A stretch of 45,248 nucleotides of DNA from a virus, in the IMG/VR virus record IMGVR_UViG_3300034190_004525, positions 1 to 45,248 of that record; one strand, given 5' to 3'. The notes under the pieces were generated by a model that was not told where the DNA came from, did not search any database, and worked only from the letters and a program-made list of their open reading frames with translations. The first letter of the stretch is position 1. Each line of letters opens with the position of its first letter. Positions 1 to 45,248 of this stretch are shown here, one piece after another. The position numbers and the translations under genes are program-made.

Positions 1-2472
1 GAGAACTACATCGGAAAAGTTCTTAACACCGATCCTCTGAAGTTCCAGCAAGAGCAGCATCTGCTGTATGCCGACTTCCTCGTTGAGGACGAGCTTGCAA
101 CCACGAAGTCGAAGGCAGTTGCGATCGTTTCGGGTTCCGCAACAACGGCAGCCCAAAGTGGCGCCGGCGGAACGACCGGTAAGTTCGAAGACTTCTTCGG
201 AAGATTTGACGCAAGATACTCAACGCCAACGACGACCAATGTCACATCCCAGCCTTTCGGCAAGAAGATCTACGATCTGTTCAGGTTTGAGACTCTAGAC
301 GACGGCGCGTTTGCAAACAATCGATTCAAGGTTTCGATTGCAAATATCGTTGCATCCACGGATCCGTCAAACAAGTTTGGAAAGTTCGACGTTCAGGTTA
401 GAGCGTTCAACGATACCGATACAGCTCCTCAGATTCTAGAAGTATTCCCCGAGTGTAACCTCGATCCTACAAGCGATCGGTATGTTGCGGCTGTAATAGG
501 TGACAAGAAGGTTGTCTTTGATCACGATGCCGAGCTTGCTGAAGAGCGCAGGCTTGTGATTACAGGCAAGTATGCCAACGTTTCGAGATTTATCAGGGTT
601 CTTCCAGAGGTTGGTGTTCAGGACGGCGATGTCCCCAACGATGCACTTCCATTCGGTTTCAGGGGCGTTCCGGTTGTCAAGACTTCCGATGCCATGACGG
701 ATACGAAGGCTGCCCTAGTCTTTGACGGGCAAACCCTGGGTGTAGAATCAGCGTTCAGGCTACACGGCGCTGTTGCCGAGACCAAAGCAACTGCGGGAGC
801 AAATAATCTAACGGCCTCAATCGTTCCACCACTTCCCCTTCGCTATAAGGTTACGCGTGGTGCAACGCTTGGAACCGGATACGAAGGCAAGCCAGGTGAC
901 GATGAAAGAGCCGACGCCAGGTTCTACTGGGGCGTCAAGTTTGAAAAAATGGCCCACACTGAATCTCTCGCTACGCCGGTGCTGAACCCTAATGTTTCTT
1001 CAACACCGAACCCTCTGGTTGCAGCGTATACCAAGCTAACGGGAATTTCTAAGCTCGATATGAGTGTTACTGGTTCCGGTGCTGACGCGTTTAACAACAA
1101 CGAGTTCACGCTTTCCAGGGTTGCAATTGGTCCCGATACGGACAACGGAACTCCTGGATCGCCCCCAACTAAGTTCACCGAGATTACAGGTTCTGCGAAA
1201 GCTCACATGCTTTCATCGGTCTACGTAAGAAACGGTGTTCTTAAGTCCAATGTTGTAGACTCAATCACACAGCAGTACGTCGTCGACACTTCCCTGAACT
1301 CTAACCGAGTTACACTTGCAACCTTGCTTGCATCTTCTTCAGTTGTGTTCAATAGATTTACTCCGTTTGCTAAGTTCACAATGCCGTTCCACGGCGGTTA
1401 TGACGGATTCAACTTGCTTGATCCGGACGCCGGCTTTGGTAACGATCGATCAACATCTCAGGATGCAGGCGGCCTTGCAGGTTCAACGGCGAACATCGGC
1501 CTAAGAGCAACCTCTTACATTGCCGATGCTCCGGGTGAGAGCACTAACCCAATGGGAATTGGCTTTAACAACAACTCAATCTCCTCGTTCAGAACTGCTG
1601 CCGAGATTAACACGGATCCATTCGCTGTTAGAATCAATCTTCTTGCGATTCCTGGAATTAAGGATACTGCAGTTACCGACTTTGCGAGTGAGCGAATGAG
1701 AGGTTACAGCCAGGCGATGTACGTTATGGATATTCCTGAGTTTGGAATGCAGAACGGAACAACGTCAACCCGACTGTACGACGACAGTACTCTTAGAGCC
1801 GATGTCCTAGAAACTGCGGAGCAGTTTGCAGGAAGAGCGATAGACAACAGCTACGTTGCTTCGTACTTCCCGAGTGTCATCATCGAGGATAGCCAGAACA
1901 AGCGAAGAGTCAAGGTTCCGCCTTCGATTGCTGCACTCGCTGCTTTCGGTTTTAACGATAGAGTTGCTTATCCATGGTTTGCACCTGCTGGATTCAACAG
2001 AGGCGCTCTCGAGTTTGTCAAGAACACTTCCACGAGACTCACGCAGGCAGACCGAGATACGCTGTATGAAAACAGGATCAACCCGATTGCGAACTTCCCA
2101 ACAGGTGGATTTGTCATCTTCGGACAGAAAACTCTGCAGCAGGCTGCCTCTGCTCTCGATCGCGTGAACGTGAGAAGAATGTTGCTGGAAGTGAAGAGAA
2201 TTATCTCTCAGGTTGCGAGAAACCTCTTGTTTGAGCAGAACAACGCAACCACAAGAAATCGTTTTGTCTCTCAGACAACTCCGTTGCTTGCGCTTGTCCA
2301 AGCTCAGCAAGGAATTGAGTCCTTCCAGGTTGTCATGGATGATACAAACAACACCGAGCTCGACAGAGAACAAAACAGGCTTAACGGTAGAATTGTTGTG
2401 GTCCCAACGAGAGCAATTGAATTTATTGCTATCGACTTCATCATAACAAATGCCGGAGTATCCTTCGAATGA
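1..2472 (+). CDS. Tail sheath protein, copy 1 (5' end outside window)
   Basis: Open in frame from the first base, so the true start lies upstream; 823 codons are visible. The C-terminal part (SALDRVNVRRMLLEVKRI through PTRAIEFIAIDFIITNAG) matches the adjacent second sheath almost block for block, and ends like myovirus sheath proteins, in which the C-terminal domain forms the conserved core that contracts around the tube. The visible length already exceeds T4 gp18 (659 aa), so the family has large inserted domains, probably exposed on the outside of the sheath. Seen: reading frame and paralogy. Known: sheath proteins polymerise around the tail tube and drive injection. Inferred: both copies are virion proteins. 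ATGs inside the frame, such as the one at 556, are not the start because the homology continues upstream of it. Confidence 0.9.
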   Translation, partial: ENYIGKVLNTDPLKFQQEQHLLYADFLVEDELATTKSKAVAIVSGSATTAAQSGAGGTTGKFEDFFGRFDARYSTPTTTNVTSQPFGKKIYDLFRFETLDDGAFANNRFKVSIANIVASTDPSNKFGKFDVQVRAFNDTDTAPQILEVFPECNLDPTSDRYVAAVIGDKKVVFDHDAELAEERRLVITGKYANVSRFIRVLPEVGVQDGDVPNDALPFGFRGVPVVKTSDAMTDTKAALVFDGQTLGVESAFRLHGAVAETKATAGANNLTASIVPPLPLRYKVTRGATLGTGYEGKPGDDERADARFYWGVKFEKMAHTESLATPVLNPNVSSTPNPLVAAYTKLTGISKLDMSVTGSGADAFNNNEFTLSRVAIGPDTDNGTPGSPPTKFTEITGSAKAHMLSSVYVRNGVLKSNVVDSITQQYVVDTSLNSNRVTLATLLASSSVVFNRFTPFAKFTMPFHGGYDGFNLLDPDAGFGNDRSTSQDAGGLAGSTANIGLRATSYIADAPGESTNPMGIGFNNNSISSFRTAAEINTDPFAVRINLLAIPGIKDTAVTDFASERMRGYSQAMYVMDIPEFGMQNGTTSTRLYDDSTLRADVLETAEQFAGRAIDNSYVASYFPSVIIEDSQNKRRVKVPPSIAALAAFGFNDRVAYPWFAPAGFNRGALEFVKNTSTRLTQADRDTLYENRINPIANFPTGGFVIFGQKTLQQAASALDRVNVRRMLLEVKRIISQVARNLLFEQNNATTRNRFVSQTTPLLALVQAQQGIESFQVVMDDTNNTELDREQNRLNGRIVVVPTRAIEFIAIDFIITNAGVSFE

Positions 2473-2505
2473 AATACATATTACTAGCAGATTGGAGCAT
2501 AACAG

Positions 2506-5500
2506 ATGGCTGAGCTGACCTTTAGAAGCCCCGGCGTTAGCACAAGGGAGATTGACCTCAGCGGTCCTCAACCGACACAACCTCAGGGAACACCTGCAGC
2601 GGTCGTTGGTACCGCGGAGAAAGGTCCGGCATTCGTTCCTGTGACCTTTGCATCCTATCGGGATTTTGCGTCAAAATTTGGCAACACCGATGGTGAAAAG
2701 TTTGGACCAATTGCAATTGCGCAGTGGTTTGCAAACAGACAAGCTGGAACTTACCTAAGGGTTCTCGGCGCTGGTGATGGAAAGACAAGAGCTTCAGACG
2801 GCTCTGTCACGAGAGCGGGCTTTGTCGTCGGCGATCAGCTTCCACAGGCTAACGGGCTCATAGGTGCCAACGTTCATGCAAACGGCGGATCTCTAAGAGG
2901 AAGATCTTACTTCCTCGGCTGCTTCATGTCGGAGTCAGCTGGAAGCACAATCTTCTCAGAGGCTGGCTTGACCGGAAACAAGGCGCAATCTATTATCAGA
3001 GGCGTCATATTCTCTCCCGATGGAGTTGTTCCGTTTCTTTCATCAACGCTTGAAACTGACAATGCTCCAAGCGCAACTGCTGCGGCTACCGGAGTTCCTT
3101 CATCTGAAGGAGGCTCAGATGCTGGTGCTCTTATCGGTACCGTCAATACCGTTTCACAGGAGTTTGTCCTTCTCCTGAATGGACTTAAGCAGACAGAATC
3201 TGAAGGAAAGAACGTTATTACTGCTTCCTTCGATCCTCAAGCTTCCAACTATTTCCCGAATGTTCTGAACACCGACCCGCTCCTAGTCGAGTCCCAGGGA
3301 CACTTCCTTTACCGTCACTACGATGTTTACAGTGCTTACGCTCAGATCACTGGCAGTGGTTATGCTGGTAGCCTAGGGGCACCAGTCATCGGAGGGAATC
3401 TGGAGCAGGCAGCCTTCATCACTACAGGTTCACTTGCTAGAGATACTCAAACTGCAGAAGTTCCAAACTTCGAAGCATTCAAGGATCGCTTCCAGCATGC
3501 AGTCTCACCGTTCGTAATCTCACAGAAGTTTGGTGGTTCACCTTCCAACCTCTTTAAGATTCACTGCTTGGATGATGGGGTTTATCCAAACAAGCGCTTC
3601 AAGGTGAGCGTTGAGAACATTCAGAAGTCCAACAACCCAGATGTTAAGTTTGGAAAGTTCGACGTTGTTGTTCGTGAGTTCGGTGACGATGACAGAAACC
3701 TAAGGGTTCTCGAGGCTTTCCGCGGACTTTCAATTGATCCAAACTCTGAGCGATACGTTGCTCGGGTTATCGGCGATCTAAACACCTTCTACGACTTCGA
3801 TCAGAGGCCTGGTAGCCAGAAGGTTGTGGTTGAAGGCAAGTTCCCGAACTCTTCAAACCTCATCAGAGTACAGATGAATGCCGTTGTTGACGACGGTGAG
3901 ATCGATCAGGAAGCTCTTCCGATTGGTTTCCGAGGACTAAACCACCTCGTTACCTCTGGAACCACGGCTGCTGGAAACATAATGTTGACCTCGACAGGTT
4001 CGGTTTCTGGTGTCACGGTTCACGTTTCGGCTTCGCTGTTTAGCGGAACACCTGTTGAGCCACCTGTTCCCTTCCGTAGAAACGTTGCGGTTGGAACCGG
4101 TACCGCAAAGCGATCAGACGCTCAGCTTTACTGGGGTGCTCAGTTCGAGCCGCTCGACAGCTTGACTCTTCCCAACAAGAACAACGCACCGCAAATCCAA
4201 CGTTCGCCGATCGATGCTTACACGAGCTACTTCGCAAACTACCACGTCGGTTCAAGAAACCCATCTGTCGGCGGTAACGAAGGAACTGCTGATGACGGAG
4301 GGCTTGTTCTGGATGCCGACGTGTTCAACAACAATCTGTTCACCCTTGAGCGGGTTCAGGTTGCAACCACTTCCGCAGACGTCGTCGACGCGAAAGAGTG
4401 GCAAGGAGCTTCTTATCGGAGAGACGATTCTCTTGTGACCAACGGAGTCCTTAAGAACGATGGAACTTCTGTAACCGGTAGATTCCTGAACGTTGAAAAG
4501 GACTTCGGGGATCTTGCATCTAAGCAGTTCTTCAAGTTCTCATTCCCGGTTCAGAGCGGATTTGATGGTGTAAACATCTTCGATGATGACAAATCAAATC
4601 TTCTCGATGTTGCCATCAAGCGAGAGGTTGCCGACTCTAATCAGGGCGGCATCAACGGACCAACTGTACAGTCTTACAGAAAGGCTGTTGATATTCTAGA
4701 GGAGAAGTCAGATGTCGACATTCAACTGCTTGCGATTCCAGGTATCCGTCAGCCACAGGTCACCGACTATGCGATTGACGCCGTTGAGAACAGATTCGAT
4801 GCTCTCTACATCATGGACATTCCTGTTCGCGACGCCGAGAACAACGAAATCACAGGGTCGGCCGGCCTGCCGAATGTGACGAACACCGTCACGACATTCA
4901 AGGGTCGCCCACTCGATAGCAGCTTTGCCGCAGCGTACTTCCCTGACGTCGTCGTCACTGATCCGACCACCAACACCAACGTGCAAGTCCCGCCGAGTGT
5001 TGCTGTTCTCGGTGCCTTCGGCCTCAACGACGCCGTGGCTTTCCCTTGGTTCGCGCCTGCCGGGTTTGCCCGCGGTGCTCTTGCAGCCTCTGAGGTCGCA
5101 GTGAAGACGAACAGATCAAACCTCGACGCTTTGTACGATGCTAGGATCAACCCAATCACGGTGTTCCCAGGCCAAGGCGGCCCGACGATCTTCGGTCAGA
5201 AGACGTTGCAGGCAGCAGAGTCCGCCCTTGATCGCGTCAATGTTCGTCGCCTCCTCATCGAGATCAGACGCCAGGTCCGGCAGGTCGCGAACACCTTTAT
5301 CTTCGAACCGAACAGGGAGACGACGCTTGCTCGATTCTCTGGCGCGGTCACTCCGATCCTCAACAGAATTCAGCAGCAGCAAGGTGTTGACAGGTTCAGA
5401 GTGCAGATTGATACGACAACAACGACCCAAGCGGACGTTGAGAACAACACGGTGAGAGGAAAGATCTTCCTCCAGCCTACTCGCTCCGTCGAGTTCATCT

Positions 5501-5541
5501 CTCTTGACTTCGTCGTTTCGAACGCCGGTGCAGAGATCTAA
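2506..5541 (+). CDS. Tail sheath protein, copy 2
   Basis: Full-length 1011-residue sheath. The N-terminus contains RSPGVSTREIDLSGP, the usual sheath opening in which the chain threads to its neighbour, followed by a VGTAEKGPAFVPV strand region. The C-terminal third holds the conserved core (FAPAGFARGAL near residue 850, SALDRVNVRRLLIEIRRQ, then PTRSVEFISLDFVVSNAG). The middle is an enlarged variable region also present in copy 1. A GGAG sequence (ttggagc) about 12 bases upstream supports the ATG. It lies 33 bases after copy 1 and 39 bases before the tube gene, the usual sheath-tube order. The last third (about 4830 to 5340) is clearly richer in G+C than the rest of the gene and than copy 1, which suggests a mosaic origin. 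Confidence 0.94.
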   Translation: MAELTFRSPGVSTREIDLSGPQPTQPQGTPAAVVGTAEKGPAFVPVTFASYRDFASKFGNTDGEKFGPIAIAQWFANRQAGTYLRVLGAGDGKTRASDGSVTRAGFVVGDQLPQANGLIGANVHANGGSLRGRSYFLGCFMSESAGSTIFSEAGLTGNKAQSIIRGVIFSPDGVVPFLSSTLETDNAPSATAAATGVPSSEGGSDAGALIGTVNTVSQEFVLLLNGLKQTESEGKNVITASFDPQASNYFPNVLNTDPLLVESQGHFLYRHYDVYSAYAQITGSGYAGSLGAPVIGGNLEQAAFITTGSLARDTQTAEVPNFEAFKDRFQHAVSPFVISQKFGGSPSNLFKIHCLDDGVYPNKRFKVSVENIQKSNNPDVKFGKFDVVVREFGDDDRNLRVLEAFRGLSIDPNSERYVARVIGDLNTFYDFDQRPGSQKVVVEGKFPNSSNLIRVQMNAVVDDGEIDQEALPIGFRGLNHLVTSGTTAAGNIMLTSTGSVSGVTVHVSASLFSGTPVEPPVPFRRNVAVGTGTAKRSDAQLYWGAQFEPLDSLTLPNKNNAPQIQRSPIDAYTSYFANYHVGSRNPSVGGNEGTADDGGLVLDADVFNNNLFTLERVQVATTSADVVDAKEWQGASYRRDDSLVTNGVLKNDGTSVTGRFLNVEKDFGDLASKQFFKFSFPVQSGFDGVNIFDDDKSNLLDVAIKREVADSNQGGINGPTVQSYRKAVDILEEKSDVDIQLLAIPGIRQPQVTDYAIDAVENRFDALYIMDIPVRDAENNEITGSAGLPNVTNTVTTFKGRPLDSSFAAAYFPDVVVTDPTTNTNVQVPPSVAVLGAFGLNDAVAFPWFAPAGFARGALAASEVAVKTNRSNLDALYDARINPITVFPGQGGPTIFGQKTLQAAESALDRVNVRRLLIEIRRQVRQVANTFIFEPNRETTLARFSGAVTPILNRIQQQQGVDRFRVQIDTTTTTQADVENNTVRGKIFLQPTRSVEFISLDFVVSNAGAEI

Positions 5542-5555
5542 GCAAGCAAGCCTGA

Positions 5556-5563
5556 TATTTATC
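5556..5563 (+). promoter_or_regulatory. TATTTATC motif before tube gene, candidate phage late promoter
   Basis: TATTTATC sits 17 bases upstream of the tube start codon. The same octamer (or TATTTATA) recurs in three other short gaps before genes in this window. It is AT-rich like the T4 late promoter TATAAATA but not identical; its reverse complement, GATAAATA, is closer. Function is inferred only from recurrence and position. Confidence 0.35.
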
Positions 5564-5580
5564 GCTAGGAGAACCAAAAA

Positions 5581-6069
5581 ATGGCAGAGACACTTTCAGT
5601 CACCGATATGTTGCCGAACAAGTTTGAGCCGAAGCGACAGTTTCGGTGGGTGTTCGCGATCGAGGGTATCGACGCGTTCCTCATGAAGACTGCTGCTCGT
5701 CCAACGATCAACACCGAAGAAGTGACGATTCCTTTCATCAACTCAACTCGCTACATCGCTGGCAAGACAACGTTTGACACGCTCAGCGTTACGCTTCACG
5801 ATCCGATTGCACCTTCCGGTGCTCAGCAGGTTATGGAATGGGTTCGCACCCACTTCGAGTCTGTTTCGGGGCGTGCTGGTTACGCTGACTTCTACAAGCG
5901 CGATTGCCAGATCAAGATGCTTGACCCGGTCGGTACCGTTGTCGAGCTCTGGGATGTCAAGGGTGCCTTCCTTACGAACGCATCTTTCGGCGATCTGAGC
6001 TACGATTCATCCGATCCTTCTGAAATTTCGCTAACGCTGCGGTTTGATAACTGCGTCCTACAGTTCTGA
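5581..6069 (+). CDS. Tail tube protein (T4 gp19-like)
   Basis: 162 residues, against 163 in T4 gp19. It begins MAETLSVTDMLPNKFEPKRQ with the W-V-F-A-I strand typical of tube subunits, contains RPTINTEEVTIPFINSTRYI, and has the HDPIAPSGAQQVMEWVR stretch where T4-type tubes have a conserved helix. The subunit forms stacked hexameric rings that make the DNA conduit inside the sheath and seed on the baseplate. The position directly after the sheath genes supports the call. An AGGAG-like site (ctaggag) 11 bases upstream fits the ATG. Nothing unusual in length or residues. Confidence 0.93.
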   Translation: MAETLSVTDMLPNKFEPKRQFRWVFAIEGIDAFLMKTAARPTINTEEVTIPFINSTRYIAGKTTFDTLSVTLHDPIAPSGAQQVMEWVRTHFESVSGRAGYADFYKRDCQIKMLDPVGTVVELWDVKGAFLTNASFGDLSYDSSDPSEISLTLRFDNCVLQF

Positions 6070-6082
6070 TCCGGAGGTTCTT

Positions 6083-6331
6083 GTGAAAATCACAAGGCGA
6101 CAGCTTAGACAAATCATCAAGGAAGAGTTTCGTAGCCGAGAGGGAAAGAGGCTAACCCGTGCCAGGTACGACGAGCTCACCAGCGAGTTGGACGAATTGT
6201 ACGCAAGGATTGAAGATGCAAAAGGGTTACCCGAGCCAAAGCGCACAGCCTACTTGCAGTTTTACCAGAATGCAATAAACTCGCTTCAAGGGCATCTTGC
6301 CAGAGTTCGTGCCGAAGGCCTAGGAGACTGA
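6083..6331 (+). CDS. Small tagged protein 1 (coiled-coil body)
   Basis: 82 residues starting at GTG, chosen because GGAGG lies five bases upstream and because the product then begins VKITRRQLRQIIKEEF, the tag shared by seven other small proteins here. The ATG at 6044 would place a long, unrelated extension inside the tube gene. The body (EGKRLTRARYDELTSELDEL onward) is a charged, Leu-heptad helix consistent with a coiled coil; no enzyme motif is visible. First member of a five-gene run inserted between the tube gene and the gp26-like gene, where T4-type phages do not normally carry such genes. Function unknown; a packaging tag is my inference. Confidence 0.75.
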   Translation: MKITRRQLRQIIKEEFRSREGKRLTRARYDELTSELDELYARIEDAKGLPEPKRTAYLQFYQNAINSLQGHLARVRAEGLGD

Positions 6332-6332
6332 A

Positions 6333-6869
6333 ATGAAAATCACAAAGAGGCAACTTAGAAGAATCATCAAGGAAGAGAAGGCTCGCCTTGACGAGGCTCG
6401 CTTCTCAAAGGAACTTGGAACTCAGATCGTCGATGAGATGCCACGTCTAATGGGTGACCAGCCAGAGGTCAGGTGGTCGATTGGTGCAGACACACGGTAC
6501 GGAAGGCTTTACATCTATGCAAACGAGGACTTGGATGTGATCGGCTACGGCGCTGGTAAGGACACAATTCGAATGAGCCCGCACCCGAACCACAATGCAG
6601 ACGGCTCTGTCATTGAGATGGTCGGGCCTGGAAGGTTCAAGGTCACAAAGCTCAGAGCAGCACCTGCACCATCTATGATGAAAGAAGCATTTGGTGGCTT
6701 CAGCTACGCCAGAAAGCTGAACCTCATTCGCACCGCGCGAAAGGCCCTCCAGAGCGCGCAGGAGCTGGAGTCAACGAGCGCAATGGGCGAGGACCCAGAT
6801 CTCGACGAGCTTGTCAACATGGTCATTGGTTATGAAGATGCCGTCAAGGCGATGCTAGACTACGAGTGA
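6333..6869 (+). CDS. Small tagged protein 2
   Basis: 178 residues beginning MKITKRQLRRIIKEEKARLDEA, the longest of the tagged proteins. After the tag comes a mixed alpha/beta segment (residues about 45 to 105, including YGRLYIYANEDLDVIGYGAG) and then a helical C-terminal part (about 118 to 178) that starts MMKEAFGGFSYARKLNLI. The C-terminal part looks like a separate module, possibly an old fusion. No catalytic motif is recognised. AGGAG seven bases upstream supports the ATG, one base after the previous stop. Function unknown. Confidence 0.75.
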   Translation: MKITKRQLRRIIKEEKARLDEARFSKELGTQIVDEMPRLMGDQPEVRWSIGADTRYGRLYIYANEDLDVIGYGAGKDTIRMSPHPNHNADGSVIEMVGPGRFKVTKLRAAPAPSMMKEAFGGFSYARKLNLIRTARKALQSAQELESTSAMGEDPDLDELVNMVIGYEDAVKAMLDYE

Positions 6870-6874
6870 GGACA

Positions 6875-7120
6875 ATGAAGATCACAAAGCGCCAACTCAG
6901 AAGAATCATCAAGGAAGCGATGCACGCTCAAAAAGGTGAACCGACCCACGTTACTTTCGTTTTCAACAGCCCGGTTGAACAAAACCTTGCTATGAGAGCC
7001 CTGAACAAGGCAATGCTTCCTGCAGATTTTGGCGTACAGGAGATGATGGTTCACGTTGATGACGTTCAAGATGTTGAGGAAGAGCTACGATACGCCAGGG
7101 TGAGATACGCAAAAAGATGA
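6875..7120 (+). CDS. Small tagged protein 3
   Basis: 81 residues. The ATG at 6875 is preferred over an upstream in-frame GTG at 6866 because it gives MKITKRQLRRIIKEAM, aligning exactly with the other tags, and follows a GAGGA sequence. The body (HVTFVFNSPVEQNLAMRALN, then MMVHVDDVQDVEEELRYARV) suggests a small beta-alpha-beta fold of about 60 residues, resembling a ferredoxin-like domain by eye only. Its stop overlaps the next start by four bases (ATGA), implying translational coupling. Function unknown. Confidence 0.72.
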   Translation: MKITKRQLRRIIKEAMHAQKGEPTHVTFVFNSPVEQNLAMRALNKAMLPADFGVQEMMVHVDDVQDVEEELRYARVRYAKR

Positions 7121-7419
7121 AAATCACAAAGCGCCAACTCAGAAGAATCATCAAGGAAGAGAAAGCTAGACTTCTCAATGAAGTACGCTTTGATCCATTG
7201 GCGTTTGAGGATACCGTCGACGACATTAACCAATTCACTCGCTCGTTTGAAAGGGGTGATGAGGTTCCGCAAAATGAAAAGGCAACAGAGTTTGCTTCCA
7301 AACAATTGTATGATGTGCTATCAAGGCTCAGGTCTGCAATGTATGCCGTTAACGAAGCAGGGGGAGATTTTTTCACTGCTCTTGACATGGCAGTAAAAGA
7401 CGTGAAGGAGTTTGGATAA
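7117..7419 (+). CDS. Small tagged protein 4
   Basis: 100 residues, beginning MKITKRQLRRIIKEEKARLL. The body is predicted helical (TVDDINQFTRSFERGDEVPQ, then ATEFASKQLYDVLSRLRSAM) with an acidic C-terminus. No known domain is recognised. The start overlaps the preceding gene by four bases and its stop shares one base with the next start, so the run is probably translated as a coupled unit. Function unknown. Confidence 0.72.
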   Translation: MKITKRQLRRIIKEEKARLLNEVRFDPLAFEDTVDDINQFTRSFERGDEVPQNEKATEFASKQLYDVLSRLRSAMYAVNEAGGDFFTALDMAVKDVKEFG

Positions 7420-7685
7420 TGAAGATCACGAAGAGACAGCTTAGAAGAATCATTAAGGAAGAGAAGGCTAGACTAGCCGAGGCAAACCCTGACGGAACCG
7501 TGTCCGACAACGAGGATGCAGAGATTTTTGTCTTTTTTGCCGACGTTGAGGAACGCATCGAAGAGCTCGCACAATTCATTGTGATGGATTCCGAGAGAAT
7601 CGGTGGCCGTTTCCGGGGCCCAGGATTACGAAAGCGAGCTTTCCAGAAGGTACTTGAAATCATTCGTGAAGATTACAAGTTCTAA
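7419..7685 (+). CDS. Small tagged protein 5
   Basis: 88 residues, beginning MKITKRQLRRIIKEEKARLAEA. The body starts with an acidic linker and continues as a helix (VEERIEELAQFIVMDSERIG) with a basic Arg/Lys patch (GLRKRAFQKVLEIIREDYK) at the end. AAGGAG nine bases upstream supports the start. Last of the five-gene tagged run; it is followed by a 64-base gap containing a candidate promoter. Function unknown. Confidence 0.72.
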   Translation: MKITKRQLRRIIKEEKARLAEANPDGTVSDNEDAEIFVFFADVEERIEELAQFIVMDSERIGGRFRGPGLRKRAFQKVLEIIREDYKF

Positions 7686-7700
7686 AAATAGCGAGTTCTC

Positions 7701-7708
7701 TATTTATC
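7701..7708 (+). promoter_or_regulatory. TATTTATC motif before gp26-like gene
   Basis: Second exact copy of the TATTTATC octamer, 41 bases upstream of the next start, in the only gap over 60 bases within the tail module. A TATGAT at 7725-7730 lies further downstream but has no convincing -35 partner. Candidate late promoter, inferred from recurrence. Confidence 0.35.
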
Positions 7709-7749
7709 TTTCCCACATCAACGTTATGATTGTGCGAGAGGTTTAGAAT

Positions 7750-8577
7750 ATGAGCAACCGTGGATCAAATCAAGTATTTTCAGGCGGCATCCAGCAGACC
7801 GACGTGATGAAGGATTCTTTCGGCTACGAAGTGCCGGTTGAGTCTGTTCCCCTTCCGTCGCTTGGAAAGGTGTATCCTGATGGAAACCCGCTAAGCGGGC
7901 AGGAAACCGTCGAGATCAGGGCAATGACAGCCAGAGAGGAGGACATCCTAACCTCTCGCGCGCTCATTAAAAAGGGCACTGTCATCACCCATCTAATTCA
8001 GTCGTGCCTCATTGACAAGTCAATCGACGTCAAGAACATGATTTCCGGCGATCGCAACGCACTGATGATCTCGCTGCGAATCACTGGTTACGGCCAAGAG
8101 TACGGCGTTGAGGTTGATTGCCCAGCATGCGGCACTCGTTCAAAGCAGGAGTTTGATCTTGCAGCTCTCGAGGTGAAGACGCTCGACATTGATCCCGTCA
8201 CGCCGGGAACCAACGAGTTCGAGTTTGTTCTTCCCGTAACAAAGAAGAAGGTTCACTTCAAGTTCCTGACCGGTGCGGACGAAGAGGAAATTGCGATCGT
8301 TCAGGAGCGCAAGAAGAAGAGCGGGTTCAAGGCAGACAATCTCATCACAACTCGTCTCATGTACTCCATTGTTTCGATCGACGGAATCACCGACAAGTCG
8401 AAGATCAACGGCTTCATTCGAAACATGCCGGCACGCGATTCGCTGGCCCTGCGTCGATTCATTGATCAGAACGAGCCTGGAATCGATATGAAGTCCTGGA
8501 TGTCCTGCCAGAGTTGCTTCGCGGATTCGGAGGTACGGCTTCCGCTGGGTGCCACGTTTTTTTGGCCTGACGCCTAG
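7750..8577 (+). CDS. gp26-like baseplate/tape-measure chaperone candidate
   Basis: 275 residues. It resembles the T4-type baseplate family that includes gp26: SVPLPSLGKVYP near residue 35, TAREEDILTSRALIKKGTVI, and a C-terminal FIDQNEPGIDMKSWMSCQSC. Two CxxC pairs (CPAC near residue 126 and CQSC near residue 254) could bind one zinc ion. In T4, gp26 acts in central hub assembly; in many contractile tails the gene at this position, just ahead of the tape measure, encodes a tape-measure chaperone. The last 29 bases overlap the next ORF in another frame across a run of seven T, which could allow a frameshifted longer product. GAGAGGT 12 bases upstream supports the start. Confidence 0.75.
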   Translation: MSNRGSNQVFSGGIQQTDVMKDSFGYEVPVESVPLPSLGKVYPDGNPLSGQETVEIRAMTAREEDILTSRALIKKGTVITHLIQSCLIDKSIDVKNMISGDRNALMISLRITGYGQEYGVEVDCPACGTRSKQEFDLAALEVKTLDIDPVTPGTNEFEFVLPVTKKKVHFKFLTGADEEEIAIVQERKKKSGFKADNLITTRLMYSIVSIDGITDKSKINGFIRNMPARDSLALRRFIDQNEPGIDMKSWMSCQSCFADSEVRLPLGATFFWPDA

Positions 8578-8827
8578 CGACAAAGAGATCTACCTCGAAC
8601 AGATCTTTCTCTTGATGTACTACATGGGCTTCAGCTACAACGAGGGCTACGACCTTCCGATCTGGAAGCGGGTGTGGTTCATCAAGAGAATCAACGAGGA
8701 GATCAAGAAGTCTAACGAAGCAAACGCGCCGGCTTCTCGCGCAGCCCATGATAACACGCCGGATCAGAGAGCACTGTCCGGTAGAAGTCGAGCAAACGTT
8801 CCTGCAAAGCTCAGAAGGTTCACGTAA
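8549..8827 (+). CDS. Small tape-measure/hub assembly protein, overlapping or frameshifted
   Basis: 92 residues if started at GTG 8549. Its core (KEIYLEQIFLLMYYMGFSYN, then LPIWKRVWFIKRINEEIKKS) is a pattern I associate with the small protein that follows gp26-like genes in T4-type phages, sometimes linked to gp51, though I am not sure of the name. The GTG has only a distant GGAGG 15 bases upstream, and the recognisable homology starts only after the overlap. The alternative is that it is translated as a C-terminal extension of the gp26-like protein by a shift at the seven-T run (8557-8563). Either way it lies two genes ahead of the tape measure, where chaperone pairs occur. Confidence 0.65.
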   Translation: MPRFFGLTPSDKEIYLEQIFLLMYYMGFSYNEGYDLPIWKRVWFIKRINEEIKKSNEANAPASRAAHDNTPDQRALSGRSRANVPAKLRRFT

Positions 8828-8829
8828 CA

Positions 8830-9051
8830 ATGAATAAAAAGCAGCGGCATGATATTGCAACTTATTTGTTAGGCGCCTCAGAGATGCCTTCTGGAATCAA
8901 TTCAAGCACTCAGCAAGCGGCTTACGCGACCAAGCAGCTGAAGGTGGCATTGGATTCTGGTGACGTTTCCAGCATTCCGGATGCAATAAAGGGAAGATCC
9001 GCCGCGGCCGCCGCGTATACGATGCAAACTAAAAAGCCTTGGCCCTTTTGA
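8830..9051 (+). CDS. Small hypothetical protein before tape measure
   Basis: 73 residues starting two bases after the previous stop. The sequence has an N-terminal helical segment (KKQRHDIATYLLGASEMPSG), a Gln/Ala-rich middle and an Ala-run (SAAAAAYTMQ) before an aromatic end. No domain recognised. Position between the chaperone-like ORF and the tape measure suggests a tail-assembly role, but that is inference only. Confidence 0.6.
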   Translation: MNKKQRHDIATYLLGASEMPSGINSSTQQAAYATKQLKVALDSGDVSSIPDAIKGRSAAAAAYTMQTKKPWPF

Positions 9052-9092
9052 GCACTCGCTCAAGAGAATACTTATAGCCTGAGGATTCTGAC

Positions 9093-12000
9093 GTGGCAGA
9101 CGATCTAGGAACACAGCTAGGCATCCAGAACGAGATCAACAAGGTTCTCGTTGCACGCGAAGCAATCATGAAGCGGAATGCAAGCCTGCTTCAGGGTCAA
9201 GCTCAGCTTGCCAAAGAGCTTTGCAATGCCCTGCGCTGTGAGAACCTCGATGGCATGGAGGAACGCCTTCAGGGAATCCGAGACGCAATGGAAGACGCTG
9301 CAGATGCAGCACAGAATGCTGGTTCAGAGTTCAACAGCGCAACAGATGAAATCGGCAGGATGGTTGACGAACTCGACGATGCTTCGACTTCCGCAAAGAA
9401 CCTGGACTCGAGGGTTCGAAAGTTTGCATCCGCAGCTGCCGTCTTTAAGACTGTCGGCGGAGCAATCACCGGAGCGTTCAGCGCTACGTTCAAGGCTGTC
9501 ACAGGGGTTCTCAGTCTGGGTCCAAAATTGTTTGGATCGGTTGTTGCGCTAGCGAACGAGGCTGCCTCCGCTGGCAGAGCCATGGCCGAAGCGTTCGAAG
9601 AAGTTCGAGAACAGTTTGGTGATCTCGCAACCGGTGAAGGCTTAGCGGTTACGGAAGCTTTTCATGACATTGACAAAGCGGCTAGCGAGTTTGGTGTCAA
9701 CCTAGGAAGCAGGTTCGGGCCTTTCATCGAAGGAAGCGTCGCTAAGCTAAAGGCAATGGCGGCTGCGATGGAGAACCTCGGATCTCTCGGTCCGCTGCTA
9801 GAACGACAGTTCACCGGAAGGGTCGTGTTTGCGATGGACAGCCTTACAAAGGGAGCTGGCATTAGCGCCGAGGCGTTCCAGTCTCTCGCAAACAGGTCCC
9901 TGAATGCCGGGCAGTCTTTGGAAAGTGTTCTTGAGCAGACATCACGAAGCATTGCTTCTGTGTCGAAATCAATCGGAGTTAGCACAAAGACTCTGGGCAA
10001 GAACTTCGATCAGATCGCAAAGGACGTGACAAACTTCGGCCATCTAACCGTTCAGGAGATGACAAGCCTTGCTGCGGTCATGACGAAGACCGGCATCTCA
10101 ATGTCAACAGTTCAAGGCATTGCATCGAAGTTTGATCAGTTCGACAGCGCAGCGGAAAGTGTTGCAAAACTCACACAAGCTTTCGGCCTGAATCTCAACG
10201 CTATAGATCTCCTGAATGCTTCCGACGAAGAGCGGTTGCAAATGCTCAAGACCTCTTTCATGGAGCAGGGCAAGTCAATCGATCAGCTAAGCAGGCAAGA
10301 GAGAGCTTACCTAGCATCTAGCGCTGGCATAGCCGAATCGGATCTCGAGCGTGTCTTCGGAGACCAGGCCGGTTCAATCGATGAAACAGCTACCGCTGCC
10401 GAGCGAGCGCAACAAGCGCAAATTAGCATGGCAGCTTCAATGCAGGAAATGGAGAAGAGCATCAAGCGAGTCTTCGGTCCTCTCCTTCAACTCTCGGGAA
10501 TGTTCAGTTCGTTCTTCGATGGTTTCGAGGAAGCTTTCAAGCTCAGCGGAATCCTGCAGCCCTTGCGAGATACGATTCGTGAGATCTTCAATCTAGGTTT
10601 TGCATCTGGCAAGGATTTTGCATTCGTCATAAAGAGCATCATCGAGGGCATGGGAGGCATGGATGCCGTCTTGGCAGACTTCAAGAAGCCTTTCGAGTAC
10701 ATAAGAGAATTCTTCGGAGATCTAAGGGAAGGCGAGAAGTTCGAAGATGCTTTTGCCTCCCTGTTGACCAAGATGCTGAATCATGCTGAAAAGCAGATTC
10801 CGAAGTTCATCGGTTTCATCGACAATCTTCTTCTTGACATCAACAAAAGGCTCCAGAGTCCAGGAACTCAAAAGACAATTCAGGAGTCTTTCAACAAGAT
10901 ATTTGCTTCTTTCGATCGACTGCTAAACAATCCGGTTGTCAAAACAGGTCTTGAGAAAGCTTCGAAGCTTCTTGCAAAGATATTCGTCGGCGCTCTAGTA
11001 TTCAACTTTGTTCAAGCGATTCCAGGTGCGATTGCCACCGCTCTGTCAACCGCCTTCACATTAGGAAGTTTCAAATTTGGGAGAAAGGGCGCGCAAGAGG
11101 CCGCAGAGGAAGTTGCCGAGAAGTCAAGCAAGGGAATATTCGCAAGGCTCTCTACAAAGCTAGGGAAACTCGTTCCAAGGCTCGGTACAAAACTGATACC
11201 GGGAATTGGCCAAGTTCTTCTTCTTCTCGAGGGTGCTCTCGGAGCAGCTGATTTTGAGAATAGACTCGGCGAAAAAATTGATGCAAAATTCGATACCGTG
11301 GGATCTCGAGCCGGGGCAAAACTTGCCGGCGGCCTGTTAAACGCTGTGACGCTAGGACTGCTTCCAGACGTCGTGTTAGAAAACGTTGCCGGCGCTTTCG
11401 GTACGATTTCTTCTGGCTTGGGGAAAGCTCTCGACTTCCTCGGTTTTTCCGGAATCAAGAACATGTTTGTTGGATTTTTTGACGGAATCAGAAAAATGTT
11501 CTCTGGTGTCGGAACGTTCTTCTCGAACGCTTTCAGCCTGAACACAGATTCTTACAACAAGGCCCAGGGCGGAGCGGAGAGCTTCGGTGAAGGACTTGGC
11601 CAAACTCTCGTAAATATTTTTGGCAAAATGGTGTTTGGAATTCCTAACTTGATTTTTGGGGCAGTAACCCTTTTAGGAAAGGGTCTAAAGAGCGCCGGAG
11701 GTATGAGAGGATTGCTAGATGGCTTGGGTTCGTTTGTAATCAACATTATGGCTGGAATTGGTAGCGCCGTTAAGGGCCTTCTCAAGGGCATTCTAAAAGA
11801 AATGCTGGCGCAGCTCGCCGGACTTGTAAATTCCGTAATCTCCATGGCCCAATCTTTTGGGTTTATGAGAAGCCAGAAACTCATTGACATCGATAAAATC
11901 AGGGGCATCGATAAAACTGCTGCCATAGCAGCGTCGGAATCTGCCGCAGAAGCAATTGCGTTGACCGATGCAGCAATTGAAGACACGAACGCCGTTACAG

Positions 12001-12236
12001 AAAACATGAGGAAGCTCGGTTCAAGCAGGGAAGATGCTACCGTCGTAATGAACGATTTCAAGAAAGGTCTTTCAACTGGCGATTCTGCCATTACAATCGA
12101 CAGAGAGAAGATCCAGTTTCAGATCGGTCTCAATGTCAACCTTGTGGCGGACAAGCTCGCCGAAGCTCTTTCTGATCGAAGCATCGTCAGCGATGAGTTT
12201 AGGTTAGTGAGATCCGGCGGCGGAGTGAATGTGTGA
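9093..12236 (+). CDS. Tail tape measure protein
   Basis: 1047 residues, GTG start with GAGG eight bases upstream. The first 130 residues are Ala/Glu/Asp-rich helices with coiled-coil character, followed by small-residue hydrophobic stretches (AAVFKTVGGAITGAFSATF; later GALVFNFVQAIPGAIATALS and LVNIFGKMVFGIPNLIFGAV) typical of tape measure proteins. These fill the tube lumen, set tail length and enter the host envelope at injection. Length and position (after tube and chaperone-like genes, before baseplate genes) agree. At roughly 1.5 angstrom per residue the family rule would give a tail of about 150 nm; that is an estimate, not a measurement. No lysozyme or peptidase domain was recognised. 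Confidence 0.88.
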   Translation: MADDLGTQLGIQNEINKVLVAREAIMKRNASLLQGQAQLAKELCNALRCENLDGMEERLQGIRDAMEDAADAAQNAGSEFNSATDEIGRMVDELDDASTSAKNLDSRVRKFASAAAVFKTVGGAITGAFSATFKAVTGVLSLGPKLFGSVVALANEAASAGRAMAEAFEEVREQFGDLATGEGLAVTEAFHDIDKAASEFGVNLGSRFGPFIEGSVAKLKAMAAAMENLGSLGPLLERQFTGRVVFAMDSLTKGAGISAEAFQSLANRSLNAGQSLESVLEQTSRSIASVSKSIGVSTKTLGKNFDQIAKDVTNFGHLTVQEMTSLAAVMTKTGISMSTVQGIASKFDQFDSAAESVAKLTQAFGLNLNAIDLLNASDEERLQMLKTSFMEQGKSIDQLSRQERAYLASSAGIAESDLERVFGDQAGSIDETATAAERAQQAQISMAASMQEMEKSIKRVFGPLLQLSGMFSSFFDGFEEAFKLSGILQPLRDTIREIFNLGFASGKDFAFVIKSIIEGMGGMDAVLADFKKPFEYIREFFGDLREGEKFEDAFASLLTKMLNHAEKQIPKFIGFIDNLLLDINKRLQSPGTQKTIQESFNKIFASFDRLLNNPVVKTGLEKASKLLAKIFVGALVFNFVQAIPGAIATALSTAFTLGSFKFGRKGAQEAAEEVAEKSSKGIFARLSTKLGKLVPRLGTKLIPGIGQVLLLLEGALGAADFENRLGEKIDAKFDTVGSRAGAKLAGGLLNAVTLGLLPDVVLENVAGAFGTISSGLGKALDFLGFSGIKNMFVGFFDGIRKMFSGVGTFFSNAFSLNTDSYNKAQGGAESFGEGLGQTLVNIFGKMVFGIPNLIFGAVTLLGKGLKSAGGMRGLLDGLGSFVINIMAGIGSAVKGLLKGILKEMLAQLAGLVNSVISMAQSFGFMRSQKLIDIDKIRGIDKTAAIAASESAAEAIALTDAAIEDTNAVTENMRKLGSSREDATVVMNDFKKGLSTGDSAITIDREKIQFQIGLNVNLVADKLAEALSDRSIVSDEFRLVRSGGGVNV

Positions 12237-12469
12237 TGAAAGTTTATGACTACATGATGGAAAATAACATGCTAGGCGGCCTGATCGATGCATGCGAATC
12301 CGAAGATCAGAAGGAAGCCATCATGGCATACGCAAAGGATGTTTGCGAAAAGTACGAGCCATTCCTGAAGAGCATCCGGGAGAACGTTAAGACAAAAGAT
12401 GACAGAGACGCTCTTTTGGAAGCAATCATGAATTCAAGGAAGCGCGGAAATGCCGACAGATCCACCTGA
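12236..12469 (+). CDS. Small hypothetical tail protein
   Basis: 77 residues from ATG 12236, which overlaps the tape measure stop by one base; a GTG one codon earlier is possible but less likely. All-helical, acidic/basic alternating sequence (LIDACESEDQKEAIMAYAKD, then DRDALLEAIMNSRKR). No domain recognised. The end overlaps the following gene by 20 bases, implying coupled translation with the baseplate protein. Function unknown. Confidence 0.6.
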   Translation: MKVYDYMMENNMLGGLIDACESEDQKEAIMAYAKDVCEKYEPFLKSIRENVKTKDDRDALLEAIMNSRKRGNADRST

Positions 12470-15467
12470 CAACTATCTAATCGACGATACGAATGGTAGC
12501 GGCGACTTCAACGAGGGCGATGACCTCAAGCCAGAGTTGAAGAGAACTCTCGGTAGCTTTATCTCAGAGCTCACGAAGACGCAGCCTACCAAGAACTCGT
12601 ATCAGATCGAACCTGATGTTGTCGAGCCGGCATCTTTCCAGGAGGTAACGGAACGAACACCTGGAATGATTTCCGCAACTAGCACTCTTTCTGATTCTTT
12701 CATCAAGGAAGTTGCCGAGGATGCCAAGGCTTACTTCGAGTCCCTCGATCAGGGAGACTACGGTGGGGGAAGAAACCCTCTGGTTGACATATTTGACAAG
12801 GAGCTCCGCCAAGCAAAGCACGGCGAGAAGCTTGCAGCAATCACCGGTGAAGGCCAGGAAACAGAGATCGAAGAAAAGGTCTCAGAGGTTCTGAAGAACA
12901 ACCGATTCCATCCCGGTGGCAACACTCCGTACATCAACAACAGAGGTGTGTCAAAAGATCAGAGGGTTCAGAAGCTTTTTGGAGAGTATGTTCCGGAAGG
13001 AGAGAGCGGAGCTTCGGATTACAGTCTTGAGGACATGCAGCGAATTGCTTACTCTCTTTTGCTAAAGGCAACAGGAAGACTCCAGTCCGATGACAATCCG
13101 GATGAGTTTGACTCCGGGAACATTCTGACCACAACTGATGGTGAAGGAGTCCAGCTAGCAACCGTGCGCGTCGGAAACAAGAAGGTCGACACCGGCGACA
13201 TGTACGCCGCAAACGCCTATCAGGGTCCAAACAACGAAAAGATTGCAAAGAGAAACGCTGCCGAGTACTTTGTCAACGATCCCGAGCTAAACGAGAAGGC
13301 TGGTCCGGGTGGATTCAGAAAGCCTGGAACATCGTTCGGCCAGACGTACAGCCACCTCGAACAATTTGCTCCGTTTGGCGCTTTCTCACCTTCCCCCATC
13401 GCTCTTCTAGTTCCTCAGTTCGTTACAATCGCTGCGTCGACAGCAGCGGTCGGCGTTCTTCTCCAGCTTCTCGTTCTGGGCTTTGACATCGGTGCCAAGG
13501 ATTTAGATCCTGGTTCCAATGTTTTGCCGCTTGGAAAATCCAAAGAGTCGGTGCGCGACACTTCGCCCTTGGGTTTTCCGCCAAGTTTTAGAAGTATACT
13601 AGGAATTCCTTACTTGGAGAACGGGCCGTCGCTAATAGTCAACGTTGCCTTAGGCCTTGGATGGTTTCAAGCGGCCTCGCTGTGGGGCGGAGCGGGTTTT
13701 GTCACCTCAGTTCAGAGAACTGTTGCTCGAGACGTTGTCGATTTCATGGGAATGTTTTCGGATCCGGATGGACCTTTTTCTGGCGGACTTGTCTCCGACC
13801 TGAATGGGGTTGGAATCGTCATAGATTCGCTGCTTAGGTCACCATTCTATCGCTTTGTGGTTGTGATGATGATCATCGGTGATAAGATTCTGGCAAAGAA
13901 GAACAACAAGAAGCTTGACGGAATTGATCCGACGATTCTTCCTGGATTCAGGGGTGCGGCAAACAGAATAAGTCCAACGGAAAAAAGTCTTGCATGGGCT
14001 TCTAACCAGCCAAAAAGTGTGTACATTCTTCCTGCAAAAATTCCCACAAGCTTCAGGGCGCCATCCCAAGGAAACGACGAGTTCGTAGAGCTTAACGACG
14101 GAATATCAAGGATTGATGCCGAACAAGTAAGGCAAATTGAAGATAACCTCGATGCCGAGTACATGCCTTTCTACTTTCACGACCTTAGAACAAATGAAAT
14201 AATTTCGTTCAATGCGTTTCTATCGAATATCTCTGACTCGTATTCTCCAACGGTAAATTCTCAAACAGGAATTGGCAGAATCGAACCGGTACTAATCTAC
14301 GGCGGCACTACAAGATCAATCTCGCTTGAGTTTGTTGTCGCATCCCTGAATTCAGCTGATCATAATTCGATGTACACGAAAATTAACAAGCTCACGACAA
14401 TGGTCTATCCTCAGTTTTCCAGAGGAAAGCAGCTTCAAATCGAAAGTGGAGGAAAGTTCCTTCAGCCTTTTTCACAAGTTCAGACTTCAAGTCCGTTAAT
14501 CAGAATCAGACTCGGCGACATTCTTTCCTCGAACTATACAACTGCTGCAATTCAGAGATTGTTTGGCCTCGGTGACGAAGAAACATTTGTTCCGCCATCC
14601 GTCGGTGAGACCGATTTAGAAAGTGATGCGAATAAGCGATCGGTGGCTCAGAAGGAAAAAGAGATTGAAGATTCAAAATACGAAACACCAACTTCTCCGA
14701 TAGGATCACCGACCGGTCTCAAAATTGGTGACGAGGTCGTTTTTGCAGGCCTGCCACACATTGCGCTTTACCGTACTGGTGCAAATCCATCAGCCCCACC
14801 GGAAAGGAACGTTTCAGTTGTTCCAGGGTCGGTTGTAACTGTGACAATCGGTCCGATAGTAGGTTACGAGTACTACAAAAGTGATCCTTCTGGGGAGTCT
14901 CCAAACGACGTATTGCTAGTTTCGTCTGGAGTGATCCCATCCAGCGAACCAGAAATCATTTTCAATGACCCGATTTATTCCGCAACCCTTTCTGAGGAAT
15001 CGCACAAAGAATTACAGTCTGTTGTTGGAAATGATTTCACGGTTGATCGAACAATCAGGGTCAGTCATGGAAAATTCAGAACGAATGGTTTTCTCGATCC
15101 AGTATATTTGAACAACCTCGCAAGAAGAGAGCTTCTGCAAGAAGTAGAGGAACAGGCTCAAATATTCGACAACGAATTCTTCTCGTCCGAAAAGAACGCA
15201 ATTATTCGTAGTTTTGAATCCACGCGTGGTAGAGGCTTGGCAGGGATGATTACAAACCTCGATATTAAGTGGGGAGATACCTGGACTCTCGACAAAGGGT
15301 CAAGGGCTCCCAAGTATTGCACAATCACTGTCGGATTCTCGCCTGTCCACGACATCACCCCTGGAATCGATCATAACGGAATTAACCGATCGCCAATTTA
15401 CGGTGTTGGAAATACTTCTAGGTTGCTGCGAGGCGGAGATCCTTACACTGGCGAGGATGAATCATGA
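12450..15467 (+). CDS. Large baseplate protein with tube-cap-like domain
   Basis: 1005 residues. Residues about 573-680 (FYFHDLRTNEIISFNAFLSN, then GGTTRSISLEFVVASLNSAD and INKLTTMVYPQFS) resemble the domain seen in baseplate tube initiator/cap proteins related to T4 gp48 and gp54. The end (CTITVGFSPVHDITPGIDHN) also fits a baseplate protein. The N-terminal 300 residues are acidic and unrecognised. Three hydrophobic stretches (about 318-347, 394-421 and 466-481) are long enough to be membrane segments, unusual for a baseplate component. Starts inside the previous gene and ends ATGA-overlapped with the next. Confidence 0.65.
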   Translation: MPTDPPDNYLIDDTNGSGDFNEGDDLKPELKRTLGSFISELTKTQPTKNSYQIEPDVVEPASFQEVTERTPGMISATSTLSDSFIKEVAEDAKAYFESLDQGDYGGGRNPLVDIFDKELRQAKHGEKLAAITGEGQETEIEEKVSEVLKNNRFHPGGNTPYINNRGVSKDQRVQKLFGEYVPEGESGASDYSLEDMQRIAYSLLLKATGRLQSDDNPDEFDSGNILTTTDGEGVQLATVRVGNKKVDTGDMYAANAYQGPNNEKIAKRNAAEYFVNDPELNEKAGPGGFRKPGTSFGQTYSHLEQFAPFGAFSPSPIALLVPQFVTIAASTAAVGVLLQLLVLGFDIGAKDLDPGSNVLPLGKSKESVRDTSPLGFPPSFRSILGIPYLENGPSLIVNVALGLGWFQAASLWGGAGFVTSVQRTVARDVVDFMGMFSDPDGPFSGGLVSDLNGVGIVIDSLLRSPFYRFVVVMMIIGDKILAKKNNKKLDGIDPTILPGFRGAANRISPTEKSLAWASNQPKSVYILPAKIPTSFRAPSQGNDEFVELNDGISRIDAEQVRQIEDNLDAEYMPFYFHDLRTNEIISFNAFLSNISDSYSPTVNSQTGIGRIEPVLIYGGTTRSISLEFVVASLNSADHNSMYTKINKLTTMVYPQFSRGKQLQIESGGKFLQPFSQVQTSSPLIRIRLGDILSSNYTTAAIQRLFGLGDEETFVPPSVGETDLESDANKRSVAQKEKEIEDSKYETPTSPIGSPTGLKIGDEVVFAGLPHIALYRTGANPSAPPERNVSVVPGSVVTVTIGPIVGYEYYKSDPSGESPNDVLLVSSGVIPSSEPEIIFNDPIYSATLSEESHKELQSVVGNDFTVDRTIRVSHGKFRTNGFLDPVYLNNLARRELLQEVEEQAQIFDNEFFSSEKNAIIRSFESTRGRGLAGMITNLDIKWGDTWTLDKGSRAPKYCTITVGFSPVHDITPGIDHNGINRSPIYGVGNTSRLLRGGDPYTGEDES

Positions 15468-15757
15468 TTAGGCGTTACGCGAATGACAGCAAGATCCGCA
15501 CCGGCACAATGATCGGAACGCCAAAGGCTTCAAGGATTCTGTCCAAAGCCGTTCGTGACGGAACTCTAGGCGTGAGCACTCGCATCCTTAAGGAAGGCGA
15601 ACGATTGGATACGATTGCCGGAGAACTCTACGGGGATGCTAGACTCTGGTGGGTCATTGCTGCGTGCAGCGGCGTTGGATGGGCGTTGCAAGCCCCGGGC
15701 GGAACAGTTCTGAAAATACCGTCTTCACTGGCACAAGTTCGAGCGCTGGTGGGTTGA
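15464..15757 (+). CDS. LysM-like / gp53-like baseplate protein
   Basis: 97 residues. The second half (EGERLDTIAGELYGDARLWW, then APGGTVLKIPSS) has the LysM-like pattern seen in baseplate wedge proteins related to T4 gp53 and in small hub proteins of other contractile tails, where it helps hold the spike or wedge in place. It is only half the length of T4 gp53. The four-base ATGA overlap with the 1005-residue baseplate gene and one-base gap to the hub gene place it firmly in the baseplate operon. Confidence 0.7.
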   Translation: MIRRYANDSKIRTGTMIGTPKASRILSKAVRDGTLGVSTRILKEGERLDTIAGELYGDARLWWVIAACSGVGWALQAPGGTVLKIPSSLAQVRALVG

Positions 15758-15758
15758 G

Positions 15759-18584
15759 ATGGCCGTTGATTCTAATGGTACAACCCTTGCTGCGCTACAA
15801 GAGCTGGCAGCTTACTTCGGCGGAAGAAGTGAGGTCGATGGCCAGGCATTCAAGGTTTCCGAAGGAAAATTGCTTCTCGATAGAGTTAGAAGCACCTTGC
15901 ACAAAGATATTCTGCCGAAGATTACTCGGAGTGAACTTGGCGGAGTAACAGCTCAGCAGCTTGCGGAACTTCTAAAATCTATCGATCCGACCGATGTCGA
16001 GGACGCAAGAAAGATTATTGCAATCACAACAGAAACTGATGCAGGTGACTTTGGAACGGCAGTAAAGCCTTCCGATTGCGTTCTTGGCTTTGAGGCAGGA
16101 GGCAACGACCTTCCATCGAAGGACAAGACGAGCGTGTCCGCAATCCAGGTATTTCCTGTGGATCTCAGTTTTTCCGGAAGAAGCAACGAGATTCTCGATG
16201 TTTTTTTCAACGGAATCCCGAACATCGAATGGTCAAGGTGTGTTCCGTTCTTCGACCTCATGATCGTGTCATCTAGATTTCCAACAGATGGTGAGGGCAG
16301 ACCGATTACAATGAGCCAGTCGCTGTTCCTGTCAAGCGGTGAGTCGCTAGATCCAGACATCGACATGAAGATTGCAACAGCGAAGCCGGAGGGATTCAAG
16401 CCACCAGGCGGTGCCGATGAAGATGAGCAGTTCACGGTTTCCGGAATGGAGCTGTTTACCTCACCGCAGACGCTAGTAAACGCCGACAACGAATACTTCG
16501 AGGTTGACGAAACCGGGCAAGGAGGTCCTGCGATCCTGGACCGCTTCAGGCCGTTCATGACAATCAAATCGTTCGACGTTAATGTCACGCCTTCTTTCGG
16601 TCTTCAGGGGTTCAAGAAGGCAAAGATGTCCCTCACACTTCATGATCGATCTCGCCTTGGGCAGATCGAGCCGCTTGTCCAGCCTGACATGTACGGAAAA
16701 ACAGAACTAAGGGTTGAGTACGGCTGGTCACATCCAGCAATCAACGATCCAGGAACGAATCCCATGGGTGAGTTCCTAAACTCTCTTCGCGTAAAAGAAA
16801 AGTACGGAATCATCAACTCGAGCTTTTCGTTCACTGACGACGGCCAGGTCGACATAAACCTAGAACTTGCGATGCGAGGCGCTTCGGACTCATTCACCGC
16901 AAACGTGAATGATACGACCACGTCCTCAAACTTGCTCGAGCAGCTGGACGGCACGGTCGAGAGGCTTCAGGAAGAATTGTCAAGAATTAGGGGTGCGAAC
17001 ACGAAGCTCTCGGATGTTGTCGGAAAAACAATCATTCCCGCATCGTCAAGCACTAGCTCGGTTCTAAGAATCAGCGACGAGGATCGAGTCGTAATCCAGG
17101 AGTTCATAAAAAACAGAGCAAACAAGGGATCCGAACTTCAGGCGCTGTTGGAACAATTGTTCGGGACGAAAGGCGATGACGGTCAGAGAGGTGAAATCAT
17201 AGATTCATCTTCCAGTACCTTTAGAAAAAAAATCGGACTCTTACGTGATGTTAAAGATCCGTTTGCTTCTCGATTCCCTTCCCAAGCAATGACGACAGCA
17301 GATTATGGCAATGATTTCTCCATCAGACGTGGCGAGATGAACAGATCACACTGCTCGTTGGGTAAGCTGCTGATGAACTTTGTTGGTGCGCCTCTGGCAG
17401 CATCCGGTAAATTTGATGAGGTGCAGTTCATATTTTATTCGTTCAACAGGCTGGCTGGGCACGTTAGGCACCACAACATTGCTCAGTTTCCAATCAAGGT
17501 TAGCGATTTTGAGAGCAAGTTCGATGATGAGTTTCCGCGAAAGGACTGCACGATCAGGCAGTTCATCGATTTCATAAATCGTGAATTCATTCAAGACGAG
17601 TTCACAAGCAAGGTCTATCGTCTAAATAAGTTCTATAATCTCGTCTCCGGAAGCGTAGAGCTGAAGTCAAAATACGAAAACCCGTCAGCGCTTGCAGACG
17701 CAAAGACACAATCACTAAAGGAAGCTTACCCAGAAAATTCTTCGATCGAGTTCCGGAAACCTCAGTTGCAAATGGTCATGGAAGCTGTTCCTGGAATCAC
17801 CTTCGGTGGCTCTGAAGCAGCGGACTCTGTGGATGAGGAAAAAACAATCCTTCGCATATTCATGTTCGACAAATCGGCAACGACATCAGAGTCGCAGGCA
17901 ATGATCTACAACTCTCTCGCTCGACAGAACTTTGGAATATCACAAACAACCTCAACCGAGCAGAACGAACTTGATAACGGATTCGAGGAACAAGGATCGA
18001 TCGCCGGTCACAACGAAAGGTTTGCCAAGGTTCTCGCAAACCTTGATGCATCGGGTGCGATTGAATTACCGCGCGCGGCAGAAACATCAGAGGGAACTCA
18101 GGCTCCGACCGAAAATCTCATCAAGCCGCGCGTTTCCGCAAGGGCACTCAAGGAAGCTCTCAAGAGAACCGCACCTAGCTGCCTGATCGGCTCGACCGGA
18201 AACCCTGTCATCAACGCGCAGCTTTCCAGCATGAACGATCCGGCATTGGCATCGATCCGGATTGCAAACAACGCTTCCTCGAAGGGTTCGGCAACGGGTA
18301 ACGATGACCAAGGATTTCCAACATTTGTTCAGCCAACGCAGCTCAATGTCACGATGTTTGGGATGCCGCTGATCTCATACGGAACAGAGGTGTTCTTCGA
18401 CTTCGGCACAAACACCAACGTTGACAACTTCTACGTCTGCACTGGAATCGACCACAGCTTCTCGCCAGGCGAATTCAGGACAAACGCAAAGTTCACGCAG
18501 GTCGACGGGTTCGAGAAGTTCCGATCGGCGATCACACAGGTTCAGGCCATTCAGTCGACCCTGCAAGAGATCAACGAAGACTAG
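15759..18584 (+). CDS. Baseplate hub protein (gp27-like, enlarged)
   Basis: 941 residues. Residues about 265-375 (RFRPFMTIKSFDVNVTPSFG, KKAKMSLTLHDRSRLGQIEP, then ELRVEYGWSHP) form the first barrel-like part of a hub protein, and the C-terminus (VTMFGMPLISYGTEVFFDFG, then CTGIDHSFSPGEFRTNAKF) is the usual closing part. The family forms the trimeric adaptor between tube and spike, corresponding to T4 gp27. It is more than twice the length of gp27; the inserted middle (about 430-800) contains a helical Glu-rich stretch and no enzyme motif I can see. One base after the LysM-like gene. Confidence 0.75.
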   Translation: MAVDSNGTTLAALQELAAYFGGRSEVDGQAFKVSEGKLLLDRVRSTLHKDILPKITRSELGGVTAQQLAELLKSIDPTDVEDARKIIAITTETDAGDFGTAVKPSDCVLGFEAGGNDLPSKDKTSVSAIQVFPVDLSFSGRSNEILDVFFNGIPNIEWSRCVPFFDLMIVSSRFPTDGEGRPITMSQSLFLSSGESLDPDIDMKIATAKPEGFKPPGGADEDEQFTVSGMELFTSPQTLVNADNEYFEVDETGQGGPAILDRFRPFMTIKSFDVNVTPSFGLQGFKKAKMSLTLHDRSRLGQIEPLVQPDMYGKTELRVEYGWSHPAINDPGTNPMGEFLNSLRVKEKYGIINSSFSFTDDGQVDINLELAMRGASDSFTANVNDTTTSSNLLEQLDGTVERLQEELSRIRGANTKLSDVVGKTIIPASSSTSSVLRISDEDRVVIQEFIKNRANKGSELQALLEQLFGTKGDDGQRGEIIDSSSSTFRKKIGLLRDVKDPFASRFPSQAMTTADYGNDFSIRRGEMNRSHCSLGKLLMNFVGAPLAASGKFDEVQFIFYSFNRLAGHVRHHNIAQFPIKVSDFESKFDDEFPRKDCTIRQFIDFINREFIQDEFTSKVYRLNKFYNLVSGSVELKSKYENPSALADAKTQSLKEAYPENSSIEFRKPQLQMVMEAVPGITFGGSEAADSVDEEKTILRIFMFDKSATTSESQAMIYNSLARQNFGISQTTSTEQNELDNGFEEQGSIAGHNERFAKVLANLDASGAIELPRAAETSEGTQAPTENLIKPRVSARALKEALKRTAPSCLIGSTGNPVINAQLSSMNDPALASIRIANNASSKGSATGNDDQGFPTFVQPTQLNVTMFGMPLISYGTEVFFDFGTNTNVDNFYVCTGIDHSFSPGEFRTNAKFTQVDGFEKFRSAITQVQAIQSTLQEINED

Positions 18585-18596
18585 CCTGTAAAACAG

Positions 18597-18625
18597 TGCA
18601 TGCAGCGTTAAGATTTTGCATGCAG
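18597..18625 (+). repeat. Two direct TGCATGCAG repeats, 20 bp apart
   Basis: TGCATGCAG occurs at 18597-18605 and again at 18617-18625, exactly 20 bases apart (about two helical turns). Each copy contains the palindrome TGCATGCA. The pair spans the translation start of the polymerase gene, with the likely ATG inside the second copy. It may be an operator or simply chance; no function is shown. Confidence 0.4.
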
Positions 18626-19792
18626 TACTACATCGACAATTCAGTTATCGGAACCGACGCTCACATGAATGTTCGAGACGACGGCTTCGGTTGGACAGGG
18701 ACCATTCCCGAAGACAAGTGGGCGCTCGGCTGCAAGGAAAGCAGCAGAAACATAGAGAGCCTTGCCGAACTATTCAGAACCGAAATCACAACGTTTATGT
18801 CACTGCCTCAGGCAAAGTTCTTTGCATCTCTAGGGATCCAGCCAAAAGAGATTGGTTGGTCAAAGGCGATCGATGCAAAAGTCTACAGGAAGACCATAGA
18901 AGATTTGATCAGCGGCTGTTCTGGGATCATGGAAGAACTCCAAAAATCAGGCTATGAAAAAACGTATCTCAATAATCAGAGGTTCCTGAAAAGCCTTCAG
19001 GGCGCTCACATCGATGCTAATCGGCTAGAAAGGGCAATGAGGCTCGAAGAAGACGGAACGCAGCTAACAAATCTCAGAAGCTTCAAGTCTAGCTCAGGCA
19101 TTGCAGAAAAGGTCGTGTACAACACTACCGAAAGCTCGACCGGTCGAATGAAGGTGAAATCCGGTCCAAAGATTCTAACTCTCAAGAGAGAGCACCGAAG
19201 CATCGTAAAGTCCCGCTTCACTAACGGCGAGATTGTTTCGATTGACTATTCAAGTCTTGAGCCTAGAATTGCATTGGCTCTTCAGGGCCACAGTCCAAAG
19301 GGAGATGTTTACTCCTGGATTGATAACTCGATCTTCGGTGGAAAGCTGGGCCGGTCGACAGCAAAAATCATGACGTTGTCAATCATTTACGGAATGTCGA
19401 TCCATGCCGCCGGTAGAAAGTACGGGAAAATTACAAACGATCAGCAGAAGCAGCTGAGGACGATATTTGGAATTGACGAGATCGAAAAGCTAGACGCAAA
19501 GTACAATGCTTACGGCCGGCCGATCTATCCTGATAGCGATCACAAGAAGTTCAACGCATACGTTCAAAGCACTGCGGTTGATGCTGCTGTTCTCGGGTTC
19601 TCGAAAATATACGACATGGGCTGTTCGGAAGCCGTTCCTCTGTTCATGATTCACGATGAGCTTGTTTGTGATGTTCCCGAAGGTTACAGCAAGTTTCTCA
19701 AACACATACTTAATGATGGGATAACGATTGATTTGCTTGGCAAGCCTGCAAATCTAGAAGTTAAAGTGGAGAAGTTCGGTGAATGCAATTGA
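18620..19792 (+). CDS. Compact family A DNA polymerase (polymerase domain only)
   Basis: 390 residues from ATG 18620 (a GTG at 18596 adds eight). All three palm motifs of family A polymerases are present: motif A with D209 (VSIDYSSLEPRIAL), motif B with K249 and Y257 (GRSTAKIMTLSIIYG), motif C HDE at 345-347 (FMIHDELVCDVP). TGRMKVKSGPK near 175 and YVQSTAVDAA near 315 fit the E. coli Pol I landmarks TGRLSS and QGTAAD. There is no 3'-5' exonuclease domain, and the A-to-C distance is about 137 residues against about 177 in E. coli Pol I, so the fingers are reduced. Active-site residues are intact. It lies next to the baseplate genes, away from the replication block. Start uncertain: no strong ribosome binding site. 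Confidence 0.88.
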   Translation: MQYYIDNSVIGTDAHMNVRDDGFGWTGTIPEDKWALGCKESSRNIESLAELFRTEITTFMSLPQAKFFASLGIQPKEIGWSKAIDAKVYRKTIEDLISGCSGIMEELQKSGYEKTYLNNQRFLKSLQGAHIDANRLERAMRLEEDGTQLTNLRSFKSSSGIAEKVVYNTTESSTGRMKVKSGPKILTLKREHRSIVKSRFTNGEIVSIDYSSLEPRIALALQGHSPKGDVYSWIDNSIFGGKLGRSTAKIMTLSIIYGMSIHAAGRKYGKITNDQQKQLRTIFGIDEIEKLDAKYNAYGRPIYPDSDHKKFNAYVQSTAVDAAVLGFSKIYDMGCSEAVPLFMIHDELVCDVPEGYSKFLKHILNDGITIDLLGKPANLEVKVEKFGECN

Positions 19793-20273
19793 GCTATTAG
19801 TTGAAAAGAGGACGGGTGTTGGGAATGATATCGTTGCCTCGTATCGTGGGCGTCCTAGAGATGATCTAAAGCTCAAGCAGCCGAATGAGATTTTTAGAAG
19901 CTTGGGCATTTCCGGTCCTTCTAAAAAGGGAACTGCAATTGAAGCTTCAGCGGACTTGATCGCAAAAGCCAGGAGAGAGCAGGCGTTCAGCGATGCATTT
20001 GGAACGCCGTTTGCAATCTCCGACGATAAGGGCAGAAAAGGTTTCTTTGTTCCGATCGGAAACATCGACATTAAGTCAATGACGCAGTACCTTGCAATTT
20101 TTCTGATTGCGGCTTTCGAAGGTGGGTTTATCAGACAGCTCGAAGACATCAGGGTTCAGCACGAAACCGGCGGGCGAGGCGTCATTATCTATCCCACGAA
20201 GGGCGGAAAGGCAAGGTGGGTCGGACGAGCACAGACAGCTGCAAAGCCTGAACAAACAGAAAAAAGCGAGTAA
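19779..20273 (+). CDS. Hypothetical protein
   Basis: 164 residues from a GTG start (MNAIELLVEKRTGVGNDIVA) with GGAG seven bases upstream, overlapping the polymerase gene by 14 bases. The sequence has a basic N-terminal half, a hydrophobic helix near residues 105-120 (MTQYLAIFLIAAFEGGFIRQ) and a Lys/Glu-rich C-terminal tail. No family is recognised. Close coupling to the polymerase may mean a functional link, but it could simply be co-transcription. Confidence 0.6.
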   Translation: MNAIELLVEKRTGVGNDIVASYRGRPRDDLKLKQPNEIFRSLGISGPSKKGTAIEASADLIAKARREQAFSDAFGTPFAISDDKGRKGFFVPIGNIDIKSMTQYLAIFLIAAFEGGFIRQLEDIRVQHETGGRGVIIYPTKGGKARWVGRAQTAAKPEQTEKSE

Positions 20274-20292
20274 CATTTAGCCGGAGGGCTAG

Positions 20293-20865
20293 ATGGATAT
20301 TGAAAGTCTGTGGGCTCAGTACAGCTCGCTTGTGAAGTCGACATTTGAGGATCCCGCACCGGTTGAGTCTCTGTTTGAGCAGCTGGGCGAGAGGATTATC
20401 ATGACGCCAAACACGAGGTTCGTTCATGAACCGGGATGTGAACCCGGAGGCATGATTCACACCTCACTTCAGATTGCAAAAACTGCGATCAAGCTCATTG
20501 AAGCTTACGATCTCAATCCAGATCTGAAGCGATCAATTGTGAAGGTTGCTCTTCTCCACGATCTTGGAAAGATTGGTGATCTAGAGCACGATTGGTTGCT
20601 TCCTCAGGATAACGGCTGGTACAGAGATAAGCACGGGGCTCATTACAAGTTCAACGATGCTGAAGGAGTTCAGAAGATGGCCGTTCCTCATCGAACGCAG
20701 TTTCTCCTTCAGCACTTTGGCGTCAAGCTCACGAGGGATGAGTGGCTGGCAATCCAGCTAGCAGGTGGCTTCCACTTCGAGGAAAACCGCTGGTACGTTC
20801 ACAGTGAACCCAACATTGCTACGCTGATTCAGCACGCAAAGCACATCGTTTCGAAACGAGCCTAA
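20293..20865 (+). CDS. HD-domain phosphohydrolase
   Basis: 190 residues. The HD signature is present as VALLHDLGKIGDLEHDW near residue 95, preceded by a metal-ligand histidine in GGMIHTSLQIAKTAIKL and followed by further histidines (VPHRTQFLLQHFG and GGFHFEEN). HD enzymes hydrolyse phosphate esters of nucleotides or cyclic nucleotides; which substrate is used here cannot be told. GGAGGG upstream supports the start. Similar HD proteins in phages often accompany nucleotide metabolism, though here it lies between the compact polymerase block and the tagged proteins. Confidence 0.8.
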   Translation: MDIESLWAQYSSLVKSTFEDPAPVESLFEQLGERIIMTPNTRFVHEPGCEPGGMIHTSLQIAKTAIKLIEAYDLNPDLKRSIVKVALLHDLGKIGDLEHDWLLPQDNGWYRDKHGAHYKFNDAEGVQKMAVPHRTQFLLQHFGVKLTRDEWLAIQLAGGFHFEENRWYVHSEPNIATLIQHAKHIVSKRA

Positions 20866-20891
20866 TAGTTATACAAGCGTTAGGTGATCGG

Positions 20892-21083
20892 ATGTCAGAG
20901 CGAAAAATCAGATCTTTTGTTCGTCGCGTTCTTGAATCAGCAGTGATCGATGAGGATGACGAGCAGGAAGGTGAAGAAAAGGATGAAGTCTCCGCCGGCG
21001 GCGTTGCCGGTGTGACGACACCATTGGGAACCGGTCCCAACTATCCTAATCGCAAAAAGCCACGTAGGAAGCGAGGAAGTTAA
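20892..21083 (+). CDS. Small tag-like protein with basic tail
   Basis: 63 residues. It begins MSERKIRSFVRRVLESAVID, a short basic amphipathic helix that resembles the MKITKRQLRRIIKEE tag loosely, then an acidic linker (DEDDEQEGEEKDEVSAGG), a Gly/Pro-rich stretch (VTTPLGTGPNYP) and a very basic end (NRKKPRRKRGS). The layout (helix, acidic linker, basic tail) looks like a small structural or DNA-associated protein. Its stop shares a base with the start of a true tagged gene. Function unknown. Confidence 0.6.
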   Translation: MSERKIRSFVRRVLESAVIDEDDEQEGEEKDEVSAGGVAGVTTPLGTGPNYPNRKKPRRKRGS

Positions 21084-21313
21084 TGAAGATCACAAAGAGA
21101 CAGCTGAAGAGAATCGTGCTTGAGGAAAGGAGGAAGCTTCAGGAAAATTACGTTTCCCCTGCCGCCATACACGATGCAATGAGAGACATAGAGAAAGCTC
21201 TTCTAATGCTTCTGGAAGAGGGGGCAACCAGGGAGTTTCTTGTAGACATTCTGCAAGAGATCATGGATGACGTGGCCAACGACAGAATGTCCAGAATCAT
21301 CGATGGAGATTAA
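21083..21313 (+). CDS. Small tagged protein 6
   Basis: 76 residues, beginning MKITKRQLKRIVLEERRKLQ, a diverged form of the tag in which IIKEE is replaced by IVLEE. The body is an acidic helix (AMRDIEKALLMLLEEGATRE, then LVDILQEIMDDVANDR). First of the second tagged cluster, 14 kb from the first. No domain recognised. Confidence 0.68.
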   Translation: MKITKRQLKRIVLEERRKLQENYVSPAAIHDAMRDIEKALLMLLEEGATREFLVDILQEIMDDVANDRMSRIIDGD

Positions 21314-21314
21314 A

Positions 21315-21545
21315 ATGAAAATCACGAAGAAACAGCTTAGAAGAATCATCAAGGAATATGCAGGACCTCCAGATCGCCCGGTCGATCCAGAAGACATGAA
21401 GAGACTGCGCGAACTTGCTAACATGATCGAGGACGCGGTTTCAACGGCAGAGAAGCTTGGACCAACTGGCAACGTTTACATGTTCGTTTCAGATCTCACC
21501 GAAGCTCTTCGAAACTTCGGCATCAACCCTTATTCCATGAACTAA
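21315..21545 (+). CDS. Small tagged protein 7
   Basis: 76 residues from ATG 21315, giving MKITKKQLRRIIKEYAGPP. An in-frame start 48 bases upstream lies inside the previous gene and would misalign the tag. The body (DPEDMKRLRELANMIEDAVS, then FVSDLTEALRNFGINPYSM) is a helical, acidic domain with no recognised family. Function unknown. Confidence 0.68.
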   Translation: MKITKKQLRRIIKEYAGPPDRPVDPEDMKRLRELANMIEDAVSTAEKLGPTGNVYMFVSDLTEALRNFGINPYSMN

Positions 21546-21547
21546 AG

Positions 21548-21814
21548 ATGAAAATTACAAAGCGACAACTCAGAAGAATTATCAAGGAAGAGAAGGCTCG
21601 CCTAGATGAAGCGCCTAGCACTACTGCGGTTGATCGTCTCAACAGCGCGCTGGATAGTTACGTCTCCTCGTATTTGAGCAGGGCTCCAGGCCCCATCATC
21701 GACGCGTTGGATTCTTTGAGGGACGAAGTTGAAGGATACATCGAGTTCCGTACGACCAGGGGAATGTCACCGACGCTTCGCTTCCGGAGCAGCGACGAGG
21801 ATTCTGAACCCTAG
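21548..21814 (+). CDS. Small tagged protein 8
   Basis: 88 residues, beginning MKITKRQLRRIIKEEKARLDEA, the same 22 residues as tagged protein 2 although its codons differ at several positions (aaaatt for aaaatc, cgacaactc for aggcaactt). The body (VDRLNSALDSYVSSYLSRAP, then IDALDSLRDEVEGYIEF) is helical and ends acidic. Last gene before the SSB leader. Function unknown. Confidence 0.68.
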   Translation: MKITKRQLRRIIKEEKARLDEAPSTTAVDRLNSALDSYVSSYLSRAPGPIIDALDSLRDEVEGYIEFRTTRGMSPTLRFRSSDEDSEP

Positions 21815-21843
21815 CATCTTGTTTCCATAACACAAATAAACAT

Positions 21844-21872
21844 TTGAAAATTTACTACATTTGACATACAGT
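21844..21872 (+). promoter_or_regulatory. Sigma70-like promoter candidate ahead of the SSB gene
   Basis: TTGAAA at 21844-21849 and TACAGT at 21867-21872 are 17 bases apart in an AT-rich 117-base gap, the largest in the window. A TTGACA at 21861 has no good -10 partner at 17 bases. Transcription from here would place the 21876-21893 hairpin at or near the 5' end of the SSB message. Confidence 0.4.
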
Positions 21873-21896
21873 TTGGTGAGTGGAAACACTCACTGA
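21873..21896 (+). promoter_or_regulatory. GAAA-tetraloop hairpin in SSB leader, possible operator
   Basis: A perfect seven-pair stem (GTGAGTG at 21876-21882, CACTCAC at 21887-21893) closes on the GNRA-type loop GAAA; three more pairs including two G-U extend it to ten. No T-run follows, so it is unlikely to be a terminator. It ends 35 bases before the start codon. T4 gene 32 is autoregulated through a structured leader, so a similar translational operator is a reasonable inference. Confidence 0.5.
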
Positions 21897-21931
21897 AAAC
21901 ACGATAGCAAGTTACCAATTTGGAGGTTTGA

Positions 21932-22723
21932 ATGGCTATTGACTTTGATGCGCTGCGCCGTAAGCTCGGCCAGCTGAGTGGCAATAATTCTCGTCGCAAC
22001 GTCATGTGGCGACCACAGGAAGGTGAGACTTCGACCGTCCGTCTCATTTCCTTCCCAGACAACGACGGACAACCCTTCGCTGAGCGTTGGTTCTATTACG
22101 GAATCGGTGCGAATCGTGGACTTCTAACTCCACATCAGTTCGGCGATCCTGATCCCTTCCAGGAGCTTATCAACAAGCTTCGGGATGACGGTTCTAAGGA
22201 GTCCTACGAGCTAGCTAAGAAGCTCTATCCCAAGATGCGAAGCTACGCGTACGTTGTTGTCCGAGGCGAGGAAGACAAGGGTCCTCGAATCTGGTCTTTC
22301 GGAAAGACGGTCTATCAAGATCTTCTGAACATCATGCTCGATGAAGACTTTGGCGACATCACCGATCCACTCGAGGGATTCGATATCAAGGTGGAGTGCA
22401 CAAAGCAGCCTGGTCGCAAGTGGGCAAACACTAGTGTTCGTGCTCGACCTCGGTCGACCCCTCTCTCCGAGGATAAGTCGCAGATCAAGCAGTGGATGGA
22501 TAATCTTCCAAGTCTAGATGACATGTTCAGCTGCAAGTCGTACGAGGAGCTGGAGAAGATTATCAACGAGTGGCTAGATGCCGGCGCTCCGGACGAGGAC
22601 ACGGCTCGAGCAGCTCAGACAAGTACTAGCGAGGCTTCTCCTCCACCGCCAAAGGATTCAGGGTCCTCAGGCAAGAAGTACAAGGATCTCGATGACGCAT
22701 TCAACGATCTTCAGAATTTCTAA
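21932..22723 (+). CDS. 32: Single-stranded DNA-binding protein (T4 gp32-like)
   Basis: 263 residues, against 301 in T4 gp32. The N-terminus (IDFDALRRKLGQLSGNNSRR) corresponds to the cooperativity domain, the core runs from NVMWRPQEGETSTVRLISFP through WFYYGIGANRGLLTPHQFGD to KKLYPKMRSYAYVVV and IWSFGKTVYQDLLNIM, and the tail is Ser/Pro-rich and acidic (YKDLDDAFNDLQNF), as in SSBs that recruit partners by the C-terminus. The Cys/His zinc ligands of T4 gp32 are absent: the stretch ILTPHQFGDPDPF region has no cysteine. GGAGG seven bases before ATG. Flanked by a leader hairpin and a strong terminator, which implies its own transcript. Confidence 0.9.
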   Translation: MAIDFDALRRKLGQLSGNNSRRNVMWRPQEGETSTVRLISFPDNDGQPFAERWFYYGIGANRGLLTPHQFGDPDPFQELINKLRDDGSKESYELAKKLYPKMRSYAYVVVRGEEDKGPRIWSFGKTVYQDLLNIMLDEDFGDITDPLEGFDIKVECTKQPGRKWANTSVRARPRSTPLSEDKSQIKQWMDNLPSLDDMFSCKSYEELEKIINEWLDAGAPDEDTARAAQTSTSEASPPPPKDSGSSGKKYKDLDDAFNDLQNF

Positions 22724-22747
22724 CTGAAATCGATTGATAGTCATTGA

Positions 22748-22775
22748 ACAGCGCCTTCGGGCGCTGTATTTTTTT
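22748..22775 (+). terminator. Rho-independent terminator after SSB gene
   Basis: An eight-pair GC-rich stem (ACAGCGCC and GGCGCTGT) with a stable TTCG tetraloop is followed by A and seven T. This is the clearest terminator in the window. It separates SSB from UvsX and should let SSB be made at a different level from the downstream genes. Confidence 0.93.
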
Positions 22776-22789
22776 CTGTGGAGGTTTTT

Positions 22790-23962
22790 GTGGCAAAGAA
22801 GAAGAAGCAAGAAGACGACTTTACGGCAGACCTGATCTCTCAGCTCAACAAGGACTGCGGATCTAAGGTTGCATACAACTTGGCATACGATGATTCGCCT
22901 ACTCACGTGAATCGATGGATCAGCACAGGCTCACGACAGCTTGATGCAATTATTGCAAACCGATTAGACGGAGGTCTTCCAGAGGGAAGGATTGTTGAAA
23001 TTTTTGGTCCGCCATCAATTGGAAAGTCTCATATCGCAATCCAGCTAGCCGTAAGCACCCAGAAGGCAGGCGGCATCGTCGTATACATCGACACGGAGAA
23101 TGCAACCTCCGTTGAGAACCTTTCCCTTCTAGGCGTGAATATCAAGCAACGATTCGTCTATGTTGACACGCACTGTACTGAGGAGGTTCTGAGCATTGCC
23201 GAGGCAACGATTATGAAGGCCCGCGCAATGGGGAAAGACGTTCCGATTACGATTATCTGGGATTCTGTGGCTGCGTCATCTCCGAAGGCAGAGTTGGTAG
23301 GCGATTATGACAAGGATAGCATCGGACTTCAGGCTCGAGCAATCTCCAAGGGCATGAGAAAGATTAACGGAATCATCGCTAATCAAAAGGTTCTGTTTGT
23401 CTGCCTCAACCAGATCCGAACGAAGATCGGTGTCATGTACGGTGACCCAACCACAACTCCAGGTGGAAAGGCCATCCCGTTCCATTCCTCGGTTCGAATC
23501 AAGCTGGGCGCAGGTCGACCGATCGAGAACAAGGACAAGGAAGTAATTGGCATCAATGTATCGGCGAAGACAATCAAAAACAAGGTTGCCCCTCCGTTCA
23601 GGACAGTCAAGTTTCAGATTCACTTTGGCAAGGGTATCTTCGAGCATGAAGAGCTGTTTGATGAGCTTCGTCGTTTTGATCCGGTCGTGAAAGACGGAAA
23701 GGAGATTGATGTTTCTGGAACGGGGTCCTGGAAGCACTTCACTGTGAAGGATTCTGAAACCGGTAAGGACATTGTTAGCAAGAAGTTTTACAAGTCTGAC
23801 TTCGGCGAGATCATCAAAAATCCAGAGTACAAGCCTTACATCGATGCTCTTATCGAAAATGCGTTTGTTCGACGAGCAGAGATTGACATTGACACTGAAT
23901 CGTATGAAGAAGTTAGAGCTATTTCGATGGAACTTGAGGATGACTTTGTTTCGCCGGAGTAA
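22790..23962 (+). CDS. uvsX: RecA-like recombinase (UvsX)
   Basis: 390 residues, close to T4 UvsX. The start is GTG 22790, five bases after GGAGG; an in-frame GTG at 22778 overlaps that site and is unlikely. Walker A is GPPSIGKS at 73-80, the Walker B strand is ITIIWDSVAA near residue 155, and the DNA-binding loop region KVLFVCLNQIRTKIGVMYGD and TPGGKAIPFHSSVRIKLG follows. It forms filaments on ssDNA for strand exchange, recombination-dependent replication and repair. It heads a replication operon with flap nuclease and helicase, all within three bases of one another. The N-terminus is Lys-rich. Confidence 0.93.
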   Translation: MAKKKKQEDDFTADLISQLNKDCGSKVAYNLAYDDSPTHVNRWISTGSRQLDAIIANRLDGGLPEGRIVEIFGPPSIGKSHIAIQLAVSTQKAGGIVVYIDTENATSVENLSLLGVNIKQRFVYVDTHCTEEVLSIAEATIMKARAMGKDVPITIIWDSVAASSPKAELVGDYDKDSIGLQARAISKGMRKINGIIANQKVLFVCLNQIRTKIGVMYGDPTTTPGGKAIPFHSSVRIKLGAGRPIENKDKEVIGINVSAKTIKNKVAPPFRTVKFQIHFGKGIFEHEELFDELRRFDPVVKDGKEIDVSGTGSWKHFTVKDSETGKDIVSKKFYKSDFGEIIKNPEYKPYIDALIENAFVRRAEIDIDTESYEEVRAISMELEDDFVSPE

Positions 23963-23964
23963 GC

Positions 23965-24909
23965 ATGATCCTACTGATTGATGGGATGAACTGTTTCATT
24001 CGGCACTACATAGCGAATCCTTCGATGACGAACAACGGGGATCCTGCGGGAGGCGTTGTAGGATTCGTTAGAATGATGGCGAGCCTTTCTGAGAAGTTTT
24101 CACCCAAAGAAATTCATGTTGTTTGGGAGGGTGGCGGTAGCCTTAGGCGTCGAGCTATCTTTCCAGATTACAAGAAGGGCAAGAAACCTCAGAAGATGAA
24201 CCGCTATTACGATGATGAAATTCCAGATTCACATCAAAACAAGGTCGGTCAAGTCGCTTTTCTTACGAAGTGTTTGAGGCATCTACCGGTTGCGCAACAC
24301 TACATAAAGGACTGTGAGGCAGATGATGTAATTGGTTACCTCGCGAGATACAAGTTCAAGGACTCCGAGGTTATCATCGTGTCATCAGACAAAGACTTTT
24401 ACCAGCTGATTGATGACCGAGTCACGGTTTGGTCTCCAAACCAAAGAAAAATAATTGGTAAATCTGACGTTCTAGAAAAGATGCATTCGCTTCCGTCAAA
24501 CATGTCGGTTGTAAGAGCTTGCGTCGGAGATTCTAGTGATAACATTGGTGGTGTGAAAAGGGTTGGTCTAAAAAGTTTGTCAAACCGAGTCGAGATTTTG
24601 CGGTCAGTTGAGAATGTTAGCTTGGACGATTTATTTATAGAGTGCCAAGAACGAGCAAAGACGTCGAAGCTGCAAATCTATGCGAGCATTCTGGAAAATA
24701 AAGATCTCATCAGGCGCAACTTCAAACTCATGCATCTCGACGTTTCAAACTTGGCAGGCGATCAAATACAGAAAATTGAAGGAAGCTTAGAGATCTATGA
24801 GAAGTCATACAACAAAATTGCATTCTTGAGCTGTCTTAAAAAATTTGGTTTGGTAAACTATGACCCTTCGCGGTTATTCTTGTCCATGAACATTCTCAAT
24901 AGGCGGTAA
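23965..24909 (+). CDS. 5'-3' exonuclease / flap endonuclease (T4 RNase H-like)
   Basis: 314 residues, against 305 in T4 RNase H. Motifs in order: ILLIDGMNCFIRHYI (first Asp of the metal site), VVWEGGGSLRRRAIFPDYKK (the D-x-x-R-x-x-x-P-x-Y-K-like region), DCEADDVIGYLARY, IIVSSDKDFYQLI, and RACVGDSSDNIGGVKRVG in the helix-hairpin-helix. These are the acidic clusters of the FEN/PIN fold. In T4 it removes RNA primers and flaps from lagging-strand fragments. It lies two bases after UvsX and three before the helicase. The classical VFDG is VVWEG here, a Glu in place of the second Asp. Confidence 0.9.
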   Translation: MILLIDGMNCFIRHYIANPSMTNNGDPAGGVVGFVRMMASLSEKFSPKEIHVVWEGGGSLRRRAIFPDYKKGKKPQKMNRYYDDEIPDSHQNKVGQVAFLTKCLRHLPVAQHYIKDCEADDVIGYLARYKFKDSEVIIVSSDKDFYQLIDDRVTVWSPNQRKIIGKSDVLEKMHSLPSNMSVVRACVGDSSDNIGGVKRVGLKSLSNRVEILRSVENVSLDDLFIECQERAKTSKLQIYASILENKDLIRRNFKLMHLDVSNLAGDQIQKIEGSLEIYEKSYNKIAFLSCLKKFGLVNYDPSRLFLSMNILNRR

Positions 24910-24911
24910 AA

Positions 24912-26324
24912 ATGCAGGCAGAAAAGGTAGAACTACACGGGCACAATTCGTGCTTCTCACACTACGGAAAACCATTTCAAGAAAAGATCTTCCAGGGTCT
25001 TCTCATGGATAGAGAATGGGCTTCGCAGATGTACGAGGTCATGCTTCCGGAGTTCTTTGATCTCAATTATCTGAACTATCTGACGAAGTTGTACTTCAAG
25101 TACTATTCCCAGTACAAGGCGTTTCCTACGCTTCAGCTTCTCATCACGATCATCAAGGAAGACCTTAGCGAGGGAAACGATGTAATTCTGAGAGATCAGA
25201 TTGTTGAGTTCCTTCATCGTCTCAAGTCGAATCCCCATCCGGGAGATATCGGTTACGTCAAGGACAAGACTCTAGATTTTTGCAAGCGTCAAGCTTTCAA
25301 GGATGCTTTGCACAAGGCCGTTGAACTGATCCAAACAGATCGTTTCGACAGCGTCATCGAACTGATGAAGGATGCCGTTGCGGTAGGTATGCCGCATTCT
25401 ATCGGCCATGATTTCTTTGAGGACATTGAGGCTCGCTTTGTAAAGGCACACCGTATTCCTTGCCCAACCGGACTTAAAAAGCTCGATGCTCCAGACATCT
25501 TTGACGGCGGCCTCGGTCGAGGTGAGATCGGTGTCGTTACTGCAAATACCGGAGTTGGAAAGTCTCACTACCTTGTTGCCATGGGAGCGAACGCTCTTAG
25601 GCACGGCAAGAATGTGCTTCACTACACGTTTGAGTTGACCGAGACAGCAGTTGGACGTCGGTATGATGCAAACCTAACCGGAATTGATGTCAATGATTTG
25701 ATTGCCTCAAAGAAGAGAGTTCTCGATTTCTACGAGAATGAAGAGCTAGGCCGACTGATCATCAAGGAATATCCAACAGGGTCCGCTAGCGTCATCACGA
25801 TTAGGAATCACGTTGAGAAGCTTTCTCTAAAAGGATTTAAGCCAAGCCTCATTGTGATTGATTATGCCGACATCATGAAGTCTACCAAGTCTTACGACTC
25901 GCTAAGGCATGAGCTCAAGTTAGTCTACGAAGAGCTTCGTAACCTCGCAATGGAAATGAACGTTCCCATCTGGACTGCGAGTCAAGCAAACAGGGATTCC
26001 GCAAATAGCGATATCGTTGGCCTTGAAAACATGTCTGAAGCCTACGGAAAGGCAATGGTTGCAGACGTTGTTGTGTCACTGAGTAGAAAGGCCATGGAAA
26101 AGTCGACTGGGCATGGTCGTCTATACATCGCGAAGAACAGAGCTGGCCGTGACGGAATCCTGTTCCCGATGAACATCAATACAGCGCAATCGAGAATCAC
26201 ACTGCTAGACGAGTCTGAACTGACACTAAATGAAGCTGTGAATCAAGATAGCAATGCAGAAAAGAACCTGCTTCGTAAAAAGTGGCGGGAAGTTACCAAC
26301 AAACTAGCAAACGGAGAAGAGTAA
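24912..26324 (+). CDS. DnaB-type replicative helicase (T4 gp41-like)
   Basis: 470 residues, against 475 in T4 gp41. An N-terminal helical domain (about 1-160) is followed by the RecA-like motor: Walker A VTANTGVGKSHYL near residue 215, HYTFELTETAVGRRYDANLT (the H1a Glu region), Walker B SLIVIDYADIMKS near 315, the H3 region NVPIWTASQANRDS, and an arginine-finger region RLYIAKNRAGRDG. It unwinds ahead of the fork as a hexamer on the lagging strand. No primase domain is fused and no separate primase is seen in this window. Its stop codon shares one base with the RNR start. Confidence 0.92.
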   Translation: MQAEKVELHGHNSCFSHYGKPFQEKIFQGLLMDREWASQMYEVMLPEFFDLNYLNYLTKLYFKYYSQYKAFPTLQLLITIIKEDLSEGNDVILRDQIVEFLHRLKSNPHPGDIGYVKDKTLDFCKRQAFKDALHKAVELIQTDRFDSVIELMKDAVAVGMPHSIGHDFFEDIEARFVKAHRIPCPTGLKKLDAPDIFDGGLGRGEIGVVTANTGVGKSHYLVAMGANALRHGKNVLHYTFELTETAVGRRYDANLTGIDVNDLIASKKRVLDFYENEELGRLIIKEYPTGSASVITIRNHVEKLSLKGFKPSLIVIDYADIMKSTKSYDSLRHELKLVYEELRNLAMEMNVPIWTASQANRDSANSDIVGLENMSEAYGKAMVADVVVSLSRKAMEKSTGHGRLYIAKNRAGRDGILFPMNINTAQSRITLLDESELTLNEAVNQDSNAEKNLLRKKWREVTNKLANGEE

Positions 26325-28180
26325 TGGAAATCGCGTCAAAGATTCTATCTGACGTAACAGTTCATATGAAGTATGCACGCTATGATTCTGAAAAGTTTCG
26401 ACGCGAGACTTTTGAGGAGATCGTTGAAAGAAACGTTGCCATGCACGTCAAGAAGCACCCAGAGTTGAAGGAAGAGATCGAAGAGGCGTACAGGTTTGTC
26501 TACGATCGAAAGGTTCTTCCTTCTATGAGATCGATGCAGTTCGGCGGAAAGCCCATCGAGGTTGCTCCAAACCGAATCTACAACTGCGCCTACATGCCAA
26601 TTGACGACGCTAGGGCTTTTTCTGAAGCTATGTTTCTTCTCTTGGGAGGAACCGGAGTCGGGTATTCAGTTCAGGCCCACCACGTGGAAAAGCTTCCGGA
26701 GATCAGCCTTCCAAACTTAAACCGTACTCGTCGTTTTCTCGTTGGAGATTCCATCGAAGGATGGGCAGACGCAGTCAAGGCACTTCTTCATTCTTACTTC
26801 AAGGGCACTTCCAAGCTCAGGTTCGACTTCTCCGACATTCGACCAAAGGGAGCACGACTCGTAACGAGTGGTGGCAAAGCTCCAGGTCCGCAGCCTCTCA
26901 AGGAATGCCTGGTAAAGGTTGAGGGCATTCTGGCTTCTAAGCAGACTGGCGACAAGCTTACTCCGATTGAGTGCCATGACATCATGTGCCACATTGCCGA
27001 TGCTGTGCTTGCGGGAGGAATCCGCCGCGCTGCACTTATTTGCCTGTTCTCGGCTGATGATGAGGAAATGATTTCGTGCAAGTCTGGCAACTGGTGGGAG
27101 ACAAACCCTCAGCGTGGGCGAGCCAACAACTCTGCTGTGCTTTTGCGCCATCGGATCGATCGCGATTACTTTAACGATCTATGGGAGCGTATCCGAGCTT
27201 CCGGCGCCGGAGAACCAGGGATCTACCTTTCTCATGATAAGGACTGGGGAACAAACCCTTGTTGCGAGATCGCACTCAGGCCAAACCAGTTCTGCAATCT
27301 CACCGAGATCAACGTTTCCAACGTCGATAGCCAGGAAGAATATGAGGCCCGCGTTCGCGCAGCTACGTTTATTGGAACACTTCAAACATCTTACACCGAC
27401 TTTCACTATTTGAGACCTGTTTGGCAACGCAACACTGAGAAGGATGCTCTCATCGGTGTTTCAATGACCGGCATTGCTTCTGGCCATGTGTTGAATCTTG
27501 ACATGAAGGCAGGTGCAAAAATTGTAAAGGAAGAGAACGCTCGCGTGGCAGCATTGCTGGGAGTCAACCCTGCAGCCCGAACCACGTGCGTCAAGCCCGC
27601 GGGAACAACCTCCCTAACGCTAGGAACTTCTTCAGGCATTCACGCCTGGCACAACGATTACTACATCCGCCGTCTTCGCGTAGGAAAGAACGAGGCAATC
27701 TACAACTACCTGGTCCAGTTCCATCCAGAGCTCATCGAAGATGAATTCTTCCGACCACATGACACTGCGGTCATCTCCGCCCCTCAGAAGGCGCCTGATG
27801 GTGCAATCCTACGATCTGAAACGGCCCTAGAATTGCTTGAGAGAGTTAAGCGAGTTAGCGTAGACTGGATTCGCAACGGACATCGAAAAGGCCAGAATAC
27901 CCACAACGTCTCGGCAACGATTAACATCAAGGAACATGAGTGGGACGAAGTTCGTGACTGGATGTGGGAAAACCGTGAACACTACAACGGTCTTTCGGTT
28001 CTTCCATCTTCAGATCACACCTACAAGCAGGCTCCCTTCGAGGATTGCGATAAGGAGACTTACGATCGGCTGATGGAAAGCATGAAGAATGTTGACCTTA
28101 CAAACGTCATTGAAATGGAAGACAACACGGAGTTGACTGATCAGGCTGCATGTGCTGGCGGTGCTTGCGAAATCATCTAA
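26324..28180 (+). CDS. nrdJ: Adenosylcobalamin-dependent (class II) ribonucleotide reductase
   Basis: 618 residues from ATG 26324 (taATG overlap with the helicase); earlier in-frame starts lie inside the helicase gene. The active site is recognisable: IYNCAYMPIDD holds the first redox Cys, NPCCEIALRPNQFCNLTEIN holds the Asn, thiyl-radical Cys, Glu and partner Cys of the reductase barrel, and the C-terminal CAGGAC is the flexible CxxxxC relay. KPAGTTSLTLGTSSGIH is the conserved phosphate-binding part. No separate small subunit follows, as expected for class II, which makes its radical from vitamin B12 coenzyme. Compact monomeric type, shorter than the 739-residue Lactobacillus enzyme. It works without oxygen dependence but needs host cobalamin. 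Confidence 0.9.
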   Translation: MEIASKILSDVTVHMKYARYDSEKFRRETFEEIVERNVAMHVKKHPELKEEIEEAYRFVYDRKVLPSMRSMQFGGKPIEVAPNRIYNCAYMPIDDARAFSEAMFLLLGGTGVGYSVQAHHVEKLPEISLPNLNRTRRFLVGDSIEGWADAVKALLHSYFKGTSKLRFDFSDIRPKGARLVTSGGKAPGPQPLKECLVKVEGILASKQTGDKLTPIECHDIMCHIADAVLAGGIRRAALICLFSADDEEMISCKSGNWWETNPQRGRANNSAVLLRHRIDRDYFNDLWERIRASGAGEPGIYLSHDKDWGTNPCCEIALRPNQFCNLTEINVSNVDSQEEYEARVRAATFIGTLQTSYTDFHYLRPVWQRNTEKDALIGVSMTGIASGHVLNLDMKAGAKIVKEENARVAALLGVNPAARTTCVKPAGTTSLTLGTSSGIHAWHNDYYIRRLRVGKNEAIYNYLVQFHPELIEDEFFRPHDTAVISAPQKAPDGAILRSETALELLERVKRVSVDWIRNGHRKGQNTHNVSATINIKEHEWDEVRDWMWENREHYNGLSVLPSSDHTYKQAPFEDCDKETYDRLMESMKNVDLTNVIEMEDNTELTDQAACAGGACEII

Positions 28181-28189
28181 GTTGGATGA

Positions 28190-28197
28190 TATTTATA
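28190..28197 (+). promoter_or_regulatory. TATTTATA motif before membrane-protein cluster
   Basis: Variant of the recurrent TATTTATC octamer, 10 bases after the RNR stop and 25 bases before the next start. Its reverse complement is exactly TATAAATA, the T4 late-promoter box, but that would face away from the genes. Candidate promoter only. Confidence 0.3.
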
Positions 28198-28222
28198 AGC
28201 GAACAAGTCAGGAACCTGCAGA

Positions 28223-28621
28223 ATGAAAGTGTTTCAGAATGTAAAACAGATACTCGTTTACTCAGACAGCGAGCTAACCGAGTTCATGTTGGTCTTGGTT
28301 CTAATTTTCATTGACCCTATGCGATCCCACGTTTTCTGCTGCTCACCAACAATTTGGTCAGCAGTGGGAGTTACGTCTGGGATCGTGCTCTTTATGGGGC
28401 TCCTGTTCGAGAAACTAAGGGTTAGACAAGCTGGCTTGCTTATGGCAATTGCTTTTTTTACTGCCGCAAGCATGATTGAGTTTAATCACGGTCACTGGAA
28501 CTATCCTGATCATGGAACATATCTCGTTCAGGCTCTTGTATCCATATTCTTATGGCTTAGAGATGATAAAGAAAGATTAGTTATGGCAACGAAAAGGAGA
28601 ATGAAAAATGGAACAGAGTGA
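28223..28621 (+). CDS. Multi-pass membrane protein
   Basis: 132 residues with four hydrophobic helices: about 18-34 (ELTEFMLVLVLIFIDPM), 45-64 (WSAVGVTSGIVLFMGLLF), 70-88 (QAGLLMAIAFFTAASMI) and 102-116 (YLVQALVSIFLWLRDD), ending in a basic cytoplasmic tail. It is the first of four genes that overlap by 14 to 17 bases. The size and charge would fit a holin or another envelope protein, but no family is recognised and no endolysin is adjacent, so the role stays open. Confidence 0.65.
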   Translation: MKVFQNVKQILVYSDSELTEFMLVLVLIFIDPMRSHVFCCSPTIWSAVGVTSGIVLFMGLLFEKLRVRQAGLLMAIAFFTAASMIEFNHGHWNYPDHGTYLVQALVSIFLWLRDDKERLVMATKRRMKNGTE

Positions 28622-28955
28622 CATCGTCACACTTCTCGTGGCCGTTGTCGGTACTCTCGGCGGCGCGTCAGCGTGGCAATTCTACCAGAAGCGGCTTGAA
28701 ATCAAGGCTGCATCTGAAGAGAAAGATAAAGCGCAGCAACACGTTTACCGTGATGACCTGCGCGAACGCGTTGCAGTTTTAGAAGCTAAGTTAGACACAT
28801 CGAGAAATGAAAGGGACGACCTACTAGAAAAGCTGAGAGTTCTTGCGGAAGAGACCGCTGCGCTCAGGGTCGAAGTTCAGTTTCTGAGGGAGGAGAGAGA
28901 AAAGTTAACTGCCCTGGTTGAGAAGCTGAGCATGAAAGATGATTCTAAGAGTTAA
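28608..28955 (+). CDS. Membrane-anchored coiled-coil protein
   Basis: 115 residues: one N-terminal membrane helix (IVTLLVAVVGTLGGASAWQF, residues about 5-25) followed by a long charged coiled coil (LRERVAVLEAKLDTSRNERD, then VEVQFLREEREKLTALVEKL). The topology resembles an inner-membrane spanin (Rz-like) and small phage envelope proteins, but no outer-membrane lipoprotein partner was found nested or adjacent. It overlaps the neighbours on both sides. A lysis role is possible; not shown. Confidence 0.6.
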   Translation: MEQSDIVTLLVAVVGTLGGASAWQFYQKRLEIKAASEEKDKAQQHVYRDDLRERVAVLEAKLDTSRNERDDLLEKLRVLAEETAALRVEVQFLREEREKLTALVEKLSMKDDSKS

Positions 28956-29388
28956 TTTTTTTCGTGTTGCTCTAATTGCAGCTAGCTTAAATGCTATTTT
29001 GACATTTTGCCAAAGAGCAATTCTTAAGCAGACCGAACTCAGTTCCGCCGTTTCAGATTTTGTTTCGTCGGCTTCTCTGGCGGAATACGTCCTTTTCGTG
29101 CTCCTTATCTCGGTTGTCATTCCGGTAGGCGAGGAAATAATCTTCAGAGGACTACTGTGGAAGTTCGTAAAGAAGTTTGCCTCTGAAAGCAAGGTAGCTT
29201 GGTTTGTTGCTGTCCTGTTCGCCTTTGTTCATCCTCTCGAGTCGGCAGTTTTTCTGTTTCCATTTTCTGTATATTTGAGTCACCTAAGGTATACTACAGA
29301 GTCGGTGAGAGCTGGCATTGTTGCGCACATCGCGTTTAACACGGCCGGTCTCGTTTTCCCCTCGGTGGTAAATTGGATTCTTACGTAG
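28939..29388 (+). CDS. CPBP-family intramembrane metalloprotease
   Basis: 149 residues, four or more hydrophobic helices. The three CPBP (CAAX-protease/bacteriocin-processing) motifs are present in order: EEIIFRG (EExxxR) near residue 70, FAFVH (FxxxH) near 96, and HIAFN (HxxxN) near 133, giving the Glu and His ligands and catalytic Glu of the membrane-embedded zinc protease. Known members process prenylated or bacteriocin-related peptides or act in self-immunity; Abi proteins are in this superfamily. A phage copy could process an envelope or small-peptide target; the substrate is unknown. It overlaps both neighbours. Confidence 0.85.
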   Translation: MILRVNFFRVALIAASLNAILTFCQRAILKQTELSSAVSDFVSSASLAEYVLFVLLISVVIPVGEEIIFRGLLWKFVKKFASESKVAWFVAVLFAFVHPLESAVFLFPFSVYLSHLRYTTESVRAGIVAHIAFNTAGLVFPSVVNWILT

Positions 29389-29804
29389 CGCCAGTTTCTC
29401 CTCATGACCTCATACAGGAACACTATCCGGGAGACGAGTACAAAATTCTTGTTTGCTGCATTCTCTTGAACCAAACCAGGAGGAAGCAGCTTGACAAGAT
29501 CGTCGACGAGTTTTTTGATAAGTGGCCAACAGCAGAAAGTATTCTTTGTGCTGATCACGAAAGCTTAGTTGAGATGATGCGGCCACTAGGTTTCTACAAT
29601 CGAAGAGCAAAATCTCTAAAGAAGTTTGCAGAACAGTACATCGCTGGCAATTGGAATATTGCCAGCGATCTTCACGGTTGTGGAAAATACGCCAACGACG
29701 CCTGGATGATTTTCATTAAAGGCAGAGCCCACGAGGTTTCGCCAGAAGATCATGCGCTAAATCATTACCATAGCTGGTTTATCAGCAACCACAAAAGTGT
29801 ATAA
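29373..29804 (+). CDS. MBD4-like HhH-GPD DNA glycosylase
   Basis: 143 residues from a TTG start (no in-frame ATG fits). Its whole length matches the glycosylase domain of MBD4: LLNQTRRKQLDKIVDEFF, MMRPLGFYNRRAKSLKKFAE, the helix-hairpin-helix LHGCGKYANDAW (about 100-111) and SPEDHALNHYHSWF, where D126 is in the position of the MBD4 catalytic Asp. MBD4 proteins remove T, U or 5-hydroxymethyl-U opposite G. There is no [4Fe-4S] cluster motif at the end, again as in MBD4 and unlike EndoIII. It may repair deaminated bases or act on modified DNA. An inverted repeat of 12 pairs lies inside the gene (29640-29669). Confidence 0.85.
   Translation: MDSYVAPVSPHDLIQEHYPGDEYKILVCCILLNQTRRKQLDKIVDEFFDKWPTAESILCADHESLVEMMRPLGFYNRRAKSLKKFAEQYIAGNWNIASDLHGCGKYANDAWMIFIKGRAHEVSPEDHALNHYHSWFISNHKSV
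29640..29669. repeat. Perfect 12-bp inverted repeat inside the glycosylase gene
   Basis: ATCGCTGGCAAT (29640-29651) and ATTGCCAGCGAT (29658-29669) are exact reverse complements around a six-base loop, TGGAAT. There is no T-run after it, so a simple terminator is not indicated. It encodes IAGNWNIASD on the + strand. Confidence 0.85.
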
Positions 29805-29807
29805 TCA
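29799..29807 (+). promoter_or_regulatory. GTATAATCA -10-like element
   Basis: GTATAATCA, holding a perfect TATAAT, lies 15 bases before the next start. The same nine bases occur at 33978-33986, 13 bases before the TS-family gene. Neither has a recognisable -35 at 17 bases, so any promoter would depend on a phage or host factor. Low confidence. Confidence 0.3.
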
Positions 29808-29822
29808 CGAAAAGGAGATGAC

Positions 29823-30041
29823 ATGACTAAGATTACCCTAGGTGACCCGGCCATTGCAGAAATTGCACGACTCGTTCAGCTTGCAATTCTCACAGGGACG
29901 GATGTAACCGACCAACTTCGAACGCTTTCGCTTACCGTAGAGAACGATGTTCTTTACCCACATCCTGATTTCACCGATTACATTGAGTCGTCAATCAACA
30001 GGCTTCTTCAAGATGCTGAGACGATTCAGGCAGAGGCTTGA
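29823..30041 (+). CDS. Small conserved-type phage protein, unknown function
   Basis: 72 residues (TKITLGDPAIAEIARLVQLA, then ILTGTDVTDQLRTLSLTVEN and a helical acidic end). GGAG lies upstream of the ATG. I recall similar short proteins in marine T4-type phages without a known function. The end overlaps the next gene by four bases (TTGA). Confidence 0.6.
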   Translation: MTKITLGDPAIAEIARLVQLAILTGTDVTDQLRTLSLTVENDVLYPHPDFTDYIESSINRLLQDAETIQAEA

Positions 30042-30283
30042 GCTTCAGCAACGGTGATCTCGTGATCTGCCGGGCACCTTTCATGATGTTCTTCGATTCA
30101 GAAGATGAACAGCTGATGCTCGCGCCGGCCCAATTACAGCCAGGGGATGTTGGAATATGCGTTGAGTCTTCCAAGTATGGTGAAATAGCTTTCATGTTTG
30201 GTAACGCAATTTTGTATCACCTTGAAAACGATTTTGATTTTAGCGTTAACAGGATTGAGGACTGTATTGAAATTTGCTCTTAG
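30038..30283 (+). CDS. Small hypothetical protein, TTG start
   Basis: 81 residues from TTG 30038, the start overlapping the previous stop as TTGA. The sequence (SFSNGDLVICRAPFMMFFDS, then LQPGDVGICVESSKYGEIAF) looks like a small SH3-type beta barrel with a GD-x-V/GDVG pattern. Function unknown. Followed by a 90-base gap that holds the DnaE promoter. Confidence 0.55.
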   Translation: MSFSNGDLVICRAPFMMFFDSEDEQLMLAPAQLQPGDVGICVESSKYGEIAFMFGNAILYHLENDFDFSVNRIEDCIEICS

Positions 30284-30323
30284 TCATGACTGCTGAAATC
30301 GTTCTTGAAACTAGTTGCTCGTC

Positions 30324-30352
30324 TTGAAAAAGGCGGGCAATTTTATTATGAT
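30324..30352 (+). promoter_or_regulatory. Sigma70-like promoter for dnaE
   Basis: TTGAAA at 30324-30329 and TATGAT at 30347-30352 with exactly 17 bases between them, in a non-coding gap, 21 bases ahead of the dnaE ATG. This is the best host-type promoter seen in the window and would support early expression of DnaE by host RNA polymerase. It also argues against a TTG start at 30305, which would place the promoter in coding sequence. Confidence 0.6.
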
Positions 30353-30373
30353 GGACCAAAGAGAGGTATCGAT

Positions 30374-33300
30374 ATGAGCAAAGTTCCTTCTAGGTTTGTT
30401 GGCTTGCATGCGCATTCCGGCTTTTCAACGTTTGACGGCCTAGGATATCCGCAGGAGCACATTGACTTTGTTCGAGAGAATGGAATGGACGCGTGGTCGT
30501 TGACTGATCACGGTCACATGAATGGTTTTGCTCATGCATACCTGCATTCCGAGAAGCTAAACTCGAAGGGCGCAAACTTCAAGTTCATTCCTGGGTGTGA
30601 GATGTATGTGCATCCAGATCTCACGGCTTGGAACCTTGATTACGAAATCAAGAGGGCGGCTAAGCGAGGAGACGCATCGGCGCTTGCCAAGCTCCGTCGC
30701 ATGCGTGAGGAGCTGGTAACTCCGCTGAAGGTTCAGACTGACGAAGACGATGAGATCGTTGACATTGCAATCGAGGAAGCCGGCCTTACGGTTGAGAATG
30801 AGGAAGAGACTAAGTCCGGTAAGTTCTACGATCCTATCAAGCGGCGGCATCATCTCGTTGTATTGCCAAAGACCTCTGTTGGCCTCGAGAGACTATTTGG
30901 CCTTGTTAGTCGTGGTTACTCAGAGGGATTTTATCGGTTTCCTCGTGTGGACTACAGGATGCTAAAGGAAGCGGCCAAGGGTGACCACCTCCTCGTGAGC
31001 ACTGCGTGCCTCGGTGGCCCCCTGGCTTACGAAGCGTTTTCACATCTCCAGAAGGTTGAGTTCGACGATTTGAATGCAAAGCTGCTGGACAATCCTGCGC
31101 TCCTTGAAAGGATGATGAATTCCGTTGGCAACGGATATGAGATGCTTGCCGATGCCGTAGGCAGGCACAACGTGATGCTCGAGATTCAGTTTAACCATCT
31201 TTCAGCTCAGCACCTTGTCAACAGGGCAATCATTGAATTTGCAAAGCAAAACGGACTTTCTGATCAGCTCGTCGTGACTTGTGATTCGCACTACTCACAT
31301 CCGGATCACTGGAAGGAGCGTGAGCTTTACAAGAAGCTCGGATGGCTTAACTACAAGGATTTTGATCCCTCGAAGCTTCCTCAGTCAAGAGAAGATCTGA
31401 AGTGTGAGCTGTATCCGAAGAATGCAAACCAGGTTTGGGAAACTTACCACGCTACAAAGCAAGGTTACGATTTCTACGATGACGATGTTGTTTGCGCAGC
31501 AATCGAAAGAACGCATGACATCGCACACGAAGTGATTGGCGACATTCACCCAGACAAGTCGATGAAGCTTCCATCGTACACAATTCCTGCTGGAAAGACG
31601 GCTAACGATGCTTTGCTAGAAGCGTCGAAGGAAGGTTTGATCAAGAAGAATCTCCACCAAAAGCCAGAGTATGTCTCTCGTCTCAAGGAAGAGCTTCAGG
31701 TTATTTTTGACAAGGAGTTCTCTGAGTACTTTCTTACAACGAAGGCCATCATCGATCTTGCAAAGACACAGATGCGAGTTGGCCCGGGTCGTGGTTCTGG
31801 AGCAGGCTCTCTGGTAAACTACGTCCTCGGGATTACGGACGTCGATCCCCTGAAGTACGGTCTTCTTTTCTCACGCTTCATGGATCCCACTCGTACCGAC
31901 TATCCTGATATCGATACCGATGTTGGTGACCGTGATAAGCTTCTAGGCTTGCTTCGAGGTGAGTTTGGTGAGGACAACATTGTCCCCATCTCTAACTACA
32001 ACCGGTTCCAACTGAAGTCTCTCGTCAAAGACATTTCTCGCTTCTACGGGATTGAGTTCACAAAGGTAAACCGTGCTCTCGGCCCTCTCGATAAGGACAT
32101 TAGGTCTGGACTCAAGCGTGACAAGATTCCAGTCAACGGACCTATCACTCCGACTCTAGAGTGGGCACTTGAGTACTCAGAATCTTTCCGAAAGCTTGCG
32201 CAAGATCATCCGGAGATTATCGAACCCATTGGTGTTCTTTTCCAGCAGAACAAGTCCCTAGGTCGCCACGCCGGCGGTGTCATCGTTTCTGAGAACATCA
32301 AGGAGAGGATGCCACTCATTCTTGCGAAGGGTGAGCTTCAAACACCTTGGGTTGAAGGTGCTTCTTACAAGCACCTGGAACACTTCGGTTGGATTAAGTT
32401 TGATCTTCTCGGCCTTGAAACCCTTCGGATGATCGATCGAACGATTGAGCTAATCCTCACCAGAAAGCATGGCATTGAAAACCCTGCATATTCTGATGTT
32501 ACCGAATGGTTTGATAACAACATGGCGAACGAGGTCATCGACTTCAACGATCAAGAAGTCTATCGCGTCTATGCAGAAGCTAGATGGGCAGGCATCTTCC
32601 AGTGTACGAATCACGGTGCTCAGCGACTGTTCAAGAAGGCTAAGCCAAAATCAATCGAAGAAATTGCTGCGCTGACTTCAATCTACAGGCCAGGTCCACT
32701 TGCGATGAAGATTGATAGAAAGTACCTGCAATCCAAGGCTGATCCCGGTAGTATCATCTACAAGCACCCCATCCTAGAAGAGATTCTTGCGCCTACTTTC
32801 GGTCATATCGTCTTCCAGGAACAGACTATGGCAATCGTTAACCGTGTTGCCGGCATTCCACTTGAAGAATGCAATGCGGTTCGAAAGATGATGAAGCCTC
32901 AGCAATCTTCTGGCGACGCTGCAAAAAAGGCAAAGGCTCTAAAGAACAGAATTATTGACGGCTTCGTTGGCAACGGCATGGGCCGTCACGATGCGGAAGA
33001 TCTCTATGATGACATCATGAAGTTCACCGCTTACTCGTTCAACAAGTCTCATGCTGTTTCCTATGCCATTGATTCGTTCTACTGCGCTTGGCTCATGACC
33101 TACTACGAAGAGGAATGGCTCTGTGCTTACCTTGAGTCAATGGAAGGCAATCCTGACAAGCGTGCCAAGGCCTTCAGCGAGGTTGCAGCGCTAGGCTACA
33201 AGATTGTTCCCCTTGATATCAACGAGGCTCAGAAGAGCTGGACAATTCTCAGTGGCAAGAGATTCATGCCGTCGTTCATGTCCTGCAAGGGCGTTGGTGA

Positions 33301-33961
33301 ATCTGCGGTCGATGAGATCATGGAGAATCGACCTTATCATGATGTTAAGTCTATGCTGTGGACTGACGAAGGAAAGTGGCGACACTCCAAGTTCAACAAG
33401 AAGACCATGGAATCTCTGATTCGTGTTCGTGCTTTTGAATCCATGGGGGTTGTTGGAAAGGAGTTCGAGTCTTACAAGCACATGTACGATACCGTGATTC
33501 CGAACTGGAACTCTCTTAGAAAGTCGCTCAAGAGAAATCCATGGGAAGGATATGACAACTTCATGCGAGCCAGCTTGGAAAACTCAGGCATGCCCGGGTT
33601 TACTAAGAGTGAGATCATTGCAAATGAGAACGATCTATTCGGCTACGTGAGTCCTGACACGATTATTACCGAAGGGCAAATCAAGCGACTTCGAGATAAC
33701 GATGTAAGGCCAATCGGTGAATGGGACAGTGAGTGGATGTACTGGTTTGTTCCCACTATCGTTCAGGAGAAGAGGACTCGCAACGGCAAGAACTATCTTC
33801 GAATGAAAGTAACTTCAAACGATGGCAACAATGAATGGATGAACTGCTGGGGCTGGGATGGAAAGACCAAGATTCAGCCTTACAGCATCTGCGTTTCGAT
33901 CATCAACGAGCAGGAAGGTTGGGGCAAGTCTTGCCGCTGGTCCAAGTTCAAGATCATGTAA
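30374..33961 (+). CDS. dnaE: DNA polymerase III alpha-type (DnaE) replicative polymerase
   Basis: 1195 residues from ATG 30374, seven bases after AGAGAGG. An N-terminal PHP domain keeps its metal residues (LHAHSGFSTFDG near residue 12, LTDHGHM near 43). The palm contains VGPGRGSGAGSLVNYV and PDIDTDVGDRD, with the two catalytic Asp of the PDIDxD motif near residue 516, and GRHAGGVIVS and TSIYRPGPL of the fingers. EEWLCAYLESMEGNPDKRAK and the C-terminal OB-type region complete the usual order. Bacterial DnaE is the chromosomal replicase; here it probably replaces the T4 family B polymerase. The intact PHP may provide proofreading, as no separate exonuclease is seen in the window. Confidence 0.93.
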   Translation: MSKVPSRFVGLHAHSGFSTFDGLGYPQEHIDFVRENGMDAWSLTDHGHMNGFAHAYLHSEKLNSKGANFKFIPGCEMYVHPDLTAWNLDYEIKRAAKRGDASALAKLRRMREELVTPLKVQTDEDDEIVDIAIEEAGLTVENEEETKSGKFYDPIKRRHHLVVLPKTSVGLERLFGLVSRGYSEGFYRFPRVDYRMLKEAAKGDHLLVSTACLGGPLAYEAFSHLQKVEFDDLNAKLLDNPALLERMMNSVGNGYEMLADAVGRHNVMLEIQFNHLSAQHLVNRAIIEFAKQNGLSDQLVVTCDSHYSHPDHWKERELYKKLGWLNYKDFDPSKLPQSREDLKCELYPKNANQVWETYHATKQGYDFYDDDVVCAAIERTHDIAHEVIGDIHPDKSMKLPSYTIPAGKTANDALLEASKEGLIKKNLHQKPEYVSRLKEELQVIFDKEFSEYFLTTKAIIDLAKTQMRVGPGRGSGAGSLVNYVLGITDVDPLKYGLLFSRFMDPTRTDYPDIDTDVGDRDKLLGLLRGEFGEDNIVPISNYNRFQLKSLVKDISRFYGIEFTKVNRALGPLDKDIRSGLKRDKIPVNGPITPTLEWALEYSESFRKLAQDHPEIIEPIGVLFQQNKSLGRHAGGVIVSENIKERMPLILAKGELQTPWVEGASYKHLEHFGWIKFDLLGLETLRMIDRTIELILTRKHGIENPAYSDVTEWFDNNMANEVIDFNDQEVYRVYAEARWAGIFQCTNHGAQRLFKKAKPKSIEEIAALTSIYRPGPLAMKIDRKYLQSKADPGSIIYKHPILEEILAPTFGHIVFQEQTMAIVNRVAGIPLEECNAVRKMMKPQQSSGDAAKKAKALKNRIIDGFVGNGMGRHDAEDLYDDIMKFTAYSFNKSHAVSYAIDSFYCAWLMTYYEEEWLCAYLESMEGNPDKRAKAFSEVAALGYKIVPLDINEAQKSWTILSGKRFMPSFMSCKGVGESAVDEIMENRPYHDVKSMLWTDEGKWRHSKFNKKTMESLIRVRAFESMGVVGKEFESYKHMYDTVIPNWNSLRKSLKRNPWEGYDNFMRASLENSGMPGFTKSEIIANENDLFGYVSPDTIITEGQIKRLRDNDVRPIGEWDSEWMYWFVPTIVQEKRTRNGKNYLRMKVTSNDGNNEWMNCWGWDGKTKIQPYSICVSIINEQEGWGKSCRWSKFKIM

Positions 33962-33977
33962 AAGCCAAAAGCCGAAC

Positions 33978-33986
33978 GTATAATCA
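33978..33986 (+). promoter_or_regulatory. GTATAATCA -10-like element
   Basis: Second copy of the nonamer at 29799, in the 38-base gap before the thymidylate synthase/hydroxymethylase gene. The bases 17 upstream of TATAAT are ATGTAA, a poor -35. Low confidence. Confidence 0.3.
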
Positions 33987-33999
33987 GTAAAGGAAGAAC

Positions 34000-34878
34000 A
34001 TGCAAACTTACAAGAATCTAAACGAAGCTTTTGTTGAATCTCTGAAACTGCTAAGCAAGGGTTCGATCGTAAACTCCAGAGGTTCGAAGCAGAGAGAGAT
34101 CCTTTGGCACTCAATGATGATCGAAGATCCAACAGCTCTTTCTATTGAAGTTCCTGCCCGAAAGTTTCGGCCTTCATATGCAGTTACAGAATGGCTGTGG
34201 TATTTGTCGCACAATCCGGATGTAAGCAACATCGGTAAGCTTGCAAAGATTTGGCGAGACATTGCTGATGAAGAAAACAGGGTTGAGTCAAACTACGGAG
34301 TTTGGATTCACGGAAACATCAACGAGAGGACCGGGCTAAATCAGTGGGAGTGGGTTCGTGATGAGTTGATTCGGGATCGTGATACTCGTCGCGCAAGCAT
34401 TACCATCAACGGATACCAGCACAAGGGAAAGAACAACAAGGATTATCCTTGCACGCAGTACATTCATTTCTTCATCCGAGACAACAAGCTGCACCTAGGC
34501 GTTCACATGAGGTCCAATGATGCAGTCTTCGGTTTCTGCAATGATGTGTTTACGTTCTGCATGTATCAGCAACTGATGCTCAACGAGCTCAATGCGAGAG
34601 TTTCCGGAGATAAGATTGAGCTAGGACACTACTATCATTCGGCAGGTTCGTTCCACATTTACGAATCTCACTTTGCAATGATGGACAAGATTGTTGCAAA
34701 CTACGGAGCCAATCATCCCGATAGCGTTCCGTATCCAGACCTAGTGAAGTACACGCTTCGTGATTCGCTAACTCTCGAAGGGCTACAACGAATGCACGTG
34801 AATCTACCATACTACAAGCTTACCAAGGAAGAGATTAACAGTTGGACCGAAGAAAAAATGGAGCTAATCTATGTCTAA
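34000..34878 (+). CDS. Thymidylate synthase-family enzyme, possible deoxynucleotide hydroxymethylase
   Basis: 292 residues. The family fold is clear: catalytic C151 (NKDYPCTQYIHFFIR), R171 in MRSNDAVFGFCND, and the HIY of SAGSFHIYESHF. D182 aligns without gaps to E. coli ThyA N177, which contacts the pyrimidine 3/4 positions and is Asp in T4 dCMP hydroxymethylase. The segment RSNDAVFGFCND also matches T4 gp42 (RSNDVVFGFRND) better than ThyA. It may therefore hydroxymethylate dCMP, or be a TS-like enzyme with altered preference. It sits with dUTPase and dCMP deaminase, which supply dUMP, favouring neither strongly. Promoter-like GTATAATCA precedes. Confidence 0.85.
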   Translation: MQTYKNLNEAFVESLKLLSKGSIVNSRGSKQREILWHSMMIEDPTALSIEVPARKFRPSYAVTEWLWYLSHNPDVSNIGKLAKIWRDIADEENRVESNYGVWIHGNINERTGLNQWEWVRDELIRDRDTRRASITINGYQHKGKNNKDYPCTQYIHFFIRDNKLHLGVHMRSNDAVFGFCNDVFTFCMYQQLMLNELNARVSGDKIELGHYYHSAGSFHIYESHFAMMDKIVANYGANHPDSVPYPDLVKYTLRDSLTLEGLQRMHVNLPYYKLTKEEINSWTEEKMELIYV

Positions 34879-35140
34879 CATTCTAGAAAAGGCAAATGAA
34901 ATTGTCAACCAACGTTCCGAGGAAAAGGAGCGAGAGTACGGACCGTTTAGCGAGGGTATGCAGCGAGCAGCAATGATTGCTTCGGGTATGTCCGGAAAGC
35001 AAATGACTAGTCATGATATGTACATTGCACTCGTTGCTCTAAAGCTAAGCCGCCAGTCTTACAATTTCAAGGAAGATAATCTGCTAGATGCCGTTGCGTA
35101 TCTCGGCGCCTGGCAAAACCACATTGAGGGAAAGTCATGA
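34871..35140 (+). CDS. Small phage protein of the DUF6378-like type
   Basis: 89 residues. The pattern EEKEREYGPFSEGMQRAAMI, then DMYIALVALKLSRQSYNFKE and DNLLDAVAYLGAWQ matches a small helical family common in phages next to nucleotide-metabolism genes; I recall it as DUF6378 but cannot check. No catalytic role is known to me. It overlaps the TS-family gene by eight bases and the dUTPase by four, so it is co-expressed with pyrimidine enzymes. Confidence 0.7.
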   Translation: MSNILEKANEIVNQRSEEKEREYGPFSEGMQRAAMIASGMSGKQMTSHDMYIALVALKLSRQSYNFKEDNLLDAVAYLGAWQNHIEGKS

Positions 35141-35574
35141 GAATCAGCAAGGTCAGAGAAGTAAAGACACCAACCCGAGGCACGGAAAAGAGTGCGGGAA
35201 TCGATTTCTACGTTCCTCAGGGTCGCGAATATATTCGTCTAAGTCCTGGAGAATCGTGTCTCATTCCGAGCGGAATTAAAGCCGATGTTCCAAAGGGTCA
35301 TGCACTAATTGCGTTCAACAAGAGCGGAGTCGCTGTTAAGAAAGGTTTGCATGTTGGTGCATCCGTAGTCGACGAAGACTATCAGGGCGAGATACATATT
35401 AACCTGATGAATGTAAGTAAAGACGAAGTTGTAATCTCCCCTGGGGAAAAGATTATTCAGTTCCTTTTGCTGCCGGTTTTCTATGACAGCATTGAAGTTG
35501 TAAACGAAGAAAGCTTGTTTGAGAATGTTACTGAACGTGGGACCGGCGGTTTTGGAAGTACAGGAGTTTCCTGA
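35137..35574 (+). CDS. dut: dUTPase
   Basis: 145 residues, the usual trimeric dUTPase length. Motifs in order: AGIDFYVPQ (motif 1), NKSGVAVKKG (motif 2, where most families have RSSG), VVDEDYQGEIHINLMN (motif 3, with the catalytic Asp), GEKIIQFLLLP (motif 4) and GTGGFGSTG (motif 5, which closes over the substrate). It hydrolyses dUTP to dUMP and pyrophosphate, keeping uracil out of DNA and supplying dUMP. Starts inside the preceding stop; its stop shares one base with the DHH gene. Confidence 0.92.
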   Translation: MRISKVREVKTPTRGTEKSAGIDFYVPQGREYIRLSPGESCLIPSGIKADVPKGHALIAFNKSGVAVKKGLHVGASVVDEDYQGEIHINLMNVSKDEVVISPGEKIIQFLLLPVFYDSIEVVNEESLFENVTERGTGGFGSTGVS

Positions 35575-36416
35575 TGACAGTTGCCAGACCAAGTGAAGTG
35601 GATTGCGTAATCTATCACGCCAATTGTAATGATGGATTCGGCGCCGCTTTCTCAGCTTGGAAGTTTCTTGGTAATCGAGCGGAATATCATGCGTGTAGTC
35701 ACGGTGATCCTCCGCCTGACGTAAAGGGAAAGAACGTTGCTGTTCTTGATTTTTCGTTCAACAATGCAACGACCAAGAAGATGATTGAAGAAGCAGAGAG
35801 CTTCATCATCATCGATCACCACAAGTCCGCAATGGTTGAACTTCACGACGTTTCACACGCCGTGTTCGACATGAACCATAGCGGCGCAATGCTAGCATGG
35901 AATTTCTTTCACCCAGGAAAGGAAGCACCAAAGTTCATTCAGTACATTGAGGACAGGGATCTATGGAAGTGGGAACTTCCGTACAGCAAGGAGTTCAGCG
36001 CTGCCTTTGACATGGTGCCGTGGGAGTTCGAGGAGTACGAGAAGTTTGAGGATGACAGTGTTTTCGACGATGCAGTCAAGCGTGGATCGTTCATTCTTGC
36101 ATACTCCAAGACTGTTGTCAAAAAGGTTTGTGAACGAGCACAGCCTCGAAAGCTTGACGGCCACAGCGTTCTGATAGTCAACTCACCACACTGGATGTCG
36201 GAGATCGGATCTAGGCTCGCACCAGATTGTGACTTTGCCGTAATCTGGTATTGGGATCATTCTGATCACATGACCAAGGTTTCCCTAAGGGCATTCCACG
36301 AGACGGTCGACGTCAGTGAGGTTGCTAAGAAGTTCGGCGGCGGCGGTCATAAAAAGGCTGCTGGATTTACTCTGCCTGCTGAAAAGCACATCGAGGAGAT
36401 TTTTGATGCGTCCTAG
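35574..36416 (+). CDS. DHH-family phosphoesterase
   Basis: 280 residues. N-terminal motifs VIYHANCNDGFGAAFSAW and AVLDFSFNN, the IIDHHKSA that names the family (DHH near residue 82), and YIEDRDLWKWE, followed by the C-terminal DHHA1 glycine-rich FGGGGHKKAAGF near 262. Family members degrade short oligonucleotides (nanoRNase) or cyclic dinucleotides; in phages they are usually annotated as exonuclease-like. It could recycle oligonucleotides from host DNA or break down a signalling nucleotide. The end overlaps the deaminase by 11 bases. Confidence 0.88.
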   Translation: MTVARPSEVDCVIYHANCNDGFGAAFSAWKFLGNRAEYHACSHGDPPPDVKGKNVAVLDFSFNNATTKKMIEEAESFIIIDHHKSAMVELHDVSHAVFDMNHSGAMLAWNFFHPGKEAPKFIQYIEDRDLWKWELPYSKEFSAAFDMVPWEFEEYEKFEDDSVFDDAVKRGSFILAYSKTVVKKVCERAQPRKLDGHSVLIVNSPHWMSEIGSRLAPDCDFAVIWYWDHSDHMTKVSLRAFHETVDVSEVAKKFGGGGHKKAAGFTLPAEKHIEEIFDAS

Positions 36417-36813
36417 TTGGGACGAAATCTGGATGAGGTTTGCAAAGTCTGTTTCAGAAAGATCTTACGATCCTCGTTTCAAGGTTGGCTCCGTTGTAGT
36501 AACTTCGGACAATACACAGGTGCTTGCCATGGGCTACAATGGTAACTACGCTGGTGGACCGAACGAAGCCGAGTCTACGGAGCCTGGTAAGTCAGGCATG
36601 CTGCATTCGGAGATAAACGCTCTCATCAAACTCGACTACAACAATCCGAAAAAGAAGAAGCTGTATGTTACACTCTCTCCGTGCAGAATGTGTGCAAAGG
36701 CTATCATCAATGCTGGAATCGGCGAAGTGATCTATGACGAGGAATATCGTGATAGCAGCGGCATAGAACTACTAGAGTCTGTTGGAATCCTAGTTAGGAG
36801 AGTACATATTTAG
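36406..36813 (+). CDS. dCMP/cytidine deaminase
   Basis: 135 residues from ATG 36406, preceded by GAGGAGA; earlier in-frame codons lie inside the DHH gene and code nothing like the family. The zinc site is intact: MLHSEINALIKL supplies His and the catalytic Glu, and SPCRMCAKAI supplies the PCxxC pair. FKVGSVVVTSDNTQVLAMGYNGN matches the dCMP deaminase N-terminal pattern. It converts dCMP to dUMP, the substrate for thymidylate synthesis. With dUTPase and the TS-family gene it makes a short dUMP-producing set. Confidence 0.88.
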   Translation: MRPSWDEIWMRFAKSVSERSYDPRFKVGSVVVTSDNTQVLAMGYNGNYAGGPNEAESTEPGKSGMLHSEINALIKLDYNNPKKKKLYVTLSPCRMCAKAIINAGIGEVIYDEEYRDSSGIELLESVGILVRRVHI

Positions 36814-36829
36814 TCTTGAGGAATGACTT

Positions 36830-38122
36830 ATGTTCGATACTGAATTTTCGATCAGGCTAACTGAAAAGGCCTACAGGATTGCTTACTTCGATGCAGCAAA
36901 CGTGATCTCCGAAGGAAAAATCTCGATCCTTGTAGAACGAGTTACTGATGACGAGGTCGAGAAGCTCAAGGATCAGCTAAAGTCGACAAAGCAAGCATTG
37001 GACGACCTAAGGCAGAAAGTCCCAGAACAAATGACGAACGTTACCGCCTATCTCGACAAGGTTGATGCTGAGTTCAAAGACGTGAATCCAGCAAAGATTA
37101 GGCTTGTTGGTAACAAGAAAAGGCTAGCAAAGATTATCGGTAGCGCTGCTTCGGCACAGCGGAAGATGCAAACCATTACGCAGAGCGTTACTCGTGCTTT
37201 TGAGGATCTAAAGTCTGCGATTGCATCAGACGAATCAGCTAAGAAATCACTGAAAGACAATGCTGAAGACGTTAGGGAATTGTCAATCGAAGAGTTTATC
37301 AAAAAGCATGGAGGTGTTGGATCTCTTGATGATGCAACATTCCGCAAGGGAATTTCCAATGCTTACACTCCGCCACCAAAGGCGAAGGGGTTTTTTGCAA
37401 AAATTGTTAGAGCTTTGGGATTTGAAGCTCTTCCACCATCAGATGCAAAATTTACAGAAGACCTGATGAAGATTCCTCTTGAGAAGATCATTGCTTGGTC
37501 TTCTACGCCGGCAATGACAAGGGTATCATCGCCTGCTTCAGCAGAACAAATTAGGGATTCGGTATCCGCAGCAACAAGCGACGTTGCAGATCTCACGGGT
37601 CAGGATCAAGGCCAGGATCAACCTGGCGAAGATGCCGAACAGCCTGATGACGAAGCTGGAGATGACGCTCCTGACGAAGAAGCCGAAGAGGCTATCGAAG
37701 ATCTCGCTGACGAGATGGCAGACGAGGCTGAAGCTGAAGCTGTTGCTGATGCCGCCGAAGAGGCTGCTGACGAGGACGAGGACGAAGGTCTTCCCACGCT
37801 TTCCAGTATCCTGTTTCAGCCTGTCGACTCAGACGACCGGTCGAAGGGTATGAAGATGAGGGATGACTTGACAGATCCTCAGGAAAATGAAATCGGAAAC
37901 AGGCTAAGAATCGCCCTACAAAACATTGCAGATACTAGCCTAAAGTCAAGCTACGATGGATTGGTCGATAAGCCTAACACTGCAAATAGAAGAAGCTTCA
38001 TCAGCAATATTCAGAATTTGAAGAGTGCTTTGGACAGAGTGAAGCTTGAAAGCAAATCTGAAAATGGCGAACTAATTTTAGAGCAGTGGCAAAAACTTGC
38101 GGGGATTAAAGAAGATGAATAA
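36830..38122 (+). CDS. Acidic coiled-coil protein, probable structural
   Basis: 430 residues. N-terminal half helical with coiled-coil character (DDEVEKLKDQLKSTKQALDD), then SIEEFIKKHGGVGSLDDATF, a short hydrophobic region (GFFAKIVRALGFEALPP), a very acidic low-complexity stretch (roughly residues 255-320, mostly Asp, Glu and Ala), and a helical C-terminus. An I-x-E site (ISE) lies near residue 28. No family recognised. The composition resembles head core or scaffold proteins of T4-type phages, but this is inference. TTGAGGA upstream supports the start. Confidence 0.65.
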   Translation: MFDTEFSIRLTEKAYRIAYFDAANVISEGKISILVERVTDDEVEKLKDQLKSTKQALDDLRQKVPEQMTNVTAYLDKVDAEFKDVNPAKIRLVGNKKRLAKIIGSAASAQRKMQTITQSVTRAFEDLKSAIASDESAKKSLKDNAEDVRELSIEEFIKKHGGVGSLDDATFRKGISNAYTPPPKAKGFFAKIVRALGFEALPPSDAKFTEDLMKIPLEKIIAWSSTPAMTRVSSPASAEQIRDSVSAATSDVADLTGQDQGQDQPGEDAEQPDDEAGDDAPDEEAEEAIEDLADEMADEAEAEAVADAAEEAADEDEDEGLPTLSSILFQPVDSDDRSKGMKMRDDLTDPQENEIGNRLRIALQNIADTSLKSSYDGLVDKPNTANRRSFISNIQNLKSALDRVKLESKSENGELILEQWQKLAGIKEDE

Positions 38123-38399
38123 AGCAATTTTAGAATCCATGCGGCGTGTGATGCTTCGCAGAATCGTTGAAAATCTTGACGAGGCTGACGTGGTTGACAA
38201 TCACGGAAACGTTGTAATTGGAAAGGATCTTAAGGTTCGACACGTTCCGTCTCAGTTTGAGTACACCGTTGCGGAGGTGATTCGTGGGCCTGACGGAGTT
38301 CAAATTGTTCTCCGATCACCAGAGTCTTCAAGATTCCAGCCTGGAGCTGATCTCGTAGTTTCTGAAAAAGAGTTTGAAAAAGATTATGAGGTGAAGTGA
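38115..38399 (+). CDS. Small protein with tag-like N-terminus
   Basis: 94 residues from ATG 38115, overlapping the previous stop. Begins MNKAILESMRRVMLRRIVEN, an Arg-rich amphipathic helix ending in IVE, loosely like the MKITKRQLRRIIKEE tag. The body (VVDNHGNVVIGKDLKVRHVP, then YTVAEVIRGPDGVQIVLRSP) looks like a small beta-sheet domain. No family recognised; overlaps the next start by one base. Confidence 0.62.
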   Translation: MNKAILESMRRVMLRRIVENLDEADVVDNHGNVVIGKDLKVRHVPSQFEYTVAEVIRGPDGVQIVLRSPESSRFQPGADLVVSEKEFEKDYEVK

Positions 38400-39097
38400 T
38401 GAAGCTCGAGGACATCATCAATGTAAGAGAGCTGCGTAATGCCGTCAGGAAAAGTTCTCACGTTGCAACAATCAACGAGGCCTACGTAGTTCAGTCTCCG
38501 CAGACGAAGGTTGAGACCGAATCGCTGAGCGAGAAGTCAAAGAAGATACTGCAGAGCAAGTTGGACCTGTATGCTTCCGAGTTGAACCACGTCAGCGCTC
38601 AGCTCGATTCTGCAACCCGCGATGTTTCTATGCCAGATGCATCATCATACAGTGCTCTGAAGGCCCAGGAAGGCCGCCTGCTACAGCTCAGTTTTTTCCT
38701 AGGTTTGCACTCAACGAATATTGGGGATCCTCAGTCAAGCCTAGCCATGGACACCCTGACGTACATGAGGCTAGAGAGGGACTGGGGAACGTTTGATTCT
38801 TGGCAAAAGGACTTCATTGCATGCGCAATGACAGCTTGCAACTTTGTCGTTACTGCATACAACTATGATCTCAAGAGGTACATGAATCTCATTGTGGATA
38901 GTATGCATGCCCTTCCTCCGAATGTCACGCCAGTCATAAGTCTTGCGGTAATGCCTGACCTGTACGTCAGAGATTATCTCGATGACAGAAAGGCTTATGT
39001 TTTTGCAATGATTCGAGAGTTGAATTGGGATAAGATTGACGCTAGATTCAAGAGGGCCGAGAGAGCTGCCGCAGCTTACGAAGGAAGGGAACAATGA
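38399..39097 (+). CDS. Superoxide dismutase-fold protein lacking metal ligands
   Basis: 232 residues from ATG 38399. The C-terminal 110 residues follow Fe/Mn superoxide dismutase (LERDWGTFDSWQKDFIACAM for ERDFGSxDNFKxEF, and a spacing-perfect PVISLAVMPDLYVRDY followed by ELNWDKIDARF). The metal ligands are mostly lost: the Asp and His of LDVWEH are A183 and D187, and the first His has no match; H104 of the second site remains. So a catalytic SOD is unlikely, and a structural role of the fold is inferred. The N-terminus (MKLEDIINVRELRNAVRKSS) has a tag-like helix and an INE site at 25-27. Confidence 0.6.
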   Translation: MKLEDIINVRELRNAVRKSSHVATINEAYVVQSPQTKVETESLSEKSKKILQSKLDLYASELNHVSAQLDSATRDVSMPDASSYSALKAQEGRLLQLSFFLGLHSTNIGDPQSSLAMDTLTYMRLERDWGTFDSWQKDFIACAMTACNFVVTAYNYDLKRYMNLIVDSMHALPPNVTPVISLAVMPDLYVRDYLDDRKAYVFAMIRELNWDKIDARFKRAERAAAAYEGREQ

Positions 39098-39711
39098 GTT
39101 TGAATTTTGATAAAGCAAGAAGAGCACTTCTGAATGAAGACATTTCTACCGTTGGCGCTGTTCCTTCTGAAGAAATTGCAATGGATTCCATCGAAGCTGG
39201 CCGTGAGTCTAGAGAGTTTGCAGAAGCGGACATGATTCGCGAGCAGGAGGAAGACGAGGAAGAGGAGGAAGATCAGGACGACGAAGAGGACGAGGTCGAG
39301 GAAGTATCTCCGGATGACAAGGAGTCCTTGGAGAAATCTGTCGATGATGCCATCGAAGGAATCTTGGTCGACTACGAAGCTAACGCCAGAAAATCTGCAG
39401 AGCTACAGACTGAATCGAGGTATTCACTTCGTCGCTATTTGCTAACTGAGGCTGATGAAAAGCTTGACGTCGACATGTTCGCATCGGATGTTGCTAGACT
39501 CGTCAAAAACTACGACACTCTTCTCGACATGGAAGCCATCATTGTCAACAAGGCTATACAGTTCCTGGAAAAGAATTATGATTCAGATATAGCGGAAGAG
39601 TTCGTGGAATTGTTAGACATTCGCCATGACATCTCTATCGGTGAAGATCCTGACGAGCTAGAGCAGCCAATTGCTGTCGGTGCTTCAGGCGGAGGCGGAG
39701 GCGCTGTTTGA
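39094..39711 (+). CDS. Very acidic protein, unknown function
   Basis: 205 residues, beginning MSLNFDKARRALLNEDIS with an LNE site, then a strongly acidic block (EEDEEEEEDQDDEEDEVEE near residues 52-70), a helical middle (EIANARKS-type region, SRYSLRRYLLTEADEKLDVD) and a Gly-rich end (VGASGGGGGAV). Acidic runs of this kind occur in head core or DNA-mimic proteins, but no family is recognised. ATGA-type overlap with the SOD-like gene. Confidence 0.6.
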   Translation: MSLNFDKARRALLNEDISTVGAVPSEEIAMDSIEAGRESREFAEADMIREQEEDEEEEEDQDDEEDEVEEVSPDDKESLEKSVDDAIEGILVDYEANARKSAELQTESRYSLRRYLLTEADEKLDVDMFASDVARLVKNYDTLLDMEAIIVNKAIQFLEKNYDSDIAEEFVELLDIRHDISIGEDPDELEQPIAVGASGGGGGAV

Positions 39712-39989
39712 GCAAGTTTAGCGACTTTGAGACGCGAGTCTCAACTCACATTGCACTTGAAAAATGGTGCCATGGAGAGTTTAGAAAGCTTCTCATTGAC
39801 TACAATCTGTCGATGCAAGAAGTTTTCCGAGAATTTGTTTCTCGAACTGTCGCAAAAGAAAGTTACATCATCGACATGCTCGAAAAGCTTGAATACGAAA
39901 AGAGAAACAAAGTCGTTAAAAAGAGAGTTGCAAAAGCAGATGCTGAGTCTATTTTTAGGGAGATCGAAGAATCAACACCCTTCGGGTAA
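39708..39989 (+). CDS. Small hypothetical protein, TTG start
   Basis: 93 residues from TTG 39708, written over the previous stop as TTGA. Helical and basic/acidic mixed (SDFETRVSTHIALEKWCHGE, then LSMQEVFREFVSRTVAKESY and KRNKVVKKRVAKA). The LSMQEVFREFVSRTV segment resembles a small ribbon-helix-helix-like or packaging-associated helix but I cannot assign it. Overlaps the next ORF by 50 bases. Confidence 0.55.
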   Translation: MSKFSDFETRVSTHIALEKWCHGEFRKLLIDYNLSMQEVFREFVSRTVAKESYIIDMLEKLEYEKRNKVVKKRVAKADAESIFREIEESTPFG

Positions 39990-40200
39990 CGTCGAAGATC
40001 TCAAACAAAGAGTTGAAAAGCTTGAAAAAGAAAACGAAAAGCTTGTGTCTGCACTAAGGAAAACACAGGACGTTCTCGCCGCTGTGTCAAAAGCTCAAAG
40101 CGAATTTATGGTAGAGTTTAATCGGATTCTTTTGCCTGTTCTGGACGCAGCCAAAGAATCCCATCAGTTGGTGTTTTTTCAAGATGACGATTGGCAATAA
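39940..40200 (+). CDS. Small coiled-coil protein
   Basis: 86 residues from ATG 39940 in the frame one base ahead of the previous gene. The body is a coiled coil (DLKQRVEKLEKENEKLVSAL, then RKTQDVLAAVSKAQSE). The start is not well supported: no ribosome binding site is clear and it begins inside the 93-residue gene. A frameshift joining the two is possible but no slippery site is obvious. Overlaps the next gene by 17 bases. Confidence 0.5.
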   Translation: MLSLFLGRSKNQHPSGNVEDLKQRVEKLEKENEKLVSALRKTQDVLAAVSKAQSEFMVEFNRILLPVLDAAKESHQLVFFQDDDWQ

Positions 40201-41041
40201 ACAAAGGATCATCATTGTTTTCTTTGCAGTTCTACTTCTTGCCCTGGGGGCATGGGCGGGATCATCCCTTACGGCTGCAAGCAAAGACAGAGAGATAGAG
40301 GAGCTTCTTGGAGTGAATGAAACACTCCACGATGAAATTGCCGTAACAAAGACCAAAGTAACCGGTCTTTCCAAGTCGATCAAAAGCATGACGGACGAAA
40401 ACACGCAGTTGCTCGATCTGGTCACGAGCCTAAGAGATCGTCCGGAAAAGATTCAGTACATTACCAGGGTAGAAACCGTTGTTGTTCCAGTCGAATCAGA
40501 AAAGTCATTTTCTGAACCTCCGCAAGAGTACTCGTTCGAACTAAAGCCCGGTCTTCCTGTTGCTAAGTTTTCGTACGATAAGCAACTGCAGGAACCGTAC
40601 AAGTTCGAAACCTACTCCCTTAACTTTAGAAACAGCATTGCAATTTCGAAGAAGAGCTCGACAGCACTTCTCCAGGTATCTTCTAGTGGAAACCCAGATC
40701 AGTTTGTCGACATACCGATCGACGATTTAACGGTGGACTTCGTCGAGGAGCAGAGGCTTTTCGAACCAAACATTGGCGTTGGATTGACGCTCGCCGCCGG
40801 TGCTTCACCCGACTTCTTGGGCTCAGTTTTCGTTTCCTTCATCCACCCGACAAAAAACGTCGATGTTGTCGGACTGAGAATTGGCGGCAATGGGTCTAAC
40901 GCTCACTTCTATTTCGACGCTGCAGGATACAATATTGGCCATCACATTCCCATTTTCACCGATTTATGGGTTCATGCGGGAGTTGGAGTCGATATTTATG
41001 CAAGTCCACATGGTCACGTTTCGCTAGGCACGAAATTTTAG
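40184..41041 (+). CDS. Membrane-anchored coiled-coil protein with outer-membrane-like barrel
   Basis: 285 residues. A hydrophobic N-terminal segment (IIIVFFAVLLLALGAWAGSS, residues about 9-28) is followed by a coiled coil (DREIEELLGVNETLHDEIAV, then TKVTGLSKSIKSMTDENTQL), a linker, and a beta-rich C-terminal part (IGVGLTLAAGASPDFLGSVF, VGVDIYASPHGHVSLGTKF) that ends in Phe, as the terminal residue of outer-membrane beta strands does. I do not recognise a named family. Possible envelope or lysis-related role; not shown. Confidence 0.55.
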   Translation: MTIGNKQRIIIVFFAVLLLALGAWAGSSLTAASKDREIEELLGVNETLHDEIAVTKTKVTGLSKSIKSMTDENTQLLDLVTSLRDRPEKIQYITRVETVVVPVESEKSFSEPPQEYSFELKPGLPVAKFSYDKQLQEPYKFETYSLNFRNSIAISKKSSTALLQVSSSGNPDQFVDIPIDDLTVDFVEEQRLFEPNIGVGLTLAAGASPDFLGSVFVSFIHPTKNVDVVGLRIGGNGSNAHFYFDAAGYNIGHHIPIFTDLWVHAGVGVDIYASPHGHVSLGTKF

Positions 41042-41048
41042 CGAAGAT

Positions 41049-41056
41049 TATTTATC
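41049..41056 (+). promoter_or_regulatory. TATTTATC motif, third exact copy
   Basis: Exact TATTTATC, 13 bases before the next start and followed by the GAGG ribosome binding region. Same layout as the copies at 5556 and 7701, so one regulator may use them all. Candidate late promoter. Confidence 0.35.
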
Positions 41057-41069
41057 TTTAGAGGTCAAA

Positions 41070-42350
41070 ATGTCAAAGAAAAATTTGGATCGCCTTGTCG
41101 AATCAGTGATTTTTGAGAATTATCTGAACGAAGACATGGGCAGTCGAGCCGTAGCACCAGGAACTCTGCATGCAGATCCTGTGCTTGGCAATACCGGATA
41201 CGGTAAGTTGGTTGTCAAGAAAAATCCTGAAACAACGGTTGGAGAGGAGCTGCCCCTAGCACCGTCTTCGGTAATGAGTGCACAGTTGGCCGACGAGCTT
41301 CCTCCGGTTGATGACCCAGACTACAAGCCTAAGACCGCTTCTGACTTCGGTTTGGCCATGCATGCAATAGTTAACGACCTACCAGAAGAGCAAATGGAGA
41401 AACTTTACCGGTCGATACGAAGAACAGCCGAGAAGATGCTCGGTAGGATTAACGAGCAAGCCGGTGATGACTATTACATGGGCCTCACAGACGAAGAGCT
41501 GTTCGATGGAATGACCGACGAGGAAAAGGAAGAGCTTCAAGATCTGGCCGACAGAATGAGAGCTTCTGGAGAAAAGGTTCCATCTAGCTGGGATACAATT
41601 CTCACTTCCGACGACCCCATCAACAAGATCAAAGGAAGCTCTGACGAAAAGCCTCCAGGCGAGATTGTCGCACCGGTTGAGGTCACAAAAGACGGCATGA
41701 CACTGGAAGATCTTGCGGATGTTATGGGGATTGGCGTTTCAGGAGCCAGACAATCGATTGAGAAGCTTATCCGCAGAACGGGAACTCTTGAGAGAATTCT
41801 ATCGCCGAAAGATCTAAAGTCGCTTGAAATATTTGCTACGATTCAGTTCATCAAAGGTCTCACGCCATTTGTTGACGAGGACGACATTGATGAGCTGAAG
41901 CTCAACAGAGACATTACCAGAGGCCTAGACTCTTACAGGTTTTTCTTCGTTAACTCATTCATTCTCCCTGTGTACAATAAGCTGTACAGAACAGCATCCA
42001 AGGACATAGAGGCTCGCCTTGTGCGAAGCGGTTTCCCAAAGCGGTCTGCTCTTACGATCAAGAACATCATGTTCGGAGAGTCCATGATGACCCCGGAGAA
42101 ACTGAGAAACAAGATTCAAAAGGACATTGCGGCAGAGGACTCCAGCACCGATGTCGATACTTTGGTAGATCGTCTCAAGGGTTTCTATCCGACACTCAAA
42201 TCAATCGCTAGCTTGGACGGAGCAGACGTTGCCGGTATGGCTCGAGACAGATGGGACAAGCTATCAGATAAAAGAAAATCTCAAGAAGTTGAGAAGGCAC
42301 TAGATGCAACACAGGCGTTCCAAGATGAATTTGAAGGCAAGGATGCTTAG
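41070..42350 (+). CDS. Hypothetical protein with tag-like N-terminus
   Basis: 426 residues, GAGG upstream. Begins MSKKNLDRLVESVIFENYLN with IFE and LNE sites, then a proline-rich acidic linker (APSSVMSAQLADELPPVDDP) and helical body (GMTLEDLADVMGIGVSGARQ and DDIDELKLNRDITRGLDSYR). The region near residues 210-240 (TLEDLADVMGIGVSGARQSI) has the look of a helix-turn-helix, but no family is recognised. A structural or internal-head role is my inference only. Confidence 0.62.
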   Translation: MSKKNLDRLVESVIFENYLNEDMGSRAVAPGTLHADPVLGNTGYGKLVVKKNPETTVGEELPLAPSSVMSAQLADELPPVDDPDYKPKTASDFGLAMHAIVNDLPEEQMEKLYRSIRRTAEKMLGRINEQAGDDYYMGLTDEELFDGMTDEEKEELQDLADRMRASGEKVPSSWDTILTSDDPINKIKGSSDEKPPGEIVAPVEVTKDGMTLEDLADVMGIGVSGARQSIEKLIRRTGTLERILSPKDLKSLEIFATIQFIKGLTPFVDEDDIDELKLNRDITRGLDSYRFFFVNSFILPVYNKLYRTASKDIEARLVRSGFPKRSALTIKNIMFGESMMTPEKLRNKIQKDIAAEDSSTDVDTLVDRLKGFYPTLKSIASLDGADVAGMARDRWDKLSDKRKSQEVEKALDATQAFQDEFEGKDA

Positions 42351-42723
42351 AGAGGTTTTTGATCTTAGCGAAGACCACGGGGTCGAGAAAACTCAGTTTG
42401 AGTTTTTGCCACCTAGGGAACATATCAAGGCCCCCTCATCTCCAATTGGTGCTTGGACTGGCATGGGCTGGGCAATGTCAATGTGCAAAACAAAGCTTAG
42501 CCGCAGATTTTCTTTTCCAAACAAGCAGTCAAGAGATGTGTTTGTCCTTGATATCATGGATCTAGAGAGAACCACGGGTCACAACATAGACTACCACGTC
42601 TGTGACTATGATGTATCTGTAGTCCTAACGACGAAAGACATCGATGAAGTAACAGACATGGACATGAAGTGTGCAAAGCATCTCTCGGACTGCGAAGATG
42701 AGATCAAGTCATCTGCAATTTGA
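42343..42723 (+). CDS. Hypothetical protein
   Basis: 126 residues from ATG 42343, five bases after GAAGG. Earlier in-frame ATGs at 42304 and 42325 lie further inside the previous gene and lack a ribosome binding site. Begins MLREVFDLSEDHGVEKTQFE with an LSE site; the body (FSFPNKQSRDVFVLDIMDLE, then YHVCDYDVSVVLTTKDIDEV) looks alpha/beta. No family recognised. Confidence 0.6.
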   Translation: MLREVFDLSEDHGVEKTQFEFLPPREHIKAPSSPIGAWTGMGWAMSMCKTKLSRRFSFPNKQSRDVFVLDIMDLERTTGHNIDYHVCDYDVSVVLTTKDIDEVTDMDMKCAKHLSDCEDEIKSSAI

Positions 42724-42743
42724 TACTTAGCTTAGGGTGAAGC

Positions 42744-42905
42744 ATGAAGAAGTTTGAATTTGACAAGTTTATGGACGACATTGAGAAGCGCGAAAAGCCT
42801 GTCAACGAAATCAAGAAGGCGCCAGAGACACCACAGGAATATCTTCACCGCCGTTACCGAGAAAACTACCGTCATAGAATGAAGGTAAAGGTTGATAAGA
42901 AATGA
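42744..42905 (+). CDS. Very small basic/acidic protein
   Basis: 53 residues, MKKFEFDKFMDDIEKREKPV at the start and HRRYRENYRHRMKVKVDKK at the basic end. GGGTGA nine bases before the ATG is a weak ribosome binding site; the stop overlaps the next start as ATGA, which supports it as real. No family recognised; its basic end would suit nucleic-acid contact. Confidence 0.6.
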   Translation: MKKFEFDKFMDDIEKREKPVNEIKKAPETPQEYLHRRYRENYRHRMKVKVDKK

Positions 42906-43411
42906 GTACTAGAAAGGCAAAGCTTCTAAGAAGACTGATCTCCGAAGCATCTGACGAGAGAATGATGCAAAAGAGATCCTCGAGGGATCAAGAACCGTTC
43001 AAGCTTCGAAGAAAGAAGACGACATCTGAAATGCAAGAGCAGGATAACGAGGAAGAAGACTCTGGCATTGAAACGCCGACATACGCAAAGGTCATTGACA
43101 AGCTCAACCTCATGCGAAGCGGTAAGTCTGTTAGAGACAAAGAAATTTCTTCCCAGGTCAAGAAGTACTTCAACTCACTGAGTGGGCCAGAGCGTACCGC
43201 TCTGTTTGCGTACCTAGATGCTCTAACGGAAATCATGTCCGGTGGCGAATCAGCGTCGAAGGTCGAAGATCCATCAGATGATCCATATTTCGTAACTACC
43301 ACTCGCAAGGGCGGCGGTGCAAAGAAGGAGAAGAAGCGGAAGCCTTCCGGAAAAAAGAAGTCTCCTGAAGTCGAGAAGGCCAAGGGCGCAGCGATCGTCG
43401 TAGGACAGTAA
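42902..43411 (+). CDS. Lys-rich protein with tag-like N-terminus
   Basis: 169 residues, starting MSTRKAKLLRRLISEASDER, a basic helix ending in an ISE site and the best loose match to the MKITKRQLRRIIKEE tag outside the two clusters. Then an acidic linker (SEMQEQDNEEEDSG), a helical middle (SSQVKKYFNSLSGPERTALF) and a Lys-rich end (AKKEKKRKPSGKKKSPEVEK). The Lys-rich end suggests DNA contact, as in T4 internal proteins, but this is inference. Coupled to the previous gene by ATGA overlap. Confidence 0.65.
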   Translation: MSTRKAKLLRRLISEASDERMMQKRSSRDQEPFKLRRKKTTSEMQEQDNEEEDSGIETPTYAKVIDKLNLMRSGKSVRDKEISSQVKKYFNSLSGPERTALFAYLDALTEIMSGGESASKVEDPSDDPYFVTTTRKGGGAKKEKKRKPSGKKKSPEVEKAKGAAIVVGQ

Positions 43412-43412
43412 G

Positions 43413-44372
43413 ATGCAACAGCCAGATGTCATCGAGGAGCTGTTCAGACTCAGCGATATAAAGGGCGGACTGGAAAACGTTAGAGACGTTTCCAGGATTG
43501 TTGTTGGAAGCTTTTTGCAAATTGGCAGAGAGTTAGCCCTGCCCCTAAGAATTGCATTCAGTCTAGGCGATGATGAGAAGCTGAAGAAAACAATTACCGA
43601 CTACAGTGAGGCAACCAGAGCTTACAACTCGGATACCAATCAGCGCTTGAGATCGCTGGGTGCATTTGAGGTTGATCCAGAGCAGTTGCTTTACAATCCT
43701 GTTGGATTTTTTCTAACGTTTCCAGTAAACGCTTATCTGTTCATGATGGATGATCCTGGAGCAAAGGATCTTCCTCCGTTTCTTGAAAAAACGCTGAGAG
43801 ACTTGAGTTCTGATACATCGGATCTCAGAAAGGGTCTATCATCACTGGAGAAGATTTTCTTTGAGTCAAAGAACTCTGTCGAAGTTCTTATTTCTGAACG
43901 AAAGACTCCCAAGGGATTAACTGCAAAAGCAGTCGATGAGCTTCTTTCGTTTTTTGGAATTGATGCTGAAAGCCAGAGAGACAAGCACTTCGACACGCTG
44001 GTCGACATGCTCGAGCAAGCAAAAGCATCGATCGAACAGAGGTCCAAGCTCATTGCCATGATGAGGAAGGTTGATACAGCAGAAACGTTGAAAAAGCTGG
44101 TAACCGTACTAAACTCGTCAGGTGCCAAGATTGATGCTTCGAAAATCAACAAGATGATCACGGACTTTCAGGAAAAGAATCCGGAAAGTGACGACCTAAA
44201 AGATCTCATGATGGGCCTGGTAAACTCCGGCGTTGCAGAACTCAAGTCAGACATTGACAAACTTCTCGAGAGAGCACCGACGGAAGAGAACCTGAAGTCC
44301 TCTGATCACGAGAAGGCCGACAAGGCTCTGACTCTAATCAATCAAATTAAAAGTTTGGCATCTCGCATTTAA
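43413..44372 (+). CDS. Hypothetical helical protein
   Basis: 319 residues starting one base after the previous stop. Predicted almost all helical, with hydrophobic helix near residues 88-100 (NPVGFFLTFPVNAYLFMMDD) and a Lys/Glu-rich helical C-terminal half (RSKLIAMMRKVDTAETLKKL). No domain recognised. It may be structural; nothing decides it. Confidence 0.6.
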   Translation: MQQPDVIEELFRLSDIKGGLENVRDVSRIVVGSFLQIGRELALPLRIAFSLGDDEKLKKTITDYSEATRAYNSDTNQRLRSLGAFEVDPEQLLYNPVGFFLTFPVNAYLFMMDDPGAKDLPPFLEKTLRDLSSDTSDLRKGLSSLEKIFFESKNSVEVLISERKTPKGLTAKAVDELLSFFGIDAESQRDKHFDTLVDMLEQAKASIEQRSKLIAMMRKVDTAETLKKLVTVLNSSGAKIDASKINKMITDFQEKNPESDDLKDLMMGLVNSGVAELKSDIDKLLERAPTEENLKSSDHEKADKALTLINQIKSLASRI

Positions 44373-44420
44373 CCTTTTGGTGTTTTTGACTTATCATTAT
44401 GCATCACGCGAGAGGAAACG

Positions 44421-44771
44421 ATGAGCGATAACTGGATTCCAGAGTTTTGTTACGAAGAGGATCAGGAAGGTCTGACCTCGAATATTCCGTTTGTTCCGGT
44501 CCCGAAGGACCAGCAGATGCCCGGGTTTATCTTTGTCTTTGAGTCAAGGGAAACGGGTGAGTTTGAGCCTGGACCTGAGGGCGAGGAGCTTCCCGTCACG
44601 GAGATGACACTCCACCAGTATGCAGACATGCAGACTCTGAAGGAGAGGCTTAGCCCAATTGAGTTTGACAACGTCAGGTTTGCTCTCGGTCTTGAACCTC
44701 TTGCCGTTGCAGCAGCAAAGGGTAAGAAGATCACCGAGAACGTTAGGGATACCGTTGCTCCTGAGTCCTAG
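44421..44771 (+). CDS. Acidic hypothetical protein
   Basis: 116 residues, GAGAGGAA just upstream of ATG. Acidic N-terminal half (IPEFCYEEDQEGLTSNIPFV, EFEPGPEGEELPVTEMTLHQ), then a helix (YADMQTLKERLSPIEFDNVR) and a small C-terminal tail. No family recognised. Confidence 0.6.
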   Translation: MSDNWIPEFCYEEDQEGLTSNIPFVPVPKDQQMPGFIFVFESRETGEFEPGPEGEELPVTEMTLHQYADMQTLKERLSPIEFDNVRFALGLEPLAVAAAKGKKITENVRDTVAPES

Positions 44772-44800
44772 TTGTAAACTGGGGCCGTGACAGTTATACT
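44772..44800 (+). promoter_or_regulatory. Sigma70-like promoter candidate ahead of nuclease gene
   Basis: TTGTAA at 44772-44777 and TATACT at 44795-44800 with 17 bases between them, in a non-coding gap 15 bases before the next ATG. Four of six and five of six bases match the consensus. Suggests the downstream gene starts a separate transcript. Confidence 0.45.
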
Positions 44801-44815
44801 CATACTGGAGGTTTG

Positions 44816-45248
44816 ATGTATATCAGTCGAAGTCAAGCAGAGAACGCAATCCGAAACATGAAGCATTTCTACAAGTCTCTCAGGGACGTCTACTCTTGTT
44901 CTGGCATGAACGTTGAGGAAGACTTGGGTCGTAGAAACATTCTCATGTCTGGTCCGCAAGAGTTTTACTTTGCTGAACAGATTCAGGCCAACTTTCCGAA
45001 TGCATACAATAACGGAAAGACCGGCGAACCAGACATCGTCATTCCTGAGATTGGCAAGAACCTTGAGTGCAAGCTCACAACTCGCCACCGTTCCGGAGCT
45101 CTTAGCTTCCAATCTGATTCAATGACTTTCGAAGGAAACGAAGAAGGCGTCGATTTTCTGTACGTTATTGCCGATGATCACTTTGAGAACTTTGCTGTGC
45201 TTCACTTTGAGGGTCTCAAGCGAGAAGACTTTCACGCAGAGTCTCCGG
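44816..45248 (+). CDS. Probable PD-(D/E)xK nuclease (3' end outside window)
   Basis: ATG 44816, with CTGGAGG upstream, is open to the window end (144 codons). The core reads GEPDIVIPEIGKNLECKL: a PD followed 12 residues later by ECK, the PD...(D/E)xK nuclease signature in its usual spacing, with a hydrophobic strand between. LSFQSDSMTFEGNEEGVDFL and YVIADDHFENFAVLHF continue an alternating strand pattern. The family includes restriction enzymes, phage exonucleases and repair nucleases; the exact type cannot be told from the fragment. It follows a candidate promoter and is the last gene visible. Confidence 0.7.
   Translation, partial: MYISRSQAENAIRNMKHFYKSLRDVYSCSGMNVEEDLGRRNILMSGPQEFYFAEQIQANFPNAYNNGKTGEPDIVIPEIGKNLECKLTTRHRSGALSFQSDSMTFEGNEEGVDFLYVIADDHFENFAVLHFEGLKREDFHAESP

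Follow-up and report, generated by a model that had tools for sequence, protein, structure and literature searches.

The window, by which we mean the whole stretch of virus DNA analysed here (45,248 nucleotides), encodes eight small proteins with unrelated bodies behind one shared N-terminal tag, and we propose that this tag is likely to be a capsid-targeting propeptide cut by a gp21-type protease. The tag sits at the start codon and has two alternative ends. In related phages it co-occurs with a gp21/gp23 head module, is found on core-region genes and marks variable cargo loci. The function that we assign to it is inferred from sequence alone, without proteomics or enzyme data.

The window, a virus record of 45 kb, holds sheath, tube and baseplate genes, followed by replication genes; it lacks a head module, and no Rfam match was found in it. 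The tag is 14-22 residues long and occurs in a short form, IIKE↓A/S, and a long form, IIKEEKxxLLxE↓Q/A/S/G, the arrow marking the predicted cut. Five consecutive tagged ORFs lie on the + strand at 6083-7685, between a tail tube gene (5581-6069; phrog_4542, 2.9e-33) and a baseplate hub gene (7750-8577; phrog_150, 4.3e-21), and three more on the same strand at 21083-21814 bring the total to eight. The first ORF (6083..6331, 82 aa, GTG start) begins VKITRRQLRQIIKEE, its tag codons spanning 6083-6124. The other four of this cluster all begin MKITKRQLRRIIKE: 6333..6869 (178 aa, long form, predicted cut LDE↓A after 6395), 6875..7120 (81 aa, short form, predicted cut IKE↓A after 6916), 7117..7419 (100 aa, long form, predicted cut LNE↓V after 7182) and 7419..7685 (88 aa, long form, predicted cut LAE↓A after 7481). 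The second cluster comprises 21083..21313 (76 aa, predicted cut LQE↓N after 21145), 21315..21545 (76 aa, short form, IKE↓Y after 21356) and 21548..21814 (88 aa, long form, predicted cut LDE↓A after 21610). A sequence-only reading of the window had reported the five consecutive ORFs with otherwise unrelated bodies. Both claims held, the best non-self BLASTP match among the eight bodies having E = 0.05, and the cluster of three had been missed.

The tag ends were analysed in 248 non-redundant proteins and in an independent, likewise non-redundant repeat set of 219 proteins. In the short form, defined by a residue other than E at position 15, this residue is A or S in 59 of 85 proteins (28/45 in the repeat set) against a background of 15%, and a second L/I-x-E is present in 19/85 (9/45 in the repeat set), near its background of 15%. 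In the long form, with E at position 15, a second [LIVM]-x-E is found at residues 17-26 in 137 of 163 proteins (123/174 in the repeat set); this site is mostly LLxE, and the next residue is often Q, A, S or G. Information content in the 248-protein set falls to near zero past about residue 23. Because I/L and E at the first site were demanded by the search patterns, the invariance of this site is in part a product of the search; no such selection acted on the residue following it, on the second site or on the core gene described below. The specificity of gp21 is L/I-X-E, and the T4 CTS measures 10-19 residues (PMC9026906). Both tag ends have the features expected of a gp21 site, although this is an inference and L/I-x-E is a short and common motif. 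For the majority of the window proteins, a cut at the second site (LDE↓A, LNE↓V, LAE↓A), which follows IIKE by 7-8 residues, is a better prediction than one at IIKE↓E; this corrects the earlier assignment of IIKE as the cut site. The ORF at 6083-6331 counts against our main reading. It has only IIKE↓E, lacks a clear second site and is the weakest of the eight, and its homologs keep a tag.

Comparison of homologous bodies revealed that the tag precedes them in nearly all homologs found, and that the x-E junction is kept while the neighbouring residues vary, as in the homologs of the 7419-7685 protein. Two bodies lie directly behind the tag in one phage and behind an internal L/I/M-x-E↓A in another. 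The 6333-6869 protein carries such an internal site, MKE↓AFGGFSY, and its second half sits directly behind the tag in another phage. The join in the polyprotein-like cases (window 6333-6869; L380 / L013) reads M-K-E↓A or I-S-E↓A.

The tag segment is basic, with a median net charge of about +5, and predicted to be helical. A structure model of the 7419-7685 protein shows a helix over residues 5-22 ending near the predicted cut, then a loop and a body helix; pLDDT in the tag region is 58-68, and the model is therefore only indicative. The claim of a basic amphipathic helix thus held in part, since the hydrophobic moment was reached by 6% of shuffles, which is not significant, and amphipathicity was dropped as an argument. 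A basic helical segment, together with the location of the first window cluster among tail genes, might suggest that the tag docks to another partner (tail, membrane, phage compartment or chaperone) and that the E-rich end is merely the end of a helix. We consider this very unlikely, as it leaves unexplained the two alternative gp21-type ends, the preferred next residue and the switch between the ends. In addition, the same motif is borne by the capsid protein, in which L-R/K-E↓A/S/Q is kept in 17/17 capsid proteins of tag-bearing phages. This capsid L-R/K-E site lies at a place comparable to that of the cut in T4 gp23.

The exact degenerate tag pattern matched 60 stretches of IMG/VR DNA, on contigs of up to 293 kb. 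Tag-profile matches above 12 bits were counted at start codons, with reversed sequences as controls, in the window, in five records read at full length (G007, G009, G012, G017 and G008) and then in G013 as a sixth. The profile found 8 tagged genes in the window, 41 in G007, 39 in G012, 27 in G017 and 24 in G008 (24-41 in each of these four 200-285 kb relatives), 12 in G009, 28 in the fragment G013 and 0 in every reversed-sequence control. The tag is placed at a start codon in 103 cases versus 4 elsewhere (103/107), and in 262 versus 5 in the second set (262/267). Among 50,697 GenBank phage records the tag was seen only weakly, in one uncultured phage, and no T4-like isolate was matched by the tag queries. 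A 305 kb tag-bearing contig, NHDW01000006.1 (L282, L284; G046), is binned as Methylococcaceae bacterium TMED69, a bin that also contains gp21 and gp23, both on one contig; it is probably a large phage of the tag-bearing group that was binned into a bacterial genome.

The protease gp21 (Peptidase_S77, PF03420) was detected in 29 of 52 tag-bearing records, 15/30 in the first set and 14/22 in the second, and the gp23 capsid protein occurs in exactly the same 29 records. The other 23 are without gp21, gp23 and the large terminase (three positive controls have terminase), and therefore hold no head module. According to the sequence-only reading, the tag in genomes without a prohead protease would refute head targeting; the idea passed, as gp21 is present in 29/29 of the records with gp23. 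The profile matches of gp21 in relatives range in E from 1e-24 to 1e-37, and the catalytic motifs DHP[DE]SS and LGISSRG are intact in 15/15. For scale, a tblastn search with gp21 matches 2508 of the 50,697 GenBank phages. One tagged record of 134.7 kb without gp21 (G013) was considered as a counter-example and rejected, because it starts at the baseplate hub gene, lacks gp23 and terminase, and is thus a fragment. An HK97-type protease (Peptidase_S78, PF04586) as an alternative cutter was also rejected, with a profile match in 0/30 records. The nearest long relative of the window, G009, is collinear with it over most of its length, mostly at 80-84% DNA identity, and carries gp21 about 11 kb upstream of the point matching the window start. 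As the window has no head module, gp21 in its own phage is only inferred from such relatives. The co-occurrence of tag and gp21 is also confounded by common descent, because all records with a head module are T4-type.

Two further features of these head modules were seen. Ribosomal protein S21-like genes (PF01165) at L085:14096-14317 (G007) and L171:9939-10157 (G014; below cut-off) form part of the head module: they are located between the gp21 and scaffold genes, on the same strand as the head genes. In G001 and G002 (L164, L165) the gp23-like major capsid gene is present in two tandem, slightly different copies.

Within the head module, the tag is also carried by a gene of 135-153 codons located just after gp21, either directly or one gene on, which starts MAKxSRxxLKxLVKECLVEILxEG. 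Against the tag profile this core gene scores 13-27 bits in the cases not already classed as tagged by the regular pattern, as compared with a maximum of 5.8 for shuffles (n=7735 N termini), and the K, L, K, E, L and E positions of the tag are invariant in 13 aligned genomes. No Pfam match of the core gene to any named core protein was found. The gene next to it bears a more diverged version of the tag, LTPSLLKKMVLQERKRMNE↓T. The gp22-like scaffold protein starts with an I-A-E↓A-like site (EAIAE↓A-like) and has a net charge of -28 to -63, so that an acidic scaffold and a basic tag make a plausible, unproven mode of binding.

These core-region genes raise the possibility that the tagged proteins are not delivered cargo but components of the scaffold core, which would be cut to pieces and lost as the head matures, as T4 gp67 and gp22 are. 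The tag on genes by gp21 and the internal L/I/M-x-E sites in some tagged proteins speak for this reading. Against it, 12-41 different and variable proteins per genome, encoded in loci away from the head module, are unlike a core, and some tagged proteins resemble enzymes (NUDIX, Zeta_toxin-like kinase, PAP2). We therefore regard the core-component explanation as unlikely. RiPP-type leader peptides were rejected as well, since the bodies are whole proteins of 50-500 residues.

We propose instead that the tag acts as a capsid-targeting propeptide, whose basic, predicted helical N terminus (MKITKRQLRRIIKE...) would bind the scaffold core during prohead building, an idea that fits both the strong acidity of the gp22-like scaffold and the tag on the gene that follows gp21. 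The tag would in this way bring many unrelated small proteins into the head. A gp21-type serine protease would then cut after the glutamate of L/I-x-E, at IIKE↓A/S in the short form or LLxE↓Q/A/S/G in the long form. The bodies would be freed inside the head and presumably enter the host with the DNA, like the T4 internal proteins. Core binding, cleavage, packaging, injection and cargo function are all inferred. The earlier proposal of T4-like head targeting with a gp21-type protease is hence supported by sequence evidence only, with no experiment as yet to demonstrate cleavage, packaging or injection.

The internal proteins of T4, which share a common signal, are diverse and inhibit host restriction enzymes (PMC12373910, PMC3012670). 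IPI, IPII and IPIII with their CTS resemble the present system in having a short shared N-terminal sequence, divergent bodies, an L/I-x-E end, gp21 and polymorphic loci (PMC9026906, PMC3012670, PMC12373910). However, the new tag is unrelated to the T4 CTS at search level, has a long form with a second site, is also present on a core-region gene next to gp21, and marks 12-41 genes per record as compared with three IPs in T4; the cargo, too, differs from that of T4. Similar to the T4 core and scaffold proteins gp22, gp67 and gp68, core-region genes lie by gp21 and L/I-x-E sites occur in the gp22-like N terminus, whereas the core gene of 135-153 codons here shares the cargo tag. In the giant phages SPN3US and phiKZ, the propeptides of many head proteins are removed after glutamate, with several sites per propeptide (PMC9026906, PMC10052503); unlike those of the tag-bearing phages, their proteases have diverged from gp21 (PMC9026906), and to our knowledge no one tag is common to their propeptides. 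When the literature was searched for this tag or for a comparable system already described, only T4-type targeting and the giant-phage propeptides came up. As far as can be judged from sequence, the tag works like the T4 CTS with gp21; descent from the T4 tag is not shown, because no sequence homology was found.

The cargo bodies themselves are largely unassigned. Comparison of 102 tagged proteins with Pfam (E <= 0.01) yielded only 7 families with one member each, PAP2 among them, and nothing clear was found for the bodies in PHROGs. Tagged or tag-like N termini in G013 (L291:7294-8343, L291:5822-7294) belong to a Zeta_toxin-like kinase (8.9e-12) and a NUDIX protein (1.7e-16). One G017 protein with an ADP-ribosyltransferase-like look (YYHGTP) was unconfirmed by Pfam and dropped.

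Collinearity between the window and G009 breaks at only a few places, the tag loci among them. The insertion between the tail tube and gp26-like genes, which had been called unusual, is therefore better seen as a variable cargo locus. Tandem tags, and a DNA identity at the tags that reaches 84-96% between different cassettes, could indicate that the tag is a DNA-level recombination element for cassette swapping, with the protein sequence incidental. This explanation is all but excluded. Among the eight window tags, differing codon pairs comprise 107 synonymous versus 42 residue-changing differences, confirming the synonymous variation noted earlier, though the two classes are about equal in the tags of wider relatives; in addition, the two-form end and the tag on the core gene are protein-level features. 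Recombination through a tag that serves as a propeptide remains a possible route of cargo swapping.

A bolder reading, for which we see as much reason to doubt as to believe, is that the tag is a head-loading address, distinct in sequence from that of T4, which serves as a plug-in platform. Small cargo proteins, numbering in the tens and interchangeable, some of them cut-apart polyproteins, would be exchanged at dedicated loci behind a single cleavable tag. They would be delivered together with the genome, and the injected set would be several times that of T4. If the propeptide reading is true, the tag and the L/I-x-E rule pick out hundreds of unannotated proteins as head cargo, likely acting in the first minutes of infection. 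As the T4 counterparts block host restriction enzymes, the tagged bodies would be candidate counter-defence or takeover proteins of uncultured phages. It would also mean that one kind of core and protease can work with tags unrelated in sequence, and the recognition of targeting peptides by the core would become testable.

A second group of window proteins, at 38-43.4 kb on the + strand, has diverged N termini that also end in L/I-x-E; the evidence is weaker and the comparison was made by eye. The candidate processed protein at 38115..38399 lacks the canonical tag and its N terminus ends LDE↓A, with L-x-E↓A kept in orthologs in G009, G008 and G007. The superoxide dismutase-like protein at 38399..39097 (PF02777, Fe/Mn superoxide dismutase C-terminal domain, 9.8e-8) has an N-terminal extension ending INE↓A; its apparent orthologs have MNE, IKE, VNE or LAE before AYV and keep the E↓AYV junction. 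The N terminus of the acidic protein at 39094..39711 ends LNE↓D, and its apparent orthologs in G008 and G007 have a tag-like N terminus (LLVE↓Q, ILSE↓Q). A 426 aa protein at 41070..42350 also ends its N terminus in LNE↓D (INE↓D in G013). In a 169 aa protein at 42902..43411 the N terminus reads MSTRKAKLLRRLISE↓A and matches the tag profile weakly, its score of -4.8 bits only slightly exceeding the 99% level of the shuffles. Several unrelated bodies in G017 (L128-L129, record of about 253-263 kb) share another N-terminal family, MKNLRQYIRKIL(S/I)E, whose end is L/I-x-E too.
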